Part shown: piece after piece, positions 1 to 64,000 of the stretch
Layout of the letters: every line of letters starts with the position of its first letter
Numbering within the stretch: the first letter of the stretch is position 1
DNA from: Syntrophomonadaceae bacterium
GTDB taxonomy: Bacteria; Bacillota; Syntrophomonadia; Syntrophomonadales; Syntrophomonadaceae
Assembly: GCA_012729835.1 (NCBI GenBank)
Contig: JAAYCK010000113.1
Location: 1 to 64,000, forward strand
DNA length: 64,000 nucleotides
Direction of reading: 5' to 3'
The notes under the pieces: generated by a model
What the model was told of the DNA's origin: nothing
Database searches by the model: none
Seen by the model: only the letters and a program-made list of their open reading frames with translations
Program-made: the position numbers and the translations under genes

Positions 1-158
1 GGTGTGCACCCTCGGGGTGCAATTACAGTTGTCGTTTGCTTTTGCTAAGAAATGCGAAGCATTTCCACAGTAATTCATAATTCAAAATTAAAAATTCAAA
101 ATTTTGACTTGTGTCACATCATAAGTCTACTGCGATAGTTAAGCAGGTTTGTGATTAA

Positions 159-1763
159 TTAAATTTTAAGGAACCTGGACTGTCCGCTCTCCAGGGTACG
201 GAAAAAGAGTTCGCGCCCCTGCTCATTGGCTACTACCAATGACCGGATCGAGAATGAGCGCAGGGCATCGATAACCGAAAGGGTTCCCTCCGCCGAGTCC
301 TTGCGACCGGTAAACGGCAATTCGTCTGGGCTGCGGCGGCATTGCGCATTTAGATTAACCCGCGATACCTGGTTGACAAGCAAATCGATCATACTGGAGG
401 CATTTGCGGCACTGGTGGTGAAAACACTAGCCTGCTGTCCGTGCTCCGAATGAATCATGTAATTAGCTATCTGATCAAATCCTGCAAAAGAACTGACCGG
501 AATCACCGGCCCAAACTGTTCCACCGACCATATCTTCATTTCTCCAGTTACCGGATAAATGACGGTAGGATGAAAGAGATTGCCGCTCACCTGTCCACCA
601 CTGGGATTCACAATATGGGCGCCATGTGCCAGGGCGTCCTGAATCAATTCACCCAGCCACTCTGACTTATTAGTTTCCGCCAGCGCTGTGATGGTGACCC
701 CTTCTTCCCATGGCAGGCCGCACTTAACCTTTTCTACTTCGGCACTTAAGCGAGCCAGGAAGTGATCTGCTATCTTTTCCTCAACCAAAATGTGCTTAAT
801 CGCGGTGCATCTCTGTCCGTTGAACTCCAGTGCCCCGTTTATGCATTCCTTTACTGCCACATCCAGGTCGGCATCAGCAAATACAAAGGCCGGGTTCTTG
901 GCCTCCAATCCCAGGATAGTCCGCAGCCGGTTATTGGCAGGATGGGCATTGGCGATCTGCCGAGCAGCCCCGGTGCTGCCGGTAAAACCAAGTACCGCTA
1001 TCTTGCCGGTTTTCATTATGGGAGGTATGATCACCGGTCCATGACCATTGATCACATTAACTACTCCCGCGGGTAAAGAACGCGCAAAAGCATCCAGCAG
1101 AGGAATGGTACATAAGGCTCCGTAGCGAGGTGGTTTGATGATAACAGTGTTGCCCATTATAAGAGCCGGAATAGCCAGAGCAAAGGTTTCATTGAGCGGG
1201 TAGTTGAACGGCCCCATACACAGACATATGCCCAGGGGACATCGGCGCACCTGATAAATATAGTTTTCGGCTTTTGATATGCCACTGCTCTCCTCTTCCA
1301 ACAAGTACAGGTGCGTTATAGTATCCTCAATATATTTCATAGTCCGCTTAAATTCGTCGAGGCATGAGCGATAAGGTTTAGCTGTTTCCCACATCTGCAG
1401 TAGAGCAAATTGCCGTTCCAGCGGGCGCATACGCCATACGAATCCCTTTAAGGCCTCGATACGCTGCTCGGTCGTCATTTGCGGCCATTTACCGGCTCCT
1501 CCGCCGTAAGCTCGTTCGGCAGCTCTCAATGCTCGCAATGCTTCAGCTTCATCGAGACCAGGATAGCTTCCGATCAAAGGTACTTTTATCTGTGCCCCAT
1601 CCTGAAATAACAAGGGAGATCTAACCTCAATGCCCTCTCCCCGCCAGCTCAATATCTCCCCATTCACCAGATAGTTCATGCCATCTTTATAATCAGGTAA
1701 TTCAAAATCATCCGGCACCTCATACCAATTGGGCATCTTCAATTCTCGGGCCAGCGTCTCCAT
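159..1763 (-). CDS. gapN: NADP-dependent glyceraldehyde-3-phosphate dehydrogenase-like aldehyde dehydrogenase
   Basis: Full-length 534-aa ORF; ALDH fold motifs (GFTGSTGAARQIA, EFNGQRCTAIKHILVEE around catalytic Cys, EQFGPVIPV). Confidence 0.75.
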   Translation of the reverse strand: METLARELKMPNWYEVPDDFELPDYKDGMNYLVNGEILSWRGEGIEVRSPLLFQDGAQIKVPLIGSYPGLDEAEALRALRAAERAYGGGAGKWPQMTTEQRIEALKGFVWRMRPLERQFALLQMWETAKPYRSCLDEFKRTMKYIEDTITHLYLLEEESSGISKAENYIYQVRRCPLGICLCMGPFNYPLNETFALAIPALIMGNTVIIKPPRYGALCTIPLLDAFARSLPAGVVNVINGHGPVIIPPIMKTGKIAVLGFTGSTGAARQIANAHPANNRLRTILGLEAKNPAFVFADADLDVAVKECINGALEFNGQRCTAIKHILVEEKIADHFLARLSAEVEKVKCGLPWEEGVTITALAETNKSEWLGELIQDALAHGAHIVNPSGGQVSGNLFHPTVIYPVTGEMKIWSVEQFGPVIPVSSFAGFDQIANYMIHSEHGQQASVFTTSAANASSMIDLLVNQVSRVNLNAQCRRSPDELPFTGRKDSAEGTLSVIDALRSFSIRSLVVANEQGRELFFRTLESGQSRFLKI

Positions 1764-1920
1764 GCCTTTGCTCCTTTCAAATGCCAGCAGCCTGATACTG
1801 CAGGATTGGTCCAGATTAGTTTTACCATTTTTATAAATAACATGATCATTTCATCCTGCCAGTTGATTATGCACTATCTTAGCGCCTCCGGGTGTTTTCA
1901 CAGTACATGTAAAATCTATT

Positions 1921-2532
1921 CTATGGCCGACCCAGCCTGATCTCCCGGTTCTCCACCCGGATATCCTGAATATGATTGCGCTGCAGTACTTCCTGCAAAA
2001 TACGCTCTATCTCATTTTGCTTATCCCTGATCATGAAGCGCGGTACGCCGATATCATCTACTTCGACATTCTTGATATTAAGATCGAGCTGTCCATTGTT
2101 CATCCCGCCCTGACAACGAATATATAGCGGCACCCTCTTGTTCCGCCCCAGTTGCTCGACTATCTGCCGGGCCTGCCCCGCAGAAAAGCCGCGGCTAGAT
2201 GCGTAGGGCTCCAGCCGATCGGTGACCAGCAGACCACTTATCTCTATACTGTTATCCGCATTGATCCTGACCTGAGCATCTACCAAGGGAGTGGCAGCAG
2301 TCTCGCTATGGTGCAACCAGGCGGTAAGCTCGGCCGAGTTAAAGCTTGCCAACTGCCCTTTCCTCCATCCGCTAAACTTGGTCTGAGCAGAGCTCAGGTC
2401 CTGCGCATCCGGGCGAACTCCCAGGTCACGCGCATGAACACGGTCGCTGGAGTTATTACTTACATAGAGACAAACTGCTACCGGTAAAATGATCATCAAC
2501 AATACCGCCAATATAACAAACGGCTTTCTCAA
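1921..2532 (-). CDS. Hypothetical protein with N-terminal membrane anchor
   Basis: 203-aa ORF with hydrophobic N-terminus (FVILAVLLMIILPVAVCLYV). Confidence 0.6.
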   Translation of the reverse strand: MRKPFVILAVLLMIILPVAVCLYVSNNSSDRVHARDLGVRPDAQDLSSAQTKFSGWRKGQLASFNSAELTAWLHHSETAATPLVDAQVRINADNSIEISGLLVTDRLEPYASSRGFSAGQARQIVEQLGRNKRVPLYIRCQGGMNNGQLDLNIKNVEVDDIGVPRFMIRDKQNEIERILQEVLQRNHIQDIRVENREIRLGRP

Positions 2533-2731
2533 TCAGCCCACTCCCATATCTCATTCTACACTCAGAATACAGCCCCACTGTCCCGGGGGCAAGTGTCATA
2601 CTATCGCTCCAGAGTCCCACAAAAAAATCAGGGAGATACCAGATCCCCCCTTAGTATTATCAGAATATTCTATTAGAGATATTCCCGGGCTTATCGTGCA
2701 TAAGCCTCGGAGCTAAGCTATCCGTAAATCC

Positions 2732-4363
2732 TTATACTAATTCTTTTTCGATTAGTTGTATAAATACCTCAACCGATTCGGGATCAAATTGAATGCCGGC
2801 CATTCTCCGAAGCTCCTCAGCCGCCTCCTCATGGCTCACCGGATTACGATAAGGTCGCTTCCCGGTCATAGCTTCGAAGGCGTCGGTAATGGCAAATATC
2901 CGGCAAAGCAGCGGTATATCCTCCCCACTGATGCCCAGGGGATACCCCCGGCCATTCCACCATTCATGATGCTTTAGTACCAGATCGGATACCTTTTCCA
3001 ATTCCGGGATGGCCAGCACAATCCTCTTACCGTATTCACAATGACCTTTCATCATCATGTCTTCCTCCGGCGTCAGTGTAGCCGGCTTCATTAGTATACT
3101 GTCACTTATGCGCAGTTTGCCGATGTCATGATATTTCACCAGAAGTTTGAGCATCCTGACCTGTTCACGCGGCAGGCGCATAGCTTTAGCCATGGCTTGA
3201 TTGAATGTCGCCAAGCGGCGGCCATGCCCTTCCCGGCCGAAATCTTTGGCCATATACGCCTTTCCTACGGCCTTGGTTAAGCTATTAACCGAATCCTGGC
3301 GGTTATTCAGCTTGTTCTGATACATATCATTGTCCGCTTCCCGATAGAGATCTTCTATGCTTTTTTCATGTCCGGGACTGGTAGCATAACCCATTGATAC
3401 TATCATCGGCACCGGTTGCTTGCTGTGATTATATTTATCAATTTGAGCTCTGATTCTTCCTAGAATCGCGCCCACATCACTTGCATCAACATGAGGAATG
3501 AGTATGGCAAACTCGTCTCCGCCCACCCGGGCAACTACATCGCCATCGCGCACCCCGGCCCGCAGTGCATTCGCTACGGAAACCAGCAAGTGATCGCCCA
3601 TATCATGGCCCATGGAGTCATTGACTATCTTTAGACCATCCACATCGCAAATGATGAGACTGACCGGATAATGTCGTCCGGTGTCGAGGCGCCGGATCTC
3701 CTCGGCAAAATAGGCACGATTATACAAGCCAGTGGCGAAATCATGCAAACTTAAAAACTTCAACTGTTCTTCCGCCTTTTTGCGGTCAGCGATCTCTGCT
3801 CGCAGGGATTCCGCCAATTGCATGAGAGCAGCGGTACGTTCCTCTACCCTCTGCTCCAACAAAAGATGGGATAGTTTGAGTTCTTCCTCTGCAGCGATAC
3901 GCTCGGTAATATCCCGGGCCACCACCACGGCATAGTGGTTCTTTTGGAAGGAAACCTGACTAAGGGTGACCTCCACCGGCAATTGATTCCCATCAGATTT
4001 CTTAAAAACAGTGGTAATGGTCAAACGGAAATGTTGACCGGCGGTTTCCGAATTCTGCACTGCGGTCCATAGCGTTTCAGGTTTGGTCATGAAGATATCA
4101 AACGAAGCGGTGAGCAACTGCTCTCTCTGGTACCCCAACTGCTGGCAGACCGACTCGTTTACATCCACGATCCGTCTGGATGGTATCTGCAGTAGAAAGA
4201 TCAGATCATGGCTCTCGTCCAGCAATGCCCTGAACCGCTGAAGATCATCCAGCTTATCCTGCAGAGCCGGATAATAGCTCTTACGCAAGGATCGTTCACC
4301 CAGACCTATCAATTGTTCCCGCAGTTCCTCATATGGCGAGGACCTCTTTTTAGAATGCGGCAT
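2732..4363 (-). CDS. PAS-GGDEF-HD-GYP signalling protein (c-di-GMP metabolism)
   Basis: PAS segment, GGDEF motif ARVGGDEFAILI, HD-GYP motifs HDIGKL and HHEWWNGRGYP; start trimmed to MPHSKKRSS. Confidence 0.85.
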   Translation of the reverse strand: MPHSKKRSSPYEELREQLIGLGERSLRKSYYPALQDKLDDLQRFRALLDESHDLIFLLQIPSRRIVDVNESVCQQLGYQREQLLTASFDIFMTKPETLWTAVQNSETAGQHFRLTITTVFKKSDGNQLPVEVTLSQVSFQKNHYAVVVARDITERIAAEEELKLSHLLLEQRVEERTAALMQLAESLRAEIADRKKAEEQLKFLSLHDFATGLYNRAYFAEEIRRLDTGRHYPVSLIICDVDGLKIVNDSMGHDMGDHLLVSVANALRAGVRDGDVVARVGGDEFAILIPHVDASDVGAILGRIRAQIDKYNHSKQPVPMIVSMGYATSPGHEKSIEDLYREADNDMYQNKLNNRQDSVNSLTKAVGKAYMAKDFGREGHGRRLATFNQAMAKAMRLPREQVRMLKLLVKYHDIGKLRISDSILMKPATLTPEEDMMMKGHCEYGKRIVLAIPELEKVSDLVLKHHEWWNGRGYPLGISGEDIPLLCRIFAITDAFEAMTGKRPYRNPVSHEEAAEELRRMAGIQFDPESVEVFIQLIEKELV

Positions 4364-5534
4364 GATATACTTCCTCGATTTCCTGCAAAGTCGGTGCGAT
4401 CGGATTTGTCGCCATACAAGTATCTTCCAAAGCCTTGCGGGCAAGCTCAGATATATCTTGGGGACTTACACCGATTTCCCCCAGTTTTTTGTTTAAACCC
4501 ACGCTTCCGCGTAATTCCCTGATATGATCCAGCAGGGCCTGTTTTATGTCTATCTTAGATAAGCCCCCCAGATCTATGCTCATTGCCTGAGCTATATGAG
4601 CATATCTTTCAGATGCCTCTGAATAATTAAAAGCAATAACCGGTTCCAGCAGTATGGCATTGCATTCACCATGGGCCAGATCGAGCAAGCCCCCCAGGCT
4701 ATGGGACATAGCATGAACGGCGCCCAGAATAGCGTTGGAAAAAGCCAGCCCGGCCTCCAGACTGGCCAGCATCACCTTGCCCTTCAACATAACATTTTCG
4801 GGGCTGGATATGGAAGGTTGCAGATAACCGTCAATCAATCGTATTGCTTCCAGGGCGTGCAGATCAGTAAGGGGTGAGCTGGCATTCGAGACATAGGCTT
4901 CTATGGCATGGGTAAGTGCGTCCATACCCGTACAAGCCGCTACGTATGAAGGCATGGTAGTTAGGGTGACCGGATCTATTAATGCAACATCAGGGACTAC
5001 CGCCTTACTGACTATAGCCATTTTCACCCGGCGCTTCTCATCCATAATAATAGTGCACTGAGAAACATCTGCCGAACTTCCTGCCGTGGTGGGTATGCAG
5101 ACCAGAGGGGGAATAGGCGTACTTACCCGGTCAACCCCTTCAAATTTAGAAATAGGCGCCAGATTGGTCCCCACAATACCAATGGCCTTGGCACAATCGA
5201 TGACGCTGCCCCCGCCTATAGCCACGATAGCATCGCACCTTTTAGCCAGGTAAAGCTCAGCCCCGTTCGTTGCCTCTATGGTCTTCGGATTAGGGGTAAC
5301 ACCATCAAACAAGACATAAGGCAGTCTGGCTTCTTTCAGTGAATCAATCACCTGTCCTGCCCACCCGGCAGCAACCACTCCCGGGTCGCTCACCACCATT
5401 ACCCGGCGTGCACCCATGTTCTGGGCGTATCGACCGGCCAGGCTCCGAGCTCCGACACCAAAAATGATTTCCGGGGCGACGAATTTTCGCAAGTGCAGCT
5501 CCCCCGGCAACAATAATGGTTCCAGTTCAAACAC
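4350..5534 (-). CDS. Iron-containing alcohol dehydrogenase
   Basis: Fe-ADH motifs: GGGSVIDCAKAIG, PTTAGSSADVSQ, HAMSHSLGGLLDLAHGECNAILL. Confidence 0.9.
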   Translation of the reverse strand: MFELEPLLLPGELHLRKFVAPEIIFGVGARSLAGRYAQNMGARRVMVVSDPGVVAAGWAGQVIDSLKEARLPYVLFDGVTPNPKTIEATNGAELYLAKRCDAIVAIGGGSVIDCAKAIGIVGTNLAPISKFEGVDRVSTPIPPLVCIPTTAGSSADVSQCTIIMDEKRRVKMAIVSKAVVPDVALIDPVTLTTMPSYVAACTGMDALTHAIEAYVSNASSPLTDLHALEAIRLIDGYLQPSISSPENVMLKGKVMLASLEAGLAFSNAILGAVHAMSHSLGGLLDLAHGECNAILLEPVIAFNYSEASERYAHIAQAMSIDLGGLSKIDIKQALLDHIRELRGSVGLNKKLGEIGVSPQDISELARKALEDTCMATNPIAPTLQEIEEVYHAAF

Positions 5535-5684
5535 CCCATTCTAGCACCGCAACAATTTGAGTAACAATTAGTGCCTAGGTCACGTTAAGCTTAGGACTTA
5601 TTTCTCTCAAACCTTTCGACAATCATTCGCGTATTCCTTTTTTCTGTAAGTTTAATATACAGCTCTGTGCTATATACAAAGAGG

Positions 5685-5957
5685 TCATTCCCATCTCTGA
5701 GTGGGATAGGCGTTTCGCTCATCAGTCACCCAAACTGAGCCGGAAGCACTGCCGATATCATCGATATCCCAGTTGTTGAGCTCCGCCGGCCCGTAAAGAC
5801 GGTATCCGCCCGGAGAGCGCTCTGGTTCAGCCAGTAAACCGATTTTGTGATAATAATTAATGGTTTTTATACTCGGCCAGCATGCGGAAATTCTCCTGGT
5901 AATCATCACCCCACTGAAAATCATCCAGGATACTATAAACTTTACGGTGTTGATCAT
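5685..5957 (-). pseudogene. Degraded MerR-family regulator fragment
   Basis: Short stretch IKTINYYHKIGLLAEPERSPGGYRLYGPAEL matches the MerR HTH core; N-terminus and everything downstream do not continue as MerR. Confidence 0.5.
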
Positions 5958-6713
5958 AAATCGAGCAAAACTAGATCAGGAAGTAGAATACTTTAGAAAA
6001 TATACGCTGATTGTCTTAAGTGAGAAACGAAGCGCTCTGGCTATTAGCCGTTATGAAGAAAAGAAGAAAAACTTCTATGCCGAAAGCCGGGATCGACTGG
6101 CGGAAATCTCGAAAAAAATACTGGATTATAACCTCTATTGTCCTGTTTCCACGCTGGGTCGTTCTAATTTTGACGTAGAGACGGAGATGCACCATATCGT
6201 TGAAGAGATAGAAAGTCTGACTGATGAATTGGGGGTTTCCCAGGGGTAATAGGTGTGTACCTCAACCCCAAATCAACTTCTCCAGGGCAATGTGACTCCG
6301 ATACCAATCATCACCCTGCATGAGCTTTCCCGAACCAGCATGGTTCCACTCAATGCACTAGGCCGAGGTCTAACCCAGGATTATTTCCTAATAATGTATT
6401 TGAGCCGCTTATTAAAGTACCGATTTCATTTGACAAGTGTTCTTACCAGGCACATCTGCTTGCCAAGTAATTAACTCCAAATATGGTTCCGCTACGGCAA
6501 TATCCTTGAGGCTTTCTGCCACCATCTGCTTATTCCCCCATCTCCCGATCATATTGGCATTCATTGCTTTGGACAAACAATAATCTTGTAAGTTATAAAA
6601 TAACTACCGTTGCCCAGAACCAAGATGTTCGGAAAATTGGTAATTACAGCCATGTCGGGAGGAACATATACGAAAGGATTATTAGGATATGGAAACAGGA
6701 AAGGAAGGATAGC

Positions 6714-7364
6714 TTGAGTAAGCGACATTTTTTACATACCTATCTGCCAGGTATACTTACCGCATTGTTATTATCAGTCAGCGTTTTCGTTGGCACGGCC
6801 AGTGCCGATACATACCCCAGTGCGACCAGTTTGCAAGCTCATAAGAAACTCGGGGTCGACTACCGGATACTTCAGAAATTCACCCCCTCCGACAGCATAG
6901 TGCTCTCGATCCATGGAGGGAATATAGAACGCGGAACCAACCAAATCGCCCAGGCAGTAGCGTCCCGGGGCAATTTTGACTACTACGGCTTTATTGGCTT
7001 AAGGGGTTCCGGGTTGCATGTTACCTCAACGAATTTTAACGAATCATGCGCACTGAGAATGGTAAGGGCCTCTAATAAGACCTTATCGATACATGGTTGC
7101 CGGGGCAGCAGCAAGGTTACCTATCTCGGGGGATTGGACAAGGCCTTCAAGGCCAAGGTGAAAGCACAACTCATAAAAGCAGGCTTTACCGTGAAAAACC
7201 CTCCCAGCGGCCTGGGGGGAAGTGGACGCGCCAATATCTGCAACCGGAACAAGATAGGCAAAGGAGTTCAACTCGAACTTACAGCGGCGTTGAGAAACCA
7301 CCTGATGAACAATAAAAGCGATTTCAATCGTTATGTAAGCGCACTGGTCAAGGCGCAGAGCTAA
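6714..7364 (+). CDS. Secreted poly-gamma-glutamate hydrolase family protein
   Basis: TTG start after AAGGAAGGAT; signal peptide ending ASA; motifs LSIHGGNIERGTNQIA, SIHGCRG, GKGVQLELTAALR typical of PGA hydrolase/YmaC-like proteins. Confidence 0.7.
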   Translation: MSKRHFLHTYLPGILTALLLSVSVFVGTASADTYPSATSLQAHKKLGVDYRILQKFTPSDSIVLSIHGGNIERGTNQIAQAVASRGNFDYYGFIGLRGSGLHVTSTNFNESCALRMVRASNKTLSIHGCRGSSKVTYLGGLDKAFKAKVKAQLIKAGFTVKNPPSGLGGSGRANICNRNKIGKGVQLELTAALRNHLMNNKSDFNRYVSALVKAQS

Positions 7365-7420
7365 GACAAAATATCGGCAAATTACCCTTAGTATTGATAG
7401 TTCCGAACGAATATGGCTAA

Positions 7421-7461
7421 TGCCCGGTTATCAGCAAATCTGTGGTAACCGGGCATTTTTT
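7421..7461 (+). terminator. Rho-independent terminator
   Basis: tgcccggtta-loop-taaccgggca followed by T-run, just after the PGA hydrolase CDS. Confidence 0.85.
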
Positions 7462-7502
7462 GGCCAATTATAAGCAATCCATGAACCATACTGTCATCCC
7501 CA

Positions 7503-8441
7503 TCACAATTCAGCTACTATCGTGCCCATCTCGCTGGTATCATAACCGCCAATATTGCCAAATTCCTTCCTGAACTCCGTGGAACGGATAATACTCAGCA
7601 TATTGGTGATCTCCGGTGTATTAAAGGCATCCTTTTTCACCACCAGATCATAGCGTTCCTTTTTAAGCGGAACAAATTCGATATTATCGACCTGTCTCGC
7701 CATCTTTTCGATCCCCACCGCCACATCAGCCTGGCCGCTGCTCACCGCGCTGGCCGCTGCCAGATGTGAAGATGCCTCATTATAATAACCATTGATCTGG
7801 CCGCAGCTGATCCCGAGCAGCCTGAGATTTTCGTCGATCAGCACCCGGGAGCCCGCACCCTTCTCCCGATTGATCATGCAGATATCGCCCCGCGCCAAAT
7901 CGCTCCAGGTGCTGATTCTCTTGGGATTGCCCATGGGCACATAAAAGCCCTGCATCCGGCAGGTAAGGTGAATAATCACCGAAGGAATCCCCGGCAGGAG
8001 TCTTCTGACATACGCAATATTATATTGATCGCTGTCACTGTCCCAAAGGTGCGAGCTGGCCACCTGCACCTTGTCTTGATACAAGGCGACTAAGCTGTCA
8101 TAACTGCCGATATACGCACGCAGTGCCGGAATGCTGTTCATTCGCAAATAGTTTGAAAGCACGTCCAGTATCAGATCCTGTCCGCAAATAATGAAATTCT
8201 TATTGATCGGCGAATTCCCCAAAACCAGGTCATTGGGCGAATAATCCCTTATCAGGCCATCGGGCCGGAGGGTCTTCGATTTTTGAATATAATTGTCCAC
8301 ATCCTCCTGGGTAAACCGCAACATTCGCCCCACCTTATAGGACTGGAGTTCACCATCCCGAATCAAATTATATATAGTGCTTTTACTGACATGTAAAATA
8401 TCCGCCACTTGTTGTGTAGATAATGCCTTATCCCTATCCAC
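7503..8441 (-). CDS. HTH (excisionase/MerR-type)-PBP-like domain transcriptional regulator
   Basis: N-terminal HTH STQQVADILHVSKSTIYNLIRDGELQSYKVGRMLRF plus periplasmic-binding-like C-terminal domain (MINREKGAGSRVLID). Confidence 0.8.
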   Translation of the reverse strand: MDRDKALSTQQVADILHVSKSTIYNLIRDGELQSYKVGRMLRFTQEDVDNYIQKSKTLRPDGLIRDYSPNDLVLGNSPINKNFIICGQDLILDVLSNYLRMNSIPALRAYIGSYDSLVALYQDKVQVASSHLWDSDSDQYNIAYVRRLLPGIPSVIIHLTCRMQGFYVPMGNPKRISTWSDLARGDICMINREKGAGSRVLIDENLRLLGISCGQINGYYNEASSHLAAASAVSSGQADVAVGIEKMARQVDNIEFVPLKKERYDLVVKKDAFNTPEITNMLSIIRSTEFRKEFGNIGGYDTSEMGTIVAEL

Positions 8442-8620
8442 CAGTAATTACTCCCTTTATCTCCAATATTTTTCGTATCATTTAATATTATATCACACAA
8501 TTTCGCACAAATCACGCACAATAGCCGCATTTTTTAATGTATATCGTTGTGTTTCGCGCATTTTTGCGCTAGAATTCTGGGCAAGAGCAGGCAGACAATT
8601 TTGTAAGGAGGATGCGTTCC

Positions 8621-8815
8621 ATGAAAAATTATTGGAAGTTCACCTTTTATCAAAACGACAAAGAGAAAATCCGCTATTTCCATGGAACCGAGTCCAAAGT
8701 CGGACACCGGGCCAACAGAACCACCGGTGACAAAAAAAGCCTGGTTATACTGAACAAGCCACACGTTCAATACCTAAAGCAAGAGAAGCAAGTCAGATTT
8801 ATTGAGGTCCGCTAA
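8621..8815 (+). CDS. Small hypothetical protein
   Basis: ATG preceded by AAGGAGG; about 64 aa basic protein MKNYWKFTFYQNDKEK...; divergent from HTH-PBP gene. Confidence 0.5.
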   Translation: MKNYWKFTFYQNDKEKIRYFHGTESKVGHRANRTTGDKKSLVILNKPHVQYLKQEKQVRFIEVR

Positions 8816-8839
8816 TGGCTCGTATGGGCTAATCAATAG

Positions 8840-10315
8840 CTATTCGAGTGCATCGCAGAGCGGCAGAAGTTTTTCCAATCGTTCGACGATGCGGTGCTGT
8901 TCAGCGAGAGGTGGGAGCGGGATAAGAGCTTTTGCAAACTTGGCATCATTTATAGCTGGGTAAGCGACTCCCCTCGAGTTCTCATTGTCATTTGCATAGC
9001 TATCAAAAGCTGGAGATAATAAATATCTAAACAGATATTTATTTAAAATCGGCATGGGTGTGCAAACAACTGCAAAACCTGTACTCACAATTGGTTCTGG
9101 CTCTATATTTCTATCTATAACACAAATATTATGCAAATATGGTCTAACTGTTGCGTAAATCACATCCCCCTTATGAACTATTTTTCTAGCTCTCGAAGGA
9201 GCTGCATTAGGCTGAAGAACATTATCTAAAGAACCTAAAGTATTCTTCTCGTTGTTAATAGACGAAATATCTATATATGTAAATTCTTGATCGGGGCATT
9301 TTTGGCCATGATTATATGTAATTGTTCCCAATCTTACCCAGCACCAATTCTTCGGAATATCAAAGGGGATCTCATCCTCCGTAATCTCCGGCAGATCCTT
9401 CTCCTTTTTAATTTTCTTTTCTTTGATAAGGCGTGCTTTCTCCTTCTGGATTTGTGCAACCAAATCGCGCGCATCTCCATCAGACTCCAGTTGTTCGGTA
9501 AGCTTGCCCTGGATGGCTGATTGAAGCAGAGAATCCTTCATTTTCTTGGGGAAAGATTTCCGAACAACATCCAGCTTAATTTCATCTTTTTCTAGTTTTT
9601 CTAGCTGAGGCAATAATTCTTCAATTTTCTCTACTATGCGTTGCTGTTCAGCAAAAGGAGGTAGCGGAACAATAAAATTCGAGATATCTGTTAAGCTAAT
9701 ATTAGCTCTTGCAGTATCCACCTTATTTCCCATCATTATTGAATATGCCAATGGGCTATTTAAGTACTTAACAATATATCGCCCCATATCAACCATAATA
9801 AGTCGTATCAGTGCAACAGCCTGATTTATATTGGCATTTTCCTCAAGATTAAATATTGTAGCTCGTCCAATTGAGGCACCTACGATATTTGTAAGTACAT
9901 CACCTACTTCTAAAATTGATCTTGACTGTAATTCATTGAATTTTAAGTCAACATACTTTTCTGCATCTAATAACAGTTTTTCGCATCCAACATTTTCACT
10001 TGTAACAAAAAGAACGCCAGATGAACAGTAATTAACCCCTTGCCATTTAGGAGATGAACCTTTGGTAACCATTTTGCATACTTCTCCTAATCTAACCCAA
10101 CACCAATTTTCAGGAATCTCAAAAGGGATCTCCTCTTCCGTGATCTCAGAAAGCGCCTTCTCCTTTTTGATTTTACCGTTCTTGATCAGTTGTGCTTTCT
10201 CCGCCTGAATCTTGACCAGTAAATCTTTTGCATCACCATCTTCCGGCAATTGCTCCGTCAACTTCCCCTGTATAGCCGCTTGCAGAATAGATTTCCGAAG
10301 TCGCTCAGCAATCAT
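8840..10315 (-). CDS. hsdS: Type I restriction-modification system specificity subunit
   Basis: Two target-recognition halves, each introduced by LLQ(S/A)AIQGKLTEQL...IPF(E/D)IP(E/K)NWCWVRLG; start trimmed to MIAERLRKS. Confidence 0.93.
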   Translation of the reverse strand: MIAERLRKSILQAAIQGKLTEQLPEDGDAKDLLVKIQAEKAQLIKNGKIKKEKALSEITEEEIPFEIPENWCWVRLGEVCKMVTKGSSPKWQGVNYCSSGVLFVTSENVGCEKLLLDAEKYVDLKFNELQSRSILEVGDVLTNIVGASIGRATIFNLEENANINQAVALIRLIMVDMGRYIVKYLNSPLAYSIMMGNKVDTARANISLTDISNFIVPLPPFAEQQRIVEKIEELLPQLEKLEKDEIKLDVVRKSFPKKMKDSLLQSAIQGKLTEQLESDGDARDLVAQIQKEKARLIKEKKIKKEKDLPEITEDEIPFDIPKNWCWVRLGTITYNHGQKCPDQEFTYIDISSINNEKNTLGSLDNVLQPNAAPSRARKIVHKGDVIYATVRPYLHNICVIDRNIEPEPIVSTGFAVVCTPMPILNKYLFRYLLSPAFDSYANDNENSRGVAYPAINDAKFAKALIPLPPLAEQHRIVERLEKLLPLCDALE

Positions 10316-11787
10316 CGAACGACCCCCAGGAGAGCTTCTATCTCGGCCAAGCGCTGGTCTATTTTTGCATTCAGCGCATCTCTCTTTTCGTGGAAGTTCT
10401 TGATGGTTTCTTCCGGGGACAGGACTTCTTCCTCGGCGGTTGGATAGCCGCACAGATCGAGGTCATAGCCACGAGCTGCAAGTTCCTGCACAGTATAGTC
10501 TTTTGACTTGTAAGTATCAGTCTCTGGGTCTTTGATTTCCTGGCGGTCATTCCACCAGGCAACACATTCATCGAAGTGTTCTACCTTCATCGGCTTGGTC
10601 TTGGAGAAGTGCTTGTATCCTTCCGGCATATCCACGCGATAGAACCAGACCTTATCCGTCTGCTTGGATTTGTCAAAGAACAGGATGTTGGTGGTGATGG
10701 GTGTATAGGGTGAGAACACGCTGGACGGCATGCGAACAACAGTATGCAGGTTGAACTCTTCAAGCAGCTTTTTTTTAATAGCGACCTTGGCATTATCGGT
10801 ACCGAAGAGGAATCCATCGGGGATGATAACCCCTGCTCGTCCATGCTCATTTAACCGGTACATAATTACCGACATGAACAGATCGGCTGTCTCACTGCTC
10901 CTAAGGTCAGCCGGGAAGTTAATCTTCACGCCTTCGCTCTCGGTTCCGCCATAGGGTGGATTCATCAGCGCAATATCAAATTTATCGCTGGCTTTATACT
11001 CACGGACGTTTCTTTCCAGGGAGTTGCCATGATATATTTGGGGATTGTCAATGTCATGCAGCAGCATATTAGTGATGCACAGCAGATATGGCAACGGCTT
11101 CTTTTCAATACCATAGATGCTCTGGTTGTACAGTTCTCTATCTTCAATGGTTTTAATCTGAGGCTCCAGCACCTTCAAGGTGGAGGTTAAAAACCCACCC
11201 GTACCGCAGGCAAAATCGCCAATGCGTTCACCCAGCTTCGGGTTAATCATCTTCACCATAAAGTCAGTAACCGCTCGGGGCGTATAGAACTCGCCCGCAT
11301 TACCAGCACTCTGTAAGCTCTTCAGAATGGTCTCATAAATATCACCAAAGGCATGGCGCTCATTATATTCATCGAATTCAATGGCATCAATTTCATTGAC
11401 TACTTTTCTCAGGAGTATGCCATCCTTCATGTACTGGTTGCTGTCTTCAAAAACTGCCTTCACGATTGACTTCTTCATGGGAGTTTTATCTGTAATAGCT
11501 AAATCTTTCAGAGTGGGGAAAAGCTTGTTGTTGACGAAATCCAGCAGGCTCTGGCCGGTCATGGCTTTTCCGTCTTTATGATCAACCGCCCAATTCCTCC
11601 AGCGTAGTTCTTCCGGTATGATGGACTCGTAGTTGTCATCATGAAATTCCCAGTCTTCTTCCTTGGCATCATAGACTTTCAAAAACAATATCCAGGCCAT
11701 CTGCTCAACTCTCTGAGCATCACCATTGATGCCGCTGTCTCCACGCATGATGTTTTGTATGGTCTTAACAAAACTCCCCAGGCTCAT
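10312..11787 (-). CDS. hsdM: Type I restriction-modification system DNA methyltransferase subunit
   Basis: GEFYTPRAVTDFMV, FACGTGGFL (SAM motif), NPPYGG (N6A MTase motif); 4-bp ATGA overlap with hsdS. Confidence 0.95.
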   Translation of the reverse strand: MSLGSFVKTIQNIMRGDSGINGDAQRVEQMAWILFLKVYDAKEEDWEFHDDNYESIIPEELRWRNWAVDHKDGKAMTGQSLLDFVNNKLFPTLKDLAITDKTPMKKSIVKAVFEDSNQYMKDGILLRKVVNEIDAIEFDEYNERHAFGDIYETILKSLQSAGNAGEFYTPRAVTDFMVKMINPKLGERIGDFACGTGGFLTSTLKVLEPQIKTIEDRELYNQSIYGIEKKPLPYLLCITNMLLHDIDNPQIYHGNSLERNVREYKASDKFDIALMNPPYGGTESEGVKINFPADLRSSETADLFMSVIMYRLNEHGRAGVIIPDGFLFGTDNAKVAIKKKLLEEFNLHTVVRMPSSVFSPYTPITTNILFFDKSKQTDKVWFYRVDMPEGYKHFSKTKPMKVEHFDECVAWWNDRQEIKDPETDTYKSKDYTVQELAARGYDLDLCGYPTAEEEVLSPEETIKNFHEKRDALNAKIDQRLAEIEALLGVVR

Positions 11788-11813
11788 ATTATTGATCCTC
11801 GCTTACTATAATA

Positions 11814-14168
11814 TTATGCTGCTTCATAGATGGCTCTGGCTAAGCCTCTTACTGCTTGAATGTAGCCTTCTTTGCCGCCAAACAACTCGGCTATTTTCTT
11901 CGGACTTCCAATTTTATCGAATGGCGTGTTGTCCAGAATTCTTGTGTCTTCCAGTTCGCTGATACCTTCATTCATATACTTGTCCAGCAACGCAGAAAGT
12001 ACCTGCTGACAGACCTCTGAGTACTTGTAGAGATAACCCTGTTTCTTAACATGCTCTACCCGCTCTCTTTTGGTTAGCGGCTTTTTGTCATAAGCAACAT
12101 GGAGAATCAGATCAAAGTCATCTAAATCCTTGCCGGATTCTTCTTTCAAAGCATCCAAGAGCACACCCTGCTCTTGAAGTTCGTCCACAATTGCCTGCTT
12201 CTTGTCTGCGCTGCTCCAAGCGTGTAGGAACTCGTCCAAAGTTGCGTATTCCTCCCGGATGTTCCGCTTGCTGTAATCCTTAATGCTTTCAGTTATTAGC
12301 TTACCATCTTTGTCATAGTACTGAACACGCTCATTAAGAATCTTGACCGGTACCCCTCTCACCCGGTATTTCCTGAATGGCTCTCCTATGCCCGGTGGTT
12401 CAAAAGGTGGGGGATCGGTTGGATACTCAGGATCAGCGATATCATCCGGATGGTCAGGTATATCCGAATCATCAGGCTTAGTTGGGTCCCACTCGTCCCC
12501 TCCGTCGCCTCCATCTATAATGACTACCGGATCACCGTCAAAGTCAGGATCAACAAATAGCCTGCACGCATCACGAAAGTCCATGATGGTGAAATATTCT
12601 TTGCCATAGTCAGGATAGAGCCTGGTACCACGTCCGATAATCTGTTTGAACTCAGTTATGGAATTGATGACGTTATCAAGAACAATAAGTTGGCAGGTTT
12701 TGCAGTCAACTCCGGTGTTCATTAGTTTGGACGTCGTAACAACGGTGGGATATTTCTCATTAGCATCAATGAAATAATCCAACTGCGCTTTGCCTATTGG
12801 GTTATCACCTGTTATCCGCATGACGTATTTGGGATTCTCCGCCACCATATCTTTGTTTTCATTGACTATGGCCTGACGCATACGCTCGGCATGATCTATA
12901 TCCACGCAAAAAATAATTGTCTTACTAAAACGTCCATTTGCTTTTAGCCACTTGGTGATACGGTTGGCTACAGCTTGCGTTCTCTCATCAATAATTAGTT
13001 TACGGTCATAATCAGTAGTGTTATATTCCCGGTCTTCGATTTCATTACCATAGATATCGACTTGTCCCTTATATGGTCTCCAGCCTTCCAAGTCTCTGTC
13101 AAGACCGATGCGGATAACCTTATACGGTGCCAGGAATCCATCATCAATACCTTGCTTCAGACTATAGGTGTAAACCGATTCGCCAAAGTAAGTGATATTA
13201 CTGACTTCTTTGGTCTCTTTCGGAGTGGCTGTCATACCGACTTGAATTGCCGTATGGAAATAATCCAGAATCCGTCTCCACTGGGATTGTTCCTTAGCAC
13301 TACCACGATGGCACTCATCGACAATGATTAAATCAAAAAACTCCGGTTGGAATGCTCTAAACGGTTCTATCCCGTTATCGCCGGCCAATTGCTGATACAG
13401 ACTCATGTATATTTCATAGGAACTATCCAACTTTTTATCCTGAACCTTAGTCATAATCTTTTCAAATGGCTTAAAGTCCTACTGCATAGTTTGATCAATG
13501 AGAATATTCCGATCAGCCAAGTAAAGGACTCTCTTTACCGTCTCTGTTTTGAGCAGCTTCCATATAATTTGAAAAGCAGTATAAGTTTTTCCTGTGCCAG
13601 TTGCCATAACCAGCAAAATCCGGTCTTGCCCTTTGGCTATAGCTTCCAAGGTTTTATTGATAGCAATACGCTGATAGTATCGCGGTTTTGTCTGTGAGAA
13701 GGTATCAAAGTAATCAGGTTCTGCCACAACTTTCTCTTGTGCATCATCAAAGCCCTTACCTTTTATATAGCGACTCCATAACTCACTTTCATTTGGGAAA
13801 TTATCAAGTTCCAGCTCACGTTCTTCGCCGGTGAAGTAATCATACTCAATAAATCCACTGCCATTGGAGGAATAGGCAAAAGGAATATTGAGAATCTCTG
13901 CGTAATCCATTGCCTGCTGAAGACCATCTCCAACAGAATGATCAGCATCTTTAGCTTCGATAATGGCCAGCGGTAACTGCCCGTCTTGATGTGTAAGAAG
14001 GTAATCCGCTTTTTTGCGCTTACCCCTCTTTACCGTATTACCACGCACTAAAACCTGACCATCGGTAAAGAAATACTCCATCAGGATCTGGTTCTTCGTC
14101 CATCCTGCCTCTTCAATAGCTGGCGTGATGTAACGGAATTTTATATCTTCTTCAGTCAGTTTTTTCAT
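11814..14168 (-). pseudogene. hsdR: Type I restriction endonuclease subunit, interrupted by a single in-frame TAG
   Basis: ORFs 13479..14168 and 11814..13454 are in the same frame; read-through is ...LADRNILIDQTMQ-TAG-DFKPFEKIMTKVQ...; nuclease (AIIEAKDAD), Walker A (ATGTGKT) and DECH motifs all present. Confidence 0.88.
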
Positions 14169-14356
14169 GGGGTCCCTTCTCTCTCACAGCATCAACATTG
14201 TCTGCGATAATGTAATTGAAAGGCTGGGCTGTATTTTTGATATTATATTTAAGAACTCAGGAATAAATTTGACATTACTAATTATAGCACTATTTGCCAA
14301 TATACTGGGCAACTATTCCATTATCGGCTTATACATTTCAGACAGCTCGCACATGA

Positions 14357-14393
14357 AACTAACCCATCCGTAAGTTTTACAGATGGGTTAGTT
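14357..14393. terminator. Hairpin between hsdR and the MBL operon
   Basis: Inverted repeat aactaaccca tc...ga tgggttagtt. Confidence 0.55.
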
Positions 14394-14564
14394 ATGAGTT
14401 ACCGATTTAATTTTGTTTTATCAATCATATTGTCTCGGGAGAATAAAGCTGCGAGCTGAATGATCTCAGGGTGTTTCCGCAGAACCTGTGATAATTCATG
14501 TCGCTAAATATAAATCGTTAAACCATCTTGCGATGCAACTTCAGAGTTACTCCGCACAACTTAT

Positions 14565-15092
14565 CTATCCTTCTAAGCCTTTGTTCTCCGTCTCATGGAT
14601 GTTTATCGCCTCTACCCGTTTACGTACGTAATTGGTTTGTTTCCTGTAAGCAAATAGAAACATCACAACAAGGAGTGCTATTACTCCCCATTCCCAATTC
14701 AAAGAGAACCATCTCCATTTTAAAGATAATGCATTTAACACCCGCATAACCGGAAGAAGCAGGACGCACGTTAGGAGTGACCGAGTATAGTTATTCATTT
14801 CTGACAGGGTATCAATCTTTAAATCAGCTCTCGAGGCTTTTACAAAGTCGGGGTATGGCGCATATTTGACGAAACAGATTTTCTTCAAAATAGGTTCCAC
14901 AACTAAAGAACTTATTCTATTAATAATGAGTCCCATAAAGTAATACACCACTATATCCTCGCCTACATTTTGGGTTGGTAAAGTCAACCCGAAGAAAAAC
15001 TTGAGGGCCAATCCGAAGAATGCTCCTGGCAATAGGTTGGTCATTATTTGATATGAACCCAATTTTTCAAGAATGCCGCCCATAGTAGTCAC
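14565..15092 (-). CDS. Multi-TM membrane protein, uncharacterised
   Basis: At least four hydrophobic segments; coupled to the upstream gene by overlap. Confidence 0.75.
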   Translation of the reverse strand: MTTMGGILEKLGSYQIMTNLLPGAFFGLALKFFFGLTLPTQNVGEDIVVYYFMGLIINRISSLVVEPILKKICFVKYAPYPDFVKASRADLKIDTLSEMNNYTRSLLTCVLLLPVMRVLNALSLKWRWFSLNWEWGVIALLVVMFLFAYRKQTNYVRKRVEAINIHETENKGLEG

Positions 15093-15633
15093 TCCCTAAT
15101 TCACCAGGTATTATAAGAGGCGATACCCGATCGAATGAAATTTGTATTGCCTCTACAAGACCTTTACGCCTGTTCATATATAGTTTTCGTTCGGATAATG
15201 ACGTTGGGAAACCGAACTGACCAACATTGTTTAATGTAGTTGAGTGCCAAAAATTCCCGTTGTCTACCGACAACTCTTGTTTAGCAAAATACAGTTCGAC
15301 TTCCCGATTGATACTCATCATCTTAAACAATATTTCCTTACCTAACATTCTTCTCAAGATACAGGTATTTGCAACAACGAACTTGCCAACACAAATTTTC
15401 CTAAAGGAACAGAGCTTTTCAACATCCCAAATATGTGCTGTTATTAATGTTCCATCTATCCCATCATCTGAAGTGCAGCAAAGATATTCTTTGAATACTT
15501 GTCCATTTATCTGTAAGAAGTCCCAGGCCGAGACTTCGGCATCTGTCACAAGTTGAATATACTCTCTTCGCGCCCCTACTTGCTTACTATCAACAGCAAT
15601 GTCCTTATCATTACCTATAATCCATCTCACCAA
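15067..15633 (-). CDS. Uncharacterised cytosolic protein of MBL operon
   Basis: 188-aa ORF overlapping both neighbours in the operon; no recognised domain. Confidence 0.7.
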   Translation of the reverse strand: MVRWIIGNDKDIAVDSKQVGARREYIQLVTDAEVSAWDFLQINGQVFKEYLCCTSDDGIDGTLITAHIWDVEKLCSFRKICVGKFVVANTCILRRMLGKEILFKMMSINREVELYFAKQELSVDNGNFWHSTTLNNVGQFGFPTSLSERKLYMNRRKGLVEAIQISFDRVSPLIIPGELGSDYYGRHS

Positions 15634-16558
15634 GCCTTACTCCTTGTTGTTGTCTACTCGTTACGCTCACATATGCGCTTCCGGGGATTAATACCAATCC
15701 ACTTTTGGTATTCAGTGCAGGATCATATTTTTCGTCCTTCATGTACTGTACCAACTGGTCGGAACCCCCGCTCGTTGCTGCTGAGCCTGTATTGTCAGAG
15801 ATGAAATAAGTCTTATTGTAAGGATTGGTTAGGTTCTCTTCAAATATCGCCTGTGCATCATCTAATTGACCATGATGTGGTAATTGAATGATGGAATAGC
15901 TGTCAAGATTATGCAGATATAAGGGCGAAGCATCGCCGCACAGCAGGATAGTTTCAGCATTTTCCAATTTGCATTCCAGCTGAACGCTTGCCGCATTCAT
16001 TACCGTCTCCTCGGCATGTCCTTCGCCAATATTATTGCTGACTCGATTGTCTACAGCCTTAGCTGCGACATCAGTAAATTCATCGATTGTAGGCCCAACA
16101 ATTGTACAATTACCTACATTTGTTCCGCTTAAAGCTTCTACCGTAAGAAAACCACATGCTTGCGCTGATTCAATAATCGTCTTAATGTTGTCAAATTCAT
16201 CCAACAACGACTGTTCTAAACTATCACGGTTCCTTCGTTTATCACTAATTTTGTCTAGAATAGTATCGACATGCTTCAGATACTGGTGTGAATAGACGAT
16301 TACCACATATTGGCCCTTTGCATACAACCAATCAAGCAACTTACACACTCCATCGGTATGGTCGCTATCATTGTGCGACACGACGATATGTACCTGTGAA
16401 ATCGACCGATCAGATTGTAAGAACGCTTCAACTGCTTCCGCATGTCTGGTATGTCCGCAGTCGTATACGACCAGAGATGTATTGTCATAAAGCAGTATAC
16501 AATCCCCGAACCGTTTATCCAGATCTCCGTCATAATTGCTTAATGCCTTTAGCCTCAT
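15611..16558 (-). CDS. MBL-fold (ComEC-C-like) hydrolase
   Basis: Metal-binding motif VVSHNDSDHTDG, second motif IQLPHHGQLDD; RBS aaagga upstream of MRLKALSNYDGD start. Confidence 0.8.
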   Translation of the reverse strand: MRLKALSNYDGDLDKRFGDCILLYDNTSLVVYDCGHTRHAEAVEAFLQSDRSISQVHIVVSHNDSDHTDGVCKLLDWLYAKGQYVVIVYSHQYLKHVDTILDKISDKRRNRDSLEQSLLDEFDNIKTIIESAQACGFLTVEALSGTNVGNCTIVGPTIDEFTDVAAKAVDNRVSNNIGEGHAEETVMNAASVQLECKLENAETILLCGDASPLYLHNLDSYSIIQLPHHGQLDDAQAIFEENLTNPYNKTYFISDNTGSAATSGGSDQLVQYMKDEKYDPALNTKSGLVLIPGSAYVSVTSRQQQGVRLGEMDYR

Positions 16559-16648
16559 AATAATTCCTTTCTGCAAGCGCATCGAGGTGGCTTGCTCACC
16601 TTTATATTTACAATATTAATCACAGAGAGGGGGCATCTCTGTATTCAG

Positions 16649-16675
16649 CTAGCACTCAACTCCCCCGAGTGCTAA
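16649..16675. promoter_or_regulatory. CIRCE element (HrcA operator)
   Basis: Minus strand TTAGCACTC-GGGGGAGTT-GAGTGCTAG versus consensus TTAGCACTC-N9-GAGTGCTAA; 17 of 18 arm positions match. Confidence 0.9.
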
Positions 16676-16684
16676 TCCGTTATC

Positions 16685-16713
16685 AATATATCATCACAGA
16701 TATTCACCGTCAA
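16685..16713 (-). promoter_or_regulatory. Sigma-A-type promoter for MBL operon
   Basis: Minus strand TTGACG-17 nt-TATATT, immediately upstream of CIRCE. Confidence 0.8.
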
Positions 16714-16786
16714 GATGTTTTTCTGCGATTGTGTGAAAAAATCACATAATCAATTAATAAAGATAGCAATGCATAAATATATTTGG

Positions 16787-16815
16787 TTGACAGTCGTGAA
16801 AATATCGCTTAATAT
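16787..16815 (+). promoter_or_regulatory. Sigma-A-type promoter for AAA ATPase gene
   Basis: TTGACA-17 nt-TAATAT, 30 nt upstream of TTG start with AAGGTGG RBS. Confidence 0.8.
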
Positions 16816-16845
16816 TATGAATGATATAAATAAGGTGGTGTTACT

Positions 16846-18195
16846 TTGTTATCTGAATTTAAGGTAGGTAATTTTCTTTCCTTCGACGAAATACAGACTT
16901 TTTCCATGGAAGCCGGAAAAGTACGCAGTAAGATTGATAGGGTATATGCAGATGGTAATTTTAAACTACTTAAATTCATGGCGATTTACGGGGCTAACGC
17001 ATCCGGAAAATCAAATCTGGTAAGTGCTTTTGATTTTGCCCAAAATGTTATTGAAAGAGGCATCCCAACAAGTTGCAGCAATTGCTATTGTCGTTTGAAA
17101 GATGACAATAAATATAAACCCTCACATTTCGAATTTACTATTAAAATAGGAAATGAAAAATATGTATATGGCTTTGACCTATTATTAAGCTCTGCAAGTT
17201 TTGTGACAGAATATTTGAAGCAAATACGCTATGGCAAAACTTATAAGACGGTGTTTTTTAGAGATATTCCTACGGGTAAGTACGAGGTTAATTCTTACTT
17301 CAAAGATGCTGCTATAAATGAGCGCTTAAAAATATATGCGGAAGACGTTAAAGAAGACAGTTCCATTCTTTTTCTGCGACTAATGAATCAAAATAAGGAT
17401 TCACTTTATGCGAACGAATCGGACATCAAGATATATAAATTAGTATATAATTGGTTTAAATACAAACTGAGTGTAAATTATCCTGACAGACCGATAACTA
17501 ATTATTCATATTTAATGGATAGTGAGAGTGTTAGCCAAATTGGTAAGCTGTTATCTTTTTTTGGCACAGGTGTTTCTGAATTCGACATTGCGGATGTCGC
17601 TATAGAAAAGGTAACTGCCAAGCTGCCGAAAGAATTAATGCAGAATATTATTGATCATCTCAATGAGCAAAAAAAGCATTATATAGAAAAAGATACTCAT
17701 AATACTCCTGCAATTATGCTTCGTTCGGAAGATAACTTGATGTATATTATTCAACTTGAAAACGATAATATAAAATGCAAGACACTGGAGTTTAAGCATG
17801 AAAAAACTAACGCGGTTTTTTCTTTGGAAGAAGAATCAGATGGTACAATTCGTCTGCTGGACTTAATAGAGGTACTCCTAAGTAAGGATAGTGAACGAAT
17901 ATATATCATTGACGAAATCAACAGACGTTTTCACCCACTACTAACATATAAGTTTATTGAAGAATATCTAAATTTGGCTTCAACCCGTAATATTCAATTA
18001 ATTGTTACTACACATGAATCAAAATTAATGGATTTTGATCTACTTCGTAAGGATGAGATTGGATTTATTGATAAAGATGAAAATGGAAGATCAACTATTT
18101 TTTCTTTAGATTCCTTCAGCGAGCGTTTTGATAAGAAAGTATGCAAAGCTTACTTTGAGGGTAAATACGGTTCTATTCCGAGATTCAAGATTTGA
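16846..18195 (+). CDS. AAA15/AAA21-type ATP-binding protein (AbiLi-like, candidate defense ATPase)
   Basis: N-terminal LSFDEIQTFSMEAG, Walker A GANASGKSNL, Walker B IYIIDEINRRFHPLLT, C-term FDKKVCKAYFEGKYGSIPRF. Confidence 0.85.
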   Translation: MLSEFKVGNFLSFDEIQTFSMEAGKVRSKIDRVYADGNFKLLKFMAIYGANASGKSNLVSAFDFAQNVIERGIPTSCSNCYCRLKDDNKYKPSHFEFTIKIGNEKYVYGFDLLLSSASFVTEYLKQIRYGKTYKTVFFRDIPTGKYEVNSYFKDAAINERLKIYAEDVKEDSSILFLRLMNQNKDSLYANESDIKIYKLVYNWFKYKLSVNYPDRPITNYSYLMDSESVSQIGKLLSFFGTGVSEFDIADVAIEKVTAKLPKELMQNIIDHLNEQKKHYIEKDTHNTPAIMLRSEDNLMYIIQLENDNIKCKTLEFKHEKTNAVFSLEEESDGTIRLLDLIEVLLSKDSERIYIIDEINRRFHPLLTYKFIEEYLNLASTRNIQLIVTTHESKLMDFDLLRKDEIGFIDKDENGRSTIFSLDSFSERFDKKVCKAYFEGKYGSIPRFKI

Positions 18196-18231
18196 TAAAT
18201 AAGCTAAACTTTTAAATCCGCATCGTGTGCT

Positions 18232-19818
18232 TTAGTTCAGTGTCATTTTATTGGGTGCTTCAACCAACACACTTAAAGCTCGATTTGTTTGGCCGGCCTG
18301 CGCCTCATTCGCCAATACACTCAGGTAATCCCCCGCCATTATATTGGTATCCCCGTGCGGGATAAGCTGGGCTTCTCCCCGCCGGATACCTACCAGAAGA
18401 CAGTTGGCCGGCCATTTGATATCTCTAACCTGCTGCTGATCAAGTGCACTGCCTACGCATACTACTGCTTCCAGGAGTATCTTCTTCTTTACTCCACTTG
18501 AATGATAGGAATCATCCCGTTTCAACAAGAGGCGGTGCAATAACTCGTCATATATAGGCTTGCCATGCAAGATATCACTGGCGATATAAGCGGCCATGGA
18601 CACCATGATTATTGGGAACAAATGCCCAAATGAACCGGTCATCTCGGTAATCAGTATACTTCCGGTTATCGGCGCTTTAACTACGGCAGTAAAATAACCG
18701 GCCATAGCAAATACCACAAAATTGTTAACATATCCGGGATCAACCCCGGTGAAATTAACCGCTATGTTGCCAAAAATACCTCCGGAAAGGGCTCCAATGA
18801 CCAGCATAGGCAAGAATATTCCGCCGGGAACCCCGGATCCATAACTTACGATGGTAAAGAGGAATTTAACACAAACCAGTATCACCAGTATATAAAGGCC
18901 GAAATGGCCCTGGCTAATGGAATCGATCAGCCGGTTTCCCCCGCCCAAACAAGCAGGAAAGTATAGTCCGACTGCTATGCTTATCAGCAAAGGAACCGCT
19001 GCGTAGAGGCGGGGGGGAATGATATTCTGGCTTTTATAAATATCCTGGATTTTTAGCAGGCACCAATTGAATAAGACCCCTAGTAAGCCAATAAATAGCC
19101 CCATTATGATCAAATGACCGTAATACTTGAAAGGCAAGATGGGCAGGGCATGGAAATTGAATATGGGCTGTATACCGAAAAAGTGCTTGGAGATGAAATC
19201 AGCGGTCAATGATGCCGCCATCGCAGACATTAACACCGGCGGAGAAAAATTCTTATGCAGCTCCTCCAGGGCGAAAATCGCTCCAGCCAGGGGAGCATTG
19301 AAAGCTGCGGCCAACCCGGCGCTGGCTCCGCTGGTAATGAGGATTCTTTCCTCAACCTTTAGGCTGCCGAATAAACGGCTCACCCCTTGACCGGCCACCG
19401 CCCCCAGTTGGATGGAGGGACCTTCGCGGCCCAGAGACAGGCCGGCACCAATCGCCAGGATCCCGCCCATGAATTTCCCCAGGAGCGTGGTAACCCAGTT
19501 CATCTCCAGATCTCCGGATACGGCCCCTTTGACCTGGGGTATCCCGCTGCCGCTAATCAATGGATAACGGCGGACGAGACTTCCCAACAAAAAAGCAATC
19601 AACAGCAATACCACGGCCCAAATAGCTAGAAATTCAGGGTTACCTGAACGGACATAAGTATAAAACAGTTTAAGCCATATATCGGCCTTTTCCAGAATGT
19701 ATCTGAAGATCACTACTATGGTTCCGGCAAAAATTCCGACCACTATACCCTGAACAAAGAGCTTCAACCTGAAATTCCGCCAGTTAATAAGAGGGTTGAA
19801 AATCTTGTGGTGCTGCAC
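18232..19818 (-). CDS. ClC-family chloride channel/antiporter with C-terminal TrkA-C-like domain
   Basis: GREGPSIQLGA, GSGVPGGIFLPMLVIGA signature motifs. Confidence 0.93.
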   Translation of the reverse strand: MQHHKIFNPLINWRNFRLKLFVQGIVVGIFAGTIVVIFRYILEKADIWLKLFYTYVRSGNPEFLAIWAVVLLLIAFLLGSLVRRYPLISGSGIPQVKGAVSGDLEMNWVTTLLGKFMGGILAIGAGLSLGREGPSIQLGAVAGQGVSRLFGSLKVEERILITSGASAGLAAAFNAPLAGAIFALEELHKNFSPPVLMSAMAASLTADFISKHFFGIQPIFNFHALPILPFKYYGHLIIMGLFIGLLGVLFNWCLLKIQDIYKSQNIIPPRLYAAVPLLISIAVGLYFPACLGGGNRLIDSISQGHFGLYILVILVCVKFLFTIVSYGSGVPGGIFLPMLVIGALSGGIFGNIAVNFTGVDPGYVNNFVVFAMAGYFTAVVKAPITGSILITEMTGSFGHLFPIIMVSMAAYIASDILHGKPIYDELLHRLLLKRDDSYHSSGVKKKILLEAVVCVGSALDQQQVRDIKWPANCLLVGIRRGEAQLIPHGDTNIMAGDYLSVLANEAQAGQTNRALSVLVEAPNKMTLN

Positions 19819-19930
19819 TGCTACCTCCGAATCCGCTTTGCTGAATTATACCATCGTAAAAAGCTCTCGGCTTCGATAAGATTAGAATATGTCTTTTATT
19901 CCCTGATTCAACTTGCGATTCCTGCTTCAA

Positions 19931-19965
19931 AAAACAATTAGCTCCGCCTATATATGGCGGAGCTC
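19931..19965 (-). terminator. Terminator after ablB
   Basis: Minus strand gagctccgcc-atatata-ggcggagct followed by aattgtttttt. Confidence 0.75.
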
Positions 19966-20009
19966 CTTTACTGTAGTACAACCGGTAGCCCAAGCTAGCT
20001 CCAGCATCT

Positions 20010-20870
20010 TTACCGCAGAACTTTGACCAATACATTCATATCCTCATAGGAACCGCAGATATTGCAGTTTTTTATCAAGCGCCCGGTAAAAACATAACCC
20101 AAGCGGAAGAAGGCCTTATTGACCGGCGCGTGGGTGGCCCGGCAAAGGGTGTATAGACATATATACCCTTCCCGATATAAATCAGCTTCCAATTCACCGA
20201 TTATCCGGCTCAATACTCCTTGACCGCGAAATTGGGGATCGGTAACACAATCGGTTATCTCAGCGTTCAGGTTGGCAGGGTCCTGCTCCGCCGAGGCTAT
20301 GCCCACGATTTGATTATTGGCATCAATAGCCACCCGATAAGTTACCCGACCGTATTCCATACATCCAAGCAGGTAATCACTATCAAAGACCGGAGAAGGA
20401 TAGGTCTTAAAAACATCTCTAAACAAGCTGATCATTCCCGGAACATCTGCCGGAGTAGCCTTTCTCGTTATACAGGGAAAGCTAGTTTGTTCGATCGTCT
20501 CTTTTACCCGATCCCAGTTGGAACCAACCGGAACGATCACATCATATTTGTTATCCGAAGTCCCCCGGGCTGGAGAAGTAAAATGTGAATAAACCTGGGC
20601 ATCCTTTCCTGAAAAAAAGCCGCTGATCTTGCCTTCAACCACAAACCCCTGCTCCAGGAACATCTCCTGATAAGCCGGTAGAGTACAGGCGACTATCTTT
20701 CCAATAGCCGCATTGTTGGCAAGAGTCTTAATAAATTGCAGGGTATTTTTGCTGATTTTTTGATTCCCCCATATTTTGACCCGTTGGTTGAACCAATCCC
20801 AGAGGATCACCGTGTCATCAATAGTCATATAATAATTGCTGGATTGATTATTATGCCTGACCGAATTCAT
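20010..20870 (-). CDS. ablB: Putative beta-lysine N-acetyltransferase
   Basis: GNAT fold (DPQFRGQGVLSRIIGELE) directly downstream of and overlapping ablA. Confidence 0.9.
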   Translation of the reverse strand: MNSVRHNNQSSNYYMTIDDTVILWDWFNQRVKIWGNQKISKNTLQFIKTLANNAAIGKIVACTLPAYQEMFLEQGFVVEGKISGFFSGKDAQVYSHFTSPARGTSDNKYDVIVPVGSNWDRVKETIEQTSFPCITRKATPADVPGMISLFRDVFKTYPSPVFDSDYLLGCMEYGRVTYRVAIDANNQIVGIASAEQDPANLNAEITDCVTDPQFRGQGVLSRIIGELEADLYREGYICLYTLCRATHAPVNKAFFRLGYVFTGRLIKNCNICGSYEDMNVLVKVLR

Positions 20871-22128
20871 TGTTCATCGCCCTCCTTTTCATACGGACAT
20901 TGCTTTTTGGGATCAAGGCGATGCGCTCTTCGCGGTAAAGCTGTTCCAGACCGCGGTATTCATACTCAGGGAAATCTTCACAAATACCGCAGTTCCTGCA
21001 GGTGTGGCTCTTGTCTTCCGGTTCAGTATAGGTACAGATCACTCCCTCATAATTCCTAAGAATCGTTTTCTCCGAAGAATTTGAAATCTGGTACTGTGGT
21101 CCAACCGGGATCTTACCACCCCCGCCCGGTGCGTCCACCACAAAAGTCGGTACCGCCAGACCTGACGTGTGCCCTCTCAGCATTTCAATTATCTCAATGC
21201 CCCGAGATACTGGGGTTCTAAAATGTTCGATACCCTCAGATAGATCACACTGGTATAGATAATAGGGCCGAACCCGAATTTGCAGAAGCCTTTGCACCAA
21301 TTTTTTCATTATATATGGACAATCGTTTATCCCCTTTAACAATACGGACTGGTTACCCAGAGGTATACCCGCATCCACCAGGCGGGCACAGGCTAACTCC
21401 GCTTCAGCGGTGATTTCTGTCGGATGATTAAAATGAGTATTGATGTATAAGGGCTGATACCTTTTTAACATGGTACATAGTTCTTCGGTGATTCTCTGCG
21501 GCATCACCACCGGAGTGCGGGTACCGATACGTAGTATCTCCAGATGTTTGATATCCTTCAGGCTGGACAATATGAATTCCAGTCGCTGATCTGGCAGACA
21601 GAAGGGGTCTCCGCCCGAAATCAGAACGTCCCTGATCTCTTTATGTTGTTTAATATAGTTCAGCCCCATTTTTATCTTATTGATGGACAGGGCCTGATCA
21701 GTCTGCCCGGCAAAACGGCGGCGAGTGCAATGCCGGCAATACATAGAGCACTGGTCAGTAACGAGCAGCAGCACTCGGTCGGGATAACGATGGGTCAGTC
21801 CCGGCAGCGGTGAATCCTTCTCCTCGTGCAGCGGATCCCTGCTCTCTGAGTTTTTAATACGGGTTTCCAGAATGTTGGGTACCGCCTGTCTCCTTAGCGG
21901 ACAATCTGGATCATCAGGCTTCATTAAAGTGGCATAGTACGGGGTTATTGCCATTCTCAGCCTCTGTAGTCCCCTATTGATATCTTGTCTCTCATCCGGG
22001 GAAAAACTGAGCACCTGTTCCAGGTCTTCAATGCTGGTAATGCGGTTGGCCATCTGCCATTTCCAATCATTCCAGTCCTCAGGCGTTACGTTTTTATACA
22101 GTGATGTCTTCTGGTAATGTCTTCTCAT
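20851..22128 (-). CDS. ablA: Lysine 2,3-aminomutase
   Basis: Radical SAM motif CSMYCRHCTRRR; KamA-family sequence (LISGGDPF, GTRTPVVMPQRI). Confidence 0.93.
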   Translation of the reverse strand: MRRHYQKTSLYKNVTPEDWNDWKWQMANRITSIEDLEQVLSFSPDERQDINRGLQRLRMAITPYYATLMKPDDPDCPLRRQAVPNILETRIKNSESRDPLHEEKDSPLPGLTHRYPDRVLLLVTDQCSMYCRHCTRRRFAGQTDQALSINKIKMGLNYIKQHKEIRDVLISGGDPFCLPDQRLEFILSSLKDIKHLEILRIGTRTPVVMPQRITEELCTMLKRYQPLYINTHFNHPTEITAEAELACARLVDAGIPLGNQSVLLKGINDCPYIMKKLVQRLLQIRVRPYYLYQCDLSEGIEHFRTPVSRGIEIIEMLRGHTSGLAVPTFVVDAPGGGGKIPVGPQYQISNSSEKTILRNYEGVICTYTEPEDKSHTCRNCGICEDFPEYEYRGLEQLYREERIALIPKSNVRMKRRAMNNEFGQA

Positions 22129-22261
22129 GAAAATCCCACCCTTCGTGTTTTATAGCAGCTAAGGGGCGGGAGACGGCGGTAAGCCGGCAAGAAAGGAGCA
22201 TACATCCAGTAAGGATGCTGTCTGTTTGTGAGGGATTAATTTCTGAGACAAGCTCTTTCTT

Positions 22262-22386
22262 GACGCTTACGAGATTAGCTGACGGATTCGGGTCGAAAGA
22301 GTTAACTAACCCTACCTGTAAAAACAGGATTCACCCCATAGATTGGTTCTCCCGCTCGCCTAAGCGATTCAGCGCATTTTATATTT
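22262..22386 (-). ncRNA. c-di-AMP riboswitch (ydaO/yuaA type)
   Basis: Minus strand CGCTTAGGCGAGCGGGAGAACCAAT..GGGGTGAATC..TAGGGTT..CTCTTTCGACCCGAATCCGTCAGCTAATCTCGTAAGCG matches remembered ydaO consensus blocks. Confidence 0.92.
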
Positions 22387-22719
22387 CTGACTATCCGAAA
22401 TCATACAGAGCCTCTCCTAATAGAAAGGCTTCGGTTTTCCCTTTTTGCTAAGCTGATAGACTATCCGGTTGAAACAGCTGGACTTCAAAACCATACTTTC
22501 TAAACCGTCTATTCAATTTGTTCCCTATTCCAATTTAGATACTAAACTTTAAATGTGTCAGAATTGGGGCAAAAACTTGGTAAATTTTTCACATATGATC
22601 TTCAGGTTTTGTTTTGGGAAATTACGCCATCAACAAATATTAGCTAATACATTTTTGCCACATTATTATTGTATACTCATGGTATGTTTACGGTTTGATG
22701 TAGACCGTCGAAGGAGTGT

Positions 22720-23421
22720 ATGGGTTTGAGCACAATTTTTGTGGTAGACGACGAAGAGAACATACGCTTATTAATAAAGCAGTACCTTCAGAGGGAAGGG
22801 TTTACGGTAGAAACCTTTAATGGTATTGAAGAGTTGAATCATCGTTTGCAGGAAGGGTATCCGGATATGTTTATTCTGGATATCATGCTGCCTGGTCAGG
22901 ACGGGTTGTCTTTCTGCAGAGAAATCAGGGAGCGCAGCGCAGTGCCGATTATTTTTATATCGGCGCGCCGCAAGGCGCTGGATCGAGTTACGGGCCTGGA
23001 GGTTGGCGGTGATGATTACCTGTCCAAGCCCTTCAGTCCCCGGGAACTGGTGGCACGGGTACGTTCGGTTCTCCGCCGCACTCATGCTCCTACAGATTCT
23101 GATAATAGTATATTAGTGGGAAACCTAAAACTAAATCCCGGTGACCGGTTGATCCTGATTGAAGGCCAGGAACTGGCGATTACCAATAAGGAGTATGATC
23201 TCATTTCACTCTTGGTTATGCATCCTCAGCGTACTTTCAACCGCCAGGAACTACTGGACAGGGTTTGGGGATATGATTATGAAGGCGGTGAACGGGCGGT
23301 AGATGACCTGGTTAAACGATTACGCAAAAAACTAAAAGAAAGTGGTTCCCAGGCCAATATTCAGACTGTATGGGGTTATGGGTATAGATTAAATGGGCAA
23401 ATTCAAAAGCATATCTACTAA
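22720..23421 (+). CDS. OmpR-family response regulator
   Basis: Receiver domain (VVDDEENIR, DIMLPGQDG, KPFSPREL) and winged-helix C-terminus. Confidence 0.93.
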   Translation: MGLSTIFVVDDEENIRLLIKQYLQREGFTVETFNGIEELNHRLQEGYPDMFILDIMLPGQDGLSFCREIRERSAVPIIFISARRKALDRVTGLEVGGDDYLSKPFSPRELVARVRSVLRRTHAPTDSDNSILVGNLKLNPGDRLILIEGQELAITNKEYDLISLLVMHPQRTFNRQELLDRVWGYDYEGGERAVDDLVKRLRKKLKESGSQANIQTVWGYGYRLNGQIQKHIY

Positions 23422-24793
23422 GATATTAATTAGTTATTTAGCCGCAGTGGTGTTAACCTTCTTAATAACCGCCCTGGCGTTCTATCCTATTTTAGTAGGT
23501 GTTTTGGAACGTCGTGCAGAGATTGGCCTGGAAAAACAAGCCTGGGAGATAGCCTATACTATCAGGCGGCATCAATCAGGTCAGTTGCCGCCTAATGAAC
23601 TTAACCTCCCTTTAACCATACTCCTGCTGGGCCGTTCGGTGGAGAGCGACTACTTATGGCTGAACTCCAATGATACCATTATTTTAAGCAGTCGGCCGGA
23701 GCAGTTTCCGCCCGGTCGAACCTTATCTGCTTTGCCCGACAAGCTGCGCGAAGAGGAACCTTATGATCCGGGTTTAGCCAACATTTTTAAGACCGAAAAA
23801 TATGTTGCTGTCGAAGTCCCGGTAGCTTCTGGTGACGGCCAGACAGTGCTAACCTTTGTACCTATCAGAACTTTGCAAGTCATGTATCGTGAAACCTTGT
23901 TTTCAATTCTTGCCAGCTTATTAGGAGCTCTAATTATAGCTCTTTTTATTGCCTATTTCCTTATTCGCTATCTGGTGAGGCCATTAAAAAACCTGGAGGA
24001 TTATGCCCAGGCCATTGGTGATCGTAAATTCGATGTTCGTCTGGAAGTCAAATCCGACGATGAACTTTCTAAACTTGCTGTTGCCTTCAACCAAATGGCT
24101 GACCGCCTAAAAAGCTATGACGATGGTATGCGCCGTTTCTTTCAAAATGCTTCCCATGAAATGAAAACCCCTCTAATGAGCATTAACGGCTATGCCGAGG
24201 GGATCCGGGATGGTGTTTTTACTGGTTCCGCGATGGAGGATGCCATTGACATTATTCATAAAGAGAGCCTGCGTTTGAAAAATGTCGTAGAAAATATGAT
24301 AGATATAACTATCCTGGAGCAACCCCACCACAATTATTCTTTACCCCAGGATTTATACTATATTGTTGAAGCGGTTATAGATACAGTCGGTGGCTATGCT
24401 GTGGACAGAAAAGTGGAGTTAGTGTCTAACATACAGCCGAATATATGGATAATTGGGGATTGGGAACAATTGCACAGCCTCTTCGTCAATCTGCTGTCCA
24501 ACGGTATTCGTTATGCCAGGAGCCAGGTGCTTATCCAATCCCGGATAATAACAGAAGGTACCAAGGTATTGATTAAAGTACAGGATGATGGCAAGGGCTT
24601 TACTGCCGAGGATTTAGAACATGCCTTTGATTATTTTTATACCGGGGGTAACGGCGGATCCGGGCTTGGCCTTACCATAGTGCAAAAAATTGTCATGGAA
24701 CATAAGGGAACTATCTCGATTTATAACACGGTCCAAGGCGGTGCTGTAGTAGAACTAGTTTTCCCGGTCGTTAAAAAAGTATCTGAACTATAA
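23393..24793 (+). CDS. HAMP-containing sensor histidine kinase
   Basis: Two TM segments, HAMP, H-box ASHEMKTPLMSINGYAEG, ATPase motifs DDGKGF, GGSGLGLTI; overlaps the regulator. Confidence 0.93.
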   Translation: MGKFKSISTKILISYLAAVVLTFLITALAFYPILVGVLERRAEIGLEKQAWEIAYTIRRHQSGQLPPNELNLPLTILLLGRSVESDYLWLNSNDTIILSSRPEQFPPGRTLSALPDKLREEEPYDPGLANIFKTEKYVAVEVPVASGDGQTVLTFVPIRTLQVMYRETLFSILASLLGALIIALFIAYFLIRYLVRPLKNLEDYAQAIGDRKFDVRLEVKSDDELSKLAVAFNQMADRLKSYDDGMRRFFQNASHEMKTPLMSINGYAEGIRDGVFTGSAMEDAIDIIHKESLRLKNVVENMIDITILEQPHHNYSLPQDLYYIVEAVIDTVGGYAVDRKVELVSNIQPNIWIIGDWEQLHSLFVNLLSNGIRYARSQVLIQSRIITEGTKVLIKVQDDGKGFTAEDLEHAFDYFYTGGNGGSGLGLTIVQKIVMEHKGTISIYNTVQGGAVVELVFPVVKKVSEL

Positions 24794-25219
24794 CCCTGTA
24801 TAGCATAGAACGCCGTTAAAATGCGATTGATATCCCCCTATAGAGCCTTAGCTCACAGGTCCTGGGCTAGCCCTGCAACATAACTTCGGCTTAACCCTAT
24901 AAAGATGGTTTACTCGCATTCATGCGCTTACAAGGGGTATAGCAACCATGAACGATACATTGATTGTTTATTATTCGCTTTTCCATAACACAAAGAATCA
25001 AGATAGCAGTACCCAATCCTTGGTTGCATAGCCTGAACTTATAGGGTTTTTAAAGAACTAAACCCTTTAAAAGGGGGTAGTCTGCCTTTATTTTAGCAAT
25101 CAGCTTAATTTGACCGTGATAACTGGGCCAATATGGTAATAATTGTATTGCTATTGGTGGTAGACAAACTTGGCTTCTCTTATAAAGTGTATTTTTTGAA
25201 TTATGCAAAAGTCTCAATT

Positions 25220-25259
25220 AAAAAATGAAGGGTTCCAAAAATAGAAACCCTTCATTTTT
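25220..25259. terminator. Bidirectional terminator
   Basis: aaaaatgaagggtt-loop-aacccttcattttt between converging genes. Confidence 0.85.
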
Positions 25260-25339
25260 CAGCAGTTGAGTTCCCAACTTTATTTTCCAGTTCTCAAGTT
25301 TATTTTTCCGAGACATTTCTGATTTACAGAGTCATCCCC

Positions 25340-27175
25340 CTACTCCACCGTCACGCTCTTTGCCAGATTCCGTGGTTTGTCAACATCGGCTCCTCTATAT
25401 AGAGCCATATAATAGGAAAATACCTGCAGCGGCACCACGGAAATGATCGGGGCCAGCAGCGGATTGACACGTGGAAGCAGTATCTGCTCATCGCATTCCT
25501 GACAGGATTCCTGCAGGTTTTCTTTGCAAATGGCTATTACCACCGCTCCGCGGGCCTTTACTTCCTTAATGTTGGACATACTCTTATCGACCAGTTTATC
25601 CTGAGTTATCAATGCCAGGACCGGCACATCCTGATGGATCAAGGCCAGAGGGCCATGTTTTAGTTCGCCGGCAGCATATGCTTCAGCATGTACATAGGAT
25701 ATTTCCTTAAGCTTCAAGGCACCTTCCATGGCTACGGCATAATCCAGCCCACGGCCCAGGAAAAAGGTATCCTGCACATCCCGGTATTTTCCTGCCAATG
25801 CCTTGAGTGCATCATTCTCTTTCAGGACCTGCTCCACCATGGTGTCCAGATAGCACATTTCATGGGTCAGTCCCTTTAGTTTATCCTGATCGTAGCTCTG
25901 GCGAATGTTTGCCATGTAAATAGCCAGCAGGTACATTACGACCAGCTGGGTAGAATATGCCTTGGTGGAGGCTACCGCGATCTCCGGGCCGGCATGGGTA
26001 TAAATAACGCGGTCGGCCTCGCGGGCTACGGCGCTGCCGACTACATTAGTCACCGCCAGGACCTTGATTCCGTGGCTTTTAGCCTCGCGCAGTGCAGCCA
26101 GGGTATCTGCAGTTTCGCCCGATTGGCTGATCACGATCATGAGATCATCGGGTTGCCACAATACCTTCCGATAACGGAACTCGGAAGCTATATCAGTCTC
26201 CACCGGTATCCCCGCCAGCTTTTCAATAGCCAGACGGCCAACCAGTCCCGCATGATATGCGGTTCCGCAGGCAACTATAAATATCTTATTGATTTTCTTT
26301 AAGACATCGTTAAAATCCAAGTCGGCAAAGTCCACCATACCATCATTGATACGGCCAGCTATGGTCTTGCGAATGGCCTCCGGCTGCTCGTGAATCTCCT
26401 TGAGCATGAAATGCTCAAAGCCACCCTTTTCCGCCAGTTCGAGATCCCAGGTGACCTCGAAGATCTCTTTTTCCACCGGATTGCCTTCAAAATCGCTTAT
26501 CGTGACGGAATCGGCGGTTAATATTACGAACTCGTTGTCTTCAATAATATACACCTTTTTTGTTCTGCCCAGGATCGCCGGAATATCCGAGGCCAGGTAG
26601 TTTTCGCCTTCTCCCAAACCTACGATCATCGGGCTGGCCTTTTTAGCAGCAATTATTTTATCAGGTTCTTGGGCACTGATCACCACGATGGCAAATGATC
26701 CGTACACTGCCCCCAGCGCCTTACGGACTGCTTCTTCCAGGGAATCTTCATAGTATTTTTCGATCAGGTGTACCATCACCTCGGTGTCGGTTTCCGATAC
26801 GAAATCATGCCCCTCCAGCATTAACTGTTTGCGCAGCGGGGCGTAGTTCTCAATGATGCCGTTGTGTATCAGCGCGATGTTTCCGCTGCAATCGGTATGC
26901 GGATGAGCATTTTTATCACTGGGTACCCCATGGGTCGCCCAACGGGTATGACCTATCCCCAACTGGCTCGCTGGCGCATCGCCCAGAGCGTCGACCATAT
27001 CAGCCAGTCTGCCCTTCTTCTTGGTCACCTGCAGGTACGCTTCGCTGGCGTCGTTATCCGGACGATAAACTGCTATTCCGGCTGAATCGTAACCGCGATA
27101 TTCCAGGCGGGCCAAACCATCCACTATCACAGGAATAGCATTGCCCTTTCCAATGTAACCCATAATTCCACACAT
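25340..27175 (-). CDS. glmS: Glutamine--fructose-6-phosphate aminotransferase
   Basis: N-terminal MCGIMGYIG, HTRWATHG; SIS domains; C-terminal NLAKSVTVE. Confidence 0.97.
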   Translation of the reverse strand: MCGIMGYIGKGNAIPVIVDGLARLEYRGYDSAGIAVYRPDNDASEAYLQVTKKKGRLADMVDALGDAPASQLGIGHTRWATHGVPSDKNAHPHTDCSGNIALIHNGIIENYAPLRKQLMLEGHDFVSETDTEVMVHLIEKYYEDSLEEAVRKALGAVYGSFAIVVISAQEPDKIIAAKKASPMIVGLGEGENYLASDIPAILGRTKKVYIIEDNEFVILTADSVTISDFEGNPVEKEIFEVTWDLELAEKGGFEHFMLKEIHEQPEAIRKTIAGRINDGMVDFADLDFNDVLKKINKIFIVACGTAYHAGLVGRLAIEKLAGIPVETDIASEFRYRKVLWQPDDLMIVISQSGETADTLAALREAKSHGIKVLAVTNVVGSAVAREADRVIYTHAGPEIAVASTKAYSTQLVVMYLLAIYMANIRQSYDQDKLKGLTHEMCYLDTMVEQVLKENDALKALAGKYRDVQDTFFLGRGLDYAVAMEGALKLKEISYVHAEAYAAGELKHGPLALIHQDVPVLALITQDKLVDKSMSNIKEVKARGAVVIAICKENLQESCQECDEQILLPRVNPLLAPIISVVPLQVFSYYMALYRGADVDKPRNLAKSVTVE

Positions 27176-27284
27176 ATATATGAACCTCCGGTTAAATTTC
27201 GAATTATTAATTCTTAATTTTGAATTAATGGCGAAATGCTTCGCCTTTCTTTATATCTATAGATTGCTCGCATTTTCCACTGGC

Positions 27285-27490
27285 GCAGTATTTTGTGCCG
27301 GACATTACTATCCGGGTTTGTAACTGCACTCACGATGGTGGTCACCGGGGGGCACCCGCCGAAGTTTCGATAAACCCCCTCCTCGTCACCCTGCACTCAA
27401 CAATATTTGCATATTTAGCAAAGCAGATATTCCTCAGTGTTACTCTCATAATAATTAGGGATGTACTAATTGAGTGCTGGGTCAGGCGCT
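27285..27490 (-). ncRNA. glmS ribozyme
   Basis: Minus strand AGCGCC at 5' end, conserved GACGAGGAGGGGGTTTATCGAAACTTCGGCGGGTGCCCCCCGGTG core, upstream of glmS; predicted cleavage between 27490 and 27489. Confidence 0.95.
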
Positions 27491-27617
27491 TGAAAATTTT
27501 AGTTTTTGTTCTTCACCTCCTTATAGTGCGCAGGGCCATATCACCTCCTTAAGCATTTCTCCAACCTATTATAGCTTAATGGCTACCAGGTGTATCAGTA
27601 AAATAAATGCAGGCTGG

Positions 27618-28982
27618 CTAGCTAGCCCCTCCGGAAACCTGGTCCACAGCTAAACGGATGTTTTCGATTACTTCCTCCAACAATACCCGATCAGGGCCCT
27701 GGGCCATTATCCGGACCAGCGGCTCAGTACCAGACGGACGGACTACCAGTTTACCATTATCGCCCAGTCGGTTCTCCGCCTCCTGCAATGCTGCTTGAAC
27801 CAAGTGATGGTTCATCACTGCTTCCTTGTTATCAATACGCACATTCACCAGCTTCTGCGGCTGCTTTTCCATTCTTGCCGCCAGCTGGGATAACTTAAGT
27901 CCACTTCTTTTTAAGGCTTCGGCCAGTTTTAACGAGGTGAGCAGACCGTCTCCCGTCGTAGCATACTTTCTAAATATTATATGGCCGGATTGTTCCCCGC
28001 CGATAATAGCTCCGGTCTCCAGCATCTTTTCCAGGACATAGCGGTCGCCTACCTTACAACTCTCAATGGCAACCTCTTCGGCACGCAGAGTTATGTCCAG
28101 GCCGATATTGCTCATGACCGTGGCCACCACTTGTGGAGGTTCCAGCAGCCCACGCTGCTTGAGATCCAGGGCGCATATCATCATGAGGAAATCGCCGTCC
28201 AGTTCGTTACCCTGTTCATCAACCGCTAGACAGCGGTCAGCATCTCCGTCATAGGCAATACCTATATCAGCACCATAATTAAGCACCTCCTGGCGCAGCA
28301 CCTCGATATGGGTTGAACCGCAGTGGTCATTGATATTCACTCCGTTGGGCTGGTCATGGATCGGAATCACTTTGGCTCCCAAGCGCCGCCACATTTCGGG
28401 GCCCACACTATATGCTGCTCCATTGGCGCAATCTACTACCAGAGTCAAACCTTCCAGGCTTTGTTCCAGATCGTAGCAGGAACTCAGGAAACTCATATAG
28501 TTATTATCGGCTTCTTCGATGCCGTAGACTCTTCCTATATCGTGTCCTGATGGTCTCGGCATATCAGCGGTTCCTGACAGGACCAGGCCCTCGATTTCGG
28601 TCTCAATATCATCGGGTAGTTTGTAGCCGGTCGAACCGAAGAATTTGATACCATTATCTTCAACCGGATTATGCGAGGCAGAAATAACTATGCCGCAGGA
28701 GGCTTCATATTTACGGGTGAGATAAGCTATGGCCGGTGTGGGTATTACCCCCACCGTCAAGGCATCGGCTCCGGTTGAACATATGCCGGCAATCAGGGCC
28801 GCCTCCAGCATATCACCAGATATGCGCGTATCCTTTCCCACCAGTATGCGAGGCCGTTTCCCGCTATCATGACGGGCCAGGACATAGGCTCCGGCCCGGC
28901 CCAGGTCATAGGCCAGCTCCGCGGTCAATTCAACATTGGCTATTCCCCGTACCCCATCAGTTCCAAATAAAGCTCCCAACAT
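27618..28982 (-). CDS. glmM: Phosphoglucosamine mutase
   Basis: GTDGVRGIAN, active-site SASHNPVEDNGIKFF, DGDADRCL, RPSGTEPLVRIM. Confidence 0.97.
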   Translation of the reverse strand: MLGALFGTDGVRGIANVELTAELAYDLGRAGAYVLARHDSGKRPRILVGKDTRISGDMLEAALIAGICSTGADALTVGVIPTPAIAYLTRKYEASCGIVISASHNPVEDNGIKFFGSTGYKLPDDIETEIEGLVLSGTADMPRPSGHDIGRVYGIEEADNNYMSFLSSCYDLEQSLEGLTLVVDCANGAAYSVGPEMWRRLGAKVIPIHDQPNGVNINDHCGSTHIEVLRQEVLNYGADIGIAYDGDADRCLAVDEQGNELDGDFLMMICALDLKQRGLLEPPQVVATVMSNIGLDITLRAEEVAIESCKVGDRYVLEKMLETGAIIGGEQSGHIIFRKYATTGDGLLTSLKLAEALKRSGLKLSQLAARMEKQPQKLVNVRIDNKEAVMNHHLVQAALQEAENRLGDNGKLVVRPSGTEPLVRIMAQGPDRVLLEEVIENIRLAVDQVSGGAS

Positions 28983-29003
28983 TAATTCCTCCCCAAAAAA
29001 GGT

Positions 29004-29336
29004 TTAATAGACGCTGATTAACGCAGATCTATATGATTTCGTAAGAAAATTAACCACAGATGGACACAGATTTAATACAGATTAACACAGATATTTTTCA
29101 ACTGATGCTTCAATAGCGATTTATTTTGTCTATTCGTTTCCGCATCACCAAGGCTAGGTCAGAAGATTGCCGCGCTGCGCTCGCAATGACAAATACGCGA
29201 GTTTTCGCAGTAATGAGAATGACTCCTCACCCTTCCATACTTCTGCGACCTTCATAAAGATCTGCGTAAATCCCCCTACGGGGACAACTTATGCGCCTTC
29301 GCGCAATCAATGACGCTGCGTCTATTCGTTCCCCTA
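29004..29336. repeat. Composite palindromic intergenic repeat (copy 1)
   Basis: aatagacgctgattaacgcagat ... gattgccgcgctgcgctcgcaatgac ... atctgcgtaaatcc...gacgctgcgtctatt; shares arms with loci at 38.3, 46.9 and 49.8 kb. Confidence 0.75.
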
Positions 29337-29341
29337 TACAT

Positions 29342-30997
29342 CTATTTACACTCCAGATCGCGGGCGCTGGTAACGCCATGGTGATTAATCTGCAGCAGGT
29401 TAATCGGCTGCCCATAGGTGTTTATTATCCTCTGCGCTACCTTGATGCCGTCTACTGCAGAACTAACTATCCCGCCCGCATATCCTGAGCCTTCACCGCA
29501 GGGATAAAGGTTTTCCAGGCTAGAACACATATATTCATCACGCTCCATACGCACTGGAGCCGAGGTTCGCGTCTCTACTCCGGTAAGGACCGCATGGGGA
29601 TGCAAAAACACCGGCATGCGGTGCCCCCACTCCCTTATTCCCTGCTGCATCACGCCACTGATCTCGGGGTCAAACAGCTCCCAGAAGTTTGCGGCAACCA
29701 CCCCTGGCTGGTAACTTGCTAATGAACCCTCTAGCGAAAGGGTAGCCTTTTGCTGCAGGAAGTCCTGTAAAAGTTGGGCCGGTGCCCGGTAATCGCCTCC
29801 ACCCATGGCAAAGGCTTTTTGCTCCAGCCTCTCTTGCAGCTCGATACCGCCCAGGGTAGTATTATGCCAATCCGCCGGGTTCACCGTTACTACCAGAGCG
29901 CTGTTGGCTATGCCGCTGTCGCGGGTATCATAGCTCATGCCGTTGGTTACTATGCCTCCGGCCTGTGAGGCGGCGGCGATGACATAGCCGCCGGGGCACA
30001 TGCAAAAGGTATAGAGCGCCCGCCCGCTGGCCCGGTCCTGATAGGTCAGATGATAGTCAGCCGCCCCCAGGCTGGGATGTCCGGCAAAATTTCCATATTG
30101 CTGACGATCAATCACTTCCTGGGGATGCTCCACTCTGACCCCCAGGGCAAATGCTTTGGGACTCAGTTGGACCTGCCGCCGGTATAGCAGGCTGTATACA
30201 TCACGGGCGCTGTTGCCGGTCGCCAGTACTAGCAGAGACACCGGCAGATCAATCTCATTGTTTATTATTATGCTTTTTAGTCGCCCCTGGTTAACATTGA
30301 TATCTGTTAGACAGGCATCAAAATAGATTTCTCCGCCTAGGGCTATGATCTCCTGGCGGATTCTCTTTACTGCCTGGCGAATGATATTGGTTCCCACATG
30401 GGGCTTTTTTACATAGAGAATCTCTTCGTTGGCACCGTAATCGACAAAGGTCTGCAAAACCATATCTATGCGCTCGTCCCCGCTGCGGGTGGTCAGTTTT
30501 CCGTCAGAGAATGTTCCTGCTCCGCCTTCACCATATTGTGCATTGGCCGCAGGGTCAAGGGGACCACCCTGCCAGAAGCCTTCGACCGCCTTGATTCGTC
30601 GGTCCATATCTGGTCCTCGCTCGATAACTACCGGCGAGTAACCCCTGCGGGCCAGATAAAGGGCACAGAACAAGCCAGCCGGGCCGGAACCTACGATAAG
30701 CGGAGACTGGTGCAGTTCTTGTGAACCCGGGACGACCTCTGCGCAAACCTGCTCTTTCGGCACGACCACCCCGGGCAGGTCCAGAATCCGCCTGTCGCGT
30801 TCCATATCCCCTGCTAAGTTCAGGTCAAGGGTATAGGTATACTGTACCGTCTGGCGCCGTGCATCAACCGCCCGCTTGGATGGTTTGCAGGATACTATTT
30901 CGGTTTCCTTTATGTTCAAGTGTTTGGCTGCAGCCTTGCGTAATTGGGTCATGGAATGGTCCAGGGGTATTCTTATCCCCCGCAGACGAATGGTCAT
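29342..30997 (-). CDS. Uncharacterised FAD-dependent dehydrogenase
   Basis: FAD-binding VGSGPAGLFCALYLARRGYSPVVIERG; C-term PCGEGSGYAGGIVSSAVDGIKVA. Confidence 0.88.
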   Translation of the reverse strand: MTIRLRGIRIPLDHSMTQLRKAAAKHLNIKETEIVSCKPSKRAVDARRQTVQYTYTLDLNLAGDMERDRRILDLPGVVVPKEQVCAEVVPGSQELHQSPLIVGSGPAGLFCALYLARRGYSPVVIERGPDMDRRIKAVEGFWQGGPLDPAANAQYGEGGAGTFSDGKLTTRSGDERIDMVLQTFVDYGANEEILYVKKPHVGTNIIRQAVKRIRQEIIALGGEIYFDACLTDINVNQGRLKSIIINNEIDLPVSLLVLATGNSARDVYSLLYRRQVQLSPKAFALGVRVEHPQEVIDRQQYGNFAGHPSLGAADYHLTYQDRASGRALYTFCMCPGGYVIAAASQAGGIVTNGMSYDTRDSGIANSALVVTVNPADWHNTTLGGIELQERLEQKAFAMGGGDYRAPAQLLQDFLQQKATLSLEGSLASYQPGVVAANFWELFDPEISGVMQQGIREWGHRMPVFLHPHAVLTGVETRTSAPVRMERDEYMCSSLENLYPCGEGSGYAGGIVSSAVDGIKVAQRIINTYGQPINLLQINHHGVTSARDLECK

Positions 30998-31962
30998 TAT
31001 TGTATTACTTCCTCACTGCTATTAGTTATTACCACATCTACTATCACTCGGGCCGGATAGGCCTTGATATCCTTAGCTACTGCCAACTCGATCTCCTGGC
31101 TGAATGACTGCTTGCGGTCCTGGAGACTAACCTCAGCGATAACCTCGTTTAATTCAGCCAGAGCTTCCTCACTTCCGTGCAGGGTCACATTAGCTGGCGT
31201 GACCCTGACATCCTGCACTTGATAACCATCAGGCAGATTGCTCTGCAACTGTGGTTTTACATCGAGCTTCTTAGTTCCTTGCTTTTGAGCTACGACGACA
31301 TAGGCCTCAAGCTGGGCCGGGGTTATCCTGATCCCTTTTTCGATAATGCTGCCGTTGGCATCGATGGCAGAAAGCTTCACCCGGCTGGAAGTGCTTTCCC
31401 GGGTATTCCCCAGCTCCAGCAGACTAATGACCTGTTTTACCTGCTTTAGTGCTGCATCATCCCCGGTTACCAGGCAGCGATCCGGAACGAATACCACATC
31501 CAATAGCTGATACCCTGCTGGCGGACTTTGATTTACCCGATAGCTCACCTTGAATTCATGACGGGTTGTGCGCTTCAATACTACCTCAACTTTATCCGGC
31601 TGCACGCTGGCGAACATGGCCCCCTGCATCGTTTTGACCTGTACCGGCAGTTGGTAGGCACCTTCGCCCAAACCATTTAAATCGACATAGGCTACTACCT
31701 CACTGGTTTCCCGGAATGATCCCCAGAGTTTTACCGCCACCCTTTCCGGGCCGTTGACGACCAAGCCTTCACCCAGATTGGTGTAGCGCAGGCTGACCCC
31801 GGCAGTTTGACTGCTGGCAATGCCCTGGTTCTCATTGGCTATATAAAACCACAGCAGCAGAGCCAAGAATACTGAGATGATTTTAAGTCCGGTGTTACTC
31901 TTTCTTGAGGTCCCGGCCATCGCCCGTCCACCTCCTGATCCAGGATGCGGGATCTGCTTCAT
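30997..31962 (-). CDS. cdaR: YbbR-domain protein, CdaA regulator
   Basis: N-terminal TM, YbbR repeats (VKLWGSFRETSEVVAYVDLNGLGEGAYQLPV), downstream of cdaA. Confidence 0.9.
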   Translation of the reverse strand: MKQIPHPGSGGGRAMAGTSRKSNTGLKIISVFLALLLWFYIANENQGIASSQTAGVSLRYTNLGEGLVVNGPERVAVKLWGSFRETSEVVAYVDLNGLGEGAYQLPVQVKTMQGAMFASVQPDKVEVVLKRTTRHEFKVSYRVNQSPPAGYQLLDVVFVPDRCLVTGDDAALKQVKQVISLLELGNTRESTSSRVKLSAIDANGSIIEKGIRITPAQLEAYVVVAQKQGTKKLDVKPQLQSNLPDGYQVQDVRVTPANVTLHGSEEALAELNEVIAEVSLQDRKQSFSQEIELAVAKDIKAYPARVIVDVVITNSSEEVIQ

Positions 31963-32740
31963 TAGAAGCCAATTCCCGGTTAAGTATCTCTGTCAGTTCA
32001 TGGCTGTTAAGGTTGCGCCTGATATCCCCATCTCCCACCAGAGAAATAACTCCGGTCTCTTCAGACACCACTACCACCAGGGCATCAGACAACTCACTTA
32101 TCCCCAGAGCTGCTCGATGACGGGTTCCCAGCTCACGGTTCAGGGTGGGGTTGAGCGACAGCGGCAGAAAACAGCCTGCCCGTTCTATCCGCCAGTTTTG
32201 GATTACCACCGCACCGTCATGCAGTGCTGAATTCGGATAGAAGATGCTTTGCAGCAAGCTGGAGGTGATACGTGCGTCCAATAGAGTTCCGCTATCCAGA
32301 TATTCACCGATACCGGTATCCCTGGACAGCACTATAAGTGCCCCGGTTCGCCGGCGGGAAAGTTCCTCGACTGCATCGATGATTTCCTGAATCTGAGGAT
32401 AGTATGCATGGTTTTCGGACTGACGGGAAGAAAAGAAGCGGCCACGTCCCAACTGCTCAAGAAAACGGCGCAGCTCTGGTTGAAAAACTATCGGCAACAC
32501 AATAGCAAATATGATCCATAATTTTTGCACCAGCCAGTTAACCATGGTCAGCTTGAAGTAGCTGGCCGCTACGGTAAACGCCAGCAACAGTACCAGACCT
32601 TTAAGGAGTTGTTCCGCACGGGTCCCGGTGATCAGGCCCAGCAAACGGTATATTACGTAAGAAACTATGGCGATGTCCACCATACTACGTATGATATCCC
32701 AGGGACTGGCGAAAACTCCGGAAAGATAACTTATATCCAA
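31895..32740 (-). CDS. cdaA: Diadenylate cyclase
   Basis: N-terminal TM helices; DAC motifs DGAVVI and GTRHRAALG. Confidence 0.95.
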   Translation of the reverse strand: MDISYLSGVFASPWDIIRSMVDIAIVSYVIYRLLGLITGTRAEQLLKGLVLLLAFTVAASYFKLTMVNWLVQKLWIIFAIVLPIVFQPELRRFLEQLGRGRFFSSRQSENHAYYPQIQEIIDAVEELSRRRTGALIVLSRDTGIGEYLDSGTLLDARITSSLLQSIFYPNSALHDGAVVIQNWRIERAGCFLPLSLNPTLNRELGTRHRAALGISELSDALVVVVSEETGVISLVGDGDIRRNLNSHELTEILNRELASNEADPASWIRRWTGDGRDLKKE

Positions 32741-32854
32741 AGTCTCATCCTCCAGGTGTTGTAGAATGATTCTAAAACGGCTGCTCTGCTTGGATAGATT
32801 GCTGCCGTGCAGATTCTTAAGCTAATAATAGGACATATCAGTTTGATCTGCCCA

Positions 32855-33505
32855 TCACTCCAGGGTGTTAAGCGACCGGTAGTGAAATACTGCCAGAATG
32901 CCGCTTTTGACATGTATCTCTGCATTATCCCCTACCATGACATTTGAAATGGCAAAGGGATTTCTCATTTCCAGGATGACGTTGTCTAATGGATATTCGA
33001 AGCCGATCTCACACACCCCGGTGGCTCTTTCCGTAAGAGCCATGACCGAGACCAGATCACCCTGGCTACTATTCAAGAATATCTTGTCTCTTAATATATA
33101 GACCATATATTCAGGGGTGCAATGGGTTACCTTGATGCCCTGCTCTACCGCCTCTACGCTGGCATAAAGATTGGACATGGTATGGTCCAGCCTGCCGCCC
33201 AGGGAACCCAGAACCAGGATCTCCCGGACTCCAATTTCCTGAGCCAGAGCAAAGGCCAATTGGGTATCAGTAAAATCCTTGGAGCGAGGATACTTTTTAA
33301 CCACCACTCCACTACCGGCAAATAAATCAGCTATTTCAGGATTGATGGAATCCATATCCCCGATAATATAATTCGGTTTGAGACCAAGCTGGTATGCATA
33401 ATTTGCCCCGCCATCGGCACAAATAACATGCTCGAAATCGCAGAGGACTCTGCGATAGGCCTCGAGATCTCCATATTCACCATTAGCTAGTAAAATACAT
33501 TTCAT
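32855..33505 (-). CDS. thiN: Thiamine diphosphokinase
   Basis: CADGGANYAYQLGLKPNYIIGDMDSI, LGSLGGRLDHTMSN. Confidence 0.93.
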   Translation of the reverse strand: MKCILLANGEYGDLEAYRRVLCDFEHVICADGGANYAYQLGLKPNYIIGDMDSINPEIADLFAGSGVVVKKYPRSKDFTDTQLAFALAQEIGVREILVLGSLGGRLDHTMSNLYASVEAVEQGIKVTHCTPEYMVYILRDKIFLNSSQGDLVSVMALTERATGVCEIGFEYPLDNVILEMRNPFAISNVMVGDNAEIHVKSGILAVFHYRSLNTLE

Positions 33506-33543
33506 AGGTGTTTACCTCCAAGCCATCGGCACTGCTCCAGTAG

Positions 33544-33906
<363 letters not shown>

Positions 33907-33923
33907 GATAATTCCTGGTATAA

Positions 33924-33952
33924 CAAAAAAAGCCCTTCACAGGGCTTTTTTT
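33924..33952. terminator. Terminator
   Basis: aaaaaagccct-tcac-agggcttttttt. Confidence 0.9.
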
Positions 33953-33970
33953 ATTGATATTTTTAGCTGT

Positions 33971-34861
33971 TTATTGGTAGATGACAACCTGGTTACGTCC
34001 GTTGTTCTTTGCTTTGTAGAGTGCATCATCCGCCCAACGGATTAACTCGTCGGCACTGGCCTCTCCGCCCGATATACCGGTGACCCCAAAGCTGGCAGTT
34101 ATACTTACTTTGGTGTGCTGATCGAGCAGAGGAATAGGCTGGCTTTCCAGACCTTGTCTCATTCGTTCTGCTATAGCATAGGTTTCCTCTATACTAGCTG
34201 CAGGCAGACAGGCAATAAATTCTTCTCCGCCATAGCGTCCGACAAAATCATAGACTCTGCAACTAGAGAGTAATAATTTGGCCACTTCCTGTAAAACCAG
34301 ATCTCCAGACTGATGACCGTAGTTATCATTGACCCGCTTGAAATGATCGATATCGGCAATGATTATACCCAAAGAAATCTGCTGTCGCCGGGCCCGGTTT
34401 ATCTCCCCGGTCAGCCGCTCCATGAAGGCCCGACGGTTGAGCATCCCGGTCAGGTAATCGGTGCTGGCCATACACAATATCCTTTGTTCCAGCTCGATAA
34501 TACGCTCGCCGATCTTAAGACGGTATTTTAACTCATCATGATTGAATGGCTTAATGATATAATCGTCGGCGCCGGCAACCAGTCCTTTAACCACATCTTC
34601 AATCGAACTCAGCGCAGTCAATATAATAACATATACGTATTTGGGCAGCGTGAGGGATCTCAGCCTTTCGCATACTTCCAGGCCGTCCATCCCCGGCATA
34701 ACGCCGTCCAGAATTGCGATATTAGGTCGGTCATCTTCACGTAGTATATCCCATGCTTCTTTACCGTTTCTCGCCAATACCACATCATAGCCCCAGCTGT
34801 TTAAATAATCCTCTAATATTTTGCGCGAAAGCCCATCATCTGCAGCCACTAATACCCGCAC
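33971..34861 (-). CDS. Response regulator-diguanylate cyclase (REC-GGDEF)
   Basis: Receiver domain (AADDGLSRK, DGVMPGMDG) and GRYGGEEF. Confidence 0.93.
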   Translation of the reverse strand: MRVLVAADDGLSRKILEDYLNSWGYDVVLARNGKEAWDILREDDRPNIAILDGVMPGMDGLEVCERLRSLTLPKYVYVIILTALSSIEDVVKGLVAGADDYIIKPFNHDELKYRLKIGERIIELEQRILCMASTDYLTGMLNRRAFMERLTGEINRARRQQISLGIIIADIDHFKRVNDNYGHQSGDLVLQEVAKLLLSSCRVYDFVGRYGGEEFIACLPAASIEETYAIAERMRQGLESQPIPLLDQHTKVSITASFGVTGISGGEASADELIRWADDALYKAKNNGRNQVVIYQ

Positions 34862-34964
34862 CCTAACAACTCCCCCTCTAAATGTAGAATTTAGGATATA
34901 GTGCTTTTATCCATTATTGCACAAACATATGCACATGTGTCATTTTTTATATATCTATTTATGT

Positions 34965-35435
34965 TTATACCAATCCAGGATAATCCATCTGTCGCATGGC
35001 TTCAAAAAGTATGATAGCGGCCGAGTTGGATAGATTCAGAGAACGTCCGAAATCCCTCATGGGAATCCTGATAAGACGGTCCGGATAGCAGTTCAGTATG
35101 TCTGATCCCAATCCACGGCTTTCACTGCCAAATATCAATATATCATCGAAGCTATAGTTAACTTCATTAAACCGGGTCGTGGCGTGGGTAGATGCCAAAA
35201 AGAACCGGTTATCTGGATAGGCTGCCAGGAATTCCGGCAGGTTGTTCCACCGCTGCAGCTCCAAGTGATCCCAATAGTCCAGTCCCGCCCTCTTCAGATA
35301 ACGATCTTCCAGGGAGAACCCCAGGTGCCCGACCAGATGCAGAGTCGTGCCGGTAAGTACACAGGTACGTGCAATGTTTCCCGTGTTTTGCGGTATTTCT
35401 GGTTCTACCAATACTATATGCATATCAGGCTCCAA
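34965..35435 (-). CDS. trmL: tRNA (cytidine(34)-2'-O)-methyltransferase
   Basis: SPOUT motifs EPEIPQNTGNIARTC, FGSESRGLG, RSLNLSNSAAIILFEA. Confidence 0.93.
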   Translation of the reverse strand: MEPDMHIVLVEPEIPQNTGNIARTCVLTGTTLHLVGHLGFSLEDRYLKRAGLDYWDHLELQRWNNLPEFLAAYPDNRFFLASTHATTRFNEVNYSFDDILIFGSESRGLGSDILNCYPDRLIRIPMRDFGRSLNLSNSAAIILFEAMRQMDYPGLV

Positions 35436-35555
35436 TGATTTGATCTAAATGGCCAAGGAATTGTTTACCTATTAATAATAACAATACTTGGTTGACGCGT
35501 CTATTATTCCGACCAATGGGAAAGCTAGAAAAAAAACTAGCAAGGAGTGAACTTA

Positions 35556-36527
35556 GTGCCTAAAACTATACGCGGCGTGGTCTTGTTTATGATCCTGGCT
35601 CTCATAATGGCTGCCGGCGGTTGCCAGCAAGCGAATAAAAAGCCACTCCCCAAAACAGCCAAGAAACCTGTATCTTTAAGTTCCGAGGTGGTCAAGTACA
35701 AGAGCGAACCGACCTTCAGCATTTATAGGACCGCTACCGGCCAAAAGGAAAACATCAAATTGGAAGAGTATCTCAAAGGGGTGGTAGCGGCTGAGGTGGG
35801 CCCCAAGTATCCGCTGGAGGCCTTGAAAGCACAGGCTATCGTGGCCCGTACCATGACCCTGGCCCTTATCGAATATGAGAATGGCACCCGGGGAAAACGC
35901 GGCACCGATATGAGCGATTCCCACACCGAGTTTCAGGAATACGATGAAAAGAAGATAACACCCCTGATTTCTAAAGCAGTAGAACAAACCCGGGGACAGG
36001 TACTCACCTATAACGGCAAATTTGTCTATGCCCTCTTCCATTCCGCTTCGAAAAACAAGACTGCCAGCATCGAGGAAGGCTTCCCCAACCTTAAGAACAA
36101 GGCCGGTTACCTCAAGCCGGTACCTACTAACGGGTTAAAATATGCGCCGGCAAAGTATCGTAACTGGACGGTTAAGATACCCAGTTACGAGGTCAAGCAG
36201 ATAATGGGCAGCCAAGCTGGATCTCTCGATGATATCAAAATCAGTAAACGCGGCCCATCCGGCCGGGCTACCAGCATTTCCGCCGGACAAGCCAGTATCT
36301 CGGCTGTCGACCTGCGCGCCAAGATCGGACCTGATCGCTTGTATTCGACGGCACTAACCAGTGTTAAATCCGCGGGCAATAACATCGTCTTCACCGGCAG
36401 CGGCTGGGGACATGGGGTCGGCATGGAACAATGGGGAGCGAACGCTATGGCTAAACAGGGCAAGAATGCCAAGCAGATAGTGATGCACTACTTCCCCAGC
36501 GCTGCCTGGACTACACTTTACAAATAA
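35556..36527 (+). CDS. SpoIID/LytB-domain lipoprotein
   Basis: Lipobox-like AAGGC; LEEYLKGVVAAEVGP, ALKAQAIVARTM, GSGWGHGVGMEQWGA. Confidence 0.9.
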   Translation: MPKTIRGVVLFMILALIMAAGGCQQANKKPLPKTAKKPVSLSSEVVKYKSEPTFSIYRTATGQKENIKLEEYLKGVVAAEVGPKYPLEALKAQAIVARTMTLALIEYENGTRGKRGTDMSDSHTEFQEYDEKKITPLISKAVEQTRGQVLTYNGKFVYALFHSASKNKTASIEEGFPNLKNKAGYLKPVPTNGLKYAPAKYRNWTVKIPSYEVKQIMGSQAGSLDDIKISKRGPSGRATSISAGQASISAVDLRAKIGPDRLYSTALTSVKSAGNNIVFTGSGWGHGVGMEQWGANAMAKQGKNAKQIVMHYFPSAAWTTLYK

Positions 36528-36539
36528 CGCATTTAGCAT

Positions 36540-36580
36540 AAAGCGGGACCAAGGTTATAGTCTTTGTCCCGCTTTGTTTC
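36540..36580. terminator. Terminator between convergent genes
   Basis: aaagcgggacc...ttgtcccgctttgttt. Confidence 0.8.
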
Positions 36581-36621
36581 ATTCCTCCTGCTAGCTTCCC
36601 TGCGCTGAGCAGGCTGCGCCG

Positions 36622-37494
36622 TCAAGCGCCCTGCTCCTTGCCCTCATTGGCCGCGGCTATATAGATGCCGGCGAGGATGAGGACCCCGCCGATAATCTGG
36701 TACCACAGCAGGCTTTCTCCGAAAATGATCCAGGCCAGGATGCTGGCTCCCACCGATTCACCCAGTATTGATACAGAAACCAGCGGGGCCTTGACATATT
36801 TTAAAGCCCAATTCAGAATACCATGCCCACCCAGACCGGGTCCCAGAGCCATCAGGAAAAAAAGCAGCCAATCGATATTACGATAGCCGGTCAGGCTGAG
36901 CCCGCTCATCCAACAAACGGCCAGCAGCCCGAGTGCAGCCGCCCCGGTGGTAATTACGGTATAGGTCATAGTGTCGACCTGAGACCTGGCCCGCCTTCCG
37001 ATCAGATAGTAGATGGCCACAAAGAGACCACTGGCCAAAGAGAGCATATCCCCTAACAGGCGGCCGGATTTCAAGTCCCCCTGGGCAATAAACACCGATC
37101 CGGTAACAGCGACAAATATGCCGATAATAGCTATATTGGTGGGTTTTTCCTTGAGGAAAGCAATAGAAAACAGTAGTACAAAGATAACCTGAAGATTGGT
37201 AAACAACACCGAGCTGGACACGCTGGTGTAATTTAACGAAGTGATCCAAAAGCCCAGGTGCAGAGCCAGAAAAAAGCCCGATCCGATGATATACCATAGA
37301 TTAGTTCGGCTGATGGCTGACACACTCTGCGGCAACCGGGAACCGCGAATACCGGCTGCTAAAACAGAGGTAAAGACCAGACGGTATAAAGCGATGATCA
37401 GGGCCGGAGCGAGGCTCAGCTTGATCATTATCGAGGAGGTAGACATACACAATACCGAGAAAAACAGGGCGAGGTAAACCAGCGCCAGTCTCAT
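36622..37494 (-). CDS. EamA/DMT-family transporter
   Basis: About ten TM segments with two EamA repeats. Confidence 0.9.
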   Translation of the reverse strand: MRLALVYLALFFSVLCMSTSSIMIKLSLAPALIIALYRLVFTSVLAAGIRGSRLPQSVSAISRTNLWYIIGSGFFLALHLGFWITSLNYTSVSSSVLFTNLQVIFVLLFSIAFLKEKPTNIAIIGIFVAVTGSVFIAQGDLKSGRLLGDMLSLASGLFVAIYYLIGRRARSQVDTMTYTVITTGAAALGLLAVCWMSGLSLTGYRNIDWLLFFLMALGPGLGGHGILNWALKYVKAPLVSVSILGESVGASILAWIIFGESLLWYQIIGGVLILAGIYIAAANEGKEQGA

Positions 37495-38255
37495 GCCTCG
37501 ACTCCTAAATAGGACTGGATCACTGCCGCATCATTCTTGACCCGGATCGGCGTATCCAGGGCAATCCTTCGTCCATAATCCAGCACTGCGATGCGGTCGC
37601 ATATATTCATTACCAGGTTCATATCGTGTTCCACCAGCAGGATGGTTAGCTCCATCTCTTCGCGAATCCGGCGGATCAAGCTCACCAGTTCCACCTTCTC
37701 ACTGGAGTTCATTCCGGCAGCCGGTTCATCCAGCAAAAGAAGGGTAGGGTTCAGGGCCAAAGCCCGAGCTATCTCCAGCCTTCTTTGTTCACCGTAAGCC
37801 AGACTATCGGCGTATTCCCAGCGCCGGTCATACAGTCCTACCAGCTCAAGCAACCGCATAGCCTCAGCCATGGTCTGACTTTCCTCCCGCCGCGCCAGCG
37901 GCAGGCCCAGCATGCCAGAGAAGATGCCATTCTTGGTTACCCCATAGCGGCCGACCCGGATGTTGTCCAATACCGAGAGCTTTTTGAACAGCCTGATATT
38001 CTGATAGGTCCGGGCGATACCCTGGCGCGCCACCTGGTACGCTGGCAGTCGATTTATGTTCCCGCCATTGAAGATGACTTCTCCCTGGGTCGGTTCGTAG
38101 ATGCCGGTTATGATATTGAACAAGGTAGTTTTGCCCGCACCGTTAGGACCGATAATGCCAAAGATCTCCCCGGTCTCGATAGCCATATCGATAGAATCCA
38201 GCGCCCTGAGCCCACCGAATTCCTGACTTATTCCCTTCAATTCCAATATAGGCAT
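37491..38255 (-). CDS. livG: Branched-chain amino acid ABC transporter ATP-binding protein
   Basis: [19 protein letters not shown]-type signature [26 protein letters not shown]. Confidence 0.92.
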
Positions 38256-38272
38256 AATCTCACCTCAAGATT

Positions 38273-38346
38273 AATAGACGCAGCGTCATTGATTGCGCGA
38301 AGGCGCATAAGTTGTCCCCGTAGGGGGATTTACGCAGATCTTTATG
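38273..38346. repeat. 74-bp repeat, exact reverse complement of 29253..29326
   Basis: aatagacgcagcgtcattgattgcgcgaaggcgcataagttgtccccgtagggggatttacgcagatctttatg in both copies, opposite orientation. Confidence 0.95.
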
Positions 38347-38472
38347 ATTACCGCTGATTATTGCTTCACAACCCAATCATCTGTATAGAATCAAATATTC
38401 TTTATTACCATCGCAAAATAAATCTGTGTTCATCTGTGTAAATCTGTGGCTAAATAAAAAATCCTGACCCAG

Positions 38473-39348
38473 CTACTTGTTTTTCCCCAGCCCCCAGCGT
38501 TTTTTAAGGTCATAGATGCGGACGTCGCCCAATAGTCCGTTCGGTCGGAAGATCATCAGTATTACCAGCAGGGCTCCATAAAACATCAGCCGGTATTCGG
38601 CGACTACTCTCAATAATTCGGGGAGGATGGTAAGCAATACCGCACCCAATATCGTACCGGGGATACTGCCCATGCCTCCCAGCACCACCATGTTAAGAAG
38701 CTCAATGGACTTGGTAAAATTGAAGACCTGGGGGTCTATATAGAACATATAATGGGCATACAGTCCACCACCTAAACCGCCCAGAAATGAGCCCAGTACA
38801 AAGGCAGTGACCTTAAGCCTGGTAGTATTCACTCCACACGACTCAGCTGCTATCTCATCCTCCCGGATGGCATAGAAGGCACGTCCCGTTCGTGAGCTTA
38901 GCAGGCGGGCATTCAGAAAAACCGCCACAGCTACCAGCCCCCATACAGTTAAGAAGGTAGTTTCCTGGGGAATGCCTGATAAACCTACTGCTTTACCGCC
39001 TGGTTCGAAATTAAGGAAAAACACTCGGATGATCTCGGCAAATCCAATGGTAACCATAGCCAAATAATCTCCCTGTAAGCGCAGGGTGGGCAAGCCTATA
39101 AAAAAGCCGAACAAAGCTGCGACCAGTGAGCCGCCCAGTAGTGCAGTCGGGAAGGCTACCCCGTAGTTCATGGTAAGGATAGCTGAAGTGTAGGCGCCCA
39201 GGCTCATGAATCCCGCATGTCCCATAGATAATTGACCAGTGACACCAGTGATCAGGTTAAGCCCCAGGGCCAGTATGATGTTAATCCCGATTATCAAGAT
39301 GATCCTTAGAAAATAGGGATCGATATACTGAGATAAAACCGCGTCCAA
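38473..39348 (-). CDS. livM: Branched-chain amino acid ABC transporter permease
   Basis: LivM-like TM protein, GHAGFMSLGAYTSAIL. Confidence 0.92.
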   Translation of the reverse strand: MDAVLSQYIDPYFLRIILIIGINIILALGLNLITGVTGQLSMGHAGFMSLGAYTSAILTMNYGVAFPTALLGGSLVAALFGFFIGLPTLRLQGDYLAMVTIGFAEIIRVFFLNFEPGGKAVGLSGIPQETTFLTVWGLVAVAVFLNARLLSSRTGRAFYAIREDEIAAESCGVNTTRLKVTAFVLGSFLGGLGGGLYAHYMFYIDPQVFNFTKSIELLNMVVLGGMGSIPGTILGAVLLTILPELLRVVAEYRLMFYGALLVILMIFRPNGLLGDVRIYDLKKRWGLGKNK

Positions 39349-39359
39349 AAGTTATTCAC

Positions 39360-40235
39360 CTACACCTTTTTAACAATCTTTTGCCCCAACAGACCCTGCG
39401 GGCGAATGATCAAAACCAGTATCAGGATAGCAAAGGCAATGGCATCTTTATAAGATGATGACAGATAAGCCACTCCCATGATTTCCATAATCCCCAGGCT
39501 GATACCACCGACCATGGCCCCCGGTATGGAGCCGATGCCGCCCAGCACCGCCGCGCAGAAGGCCTTCATGCCAGCCATGGTTCCCATATACGGCCATAGG
39601 GCATTGTAGTATATAGCAACCATCACGCCACCAGCTGCCGCCAGGGCCGAACCGACTGCAAAGGTAAAGGAGATGACCCGGTTGACGTTGATCCCCATCA
39701 GGGCAGCGGCTTCAATATCCTGTGAGCAGGCCCGCATGGCTTTGCCGATGCGGCTGCGCCGAACCATAAGTTCCAGCCCTATCATCAAAATAGCGGATAT
39801 GATCAGGATAATGATCTGCAGTGAGGAGAACTGAACCGCTCCCAGCTGGTAGTTGCTTATCTTAATAATGTCAGGGTAATTGCGGGGATTGGTCCCGGCG
39901 ATGATCACCATCAGGGTGGACAGGAATATGGAGACACCAATAGCGCTGATCAGGGCGGAAAGGCGGGAGGATTTACCGCGAAGCGGCCGGTAAGCCACCC
40001 GCTCCACCACCACGCCCAGCAGCATGCAGAAGGCCATAGCTCCCAGCAGTGCCCAGCCGATAGGCAGTCCCACTACCGTCACCAGGAACAGCCCGGCAAA
40101 GGCACCGAACATATAAATCTCACCATGGGCAAAGTTTATTAGCTGCACTATGCCGTACACCATGGTGTAACCTAACGCTATCAGGGCATAACTGCTGCCC
40201 AGAGTGATACCGTTGAGTAATTGCTGCCAAAACAT
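39360..40235 (-). CDS. livH: Branched-chain amino acid ABC transporter permease
   Basis: LivH-like, GYTMVYGIVQLINFAHGEIYMFGAF. Confidence 0.93.
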   Translation of the reverse strand: MFWQQLLNGITLGSSYALIALGYTMVYGIVQLINFAHGEIYMFGAFAGLFLVTVVGLPIGWALLGAMAFCMLLGVVVERVAYRPLRGKSSRLSALISAIGVSIFLSTLMVIIAGTNPRNYPDIIKISNYQLGAVQFSSLQIIILIISAILMIGLELMVRRSRIGKAMRACSQDIEAAALMGINVNRVISFTFAVGSALAAAGGVMVAIYYNALWPYMGTMAGMKAFCAAVLGGIGSIPGAMVGGISLGIMEIMGVAYLSSSYKDAIAFAILILVLIIRPQGLLGQKIVKKV

Positions 40236-40307
40236 AGCATACCTCTATCATTTTAATTAACCAGGGACAGTCCCGCTTCCGGAAACATCCCTGAGTAATC
40301 AATAATA

Positions 40308-40342
40308 CTTCTGGCACCCGCCTTAAAGGCAGGTGCCAGAAG
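40308..40342 (-). terminator. Strong intra-operonic hairpin between livK and livH
   Basis: cttctggcacccgcc-ttaaa-ggcaggtgccagaag; weak T-run. Confidence 0.65.
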
Positions 40343-40349
40343 ATAGTAC

Positions 40350-41546
40350 TTATTTTACGGTAACCGGGATTAGTTCCATCAGTGAGCGGAAATTGCCATC
40401 CTTAACCGTCAGGAGGCAGACCGGATTCTTGATGGGTTCACGGTCAGCGCCGATAGTGGTTTTTCCCGATACACCCGGATAATCCTTCAGAGTAGCCAGG
40501 TATCCCTTGAATACGCTGGGATCAGTACTCTTGGTGCTTTCCATGGCCTGAGCCAGGATCATAACCGCATCATAATATTGAGCAGAGAACATATCCGGCT
40601 CCTCGTTATAGAGAGCTTTGTAGTCCTGGATGAACTTGGCGGTTTCCGCACTGGCGCCGTCACTGGTAAAGCCGGCATAGTACATTACCTTTTGTTCTAC
40701 CGCAGTGCCGCCCAATTTCATCAGATCCTCACCGTACAGTCCGTCGCCGCCGATCATCTTGAGATCGAGCCCTTGTTTTTGAGCCTCTTTCATGATCAGG
40801 GCCGCTTCCTTGTAGTAACCGGTAAACACCAGCACATCAGGTTTCACCTTTTTCAGTTTGGTGATCTGGGCGCTGAAATCGGTCTCCCCGTCATTGATGG
40901 TGTCTTCGGCGATGATTTTAGCCTTGTTAGCTGTCAGAGCCTCCTGAAATACCGGGGTCAAAGCCGTGCTGTAGCCATTGTTCATCGAGGTGATGATCGC
41001 GACATTTTTCCAGCCCTGTTTGTTTACCATCCAGTTAACAACTGCCGGTACGGCGTTCTTGTCCACCAGGGTATTGCGGAAGATGTAATCGCCCAGATCG
41101 ACTACGCCGGTACCGGTAGCACCGCCAGAGAACAGGACGATCTTGTTCGTCTGGGCGATCTTGGCCGCCACCTTGGTCAGTCCGGTGCAGGGGTCGCCTA
41201 CCATGGCCACGACTTTATCACGGGTAACATATTTTTGTGCTATGTTGGCGATTTCCGCATTATCACCCTTGTTATCCTCATAGATGCCTTCTACCTTTTT
41301 GCCGAGGATGCCGCCCTGGGCATTCAATTCATCGATAGCCATCTTCATGCCCTTTTCCGCCGGGCGTCCATAACAAGCCACCTCGCCGGTGGTAGCACCG
41401 AGGAAGCCTAATTTGATCACGTTGGTATCGGCCGCTTTATCTACTTCGCTGGCATCCTTTTTGGCCGCACAACCGGTTGCCACCAGAGACAGCGCCAGAA
41501 CCAAACACAATAAGATCGCAGTTTTACGGTTTACTCTCATCTTCAA
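40350..41546 (-). CDS. livK: Branched-chain amino acid ABC transporter substrate-binding lipoprotein
   Basis: Lipobox LVATGC; peripla_BP_6-type sequence. Confidence 0.92.
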   Translation of the reverse strand: MKMRVNRKTAILLCLVLALSLVATGCAAKKDASEVDKAADTNVIKLGFLGATTGEVACYGRPAEKGMKMAIDELNAQGGILGKKVEGIYEDNKGDNAEIANIAQKYVTRDKVVAMVGDPCTGLTKVAAKIAQTNKIVLFSGGATGTGVVDLGDYIFRNTLVDKNAVPAVVNWMVNKQGWKNVAIITSMNNGYSTALTPVFQEALTANKAKIIAEDTINDGETDFSAQITKLKKVKPDVLVFTGYYKEAALIMKEAQKQGLDLKMIGGDGLYGEDLMKLGGTAVEQKVMYYAGFTSDGASAETAKFIQDYKALYNEEPDMFSAQYYDAVMILAQAMESTKSTDPSVFKGYLATLKDYPGVSGKTTIGADREPIKNPVCLLTVKDGNFRSLMELIPVTVK

Positions 41547-41724
41547 AAACTTTCCCCTCCTAAAACAACTTTTTTTGAGACGATTTAAGCTAATTCGTCA
41601 CCCCCTGCCGGAAATTTTACAATCCTATAAGTATTCCTCTTCGGGATCAAAAATCCTGCTAAAGTCATAAATTGCTTGGTTTTCCCATTATCTATCAATA
41701 ATAGTTATTTTGTGGTTCGCGTTA

Positions 41725-42369
41725 TCAGGGGAGAAATGGCTGGAGCGGGATATCGCTATATTCAACCGCTTGCAGAAAGAGCTGGATGCGGGGGTCGTCC
41801 TGGTATTCATCCAGGAGTTTTTTAAACAGGAGGTCAAAGCTGCTGTAGCCTCCTGCGCCTGCTGCCGGCAGGATTCCGCGTTCACGAGCAAACACGATGG
41901 TAGCGGCAGCACCAGTCCAGGATAGGTCATAGATAAGCTGTTCAGTGTCTCCGGTCAATCCGGTACAAATATAGAAACGGCAGATCAGCGAACGAACCGG
42001 ATATACGGTGCAGATACCGTTCTGTAATAGGATGCAGGGATTGGGCTGCAGACGGGGTATACCCAACTCGGCCTTAGCGGCGTGGAAATACTCGGCAATG
42101 AATTCGGGGTAATCACAATTAAGGGCCAGGGCCATTTTCCGAAAAGCTATCAGGTCAGGTATTACATAGGCTGTATTGCAGCAGTTGGCGACACAAGCCC
42201 GGCAATCCGCATGGTTGTCCGCGGCATAGAGTTTGTAGATGCTGGTATCATCACAAAGTGGCTGCCAGGCTGCCAGCAGATCGGCCAGGGTGGCAGCAGA
42301 GTCCAGCACCTCGACTCCAAGCAATTGTTCATTATTACCCTGTTCCTGATAGATCTTTACTTTGTCCAT
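41725..42369 (-). CDS. YkgJ-family cysteine-cluster protein
   Basis: CRACVANCC ... CILLQNGICTVYPVRSLICRFY. Confidence 0.85.
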   Translation of the reverse strand: MDKVKIYQEQGNNEQLLGVEVLDSAATLADLLAAWQPLCDDTSIYKLYAADNHADCRACVANCCNTAYVIPDLIAFRKMALALNCDYPEFIAEYFHAAKAELGIPRLQPNPCILLQNGICTVYPVRSLICRFYICTGLTGDTEQLIYDLSWTGAAATIVFARERGILPAAGAGGYSSFDLLFKKLLDEYQDDPRIQLFLQAVEYSDIPLQPFLP

Positions 42370-42391
42370 TGCAACATACCTTGTGTCTGTG

Positions 42392-42922
42392 TCACTCCCA
42401 TACCACGTCTTCTTTGATCACCCGGGCGGGATTACCTCCCACCAGACAGCGGGGCGGAACATCCTTGGTGACAACCGCGTTATTCGCGATCACGGCGCCT
42501 TCACCCACGGTGACCCCCTTAAGGATGACTGCCCGGCAGCCGATCCATACGTGATCTTCGATCTTGATTGGCTCAATCAACGTACGGGGTACCTCGCCCT
42601 GGATGCCGTAAGGATGGGAAGAGGTGTCCATAAACAGCACGTGCCAGCTGATGGCACATCCCCTGCCGATTCTGATCTCTTGCACCGCCAGGACGTTGCT
42701 GCCGTCGCCAAGATAGGTGTTATCCCCTATGTAAATACGGGCATTTTCCCCGGTAGAAAACAAAACGTCACGTTCCAGCAATACATGGTTACCCACATGC
42801 ACTTCCGAACCCTTACCCAAATTGAAGCAACCCGGATTACGTGCCCGCAGATTAGTCCCGTAACTGGTCAGGTATTGCTTGGCTCTCCAGGTGGTATACG
42901 CGTCTTTGATATCCTGCCACAT
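42392..42922 (-). CDS. Hexapeptide-repeat acyltransferase
   Basis: Left-handed beta-helix repeats, IEDHVWIGCRAVILKGVTVGEGAVIANNAVV. Confidence 0.9.
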   Translation of the reverse strand: MWQDIKDAYTTWRAKQYLTSYGTNLRARNPGCFNLGKGSEVHVGNHVLLERDVLFSTGENARIYIGDNTYLGDGSNVLAVQEIRIGRGCAISWHVLFMDTSSHPYGIQGEVPRTLIEPIKIEDHVWIGCRAVILKGVTVGEGAVIANNAVVTKDVPPRCLVGGNPARVIKEDVVWE

Positions 42923-42939
42923 TTACTATACCTCCCCGT

Positions 42940-43386
42940 CTATTCCCCCTGTACTTTCTTGACAGCGGCCCGGGCCAATTCATCGCAGCGCTCGTTCCAG
43001 CGGTCTCCGGCATGGCCCTTCACCTTTTCGATCTTAACCTGGTTCTTTTTCATTAATTGGATTAATTCTTTCCATAGGTCTTGATTGGCTACCGCTTCCT
43101 TCTTGCTATTCCTCCAGCCGTTGCTCTGCCAGTTGTCAATCCAATTCTGCCGGAAGGCATTGACGATATAAGCGCTGTCGGTATGTACAGTAACTTGCCA
43201 ACCGGTCACCTTTAAGGCCCGCAAGGCTTCGATCACCGCCGTGAGTTCCATGCGCTGGTTGGTGGTATTCTCCTCACCACCAGATAACTCACGGGTATGC
43301 TCTCCATAAAAAAGAACAGCTCCCCATCCGCCTGGTCCCGGATTACCGGAGCATGCTCCATCAGTATATATATTTATCTGTTTCAT
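42940..43386 (-). CDS. rnhA: Ribonuclease HI
   Basis: IYTDGACSGNPGPGGWGAVL, NQRMELTAVIEAL, VKGHAGDRWNERCDELA. Confidence 0.97.
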   Translation of the reverse strand: MKQINIYTDGACSGNPGPGGWGAVLFYGEHTRELSGGEENTTNQRMELTAVIEALRALKVTGWQVTVHTDSAYIVNAFRQNWIDNWQSNGWRNSKKEAVANQDLWKELIQLMKKNQVKIEKVKGHAGDRWNERCDELARAAVKKVQGE

Positions 43387-43449
43387 CTTTCACTCCCATT
43401 AGTGAAATTGTTTTCGAAACCTTGATAAGGTCCTGACCCTTTCGCGCTC

Positions 43450-43716
43450 TTATTCGTGCCGGGGACGTGAAGTAACCAATTCAACGGCCTCAGCCAGTGC
43501 CACCAGCACAGCTGTGCGCACCCTATGGTCCAAGCCTCCGGCCCGGGCAATGGTTTCGCCCATTTCAGTAACCACGTACTTGGGCGGCAAATGATTCAAA
43601 GCAGAGGCCACTATATCAGCCTGGCATTTATCACATTTACAGGCATCCGGTTTAGTGTCCAGAACCCTTTCCAGGGATTCCCACACCAGACCCTCCACGA
43701 TATTCTTTACCTTCAT
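43450..43716 (-). CDS. ComFB-like late competence protein
   Basis: CKCDKCQADIVASALNHLPPKYV. Confidence 0.8.
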   Translation of the reverse strand: MKVKNIVEGLVWESLERVLDTKPDACKCDKCQADIVASALNHLPPKYVVTEMGETIARAGGLDHRVRTAVLVALAEAVELVTSRPRHE

Positions 43717-43875
43717 CTTTTCACAACCTAACTGTTATCCATACCAATTATGATACACGACAGGCGAAAATTTCTCGCTCAGCAGCCAAATCATTTGCGG
43801 GTTATATATCAAGTATACTGCACTGATTCTAAAAATCCTTTTTTATCTAAAACCGGAACAACTCACAGCTGGGCA

Positions 43876-44178
43876 TTAAGCCTCGGAAACCTTTTTGGAG
43901 GTCTCCTCCGATTGCTTGATAAAGCCGCCTACATCTCCATCCAGGATAGCCTGGTTGTCTTTCTGGCGTTCCTTGTTGAGCGCCCGAGCCTTGTCCTTGA
44001 CGGCCTGGGAATCATTTTTGTAAAAACCGGAGCCTTTCAATACTACTCCCACATTGCGGCTGATCAGCCTTTCCGCCCTGCTGCCGCATTCCGGGCATTG
44101 TTCCAGGATGGGATCGGAGAACTTCTGCATCTTCTCGAATTTGCCGCATTTTTCACATCTGTACTCATAGATCGGCAC
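43876..44178 (-). CDS. FmdB-family zinc-ribbon protein
   Basis: MPIYEYRCEKCGKFEKMQ ... CPECGSRAERLIS. Confidence 0.9.
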   Translation of the reverse strand: MPIYEYRCEKCGKFEKMQKFSDPILEQCPECGSRAERLISRNVGVVLKGSGFYKNDSQAVKDKARALNKERQKDNQAILDGDVGGFIKQSEETSKKVSEA

Positions 44179-44233
44179 TATATTACACCTCTTTGTTTAA
44201 TGATAAGCATCAATGATAACCTAACCGGTATCA

Positions 44234-45085
44234 TTATACCACCTTAATTACACTGAAATAAATAATCAGGGCCATGATCCCGTTCCAAGTACCGTGGGCC
44301 ACCATGGTCACTAGTATGCTACCGGTCTTTTCATAAATGTAGCAGAACAGCATTCCTCCTACTGCCAGCGGAATAGTACGCCACAGGTCCCAGTGAACCA
44401 GGCCGAAAATCAGGCCGGCGATAACCGCTCCGCCGGCAGGCCCCAGATACCGGCGCACCGCCGGGTAAAGCATTCCCCTGAACAACACTTCCTCGTAAAA
44501 AGGAGCCAAGACCGCTCCCAGCAAAAGCATTACCAAGAATCCCTGGGTACTCCCGGCCGATTTTAACATCTGTTCGAAATCCTGTGGTTTTATGTCGGGC
44601 TGCAACTGATAGATCAGAGCGCTGAGTATCATGACCAGTCCCAAAATGCCCACTCCGCCCATAAAGCCATAGGTTAAAAAATCTCCCGCCGGAACCGCTT
44701 TAAACCCCAGGTCACTCCAGCTGGCGCGGTTTATGACTATCGTGAACAGCCACACCAGCAGGATAGTAACTGAAAATTGGAATAAAAAGGCCAGCACGAA
44801 GTTGTTGAACTGCGTGTTGGCCAGGCCCAGCAGGTTGGCTGTCCCTCCAGTTTTTTGATTCATAGCGGCATAAAGCTGGCCCATGACAAAGACTCCCCCA
44901 AAGGTCAGGGCGAATTCCAACAGACCCCAGCTTATGTTTTTTTTATCTTTTACCAGTTTACTTCCCCCTCGCCTGAAACGCATAAAGGAATGCCAACAAT
45001 ATGATAATAACAATAATGCAGGTACTGCGTACAGTAATAGTAGATATTTCTCCGTCAGATTTAGTTGAATAGGAGGCAATACCAT
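44234..45085 (-). CDS. CPBP-family intramembrane metalloprotease
   Basis: EEVLFRGMLYPAVRR and FGLVHWD motifs; start trimmed, uncertain. Confidence 0.88.
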   Translation of the reverse strand: MVLPPIQLNLTEKYLLLLYAVPALLLLSYCWHSFMRFRRGGSKLVKDKKNISWGLLEFALTFGGVFVMGQLYAAMNQKTGGTANLLGLANTQFNNFVLAFLFQFSVTILLVWLFTIVINRASWSDLGFKAVPAGDFLTYGFMGGVGILGLVMILSALIYQLQPDIKPQDFEQMLKSAGSTQGFLVMLLLGAVLAPFYEEVLFRGMLYPAVRRYLGPAGGAVIAGLIFGLVHWDLWRTIPLAVGGMLFCYIYEKTGSILVTMVAHGTWNGIMALIIYFSVIKVV

Positions 45086-45596
45086 GATACAACAATTATT
45101 GTTTATTAGTCTGCTTGCCATAGCCCTTATTATTCTCACCCTGCTGACCATCAACTGGACCCAGCCCTTAAACCCAAATATACGGCCAGATCGCCGACGC
45201 TTTGCTTTCGAATCAGCACCTGAATTATTTCGCTATGTGGAACCGGAACTCTACCTGTCCGCCAACAGCATCAAGCTTACCCGCACGTCTCCTACTCAGG
45301 TCACGGCATTTTGGAGGCTGAGCCGGGAACATTGGCGCGATAGGGGGAAAAATACGGCTGAACTGATCAAGGAAGGAAGGGTATTCCTGCGGCTCTACCG
45401 CAGCGCAGACTTGCTGGAAATCAAAGATATTCACATAAACAGCCCCAAAGGCAGCCTATCTGTGGAGCTTGGCGAGATGGAATCCTGCTGTGCCAGTCTG
45501 GGGGTAAAAGAAGACGGCCGCTTTACGCCCTGGTTGTTTTCGAACACCATTGCGGGCAGTAAGAGCATGGAATACCGTGAGTATAGGCAGATATAA
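45084..45596 (+). CDS. Membrane-anchored protein, possibly DUF4912-like
   Basis: Strong RBS taggaggc; N-terminal TM; VTAFWRLSREHW...FLRLYRSADLLEI. Confidence 0.6.
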   Translation: MIQQLLFISLLAIALIILTLLTINWTQPLNPNIRPDRRRFAFESAPELFRYVEPELYLSANSIKLTRTSPTQVTAFWRLSREHWRDRGKNTAELIKEGRVFLRLYRSADLLEIKDIHINSPKGSLSVELGEMESCCASLGVKEDGRFTPWLFSNTIAGSKSMEYREYRQI

Positions 45597-45602
45597 CGCG
45601 GA

Positions 45603-46037
45603 TCATATGAAGAACAATAAGGTTACCAGAACCAGCATGGAATGCGTGTAGAAGAGGATGGCACTGAAACGCTCGGCCTTCCACTTGAAGATATCCTTGA
45701 GCTTCAGCTGACCTTGAAAAAATCGAGAAAGCCCTACGGAAATGACAAAAAGATGGATCACCTCGTAAGCAGCGAACAGAACCGTGAACCAGACCATAAA
45801 GTTGTTCACAATAATGCTGAAAACCAGGATAAAGTAAAAAATCTCGAGCACAAATGATATCAACACCAGCAGCCATAGTCGGCCCTTGGCGGCGCTGCCC
45901 CGGGATACCATCCAGGCGGCCAGTGATTTCATGATCTCCAATTCGAACTCTTCGGGTTGCCCTCGAACTATCTGGAGAAAGTAAACAGCGTATAACAAAA
46001 AGATAACCCCGGCAAACACGCCTAACATCCAAGTCAC
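45603..46037 (-). CDS. Uncharacterised membrane protein
   Basis: Four hydrophobic segments. Confidence 0.65.
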   Translation of the reverse strand: MTWMLGVFAGVIFLLYAVYFLQIVRGQPEEFELEIMKSLAAWMVSRGSAAKGRLWLLVLISFVLEIFYFILVFSIIVNNFMVWFTVLFAAYEVIHLFVISVGLSRFFQGQLKLKDIFKWKAERFSAILFYTHSMLVLVTLLFFI

Positions 46038-46151
46038 TCGCTACTCATCCTTTCTCCGGGCTGATGACAAGAGCGAATAGCTGCGTCATCGCCCTGCCGC
46101 TTTGTCCGCCATAGACTAATATAGCATAAAGCCTGGCAAGTTCCAAAGGCC

Positions 46152-46805
46152 TCAGCCCTGAGCAGCCTGTGCCGATTCCGCCTTTTGCCAGGCCAGGCGG
46201 ATGGAGTCCAGCATATATTCCCGGTCAATGGCGCGGTGTACGTAATCGAGCTTGTCCACGGGTATAATCAATAGTTCTGCCCCCTGGCTATAATCCTGGT
46301 AATTCGTCTGATAAAAGCGATTAAGTGTGTCCCAGTATTCCCGTTCAACTTCGACCTCATCCGGTCGCCCCCGCCGGTTGATGCGGCTTATAGCCTCATC
46401 GGTATCTACCTGCAGATAAACCAGCAGTTTGGGAGGCACTACGTGTTGGAGCAGGGTCTCCAGGAGGTTGTTGTAAACAGAAAACTCTTCAGGGCTGAGA
46501 TATCCATATTCCAGATACATGCGGGCAAATATTCGGTCCGAATATATGGAACGGTCCATCACGGCCCGTCCCACGCCCATGGCGTGCCGGTACTGCTTGA
46601 AACGATTGGTCAGAAAATTAGTCTGCATGGGGAAGGCCCATTTTTCGCGATCATAAAAAAACTTGTGCAAAAGCCGGTTCTCGTCTTCGAACATCTCATT
46701 AAAAGGCTGCAGATTAAAGGCCTCACAAATAATCCGAACCAGGCTGGATTTACCTACACCGGTCACCCCGTCCACAACTATCTCAACCCTCTTGGCTTCC
46801 TTCAC
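46152..46805 (-). CDS. Deoxynucleoside kinase family protein
   Basis: P-loop GVTGVGKSSL, MDRSIYSDRIFARM, INRRGRPDE. Confidence 0.88.
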   Translation of the reverse strand: MKEAKRVEIVVDGVTGVGKSSLVRIICEAFNLQPFNEMFEDENRLLHKFFYDREKWAFPMQTNFLTNRFKQYRHAMGVGRAVMDRSIYSDRIFARMYLEYGYLSPEEFSVYNNLLETLLQHVVPPKLLVYLQVDTDEAISRINRRGRPDEVEVEREYWDTLNRFYQTNYQDYSQGAELLIIPVDKLDYVHRAIDREYMLDSIRLAWQKAESAQAAQG

Positions 46806-46885
46806 TGTATAAACCCCTTTCAGCTAAAGAACAGTAGATATAGAAAGATATTCGAGATAGTAGGCCAAAATCCTGTTTTGGGAAG

Positions 46886-47209
46886 AACAATAGACGCAGA
46901 TAACGCTGATTTTTATGAAGGACGCAGAATTGTTTGCAGAGGTGAAGAGTGAGGGGTTACTGTCATTGCGAGCGCAGCGCGGCAATCTTCTTCATGAGAT
47001 TTATAAAGTGTTTGGCGAGCAGCTGTGAAAGTGCAACAATATGAGGACGAGGTATGTCTGATTACTCAGTTCTGAGGTGAGACTGGTTTTATGTAGGGGC
47101 GGAGATTTTAGATTGCTTCGCTGCGCTCGCAATGACAATTAGTTGTTTCGTTAAAATCATTTTCTGCGTTAATCATAAAAATCAGCGTCCTTCTGCGTCT
47201 ATTGCGTTC
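46886..47209. repeat. Composite palindromic intergenic repeat (copy 2)
   Basis: aatagacgcagataacgctgatttttatgaagg...gtcattgcgagcgcagcgcggcaatc...gattgcttcgctgcgctcgcaatgac...cataaaaatcagcgtccttctgcgtctatt. Confidence 0.85.
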
Positions 47210-47219
47210 CTCTTCCCCT

Positions 47220-48575
47220 CTACTCCCCGTCGGTCTCGAGGATCTGGAAGGTGTTGCGGACCATGGTGCGCAAACGCACCCGCGCTCCCCACAAACGGGC
47301 GATATACTTGATAGTCTGGTGCGCATAGTCCAGGAGCAGTTCGCGGCCATCCCACTCCTGCTCCAAGAGCAGGGTTCGCTCCCGGCCGCGCACCTCACTT
47401 ACCTTTATATTAGGTATACTCCTGATGCCGCTGCTGCCAGCCAGGGTATCCCGGATATACTTCCAGCCATCTTCATCAGCCACCTCACTGACAAAATAGT
47501 CCCGGCCCTTTTTCAGGTAGGAAAAAAGGTTGAGCTCGCGGCAAAGCTCCTGGTCAAGGTAGCAGCGCAGGAAAGAAGCATCGCGTTCTGATTCGCGGAC
47601 CTGCATGAGAAAACCTCGGCCATGTTCCCGTTCCAGCTTCTCAAATACCTTGAAGCCCAGGTGGTAGGGATTGATAGAACCTTCATGCGGAGAGAGCACC
47701 TGGTTATGCCGCTTGAGGAACTCCAACTGCATCTCCTGCGGCAGGTCCAGTTCATGAAGAATGCGATAATGCCAGAAGCTCGCCCAACCCTCGTTCATGA
47801 TCTTGGTCTCAATCTGGGGGAGAAAGTACAGGCTTTCTTCCCGGATCATACCAATAACATCACGTTCCCATTCCTCCAACTGTCCATGACGATAAATAAA
47901 GAGTAATATATCCTCTTCCGGTTCCAGGGGAATGCGATTCAGGTCAGGTGGCTCGCGTTTTATACGGGGTTCTAACAATGGATGCTCAAGTGCGCCCGGC
48001 TCAAACTGCTGTATGAGACTTTGTTTCTGCTCATCGGGGGTCAGGTGCCGCTCTCCAACGGTACGATATACCTGAAAACGCAGGGCGTGCGCCGCGTCTA
48101 GTATCCTTTCCACCCGCTGATATCCAATACTGGGATCCATGATATAATCGCCGATCCGCCGGGCGTGGGCCTTAAACATCTCCAGGCAGTTTTCCGCTCG
48201 AGTCCCCGCAGTAAACATCCGGTTGTTCTTAAAAAAATCATTGTGCCCATACACATGAGCCATGGTCAGCACCTGCAAAGGCAACGTGTTATCCTTCATC
48301 AGGTAGGCCAGACAGGGGTTGGAGTTTATGACCATCTCATAGGGAAGTCCGGTCAGGTTATAATGGTAGAAAGTCTTCTTGCGTTCATAGGATTTACCGA
48401 AGCTCCAGTGGCGGTAACGTACCGGCATGCCCATATAGGCCTCGCAAGCCAGCATATCTTCATAGGTGATGATCTCAAACTCCTGAGGATAACAGTTTAA
48501 GCCCATTTGGGCCGCAATCTCTTCGATCCGCTCGTTATAGGCCTGGAGTTCGCGAAGGGTGTAATCGCTTCCCAA
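47220..48575 (-). CDS. spoVR: SpoVR-family protein
   Basis: SpoVR-like sequence (YGHNDFFKNN, NEGWASFWHYRIL, NPYHLGFKVFE); adjacent to yhbH-like and prkA. Confidence 0.92.
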   Translation of the reverse strand: MGSDYTLRELQAYNERIEEIAAQMGLNCYPQEFEIITYEDMLACEAYMGMPVRYRHWSFGKSYERKKTFYHYNLTGLPYEMVINSNPCLAYLMKDNTLPLQVLTMAHVYGHNDFFKNNRMFTAGTRAENCLEMFKAHARRIGDYIMDPSIGYQRVERILDAAHALRFQVYRTVGERHLTPDEQKQSLIQQFEPGALEHPLLEPRIKREPPDLNRIPLEPEEDILLFIYRHGQLEEWERDVIGMIREESLYFLPQIETKIMNEGWASFWHYRILHELDLPQEMQLEFLKRHNQVLSPHEGSINPYHLGFKVFEKLEREHGRGFLMQVRESERDASFLRCYLDQELCRELNLFSYLKKGRDYFVSEVADEDGWKYIRDTLAGSSGIRSIPNIKVSEVRGRERTLLLEQEWDGRELLLDYAHQTIKYIARLWGARVRLRTMVRNTFQILETDGE

Positions 48576-48577
48576 CT

Positions 48578-49753
48578 CTACCCCTCCCTTTCCGCTACCT
48601 TGAGCAGTTGTTTGAAAGCCGGCCAGATGTCTTCTTTACCATCAATGGCAACAGAAACGAAATTATCTGCCTCGATTGCATCATCGAATTCATCGGACAT
48701 GCTGCGGTCCGGGCGCCAGTTGGAACGGATCTCACCATAACCGAAGAGATTGCACACCTTGCATAATTCATCTGCTTTGTTCAAAGCCGCTTCGATATCC
48801 TCCGGCCAGTTGTCCCCGTCACTAACGTGGAAGGCATAGACATTCCAAATCACCGGGCTGTAGCGTGCCCCGATGATCTGGAGGGCCAGGTCATAGCCGC
48901 TGCTGATCATGGTCCCGCCTGATTCGGCCCGGTGAAAGAAGTCATCCTCACTCACTTCCTTGGCGGTGGTGGTATGGTTAATAAAGACCAGATCGACATT
49001 TACGTAGCGATATACCACAAATTGATAGATCAGAAAAAAGAAGCTGCGGGCCAAGTATTTCTTGTTGAGATACATAGACCCGGAATTATCCATAATACAT
49101 ATGACCACGGCATTAGACTCCGCCCGGCGTTCTTCTTTGGTGCGCTGGTAGCGCAGATCCTCCTCGCAGAAGGGGAACCGGGCATCCTCATCATCCTCCT
49201 GCCCAAGTTCGCCCAAAGCACGCTGCATCCCTTTTCGGCGTTTTATGCGTTCCATCATGGAGCGTTTCCGGGCCAGGCGCGGTGGGATGCCCTTCTTCTG
49301 GATACCCCATCGTTTGGCATGGTGCTCACTCTCCAGCCAGGAATAGCGTTTGCGCTCCAGATAGGGCAGTTCCAGGTCTTCAAACAGATAATTGACCAGG
49401 TCTTCCAGGGTGATTTCAGTCTCGTAGATCTCGTCGCCCGGGCTGCTGCCGGCTCCATCCCCGCTGCCGGGACTGTTATGGCCCGGCACCGATGCTACCT
49501 TTTGCCCTCGTTTTTCATCACCCTGCCCGGTTGCAACACCCTCCTTGTTTTCCCCGTAAATAAACTGGTATTCCTTCAGGCCGCGGACCGGGATCTTGAT
49601 GATCTTGTCCTTGTTCTGCCCTATAATGCTCTCCTCGGCGATAATGCTGCCCAGGTTCTCCTTGATGCTCCGCTCCAGCAGCTGGCGGTGCCGACGCCGG
49701 TCTTCCGCACTCCGGTCCCGCCCACCATTATCTGTCTCCCGAAAAATGGCCAC
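48578..49753 (-). CDS. yhbH: YhbH/YeaH family protein (DUF444, VWA-like)
   Basis: VICIMDNSGSMYLNKKYLARSFFFLIYQF; genomic context with spoVR and prkA. Confidence 0.92.
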   Translation of the reverse strand: MAIFRETDNGGRDRSAEDRRRHRQLLERSIKENLGSIIAEESIIGQNKDKIIKIPVRGLKEYQFIYGENKEGVATGQGDEKRGQKVASVPGHNSPGSGDGAGSSPGDEIYETEITLEDLVNYLFEDLELPYLERKRYSWLESEHHAKRWGIQKKGIPPRLARKRSMMERIKRRKGMQRALGELGQEDDEDARFPFCEEDLRYQRTKEERRAESNAVVICIMDNSGSMYLNKKYLARSFFFLIYQFVVYRYVNVDLVFINHTTTAKEVSEDDFFHRAESGGTMISSGYDLALQIIGARYSPVIWNVYAFHVSDGDNWPEDIEAALNKADELCKVCNLFGYGEIRSNWRPDRSMSDEFDDAIEADNFVSVAIDGKEDIWPAFKQLLKVAEREG

Positions 49754-49795
49754 AACCCGACACCTCCTCTTAAAGAAGCTGGTGGAAGGGGAACG

Positions 49796-50106
49796 AAATG
49801 GACGCAGATTACGCTGATCTTTTATGAATTACGCAGTTTTTATAAGTGGTTTATATATTCGCAGTATGAACGCAGCTCCAAGCCCGTCATTGCGAGCGCA
49901 GCGCGGCAATCTTAATCCTCCGTCTGTATCAGGGGAAGATTGCTTCGCTGCGCTCGCAAAGACAGGTACGCTAGTTTTCATAACCATGCCATACCAGCGA
50001 TTTTGCCTGTATTCTTGTAGACAATAAAAAAATTCTGCGTCAATCATACTTAGTCTGCGTTAATCTGCGTCCATTCCGTTCCCCCGTCTCCTTCTGCGTC
50101 TATTCG
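49796..50106. repeat. Composite palindromic intergenic repeat (copy 3)
   Basis: aatggacgcagattacgctgatcttttatgaattacgcag...gtcattgcgagcgcagcgcggcaatc...gattgcttcgctgcgctcgcaaagac...tgcgtcaatcatac...ctgcgtctattcgc. Confidence 0.85.
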
Positions 50107-50112
50107 CTCGCC

Positions 50113-52038
50113 TTAGTCCTTCCACAAATTGTTGGCGGCATATTTCAGCACCACGTTGCAGCAGTGGTCGCAGTAGCCGTTGGCTTTCATTTCCTCTACC
50201 ATGGCGTTATATTTCTCGCTCTGCTCGCTGTCGCGGACCCGGGCCTGAGTGATGACTCTGGAGAGTTCACGCACCGAGGCCATCAGTTTTTTCTCGATGG
50301 CTTCCTTGAGCGGTTCATAACTCCCGTATTCTATTTTCTTTTGGCTACGCAGCAGTGAGAACATGTAGGCGGTTACATCGTGCCGAAAGCCCCGGGCAGC
50401 ACTGCCGGAAAGGCCTATTCCGGTCTCGATCGATTCCATAAATGCCTCGTCCGGGTCCAGTTCCTCGCCGGTATTGCGATCCTTAAGCCGCACCTTATTC
50501 ACATAGGCTTCAGCATGGTCCAGATAGTTGTTGAATAAGGTTTCCGCTTGCTCCCGGTAGCCGTAGATAAAGGCCCGGGTAATCTCCTTTTCCAGCAGGC
50601 GGTGATACTCCTTTTTAATGGTGTCCTGCAGATAGCCGAGCAGTCGTTTCTTCTCATCATCGCTGATATCTGCCGCCCTAACCGATCTGATCAGGGACTC
50701 CAATACCATGATGGGATTAATACAGTTATGCTCGGATTCAGACAGGGCATTATCGATGGCCTTCATTATAAACCGGGTGGATATGCCGGAAAAACCTTCC
50801 CGTCCCGCCTCATCCCGCAGTTCTCCGATGTCTACCCGGCGAGTTGAATCCTTCTGTACGATTTCTTCTCCGTTATAAATGCGCATCTTGGTAACTATGT
50901 CCACCTTATTGGAGGGGGATAGTCGGCTGACTACAGCAAACATAGAACCTACGTCGATGGTATGGGGAGCGATGTGAGCGGAAAATTTGCTCCGTTTCAA
51001 TATCTTCTGATAGATCTTGATCTCCTGGTCCAGCTCCAAACAATAGGGTACTTCTATCTTAACGATTCGATCCAGGATGGCCTCATTGGTGTAATCCGAT
51101 TTAAACTTATTCCATTCCGCTTCGTTGGAGTGAGCCAGTATTATACCATCAAAATAGATCATTGACCCTTTTCCGGGCGAGGGTATTGATTTTTCCTGGG
51201 TAGCGGTAAGGATGGTATGGAGGTATTCAACGTCATTCTTGAAGATCTCGATAAATTCGACGATACCACGATTGCCCGCATTAAAAGCCCCATTGAGCGA
51301 AAAGACCCGTGGATCATCTTCCGGGTATAGATCCATCTTGGAGATATCTACCGAACCCACCAGTACCGAGGCATCCTGGTTGTTGGGATCGACCGGCGGT
51401 ACCACGGCTATGCCCTGGCGGGCACGGATGGAGAAGCCCCGCTGGATGACCGGGAAGCGTTCATACTCACCGGCAAATTCATGTTCCAAGCGGTAGCTGC
51501 AAACCGGGCAGAGTTCTCCCTCGATACGGACTCCCAGCAGTTCTTCGAAGGCTGGCCTCAAAGCAACCGGCACCAGATGCAGGGGGTCTTCCCGCATGGG
51601 GCACCCCTCCAGGGCATATATGGAAGGGCCATTTTCCAGGGCCTGCTTTAAACTCTCCATCAGTGATGATTTACCGGAGCCTACCGGGCCTACCAGGTAC
51701 AGAACCTGGCGCGATTCCTCACCCCGCATGGCCGCTGAGTAAAAATATCGGACTATCTCCATGATGGTCTTATCTATCCCGTAGAAATCCTGATTAAAGA
51801 AACGGTATTTGCGTATGGTATCATTGCCGTATATCCGGCGCAGGCGCGGGTGATCCTCAGTTTTTATCACCTCAGCTCCTGGTTCCATGATGATACGATA
51901 CATCCGTTCATGGGCCAATACTGAACATTCCGGATGCTGGCGCAGGATCTCCAGGTATTCCATAAAACTGCCCATAAAACGGGTCGGCGTTCGCTGGGCT
52001 CTATCTTCATTGATCAATTGACGGATCATCTGCTCCAT
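50113..52038 (-). CDS. prkA: PrkA-family serine protein kinase / AAA protein
   Basis: P-loop VGPVGSGKSSLMESLK, FDGIILAHSNEAEW; start trimmed to MEQMIRQL. Confidence 0.93.
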   Translation of the reverse strand: MEQMIRQLINEDRAQRTPTRFMGSFMEYLEILRQHPECSVLAHERMYRIIMEPGAEVIKTEDHPRLRRIYGNDTIRKYRFFNQDFYGIDKTIMEIVRYFYSAAMRGEESRQVLYLVGPVGSGKSSLMESLKQALENGPSIYALEGCPMREDPLHLVPVALRPAFEELLGVRIEGELCPVCSYRLEHEFAGEYERFPVIQRGFSIRARQGIAVVPPVDPNNQDASVLVGSVDISKMDLYPEDDPRVFSLNGAFNAGNRGIVEFIEIFKNDVEYLHTILTATQEKSIPSPGKGSMIYFDGIILAHSNEAEWNKFKSDYTNEAILDRIVKIEVPYCLELDQEIKIYQKILKRSKFSAHIAPHTIDVGSMFAVVSRLSPSNKVDIVTKMRIYNGEEIVQKDSTRRVDIGELRDEAGREGFSGISTRFIMKAIDNALSESEHNCINPIMVLESLIRSVRAADISDDEKKRLLGYLQDTIKKEYHRLLEKEITRAFIYGYREQAETLFNNYLDHAEAYVNKVRLKDRNTGEELDPDEAFMESIETGIGLSGSAARGFRHDVTAYMFSLLRSQKKIEYGSYEPLKEAIEKKLMASVRELSRVITQARVRDSEQSEKYNAMVEEMKANGYCDHCCNVVLKYAANNLWKD

Positions 52039-52232
52039 AGTTTCACTCCTCCCGCATAATCGCTGCAGAGTCATATTAGATTCTATGGCAGTCTTTATAA
52101 TATATGCTCACAAACACCGCGAGAATATCGTAAGCAAAGAGGGAAAAGTCAAACGATATTGCGGCAAATTTCACAAAAAAAGGTATTTTCGATATTTATA
52201 GCGAAAATATGCTGTAATAAAAACTTGAGGCG

Positions 52233-53717
52233 GTGAGATTCGCGATGTCAGATCAGAACGGCACCACCTGCTCAGAACCGGGAACCTCAATACCGGAAAA
52301 CATTCAGTATGAGCTGCTACTCAGGTCAGCCCTGGCTCAGCTCTACGAACCTCTGGTACAGCCTGATGCCAGCATAGAAGTAATCTCCCATCTTATTCTG
52401 CACTGCTGTAAGATAATAAGCGGAAGCCAGAACGGAATGATCGCCACCATCAACCCGAACGGCTGTATAGTAGCTCAGGCTCAGGACCTCAACAATTCCA
52501 TCCCCTTGGCAACCCTGATTGACGGGGATAAACTTACTATCTGCCCTAACCACGACAAGGATGTTTATGATGGTTTGCTGGGTTATTCGGTTAAATTCAA
52601 CGCACCGCTGCTATCAAATGATCCGGATAAACACCCGGTTTGGCGAGAGCTGCCCGCTGATTATGTACCCATATGCAACATCGTCTCCGTTCCCGTGGTT
52701 ATCGGCGCGGAGATAGCCGGACTTGTTTTATTAGCCAATTCCAGACGCGCTTACTCCGATCTGGATGTGGACGGAGCCGAGAGAATTGCTAAGTTCTTTT
52801 CCCTGGCCATACAACGCCGACGCTGGGAGTCAGCTCTACGCGAATCACAGGCTAATCTGCAGGCTTTGATAAACAACACTAGCGACCTGATTTGGGCCTT
52901 GGACAAGAACCTGCGGATCATCGCGGCCAACCAGAGTATAAAGACTTTCTTTAAGGATTTCTATCAGGTGAACCTGGAGGTGGGCCAGCGTATCCTGGAA
53001 TTGCTGCCGCCCCCCGATCGCAGGACCTGGGAAGACCTGTATCAGAGGGCCTTAGCAGGAAATATGGTAAATGAAGAACAAGCATATCAGGCGGGCCACC
53101 GACACTTATACCTGGATATTACCCTGCAGTCCATCACTAATCAGGGACAAATTACTGGAATCAGCGGCTTCGCTCGTGATATTACCCATCATAAACTGGC
53201 GGAAGAACAACTGAGGCTCTATGCCGCCACCGATGTCATGACCGGGGTTTTAAACCGACGTACAGGTCTGGCTGTATTGGAGACCCAATTGCAGCTATGC
53301 AAGCGCAACAATGCCCAGCTCACGGTATGCTTCGTCGACCTGAATGATTTAAAGGGGGTTAATGACCACTTCGGTCATGCCGAAGGCGATGCCTATATCA
53401 TGCTGGTCACTCAGGCCATGAAAGCGAATATACGTGATATGGATACGGTCTGCCGCATGGGCGGCGACGAGTTCCTTATCATCTTCCCCCAGTGCGGACG
53501 AGCCGATGCCGAAGCCATCTACGGGCGTATCGACGAAGAACTCCAGGAATATAACCGGCAAAATAGAAAGCCTTATATAGTTTCCATCAGCCACGGCACT
53601 GCTCAGATCGAAACCGATAACCCAGTCACAGCAGAGGACTTGGTGAGCCTGGCCGATAGCCGAATGTACGAAGAAAAACGTATATATAAAGAGAACCTGG
53701 CCAAACAGAAGCAGTAG
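52233..53717 (+). CDS. GAF-PAS-GGDEF diguanylate cyclase
   Basis: GAF-like N-terminus, PAS, CRMGGDEFLIIF. Confidence 0.9.
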   Translation: MRFAMSDQNGTTCSEPGTSIPENIQYELLLRSALAQLYEPLVQPDASIEVISHLILHCCKIISGSQNGMIATINPNGCIVAQAQDLNNSIPLATLIDGDKLTICPNHDKDVYDGLLGYSVKFNAPLLSNDPDKHPVWRELPADYVPICNIVSVPVVIGAEIAGLVLLANSRRAYSDLDVDGAERIAKFFSLAIQRRRWESALRESQANLQALINNTSDLIWALDKNLRIIAANQSIKTFFKDFYQVNLEVGQRILELLPPPDRRTWEDLYQRALAGNMVNEEQAYQAGHRHLYLDITLQSITNQGQITGISGFARDITHHKLAEEQLRLYAATDVMTGVLNRRTGLAVLETQLQLCKRNNAQLTVCFVDLNDLKGVNDHFGHAEGDAYIMLVTQAMKANIRDMDTVCRMGGDEFLIIFPQCGRADAEAIYGRIDEELQEYNRQNRKPYIVSISHGTAQIETDNPVTAEDLVSLADSRMYEEKRIYKENLAKQKQ

Positions 53718-53835
53718 TCCCGTTACGTAGGTGCAGCACACAGACAAGGCATAGGGCCGGTCCCTATGCCTTGCTTGAATATTCTTCATGTGTTTTATTT
53801 TCCTCTTTTGGTTGATCTGGTTTTTCCCATAAGAA

Positions 53836-53858
53836 AACCCGGGGCTTGGCCCCGGGTT
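53836..53858. terminator. Terminator hairpin
   Basis: aacccggggc-ttg-gccccgggtt between converging genes. Confidence 0.7.
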
Positions 53859-53880
53859 CTGGATGCAATTTTTATAGATT

Positions 53881-54810
53881 TTACAGGCTGGAGTTCATCT
53901 CCTTGATCACATCATGCATATCTGCGGTCAGGATGTAATCGGCCATGCCGTTGATGGTAGCGTTCTCGTCACTGTTGACGGCTACGATCACTTTGGCGTC
54001 GCGGATACCCACGGTGAACTGGACCTGACCGGAGATGCCCAGTATGATAGCCAGTTCCGGTTTGCATTTCTTGCCGGAGAGGCCGACGATGCGCTCCTCG
54101 GACAGCCATTTCTTATCGGTGGCTACCGGCTTGGAACAAGCTACTTCACCGCCAAGTTTCTTCGCCAGGGCTTCTACCGCCGGCAGGTCATCCTTGCTGT
54201 TCAGACCCTGTCCTACCACCACCAGGGCTTCAGCGGCTTCGATGTCTACGGAATCGCCGCCCCGGGTCTTGGTTTCAATAAGCTTGACCGCAGAAGCCTT
54301 GACATCTACTGTCATGGCATTCACACTGCCGGAACCTGCTCCGGGAGCATCAAAGGTCTTGGGCCGAATGGCGATTATCTTCTTATCAGAAGCGATGTAT
54401 TGGGTGGCCACGGTGGCACCGCCCAATGCATTGCGCTGGCATTCGATCTTGTCTCCGTTAGCCTTGATGGCGCTGATGTCGGTGAGACATCCGGCATCCA
54501 GTATAGCGGCCAGGCGACCGGCTGCTTCCTTGCCCCGACGGTCGGAAGATAACAGAATAGTGTCGGCTCCCAGTTGGGCTGCTACCTGTCCCAGAGCCGA
54601 AGCCACTGCGGCCACATCAGCCAGGGAGATAGCATCATTATTTATCAGTAAAACCTCGGCGCCGGCTGCTGCCAGGGCGTTGGCCTGGGCCTCGTCATTG
54701 ATGCAAACTGCCTTTACGGCTGCCGCGCCGACAGATTTAGCCGCAGTGATCAGTTCCAGGGCTTGCTTTTCTTTACTGCTGTATATCATGAATGTTGCCA
54801 TCGTTTTCAC
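53881..54810 (-). CDS. etfA: Electron transfer flavoprotein alpha subunit
   Basis: KPELAIILGISGQVQFTVGIRDAKVIVAVNSDENATI (FAD-binding C-terminus). Confidence 0.93.
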   Translation of the reverse strand: MKTMATFMIYSSKEKQALELITAAKSVGAAAVKAVCINDEAQANALAAAGAEVLLINNDAISLADVAAVASALGQVAAQLGADTILLSSDRRGKEAAGRLAAILDAGCLTDISAIKANGDKIECQRNALGGATVATQYIASDKKIIAIRPKTFDAPGAGSGSVNAMTVDVKASAVKLIETKTRGGDSVDIEAAEALVVVGQGLNSKDDLPAVEALAKKLGGEVACSKPVATDKKWLSEERIVGLSGKKCKPELAIILGISGQVQFTVGIRDAKVIVAVNSDENATINGMADYILTADMHDVIKEMNSSL

Positions 54811-55566
54811 CTACCTCCCTATTACGCCTTCAGTGGTCAGAGACTGTATCAGTTCCGCCACGGATTTGACGACGATGCGTTTGCGCTCGGTCTCCGGAGC
54901 CAGATTGGATACGGTTACCACCGATGCTGCTGGCGGGATCTTCACCCCTACTTCATCCAGTTCCAGGACCTCTTTCGGCTTCTTGCCGGCTTTGAGGATC
55001 TGGGTTACCGAAGGAATGCGGGCTTCATTTATATCAGATAATACCGTTACTACGGCGGGAAGGGTCACTTCCACGATTTCTGTGCAATCCTCCAGGGAAC
55101 GGGTGACTAGCGCCTTGTCTCCCTTAAGTTCAAGAGCACTGGCATAGGCAACCTGGGGCAGACCCAGTAATTCAGCTACGCGGGAACCTACCTGCCCTGA
55201 ATAGTTGTCGCCGGAGCCCTCACCAAACAGGATCAGACCGACATCATCGATCTTCTTTACGGCTGCAGCCAGGACTTGGGCAACGACCCCGCTCTCGGCT
55301 CCATTCAGTTTATCATCCAGGACCAGGAAAGCCTCGTCGGCGCCTGCCGCCAGAGCTTCCTTGATTGTGTCCTCTACATCCTCATTACCTGCGGACAGCG
55401 CTATTACATTAGCGTCCCCACTCTCCTTGATGGCTACTGCTGCTTCCAGGGCATTCTTATCGATATTACCCAGCACCAGTGGCACATCGGTGAAAACCGG
55501 TTCGCGATTCCGGATGCGAACCTGCTGCAGATCCGGTACCTGCTTCATCGCTACCACAATATTCAT
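54811..55566 (-). CDS. etfB: Electron transfer flavoprotein beta subunit
   Basis: MNIVVAMKQVPD, LFGEGSGDNYSGQVGSRVAELLGLPQVAYA. Confidence 0.95.
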   Translation of the reverse strand: MNIVVAMKQVPDLQQVRIRNREPVFTDVPLVLGNIDKNALEAAVAIKESGDANVIALSAGNEDVEDTIKEALAAGADEAFLVLDDKLNGAESGVVAQVLAAAVKKIDDVGLILFGEGSGDNYSGQVGSRVAELLGLPQVAYASALELKGDKALVTRSLEDCTEIVEVTLPAVVTVLSDINEARIPSVTQILKAGKKPKEVLELDEVGVKIPPAASVVTVSNLAPETERKRIVVKSVAELIQSLTTEGVIGR

Positions 55567-55709
55567 CCACTATACCCCCCTCGGTTGAAATTTTTAATTC
55601 TTAATTTTTAAATTTTAATTTATGCCATACCATTATTAAAAATAATCGGTGTTCATCCGTGTCTGCCACAAGGCATCTGTGTGTATCTGTGGTTAATTAA
55701 TCCCTCGTC

Positions 55710-55994
55710 CTAACCGAAACGGAACTGCACTCCGGCGCCGCCGGTGGGATAGTTCCAGTCCAGTACCTCAACTCCGCAGGCGATCCGGCAGGTGCCGCAT
55801 TCCAGGCAGCCATCGATAGTCAGCTCAACCTCACCTTCAGCATTGAGTGAATAGAGTCCAGCCGGACAAACCAGTACAGCCCTCTTCAGACGGGGATCAC
55901 GCTCCATACCCGGTTTGATTTTAATATGCGGCTCGTTATCGTGCTTGAAAACATCCAATCCCAGCTTGGCCTTCAGGCCCATGATATCGCTCAT
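55710..55994 (-). CDS. fixX: Ferredoxin-like FixX protein
   Basis: CPAGLYSLN...CLECGTCRIACG...WNYPTGGAGVQFRFG. Confidence 0.95.
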   Translation of the reverse strand: MSDIMGLKAKLGLDVFKHDNEPHIKIKPGMERDPRLKRAVLVCPAGLYSLNAEGEVELTIDGCLECGTCRIACGVEVLDWNYPTGGAGVQFRFG

Positions 55995-57277
55995 ATCTTT
56001 TTCACCTTCCTAAAGTCGCCAAACATCTTCAAGAGATCATTAAACTTCATGTATTTCATGACCGTGGGATACAGGCGGTCTTTGGGACCGGCCGGCATAT
56101 GGTACATATCCCGCATGACATTGCCTAAGAGCTCGGGATAATGGGTGAACAAACGCGGGTTCTCCAAGGCTTCCGGAGCGTTCCTGAAACTGTTGAAGTC
56201 CTTCATGACAAAACTGTCCTTCAACAACTGCTCGTAGACGGCCAGGCTGCCTGCGCTGTAGTCTTCCGCTTCCCTAGCCTTGAGAACGGCCTGGGCGGCA
56301 TAATAACCGCTGGCCAGCGCGTATTCCATGCCCCTGACCGTTACGCCTATATTCATCGAAAAACCAGCTGCGTCTCCGGCGACCACTATACCGTTGCCGG
56401 TCAGCTTGGTCAAGGCATTAAGCCCGCCCTCCGGTATGACATGGGCCGAGTATTCTACCGTCTCCCCGCCGCGGATTAAGGCAGCGATCTCTGGTCTTTG
56501 CTTAAATTCATCCAGCAGCACCGGGGCTTCTATAGCCGGCTGATCCTCCATGAGGTCCTTGATGCCTACCACAATGCCCAGGCTGAGACTTTCCTTGTTG
56601 GTATAGAGGAAGCCGCCGCCAAACTTGCCCCGGGTCACCTCACCCATGAACATGTGAGCAGCACCTTCATTATCAGTCAGATTGAAGCGATTCTCAATGG
56701 TCTCCGCCGGCAATTCGATGACTTCTTTGAAGCCTACGGCAAAATCGTGAGGATTGCCCGGTTTGCGCAGACCAGCTTTTTCAGCGGTCAGGGAAAGAAC
56801 TCCGTCACAGGCGATGACCACATCAGCCCGAAGTTCGTCACCTCCGGCCCAGACACCACACACCTTGCCGTCTTCTATGATAACCTCATCTACTCGACTC
56901 TTGGTGACCAGCATGGCCCCTTTGCGTTCGGCCTGTTTTGCAAACCAGCGGTCAAATTTGGCCCGAAGAATGCTGTAACTCTGATAAGGCTCTTCCAGCA
57001 GTTCCTGCCCGTGATAGGCAATAGACACTGAGCGTTCTTTGGCCATCATGGTGACCCCTTCATGGGCGATAAAGCGCTCCAACGGAGCCTTGGCCCAAAG
57101 ATCGGGGAACAAGTCGCGCACCGGGCTGACATAGATCCTGCCGCCGGTCACATTCTTGGCTCCGGGATAGTCTCCCTTTTCCAGAACCAGCACTTCCAGC
57201 TCCTGCTGAGCCAGGGTATAGGCGGCTGCTAATCCAGCCAGCCCTCCACCCACTATGATTACATCGAACTTTTCCAC
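55991..57277 (-). CDS. fixC: FixC/ETF-quinone oxidoreductase-like flavoprotein
   Basis: FAD motif VIIVGGGLAGLAAAYTLA; 4-bp overlap with fixX. Confidence 0.95.
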   Translation of the reverse strand: MEKFDVIIVGGGLAGLAAAYTLAQQELEVLVLEKGDYPGAKNVTGGRIYVSPVRDLFPDLWAKAPLERFIAHEGVTMMAKERSVSIAYHGQELLEEPYQSYSILRAKFDRWFAKQAERKGAMLVTKSRVDEVIIEDGKVCGVWAGGDELRADVVIACDGVLSLTAEKAGLRKPGNPHDFAVGFKEVIELPAETIENRFNLTDNEGAAHMFMGEVTRGKFGGGFLYTNKESLSLGIVVGIKDLMEDQPAIEAPVLLDEFKQRPEIAALIRGGETVEYSAHVIPEGGLNALTKLTGNGIVVAGDAAGFSMNIGVTVRGMEYALASGYYAAQAVLKAREAEDYSAGSLAVYEQLLKDSFVMKDFNSFRNAPEALENPRLFTHYPELLGNVMRDMYHMPAGPKDRLYPTVMKYMKFNDLLKMFGDFRKVKKI

Positions 57278-57299
57278 CAGCTGAACACCTCGTTTCTAC

Positions 57300-57330
57300 A
57301 AAAAAGGGGAACCACAGGGGTTCCCCGTAT
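57300..57330 (-). terminator. Terminator after acyl-CoA dehydrogenase
   Basis: Minus strand ggggaacccctgtggttccccttttttg. Confidence 0.85.
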
Positions 57331-57341
57331 TGATTAAATGA

Positions 57342-58487
57342 TTACTTCCTCTCGGCCAGGTTAACTCCAGCCACGATCATCTTTTGCATATCAGCCACAC
57401 CCTCGATCTGGGGACCGATAATGGAATCTTTCCAAATTCTCGATATCTTGTAATCGTTCATCAGGCCATAGGAGCCGTGAACATCCATGGCGATGCGGGC
57501 ACAGTCCACCATGTTATCGCAGACAAAGGTCTTGGTCAGTGCGGCGTCTCTGGCAAAGGCCCGCGGGTCCTTGACATTGTTAGCCAGCCAGCCCAGCCGG
57601 TAAGTCATCCAGCGGGCAGTCTCATATTTAATGGCCAGGTCAGCCAATCTGAGCTGCATAGCCTGGAACTTGGCAATGGGGGCATCACGGTGCATCTTTT
57701 CAGTGGCATACTTCATCGCTTCTTCGTAGGCTGCCAGTGTACCGCCGAGTGCCGTGGAGCTTACGCCCACCTTGCCGAAAGAGATGCCGCACTGCAGAAT
57801 GGGATAACCCATGGAGGGACCGCCCAGCATGTTTTCTAGCGGCACCTTGACATCGTTCAAATATACATCCAGCAGCATTCCGCCGTGCATGCCAATCTTG
57901 TCCCAGGGTTCTGATATGGAATATCCTTCACAGAGTTTATCTATCAGGAAAGCAGAAGGCTTATTGGTCTGGTCGTCAATCGCAAAGACTACGATCACGC
58001 CGGGCCAGTTCGCATTGGAGATAAAACGCTTAGTTCCGTTGATGACATATTCATTGCCTACCTTTTTGGCAGTGGTGGTCAGCGATTTGGGGTCTGATCC
58101 GGTGGCTGGTTCGGTGAAAGCAAAAGAGGCAATGTGCTCACCTTTACAGCTAGGAGTCATATACTTTTTCTTTAGCTCTTCGGTACCGAAGAAGGAAATA
58201 GCACTCAGGGCAAGACTGTGTGCCGAGATGGTCATAGCCACTCCACCTGATGCCTTGCCGATCTGTTCCATGGCCAGTACATAGCCGTCATAGCCGCCGT
58301 CGGCTCCGCCGTAAGCCTCATCATATGGGATACCGAACAGGTCCAATTCGGCCAAACCTTTCAGAATATTATCCGGTATCTTGTTCTCCCGATCGATCTG
58401 TTCCGCTACCGGTTCAATGTACTTCTCCGCAAATTCTTTGGCCATTCCCTGGATCATAAGTTGCTCTTTGCTTAACGAAAAATCCAT
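57342..58487 (-). CDS. Acyl-CoA dehydrogenase
   Basis: FAFTEPATGSDPKSL, KRFISNANWPGVIVVFA, DVHGSYGLMNDYKISR. Confidence 0.95.
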   Translation of the reverse strand: MDFSLSKEQLMIQGMAKEFAEKYIEPVAEQIDRENKIPDNILKGLAELDLFGIPYDEAYGGADGGYDGYVLAMEQIGKASGGVAMTISAHSLALSAISFFGTEELKKKYMTPSCKGEHIASFAFTEPATGSDPKSLTTTAKKVGNEYVINGTKRFISNANWPGVIVVFAIDDQTNKPSAFLIDKLCEGYSISEPWDKIGMHGGMLLDVYLNDVKVPLENMLGGPSMGYPILQCGISFGKVGVSSTALGGTLAAYEEAMKYATEKMHRDAPIAKFQAMQLRLADLAIKYETARWMTYRLGWLANNVKDPRAFARDAALTKTFVCDNMVDCARIAMDVHGSYGLMNDYKISRIWKDSIIGPQIEGVADMQKMIVAGVNLAERK

Positions 58488-58611
58488 TAACCCTTTCCTC
58501 CCCTTTAATTACTCCGTACCTAAACTTTAAGTGAAAGTAATAAATCTATTTCTATTATATTTCTATTTCATAAGTTACGCAAATAAAATAATTATATGTG
58601 AAAAGTTTCAC

Positions 58612-60309
58612 TTAGTCTAACTCGACCCGGTTGCGCCCTTTGTTTTTAGCCTGATACAAAGCATGATCCGCTCGCTTGAGGATGTCATCTACGGTTATAT
58701 CTTCCGGCCTTATCTCAGCTACGCCAATACTTACGGTAATGAAGAAAACTGCGTTATCGGTTTCCATGATGCTCTTTTCTATCACTTGGCGCAGCCTTTC
58801 CGCCACCAACATGGCTTCCTGTCCCGAGGTATGGGGCAAAATGACAGAAAACTCTTCTCCCCCTACCCGGCCTAATATGTCAATAGCACGCAGGATACTC
58901 ATGCAATTAGCCACCAGGGTGGAAAGGGTGATATCCCCAACATTATGCCCATAATTGTCATTGACCAGTTTAAAATGGTCTATGTCCATCATCAAAACAG
59001 ATAGTGCATTTTCATAGCGCTTGGACCTATTGAATTCGATCCCGCCCATTTCGAAAAAGGTACGCCGGTTATATGCACCGGTCAGCGGGTCAGTCGTTGC
59101 CAAGATGCGCAGCTGGTTCTCCAGCATTTTTCTCTCGCTTATATCCATGACCGAAGCGATGCTGCGCTTGGACCCCGGGACCATACCGATGGTATTTATG
59201 CAGGTAAATACCTGACCGCTGCGGTTGAGGAAACGAAATTCATACTTGATAGGCACTCCCAGCTGATCAACCCGTCTTTCCCGGTGGTATTTGAGCATGC
59301 GTTCCAGGTCCTCGGGGACAACAAAGCTGGTCCAACTCATCTTATGCTCGATCTCCTCCCGGCTGTAGCCGGAGAGCTTCTGGAATTCATTATTGGCTAG
59401 CAATATGGTGGTATCTTCATCAATAATCATAGAGGCAGTACCAGTAGCCTCAAAAATGGTCCGATACAGATTCTCTGAATATTTCAACGCCTCTTGGGCC
59501 TGTTTGCGTTTAGTTATATCGTGGATAATGGCAAACAGGTAGCGCTTGTTTTCGAAATCAATTGGGCTGCTGAAGATCTCCACATGGCATATCTCACCGC
59601 TGGCCAGTTTGTGGCGGGTCTCAAAATGATTCTGCTCATTTTCGGCCTTTCGAATAACGTCCATAACCTCCTCGAAAGGATCCTGACTAATAGTTGTAAT
59701 CCTCATGGTGGTCAGACGGCGGTAGGAATAACCGTAGAAAACACAGGCAGCCTCGTTAGCGTCCATGATCTTGCCGTTTTGGGGATCGATCATCAGCATG
59801 ATGGACTTGGAGCTTTGGAAGAACTGAAAATATCTGATCTCCTTTTCGCGTATCTCCCGCCGCGAAGCATCATGCTGGCGCTCCAGAACGATATCGGCCA
59901 GTACCCGGTTAATAGCTGCCGGCAGCTCCTGCAGGAAGTTGTCATGCTTTATCAGGTAGTCACGGGCTCCCCGTTTCATCATATTGACCGCCAGTATCTC
60001 GTCGCCATACCCGGTGGTCACAATGAAGGGAGGGGTCTGTCCATTCTCCCGCTCAATGGCCTCCAACAATTCCATTGCGGTACAATTGGAGAGATTATAA
60101 TCCAATAATATAAGGTCGGCGCTATTATACCGCAGCCAATCTAAAGCCTCCGCACAAGTGAAAACCTGATGGCAGGTCAGCCCGCATTCGCGAGCAAGGA
60201 TGCGACAGACCAATAAGCCTTGATCAGCAGCATCTTCCACCAGCAAAACCTGCATGCCATTATTCTTTTCGTCATAAGATCCACTTCTCATCTGTTCAAC
60301 ACCCCACAT
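58612..60309 (-). CDS. REC-PAS-PAS-GGDEF diguanylate cyclase
   Basis: Receiver (LLVEDAADQG, LILLDYNL), two PAS domains, GRVGGEEFSVILP. Confidence 0.92.
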   Translation of the reverse strand: MWGVEQMRSGSYDEKNNGMQVLLVEDAADQGLLVCRILARECGLTCHQVFTCAEALDWLRYNSADLILLDYNLSNCTAMELLEAIERENGQTPPFIVTTGYGDEILAVNMMKRGARDYLIKHDNFLQELPAAINRVLADIVLERQHDASRREIREKEIRYFQFFQSSKSIMLMIDPQNGKIMDANEAACVFYGYSYRRLTTMRITTISQDPFEEVMDVIRKAENEQNHFETRHKLASGEICHVEIFSSPIDFENKRYLFAIIHDITKRKQAQEALKYSENLYRTIFEATGTASMIIDEDTTILLANNEFQKLSGYSREEIEHKMSWTSFVVPEDLERMLKYHRERRVDQLGVPIKYEFRFLNRSGQVFTCINTIGMVPGSKRSIASVMDISERKMLENQLRILATTDPLTGAYNRRTFFEMGGIEFNRSKRYENALSVLMMDIDHFKLVNDNYGHNVGDITLSTLVANCMSILRAIDILGRVGGEEFSVILPHTSGQEAMLVAERLRQVIEKSIMETDNAVFFITVSIGVAEIRPEDITVDDILKRADHALYQAKNKGRNRVELD

Positions 60310-60652
60310 AATAATGTGTTATGGCTCTGAATCTAACTGGAAATGAAGGTCTTAAATATCAGTCTTATTAAACGGGATTTACAAATCACTTTGTGTGCCC
60401 TGCGGTCTATACAATCCTGAATCGTTGGCTACGATACATACTGTGATATCTTAGGGCCTCAGAAGACAACCTTTTTCGGTCGAGTAGGTAAGCTAAAACC
60501 GATTTGGCGGTTTACTTGATATAGTATGAATATAGCATATTGAAAAAGAAATGAACATTTTTTTGTAGAATAAGCGGATATTTGGAGACTATTTGGTATT
60601 AAAAAGTGTATGGCAAAATACACTTCTAAGTATTTTTACTGTACCCACACCT

Positions 60653-61864
60653 TTATATGGCCTGGACTGCCTGCTTGGTCTTAAGTCCCTTTATGGCTTG
60701 TTCCAGACCATCAATGGTCATCTCATGCATGGGGAAAACCGAGGCTATGGTCTTCAGAGTATATGAACCCTCCATCCAGTCCCAGTAATCCCGCCGCACC
60801 GGGTTCAGCCATACCGAGTACTCGAAATGCTGGCGGATCTGGCGGAGCCAATCTATACCGGGCTTGTCGTTATAGAGATCCCAGTCGATTACCCCACCGA
60901 CCTTGAGCAGCTCATAGGGAGCCATACTAGCGTCCCCCACCAGCAGTACCCGGTAATCCGGGCTGTAGGTTCTGAGTACATATTCGGTATCGGTATAATC
61001 GTTCTGCACACAGGCTGAGCTGTGATAGAGCCAATCATAGATGCAATTATGAAAATAGAAAACCTTGAGATCTTTAAAATGATTGGAACGATTAACCGCG
61101 GTAAATAGCTGGTTACAGAGACGACTGTAAGAGAGCATGGATCCTCCGGCGTCCATGAGCAGCAGCACCTTGATGCCGTTTTCTCGCGGGCGTTCCCAGA
61201 TAAGCTCAAGTCTTCCCGCGTTATCACAGGTCTTATTGACGGTGGCATCCAGGTCCAACTCAGTACGGGCTCCGTCCAGGCGGGTGGTAAACTGCCGCAG
61301 CTTGCGCAAGGCAACCTGGAACTGCCGCACTCCCAGTGTCTCATCGGTGCGAAACTCCTGGAAGCGTCTCATGCCAGCCACTTTCACCGCCGATTGATTG
61401 CGGGACTGACCGCCCACACGGATACCTCCCGGGTGATAACCGGAATGTCCGAAGGGTGATGTGCCGCCGGTTCCTACCCAGCGATTGCCGCCGTGATGCT
61501 CTTCCATCTGTTCAGCCAGACGCTCGGCCAGCATGCGTTTCATCTCTTCCAGATCCAATTGGTGATGATTCCGCCGCATCTCATCCGTTATCTCAATCTG
61601 GGGCAACTCCTTATCAAGCCACTCCCATATCTTGTCAGGCAGGCCTTCCGGAGTCTCGATACCACCAAAGTAATTGGCAAAAGCCATATCAAAACGGTCA
61701 TAATGAGCTTCTGTCTTGATGAGTAAGGCCCGGGACAGATAGTAAAAGCCGGTAAGACTCGAACCGGCCATTCCTGCCTCCAAAGCATCCAGCAGGGTCT
61801 GCCATTCATTAAAGGTGACCGGCACCCCGAAGTTTTTCAATGTATAAAAAAAGTCAGTAAACAT
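60653..61864 (-). CDS. VWA/CoxE-like protein
   Basis: MIDAS-like LLLMDAGGSMLSYSRLC; paired with MoxR ATPase. Confidence 0.88.
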   Translation of the reverse strand: MFTDFFYTLKNFGVPVTFNEWQTLLDALEAGMAGSSLTGFYYLSRALLIKTEAHYDRFDMAFANYFGGIETPEGLPDKIWEWLDKELPQIEITDEMRRNHHQLDLEEMKRMLAERLAEQMEEHHGGNRWVGTGGTSPFGHSGYHPGGIRVGGQSRNQSAVKVAGMRRFQEFRTDETLGVRQFQVALRKLRQFTTRLDGARTELDLDATVNKTCDNAGRLELIWERPRENGIKVLLLMDAGGSMLSYSRLCNQLFTAVNRSNHFKDLKVFYFHNCIYDWLYHSSACVQNDYTDTEYVLRTYSPDYRVLLVGDASMAPYELLKVGGVIDWDLYNDKPGIDWLRQIRQHFEYSVWLNPVRRDYWDWMEGSYTLKTIASVFPMHEMTIDGLEQAIKGLKTKQAVQAI

Positions 61865-62035
61865 ATAAGCTCCCTTTGGTCGAATTTTAAATTTCTAATT
61901 TTTAATTATGAATTACTCAGCGTTTCTCCGCATAACCACAAATCCGCCTGCAGGTTTAGGCCTTTTAGCCAAGGAAGGAAAGCTATAGCTTTCCACCCTT
62001 AATTAAAAATTCAAAATTGTGAATTCAAAATTAGT

Positions 62036-62947
62036 TTATCTGTAATAACGGTTCAGGTTGTTGACCTGCTGACCGCCACGGTTCTGGGCCTTGCCATGCA
62101 GCTGGTTCAAGAGTGTATCCAGGTCCTCGTTCTTCTTCAGCAGCACACCCAGGAAAGGCATTTCCTGTTTGATGCGATTGGGATTGATGCCCCCGACCAC
62201 CAAGGCCTGCAGCCAGTCGATCAATTCACTGGTGCTGGGCTTCTTCTGAATATTAGGAACATTGCGCAGGGTGTAAAAGGTTTCCATGGCCTGCTCCATC
62301 AGGCGCTTATCCAGGCTGGGATGATGCACCTTAACGATCTGCTCCATGCCTTCCGGGTCAGGAAAAGCGATGTAGTGGAAAATACAGCGGCGCAGGAAAG
62401 CATCGGGGAGTTCTTTCTCCGCGTTGCTGGTTATAATTACTATCGGCCGTTTCTTAGCCTTGATCGTCTCCTTGGTCTCAGGGATATAAAAACTCATCTG
62501 GTCCAATTCCCATAAGAGGTCGTTGGGGAACTCCAGGTCAGCCTTGTCGATCTCGTCGATGAGCAGAACCACCTGCTCATCCGCCAGGAATGATTCCCCC
62601 AGCTTGCCCAGCTTGATGTACTGCTTGATATCAGACACATTCGCTTCGCCAAACTGGCTATCATACAGTCTTTGTACGGTATCATAGACATACAAGCCTT
62701 CCTGGGCTTTGGTAGTGGACTTGATGTTCCATATAATCAGATCCATATCCAGAGAATCTGCTATGCTCTGCGCCAGCATAGTTTTACCCGTTCCCGGTTC
62801 GCCCTTGATCAGCAGAGGTTTCTGCAGGGCGATGGCTATGTTGACAGCATTTCTCAACTCATCAGCCACTATATAGTTGGATGAACCCTTGTATGCTACG
62901 GATTTTTTAGACATATCTATTCCTCCCATTTTTTCGGGTCTAATCAC
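62036..62947 (-). CDS. MoxR-family AAA ATPase
   Basis: GEPGTGKTMLAQSIA, LLIDEIDKADLEFPNDLLWELD, VIITSNAEKELPDAFLRRC. Confidence 0.93.
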   Translation of the reverse strand: MIRPEKMGGIDMSKKSVAYKGSSNYIVADELRNAVNIAIALQKPLLIKGEPGTGKTMLAQSIADSLDMDLIIWNIKSTTKAQEGLYVYDTVQRLYDSQFGEANVSDIKQYIKLGKLGESFLADEQVVLLIDEIDKADLEFPNDLLWELDQMSFYIPETKETIKAKKRPIVIITSNAEKELPDAFLRRCIFHYIAFPDPEGMEQIVKVHHPSLDKRLMEQAMETFYTLRNVPNIQKKPSTSELIDWLQALVVGGINPNRIKQEMPFLGVLLKKNEDLDTLLNQLHGKAQNRGGQQVNNLNRYYR

Positions 62948-63138
62948 CTTATTATCCGCAATAATCTTAGCAGAATTCAGCTACTACGTCAATGTAATAA
63001 CGGCTCTTCCCATAATAAGTAAACGTAATATCATGGCTTGTTCACTACCATTTTCATTGTTAATCTACTGTGTATCTGTTACAATTCAACATGAATCAGG
63101 AATTTGAAATAGTGCAGATGAAATGGAGGTATATTAAC

Positions 63139-63708
63139 TTGAGTTCAGATCTGGCAACCGAAAAGAAAGTCTCCTACGGAGTACCGGCAGTACTCTACTT
63201 TCTCATGATAGCCATTCTGGCCGGTATGTATTATTTTGCAGCATTTGTGATGTATGCCAATCCTGAAAAGGTGGTAAACGCCTATTATGACGCATATTTT
63301 GCCGGCGATTTTAAGACTGTCAGCGAGCATACCAGTGTTTTCCTGGCCGCGCAGGCATTGCCCCAGTACGGAAACCTGTCCCCGGCAACCCTGGTAGCTG
63401 AACGCAGGGAGATCGAGAAGGACATCGCTCTCATTATGGAACAAAATGCTGACACAGCAAATTATGAGGGTTTATCAATAGAAGTTATGCCCGAGTATAC
63501 ACGTAAGGGAGAATCTACTGCAATAGTGGTCTATAAGGTACTCAAGGACGGGAAAGAACTCGGTATGGAAGCGGCCATAATGGATAAAGAAACCAAGCGT
63601 TTACGCCTTTTCCAGACTACACCTATCGTCAAGGAAAGCCTGGCAGAAATAAAGCAGCTAGACATGAAGGAAATGGATAAAAATCTGGCCACTATGTTGG
63701 CCGAATAA
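63139..63708 (+). CDS. Membrane-anchored hypothetical protein
   Basis: TTG start with tggaggt RBS; N-terminal TM; charged soluble domain. Confidence 0.65.
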   Translation: MSSDLATEKKVSYGVPAVLYFLMIAILAGMYYFAAFVMYANPEKVVNAYYDAYFAGDFKTVSEHTSVFLAAQALPQYGNLSPATLVAERREIEKDIALIMEQNADTANYEGLSIEVMPEYTRKGESTAIVVYKVLKDGKELGMEAAIMDKETKRLRLFQTTPIVKESLAEIKQLDMKEMDKNLATMLAE

Positions 63709-63720
63709 GTGATACTATAA

Positions 63721-63769
63721 AAGCCCACTGGGTAAAGGTACTGGCGTACTTTTACCCAGTGGGCTTTTT
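63721..63769. terminator. Terminator
   Basis: aagcccactgggtaaa...tttacccagtgggcttttt. Confidence 0.9.
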
Positions 63770-63783
63770 GTTGCTGGTTAAGG

Positions 63784-64000
63784 TTATCCCTGATCCAACT
63801 TCATAACACCATCACGCGAACGGAAGACCCTGGTATTCTTGGCTACCGCTACCCCCTGCTCCAAGTAACATCCACTGGCGATGGCCGACCCAGCTTCAAC
63901 CCTTACCTGACTTCCCAGATGACAGTCTGAGCCGATCAGGGCATTCTTGATAACGGTGCCGGAGGCGACCTGAACATTCTCCCATAATACCGAGTTTTCA
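63784..64000 (-). CDS. C-terminal part of hexapeptide-repeat protein (sugar nucleotidyltransferase-like), truncated by window edge
   Basis: My minus-strand translation: ENSVLWENVQVASGTVIKNALIGSDCHLGSQVRVEAGSAIASGCYLEQGVAVAKNTRVFRSRDGVMKLDQG*. Confidence 0.7.
   Translation of the reverse strand, partial: ENSVLWENVQVASGTVIKNALIGSDCHLGSQVRVEAGSAIASGCYLEQGVAVAKNTRVFRSRDGVMKLDQG

Follow-up and report, generated by a model that had tools for sequence, protein, structure and literature searches.

We identified a conserved three-gene cassette in the window (the whole stretch of DNA that was analysed, 64,000 nucleotides) with a CIRCE element, the operator of the heat-shock regulator HrcA, at its promoter. 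The genes encode a metallo-beta-lactamase-fold hydrolase (MBL), a middle protein (MID) and a small membrane protein (TM). The gene set, half-listed as the PDC-M48 candidate, is extended here by a third family that is new and by a regulatory link that was not expected. The CIRCE/HrcA wiring, absent from the preliminary description of this DNA, is the most informative feature of the locus, suggesting a defence system triggered by overload of the protein-folding machinery. As a defence system the cassette is unproven.

Gene order and distribution

15611..16558, minus strand: MBL, ComEC-type metallo-beta-lactamase-fold hydrolase (315 aa, PDC-M48B-like)
15067..15633, minus strand: MID, middle protein of an unlisted family (188 aa; invariant His67 and Cys91)
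14565..15092, minus strand: TM, small four-helix membrane protein of the PDC-M48A family (hydropathy, alignment)

The three overlapping minus-strand genes of the preliminary description were recovered as open reading frames at these positions, with overlaps of 23 and 26 nt. The first value, between the MBL stop and the MID start, applies to TTG 15633 and becomes 20 nt with the following codon, GTG. The second, between the MID stop and the TM start, is counted from GTG 15092 and becomes 17 nt from ATG 15083, the likelier start, to which the relatives align and which has AGGGAG upstream of it. TM is 175 aa long from GTG and 172 aa from ATG. The MBL/MID overlap is kept at 14-26 nt in nearly all relatives, and in most of them a ribosome site (AAGGAG or AAGGGG) lies within the end of MBL, ahead of the MID start. 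The MID/TM overlap is not conserved among relatives.

An MBL alignment run against 84,980 species genomes returned 22 loci (numbered with the prefix L), nearly all in Clostridia, and two viral contigs carry MBL loci beyond these. Two wider searches at family and order level added six further cassettes that had not been used before. In locus counts L029 is treated as a copy of L028, and L166, a near-copy of L030 that ends inside a second MBL, is counted with L030. Co-occurrence across genomes had been set beforehand as a test of the unit. MID directly follows MBL in all 30 loci with continuing sequence, and the objection that the genes do not co-occur fails for that reason. The next gene encodes a membrane protein in 29 of 29 loci; 19 of these proteins are PDC-M48A-like and 10 belong to other kinds. 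In L027 and L030 the membrane-protein gene follows a second MBL. The earlier proposal of a conserved three-gene unit in defence contexts, with MID between the MBL enzyme and a membrane protein, is upheld, and the gene set is almost certainly a real and conserved cassette.

Among 399 genomes of the phylum, TM was identified in six and MID in three, the latter being the same three that have MBL-MID-TM; one further "TM" match (G054) was left out, having 5 stops. Viral contigs scanned with TM alone as query gave no match, nor did plasmids searched by tblastn with MBL or MID. The cassette is mobile.

In L027 (9560-11620), L030 and L166 the slot of the third gene is taken by another TM protein and a second MBL that matches the AGS_C sensor weakly. 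The effector part is exchangeable. The cassettes of L018 and L037 are on contigs binned as Bacteroidales MAGs, with relatives in Clostridia, which reflects either mis-binning or transfer.

The membrane protein and the hydrolase

TM has four hydrophobic segments by hydropathy, as expected for the small multi-TM protein described before, and matches PADLOC PDC-M48A over its full length (171 bits, E 4.6e-51). MBL scores 20.6 bits against Pfam Lactamase_B, just below the cut-off, and 55 bits against PADLOC PDC-M48B, over residues 25-170 only; the MBLs of two loci without MID reach 329 and 594 bits. Because TM matches PDC-M48A and MBL, weakly, PDC-M48B, the pair counts among the listed candidates for phage defence and the system cannot be called undescribed, as it first was. 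The novelty of the gene set lies in the middle gene. The PDC names reportedly originate from a preprint by Payne et al. on embedded defences. In the literature searched we found no paper naming PDC-M48, and no phage assay for the cassette or for PDC-M48.

The ComEC-type motifs of MBL, SHNDSDH (SHxDxDH), GD and QxPHHG (HHG), are conserved in 25 relatives, and their alignment shows no variation at H62, D64, D66, H67, D209 and H228. The HNDSDH motif of the preliminary description, read there as that of a metal-dependent hydrolase, is thereby confirmed as present.

Two-gene relatives, in which TM is convergent with a longer MBL, were identified in 44 of 5426 E. coli genomes and on small plasmids, including a Citrobacter plasmid, with relatives annotated as ComEC/Rec2. 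Another two-gene relative lies between gpA and cos in P2_4E6b; this P2 site is a hotspot for defence genes, and systems from it have been validated (PMC9122126). The MBL gene of P2_4E6b, a Peduovirus, is annotated "tail protein" (L008:423-1508), likely a mislabel given its 329 bits against PDC-M48B.

The middle protein

The middle protein had been said to have no recognised domain, and indeed no convincing match to MID was identified in Pfam, NCBIfam, PADLOC or PHROGs. The fold search proposed for it gave a confident AF2 model (pLDDT 89.8, pTM 0.85) that Foldseek matched, at E <= 0.001, to nothing in the PDB or among viral folds. The model of a second, larger member has no significant PDB match by Foldseek. 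His67 and Cys91 are invariant among 24 aligned relatives, and Q119 and S147 nearly so.

In the model, H67 would follow a strand (61-65) and C91 another (85-89), with a helix between them; a strand-His then strand-Cys motif, as in caspase-like (clan CD) cysteine proteases, is present. A caspase or CHAT protease is no more than a lead: although the motif order fits, there is no caspase among the listed Foldseek matches of two AF2 models, and a Pfam profile match is also lacking. The modelled arrangement makes "cysteine hydrolase" a lead only. A sortase was rejected, as one member matches PF04203 at E 0.034 but the His-Cys spacing of 24 is unsuited and the alpha/beta secondary structure is also out of keeping. 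A larger MID with GHTGD and NTC motifs is encoded in L020, L033 and L034. Conserved among relatives and modelled with confidence, MID fits no known family; it adds a candidate enzyme to a defence candidate for which the PADLOC models cover MBL and the membrane protein only.

A CIRCE operator at the cassette promoter

16685..16713, minus strand: sigma-70-type promoter of the MBL operon, TTGACG-N17-TATATT (consensus match)
16649..16675, minus strand: CIRCE (HrcA operator), TTAGCACTC-N9-GAGTGCTAG, 1 mismatch in 18
16573..16595, minus strand: leader inverted repeat GCAAGC-N11-GCTTGC, directly before the MBL Shine-Dalgarno

CIRCE is defined as TTAGCACTC-N9-GAGTGCTAA and typically lies ahead of the groE and dnaK operons (PMC3842655). 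The element of the window, TTAGCACTC-N9-GAGTGCTA, is 9 nt downstream of the -10 of the operon promoter. When the promoters of the window and L019 are aligned, TTAGCACTC-N9-GAGTGCTAG stands out as an island of identity. Overall, CIRCE is present at <=3 mismatches in eight loci: with one mismatch in the window, L019 and L014, with two in L021, L028 and L032, and with three in L038 and in L168, one of the later, independent loci, among which L171 has a decayed copy (5 mismatches). Every such site in the loci first fetched is upstream of MBL. Degenerate copies (4-6 mismatches) occupy the same place in L024, L025, L027 and L030. Chance is ruled out as the source of the element, since 0.02 sites at <=3 mismatches are expected per window, where one was identified, and none of 17,833 random 250-nt stretches of the same loci contains one. 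The reversed pattern has no match in 23 genomes.

The element follows the -10 of an MBL-facing sigma-70-type promoter by 4-12 nt in the window, L019, L014, L021, L032 and L038. An operator of the divergent ATPase gene was considered and rejected for the window, where only 9 nt separate CIRCE from the MBL -10 and more than 110 nt separate it from the ATPase -35. The element of L014 and L038, by contrast, is roughly halfway between the MBL and ATPase sides.

The host genome encodes one HrcA (PF01628, 186 bits) and has four good CIRCE sites, at hrcA, groES, htpG and the cassette operon. All 16 non-cassette sites examined adjoin chaperone genes; for the sites examined in three further genomes with the cassette, and for a single site of one more, the neighbours are groES, hrcA, htpG, clpB or hsp20 (genes named by reading their sequence). 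With CIRCE at its promoter and the other sites at chaperone genes, the operon belongs, judged by sequence, to the heat-shock regulon, and control through CIRCE is very probable. The element is absent or decayed in about 22 of the 30 loci, where an XRE regulator, an R-M operon or a different companion takes its place. Thus, the cassette does not depend on HrcA control. In the literature searched, nothing links CIRCE/HrcA with phage defence.

Exact CIRCE elements, sometimes paired, were also identified on viral contigs (L111, L115, L132) before short phage genes unlike chaperones. Many further viral sites lie ahead of groES, hsp20 or htpG-like genes.

The 6-bp inverted repeat of the leader recurs in nine loci, with and without CIRCE. 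Two-sided (compensatory) changes occur at three of the six pairs, and 92.6% of cells are paired, compared with 22-39% when the repeat is slid. The repeat may form an RNA hairpin or serve as a second operator. Rfam identified no known RNA in the MBL leader. In L035-L037, loci without CIRCE, a different AU-rich hairpin (-12 to -14 kcal/mol), resembling an RNA thermometer, lies over the Shine-Dalgarno about 50 nt upstream of MBL.

Neighbouring genes

16846..18195, plus strand: divergent AAA_21/AbiLi-like ATPase (PADLOC AbiLi, 229 bits)
11814..14168, minus strand: hsdR of a type I R-M system (two separate matches to NF046051)
10312..11787, minus strand: hsdM of the type I R-M system (N6_Mtase, 232 bits)
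8840..10453, minus strand: hsdS of the type I R-M system (Methylase_S, 85 bits)

The type I R-M system and the ATPase reported beside the cassette are both present, the latter matching AAA_21 (89 bits) and, more weakly, AAA_15. The hsdR gene (EcoAI-like) is broken by a single in-frame TAG at 13479-13481, which the earlier reading lacks. From this codon, restriction by the neighbouring system is probably off, beside an intact cassette, if it is not a sequencing error.

Companions vary among relatives, where the names RloB, TOPRIM and R-M come from reading the sequence rather than from profiles. A divergent AAA ATPase is upstream in the window, L014, L019, L028, L032, L038 and L171. A co-directional ATPase is accompanied by an RloB/AbiLii-like gene in L024, L025, L027, L030 and L166 and by a TOPRIM-like gene in L026, and an ATPase stands alone in L031, L039 and L047. 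XRE-type regulators are upstream in L018, L022, L035, L036, L037, L048, L168, L169 and L172. R-M genes lie beside the cassette in the window, L014 and L021; type I R-M operons enclose the cassette in L033, L034 and L020, with hsdM (partial in L020) on one side and hsdS on the other.

In L019/L013 the same place holds an ATPase 75% identical to the one in the window, whereas that of L014, in the same slot, is of a different subfamily and only distant kin. Thus, different ATPases fill the same slot. CIRCE tracks the divergent ATPase: it is present in 6 of 7 loci with that gene and in 2 of the 23 without it (Fisher p 0.0003, from our own compilation of loci that are related and not independent). 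The divergent ATPase is a probable optional partner of the cassette.

Proposed function

We favour phage defence because TM and, weakly, MBL match PDC-M48A and PDC-M48B, occurrence is patchy, R-M and ATPase genes are neighbours and relatives reside in the P2 hotspot. The low score of MBL against PDC-M48B (55 bits) speaks against it. The cassette would be a mobile abortive-infection-like module consisting of the PDC-M48 pair (MBL and TM) and MID as a third component. HrcA, bound at the CIRCE operator, would keep it silent. HrcA requires GroEL to bind DNA fully. Its repression relies on GroE, and occupation of GroE lifts it (PMC3842655, PMC8533110). Infection or another stress would fill GroEL with clients, such as phage capsid protein, and the release of HrcA would induce the operon along with the chaperones. 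Capsid folding in some phages, lambda and T4 among them, requires the chaperonin of the host. After induction the MBL-MID pair would turn active, and TM, alone or activated by this pair, would arrest the cell, we infer by membrane damage.

This whole chain, from a cassette silenced by HrcA and freed by chaperonin titration to arrest of the cell, is a tentative reading whose chances fall somewhat short of even. It is possible, if rather doubtful, that HrcA-GroEL acts as an indirect phage sensor, such that phages needing the chaperonin titrate it and switch on the CIRCE operon, with a MID enzyme of new fold in the effector. We did not find host guarding through HrcA-GroEL titration described in the literature for any defence system.

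CIRCE makes a serious rival of a general stress or envelope quality-control operon, in which MBL, MID and TM would repair or shut the membrane in heat or proteotoxic stress and would be under HrcA because of that role. CIRCE otherwise adjoins groES, hrcA, htpG, clpB and hsp20, TM is membrane-bound by hydropathy, and heat-shock control fits a non-phage stress function too, which counts against the defence reading. However, a stress operon sits poorly with patchy occurrence (about 1% of genomes), R-M and ATPase neighbours, the location of two-gene relatives at the P2 hotspot and XRE-linked loci that lack CIRCE, and we consider it unlikely.

The invariant SHxDxDH, GD and HHG motifs of ComEC type, the ComEC/Rec2 annotation of relatives and a weak likeness to the MBLs LmuA and Avs1a would also suit a membrane-anchored nuclease, cutting incoming phage or plasmid DNA with TM as anchor and MID as cofactor, and involving no suicide. 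Yet TM is replaceable by unrelated TM proteins, and inducible control would be slow for blocking DNA entry; this role is improbable. A toxin-antitoxin-like unit silenced by XRE or HrcA, with TM as toxin restrained by MBL or MID, would explain XRE-type regulators beside about nine loci and gene overlaps that imply coupled dosage, but is very unlikely; MBL retains its whole set of catalytic residues, which is odd for a pure antitoxin.

How abortive systems keep quiet until infection is a live question. If the phage-defence reading is true, placing the cassette under the chaperone regulon's operator would couple immunity to the protein-folding state, and chaperonin-dependent phages would betray themselves. 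Bacillus subtilis has HrcA and CIRCE.

Comparison with known systems

AVAST type 1 (Avs1a) and Lamassu (LmuA) resemble the cassette in being multi-gene defence systems that include an enzyme of the MBL fold, with weak sequence matches. Unlike AVAST type 1, the window cassette has no STAND NTPase-protease open reading frame beside it, and its MBL scores 18.7 bits against Avs1a, for which the cut-off is 420. The match to LmuA is 21.5 bits, and unlike Lamassu the operon is without the SMC protein LmuB, its neighbouring ATPase being AbiLi-like. That likeness (229 bits) recalls AbiL/RloB-type systems, as does the ATPase with an RloB/AbiLii-like gene just upstream in four relatives (L024, L025, L027, L030). 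The ATPase of the window, however, has no second gene and points away from the cassette.

The cassette is also like PDC-M48: TM clearly belongs to M48A, MBL is distantly related to M48B, and both genes are in one locus. The window cassette differs in its conserved third protein, MID, which is absent from the PADLOC listing, in its predicted CIRCE control and in its form, an overlapping same-strand operon as opposed to the convergent pair of P2_4E6b and a Citrobacter plasmid. In operator sequence, spacing and position at the predicted transcription start, the operon matches the CIRCE/HrcA class I heat-shock regulon (PMC3842655). Members of that regulon in these genomes are chaperones, whereas the operon of the window is a candidate for defence.

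Follow-up and report, generated by a model that had tools for sequence, protein, structure and literature searches.

The window, as we call the whole 64,000-nucleotide stretch of the Syntrophomonadaceae bacterium genome analysed here, encoded an operon of three overlapping genes on the minus strand, specifying an MBL-fold hydrolase, a middle protein and a membrane protein. The hydrolase (15611..16558, 315 aa, ATG at 16558) was ComEC-like, matching Lactamase_B with an E-value of 5e-4 that lies below Pfam's cut-off, and PDC-M48B with an E-value of 1.4e-15 across residues 33-176; weaker matches were found to RTasMBL of DRT systems (2.4e-7) and to LmuA of Lamassu (2.8e-5). Its metal-site motifs SHNDSDH (HxDxDH), GD and PHHG were of the ComEC type and were kept in 43 of 43 homologues, the conservation of SHNDSDH being partly by construction because this motif was also the search pattern. 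The second gene (15067..15633, minus strand) encoded a protein of 188 aa belonging to no known family. Almost every complete locus had this gene, and its product came in three diverged versions, which profile comparison linked to one another. A model of this protein (pLDDT 85) gave no significant PDB fold match; a His-Cys protease (H67, C91) was considered and set aside, as the histidine was not conserved in all versions and no caspase appeared among the PDB matches shown. The third gene (14565..15092, minus strand) encoded a membrane protein of 175 aa that matched PDC-M48A (E = 4.6e-51) and was modelled as four long helices, again with no PDB fold match.

Both proteins of the PADLOC candidate PDC-M48, the membrane protein PDC-M48A and the MBL protein PDC-M48B, were therefore matched at this locus. 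PDC-M48 is a computational candidate for an anti-phage system, and the family to which the window operon belongs differs from it in adding the middle gene, in carrying an ATPase at 14 of 43 loci, and, at some loci, in a CIRCE operator, which is not described with PDC-M48. In Hachiman, AVAST, Lamassu and DRT systems, MBL-fold nucleases of this type are paired with a protease (PMC12799240). The window hydrolase shares its ComEC-like fold with the Avs1, Lamassu, Hachiman (HamM) and DRT nucleases, with profile matches to LmuA, RTasMBL and Avs1a, whereas the partner genes in those nuclease-protease pairs differ from those of the window operon, in which no trypsin-like protease was recognised. The match to Avs1a scored 18.5 bits, the curated cut-off being 420, and the operon held no Avs1b protease/STAND partner, which leaves it outside AVAST type 1 (Avs1).

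Upstream and divergent from the operon, on the plus strand, lay a gene for an AbiL-i-like AAA_21 ATPase of 449 aa (16846..18195), which matched AbiLi with an E-value of 1.6e-68 and had its own promoter, TTGACA-17-TAATAT (16787..16815, plus strand), without CIRCE at its +1. Although AbiL comprises AbiLi and AbiLii, no AbiLii adjoined the window ATPase, the next gene (18232-19818) encoding a chloride channel; AbiLi together with an AbiLii/RloB-like gene was found beside the operon at loci L023, L024, L027 and L028. Divergent relatives of this ATPase occurred at L018, L022, L038, L030, L015, L046 and L047. Two of the loci with AbiLi and AbiLii, L027 (11560-12909) and L028, also carried a second, larger ComEC-like MBL protein beside the operon, with a weak match to AGS_C (CBASS sensor-like).

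Downstream of the window operon was a Type I restriction system, comprising hsdR (11814-14168), whose reading frame is broken by a single in-frame TAG around 13479-13481, hsdM (10312-11787) and hsdS (8840-10453). Because hsdR is interrupted while hsdM and hsdS look open, this system may lack restriction. In relatives, too, the operon often had Type I RM genes as neighbours, or else DpnII, Schlafen or Fic genes, and at L019, L031 and L032 the three-gene operon interrupted a Type I restriction operon between its hsdM and hsdS genes, followed at L032 by a Fic gene and then hsdR. Against a GC content of 48% for the window, the operon had 41% and the ATPase gene 33%. No MBL homologue was found in the 62 other genomes of the class (1 of 63 overall), the membrane protein occurred in 6 of 399 genomes of the phylum, and on plasmids the MBL protein had no homologue and the membrane protein had distant relatives only. 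The low GC content and the lack of a homologue in 62 genomes of the class suggest horizontal transfer of the operon, and its sporadic occurrence among defence-gene neighbours is the setting of a putative mobile defence module.

A predicted HrcA operator at the MBL promoter

An earlier note had claimed that a CIRCE element and a consensus promoter precede the MBL operon, and both the letters and their order were borne out when read on the minus strand. The sigma-A promoter (16685..16713) consists of TTGACG (16713-16708), a 17-nt spacer and TATATT (16690-16685). It is followed by the CIRCE operator TTAGCACTC-GGGGGAGTT-GAGTGCTAG (16649..16675), a predicted HrcA site at the +1 of the operon, and by the ribosome-binding site AAAGGA (16565..16570) of the MBL gene. 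The operator, TTAGCACTC-N9-GAGTGCTAG, starts 9 nt past TATATT and so sits at or near the +1 of the promoter. Compared with the consensus TTAGCACTC-N9-GAGTGCTAA, it agrees at 17 of 18 arm positions, with one mismatch and an exact N9. It was the single CIRCE match at three or fewer mismatches in the window, where shuffles led us to expect 0.02.

The genome-wide scan that the note had proposed returned four CIRCE sites at three or fewer mismatches in the whole 3.13 Mb genome, while the reversed control pattern returned none. The other three sites were perfect and preceded hrcA (L001), groES (L002) and htpG (L003). A lack of hrcA had been named as an objection to HrcA control, and the gene was found intact in the host genome (TIGR00331, E = 7.4e-93). 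The note's statement that CIRCE is classically placed before groE and dnaK genes was fair, with htpG here as a third chaperone target. The MBL operon is the sole non-chaperone member of this predicted regulon besides hrcA itself. With class I heat-shock promoters (hrcA-grpE-dnaK, groESL) it has in common the operator, the N9 spacer, the position at the +1 of a sigma-A promoter and an hrcA gene in the genome; those promoters, however, control chaperones, whereas this one precedes genes for an MBL hydrolase, a middle protein that fits no known family and a membrane protein.

Two further elements flanked the promoter region. A leader hairpin, GCAAGC...GCTTGC (16573..16595, minus strand), lay directly 5' of the ribosome-binding site; a strong leader stem was found at 12 of 43 loci against 1.2 expected, and its arms covaried between loci (GCAGAC/GTCTGC, GCAGG/CCTGC, GTGGGG/CCCCAC and TACAAGCA/TGCTTGTA). 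Upstream of the MBL -35, a second palindrome, TGTGA-N5-TCACA (16732..16746, assigned to neither strand), had CRP-like half-sites but N5 spacing. Four further divergent-ATPase loci (L018, L022, L030 and L038) had palindromes resembling it in the corresponding position, with ATGTG or ATGAG arms and an A5/T5-rich centre.

CIRCE and alternative repressors across the family

We scored CIRCE as the best match within 250 bp upstream of homologous MBL loci. The 43 loci comprised 39 obtained by scanning GTDB species genomes with an MBL alignment, the window, two viral contigs and L015, which was located through its membrane protein; nearly all thus came from one search design, and mostly from metagenome-assembled genomes (MAGs). 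CIRCE was present with two or fewer mismatches at 8 of 43 loci and with three or fewer at 11 of 43. Dinucleotide shuffles gave no locus with CIRCE in 200 rounds, and 250-bp stretches taken from elsewhere in these loci had it in 2 of 2,289 cases. After L048, which falls in a clade with CapH/CapP-like regulators, was dropped, ten CIRCE loci were accepted: the window, L015, L018, L020, L022, L030, L033 (with two sites), L038, L039 and L046. The same predicted operator therefore precedes related operons of no fewer than nine further bacterial species, and the earlier possibility that homologous operons never carry it gave way to ten accepted loci of 43, spread over both deep branches of the MBL tree.

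Among these ten loci the arms were 83% identical, while the spacer and flanks, at 28-29%, were at background; the arm identity is inflated because sites were chosen on their arms, yet the shuffles expect no such sites. At seven of the ten, a sigma-A promoter, TTGACA-17-TATAxT, ended 8-12 bp before CIRCE, so that the operator would cover the +1. The weaker fits were L046, with three mismatches, and L039, where CIRCE lay 33 bp from the -10. The remaining 33 of 43 homologues had no accepted CIRCE, including those closest to the window by sequence (L017, L012 and L013), of which L012 and L013 were the viral-contig relatives, at 71-73% identity. A further search of some 790 sampled genomes with the profile of the membrane protein, together with one earlier locus, supplied two more MBL loci, both without CIRCE and too few for a replication. 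On the MBL tree, CIRCE occurred in both deep clades and its distribution required eight changes, at least four of them forced by well supported branches; CIRCE has therefore been repeatedly gained, lost or swapped.

Host genomes had between 0 and 7 CIRCE sites each at two or fewer mismatches, against one in total for the reversed control, and hrcA scored over the cut-off in 38 of 41. The exceptions were two Bacteroidota MAGs, whose loci were without CIRCE, and the MAG of L038, a CIRCE locus; that MAG had five CIRCE sites and no hrcA match, and is probably incomplete. Some similar motifs were left out of the count. At L023, L024, L027 and L028, ATAGCAGC...GTGCTAA differed from CIRCE by 4-6 mismatches and is possibly a decayed copy. 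TTAGCA...TGCTAA motifs of CIRCE length at L043, L045, L049, L053, L055 and L048 were judged not to be CIRCE; given their overlap with the -35 and the XRE repressor and M78 peptidase encoded opposite them, they are more likely the operator of that repressor. A separate set of viral contigs (L086-L189) held 104 stretches with perfect CIRCE, including three sites in a row at L110. Where a gene was recognisable these mostly preceded Hsp20 and GroES genes, and some preceded unknown phage genes.

CIRCE was found at 7 of 8 loci with the divergent ATPase and at 3 of 35 others (p = 2.8e-5, uncorrected), an association that was not significant after correction for kinship, which left too few pairs. The divergent AbiL-like ATPase is a probable partner of the operon.

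A clade of 12 relatives carried, instead of CIRCE, a divergent HTH repressor and an M78 peptidase matching CapH and CapP. Within L040-L055, where this CapH/CapP-like pair was seen, some loci had a TTAGCAAAG...TTGCTAA palindrome over the -35, which is probably the operator of the CapH/CapP-like repressor. Five other loci had different HTH genes beside the operon, among them L039, which also had CIRCE; mutual exclusion between CIRCE and local HTH regulators was a trend (p = 0.06, uncorrected). No HTH repressor with an M78 peptidase adjoined the window operon. CapH/CapP pairs keep immune operons silent until DNA damage occurs (PMC13373217). Like CapH/CapP, CapW/BrxR and CapK/CapS (PMC13373217), the control that we propose for the window operon would have a stress-relieved repressor hold an immune operon off. 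Those regulators, however, respond to damaged DNA and are products of adjacent genes, whereas here the repressor would be the host's own HrcA and the cue the availability of chaperonin. Taken across the family, MBL operons appear to need tight repression, drawn from interchangeable sources of which HrcA may be one.

Proposed control by HrcA and its implications

HrcA control of the MBL operon, as put forward in the earlier note, is supported to the extent of a conserved operator and its promoter geometry; the regulation itself is a prediction from these. We think it likely that the operon is a mobile defence module that would take the host HrcA as its repressor and be derepressed on GroE titration. 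HrcA binds well only with GroE, and unfolded proteins titrate GroE, relieving repression (PMC6032397, PMC3842655). In the unstressed cell, HrcA kept active by GroE would occupy CIRCE at the +1 and hold down expression of the MBL operon. Once unfolded protein engages GroE, as a result of heat, proteotoxic stress or possibly the folding of phage proteins, HrcA activity would fall, and the MBL operon would then be induced together with groES, hrcA and htpG. The wide conservation of HrcA and CIRCE in Bacillota means that a mobile module bearing CIRCE could be controlled by the repressor of a new host. Once made, the MBL protein would probably cut DNA, with the membrane protein and the ATPase acting as anchor and sensor.

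Alternatively, the operon might be a stress-response or quality-control system with no immune role, in which an HrcA-induced MBL protein and membrane protein aid the cell under heat or envelope stress. Chaperone-type control would be expected of a stress gene, and the assignment of PDC-M48 to phage defence is itself computational; however, the sporadic occurrence and low GC content of the operon, its restriction and abortive-infection neighbours, its insertion inside Type I RM operons in three relatives and the CapH/CapP-like control of others argue against a stress system, which we consider unlikely. It is more doubtful still that CIRCE was inherited or captured from a chaperone promoter and has little regulatory weight, with expression mainly constitutive. 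The layout is the same as that of chaperone promoters and most relatives manage without CIRCE, but the N9 and flanks at the MBL operon are unlike those of the three chaperone CIRCE promoters of the genome and are unrelated among the ten loci. Retention of the arms against a background-level spacer and flanks is the pattern of operator selection. The capture of a groES-type promoter, which the earlier note had offered as another origin, is accordingly not favoured, and a copied groES promoter was set aside on finding no similarity outside the arms. The least credible proposal, that CIRCE works mainly as a 5' stem-loop in the transcript, setting mRNA stability, and less as an HrcA site, would fit the position of CIRCE at the +1, where it would be transcribed, and the separate leader hairpin with covarying arms before the ribosome-binding site, but a pure hairpin needs pairing and not the exact CIRCE letters, these letters are conserved, and changes at individual loci such as TTAGCAGCC or CTCTGCTAA break the pairing.

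If the operon is a defence module under HrcA, as we prefer, a further and tentative suggestion is that it serves as a sensor of chaperonin titration, in which phage replication would occupy GroE, HrcA would lose activity and the MBL effectors would be made. Phage growth would be one plausible cause of GroE overload: in Campylobacter, phage chaperones have been suggested to affect control by HrcA, and some phages supply a GroES substitute (PMC4534711). We found no paper in the open-access literature that ties HrcA or CIRCE to phage defence. If the sensor reading is true, HrcA and CIRCE would do for protein folding what the controllers CapH/CapP and CapW do for DNA damage, the two kinds being interchangeable within one system family.

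Cells with a CIRCE-bearing operon may arm a candidate phage-defence system when their protein-folding machinery is overloaded. The immune-operon regulators CapW/BrxR, CapH/CapP and CapK/CapS respond to DNA damage (PMC13373217). The MBL family suggests that protein-folding stress, read by a housekeeping heat-shock repressor, may be another immune cue, and that a mobile module may borrow a universal host repressor rather than carry its own.
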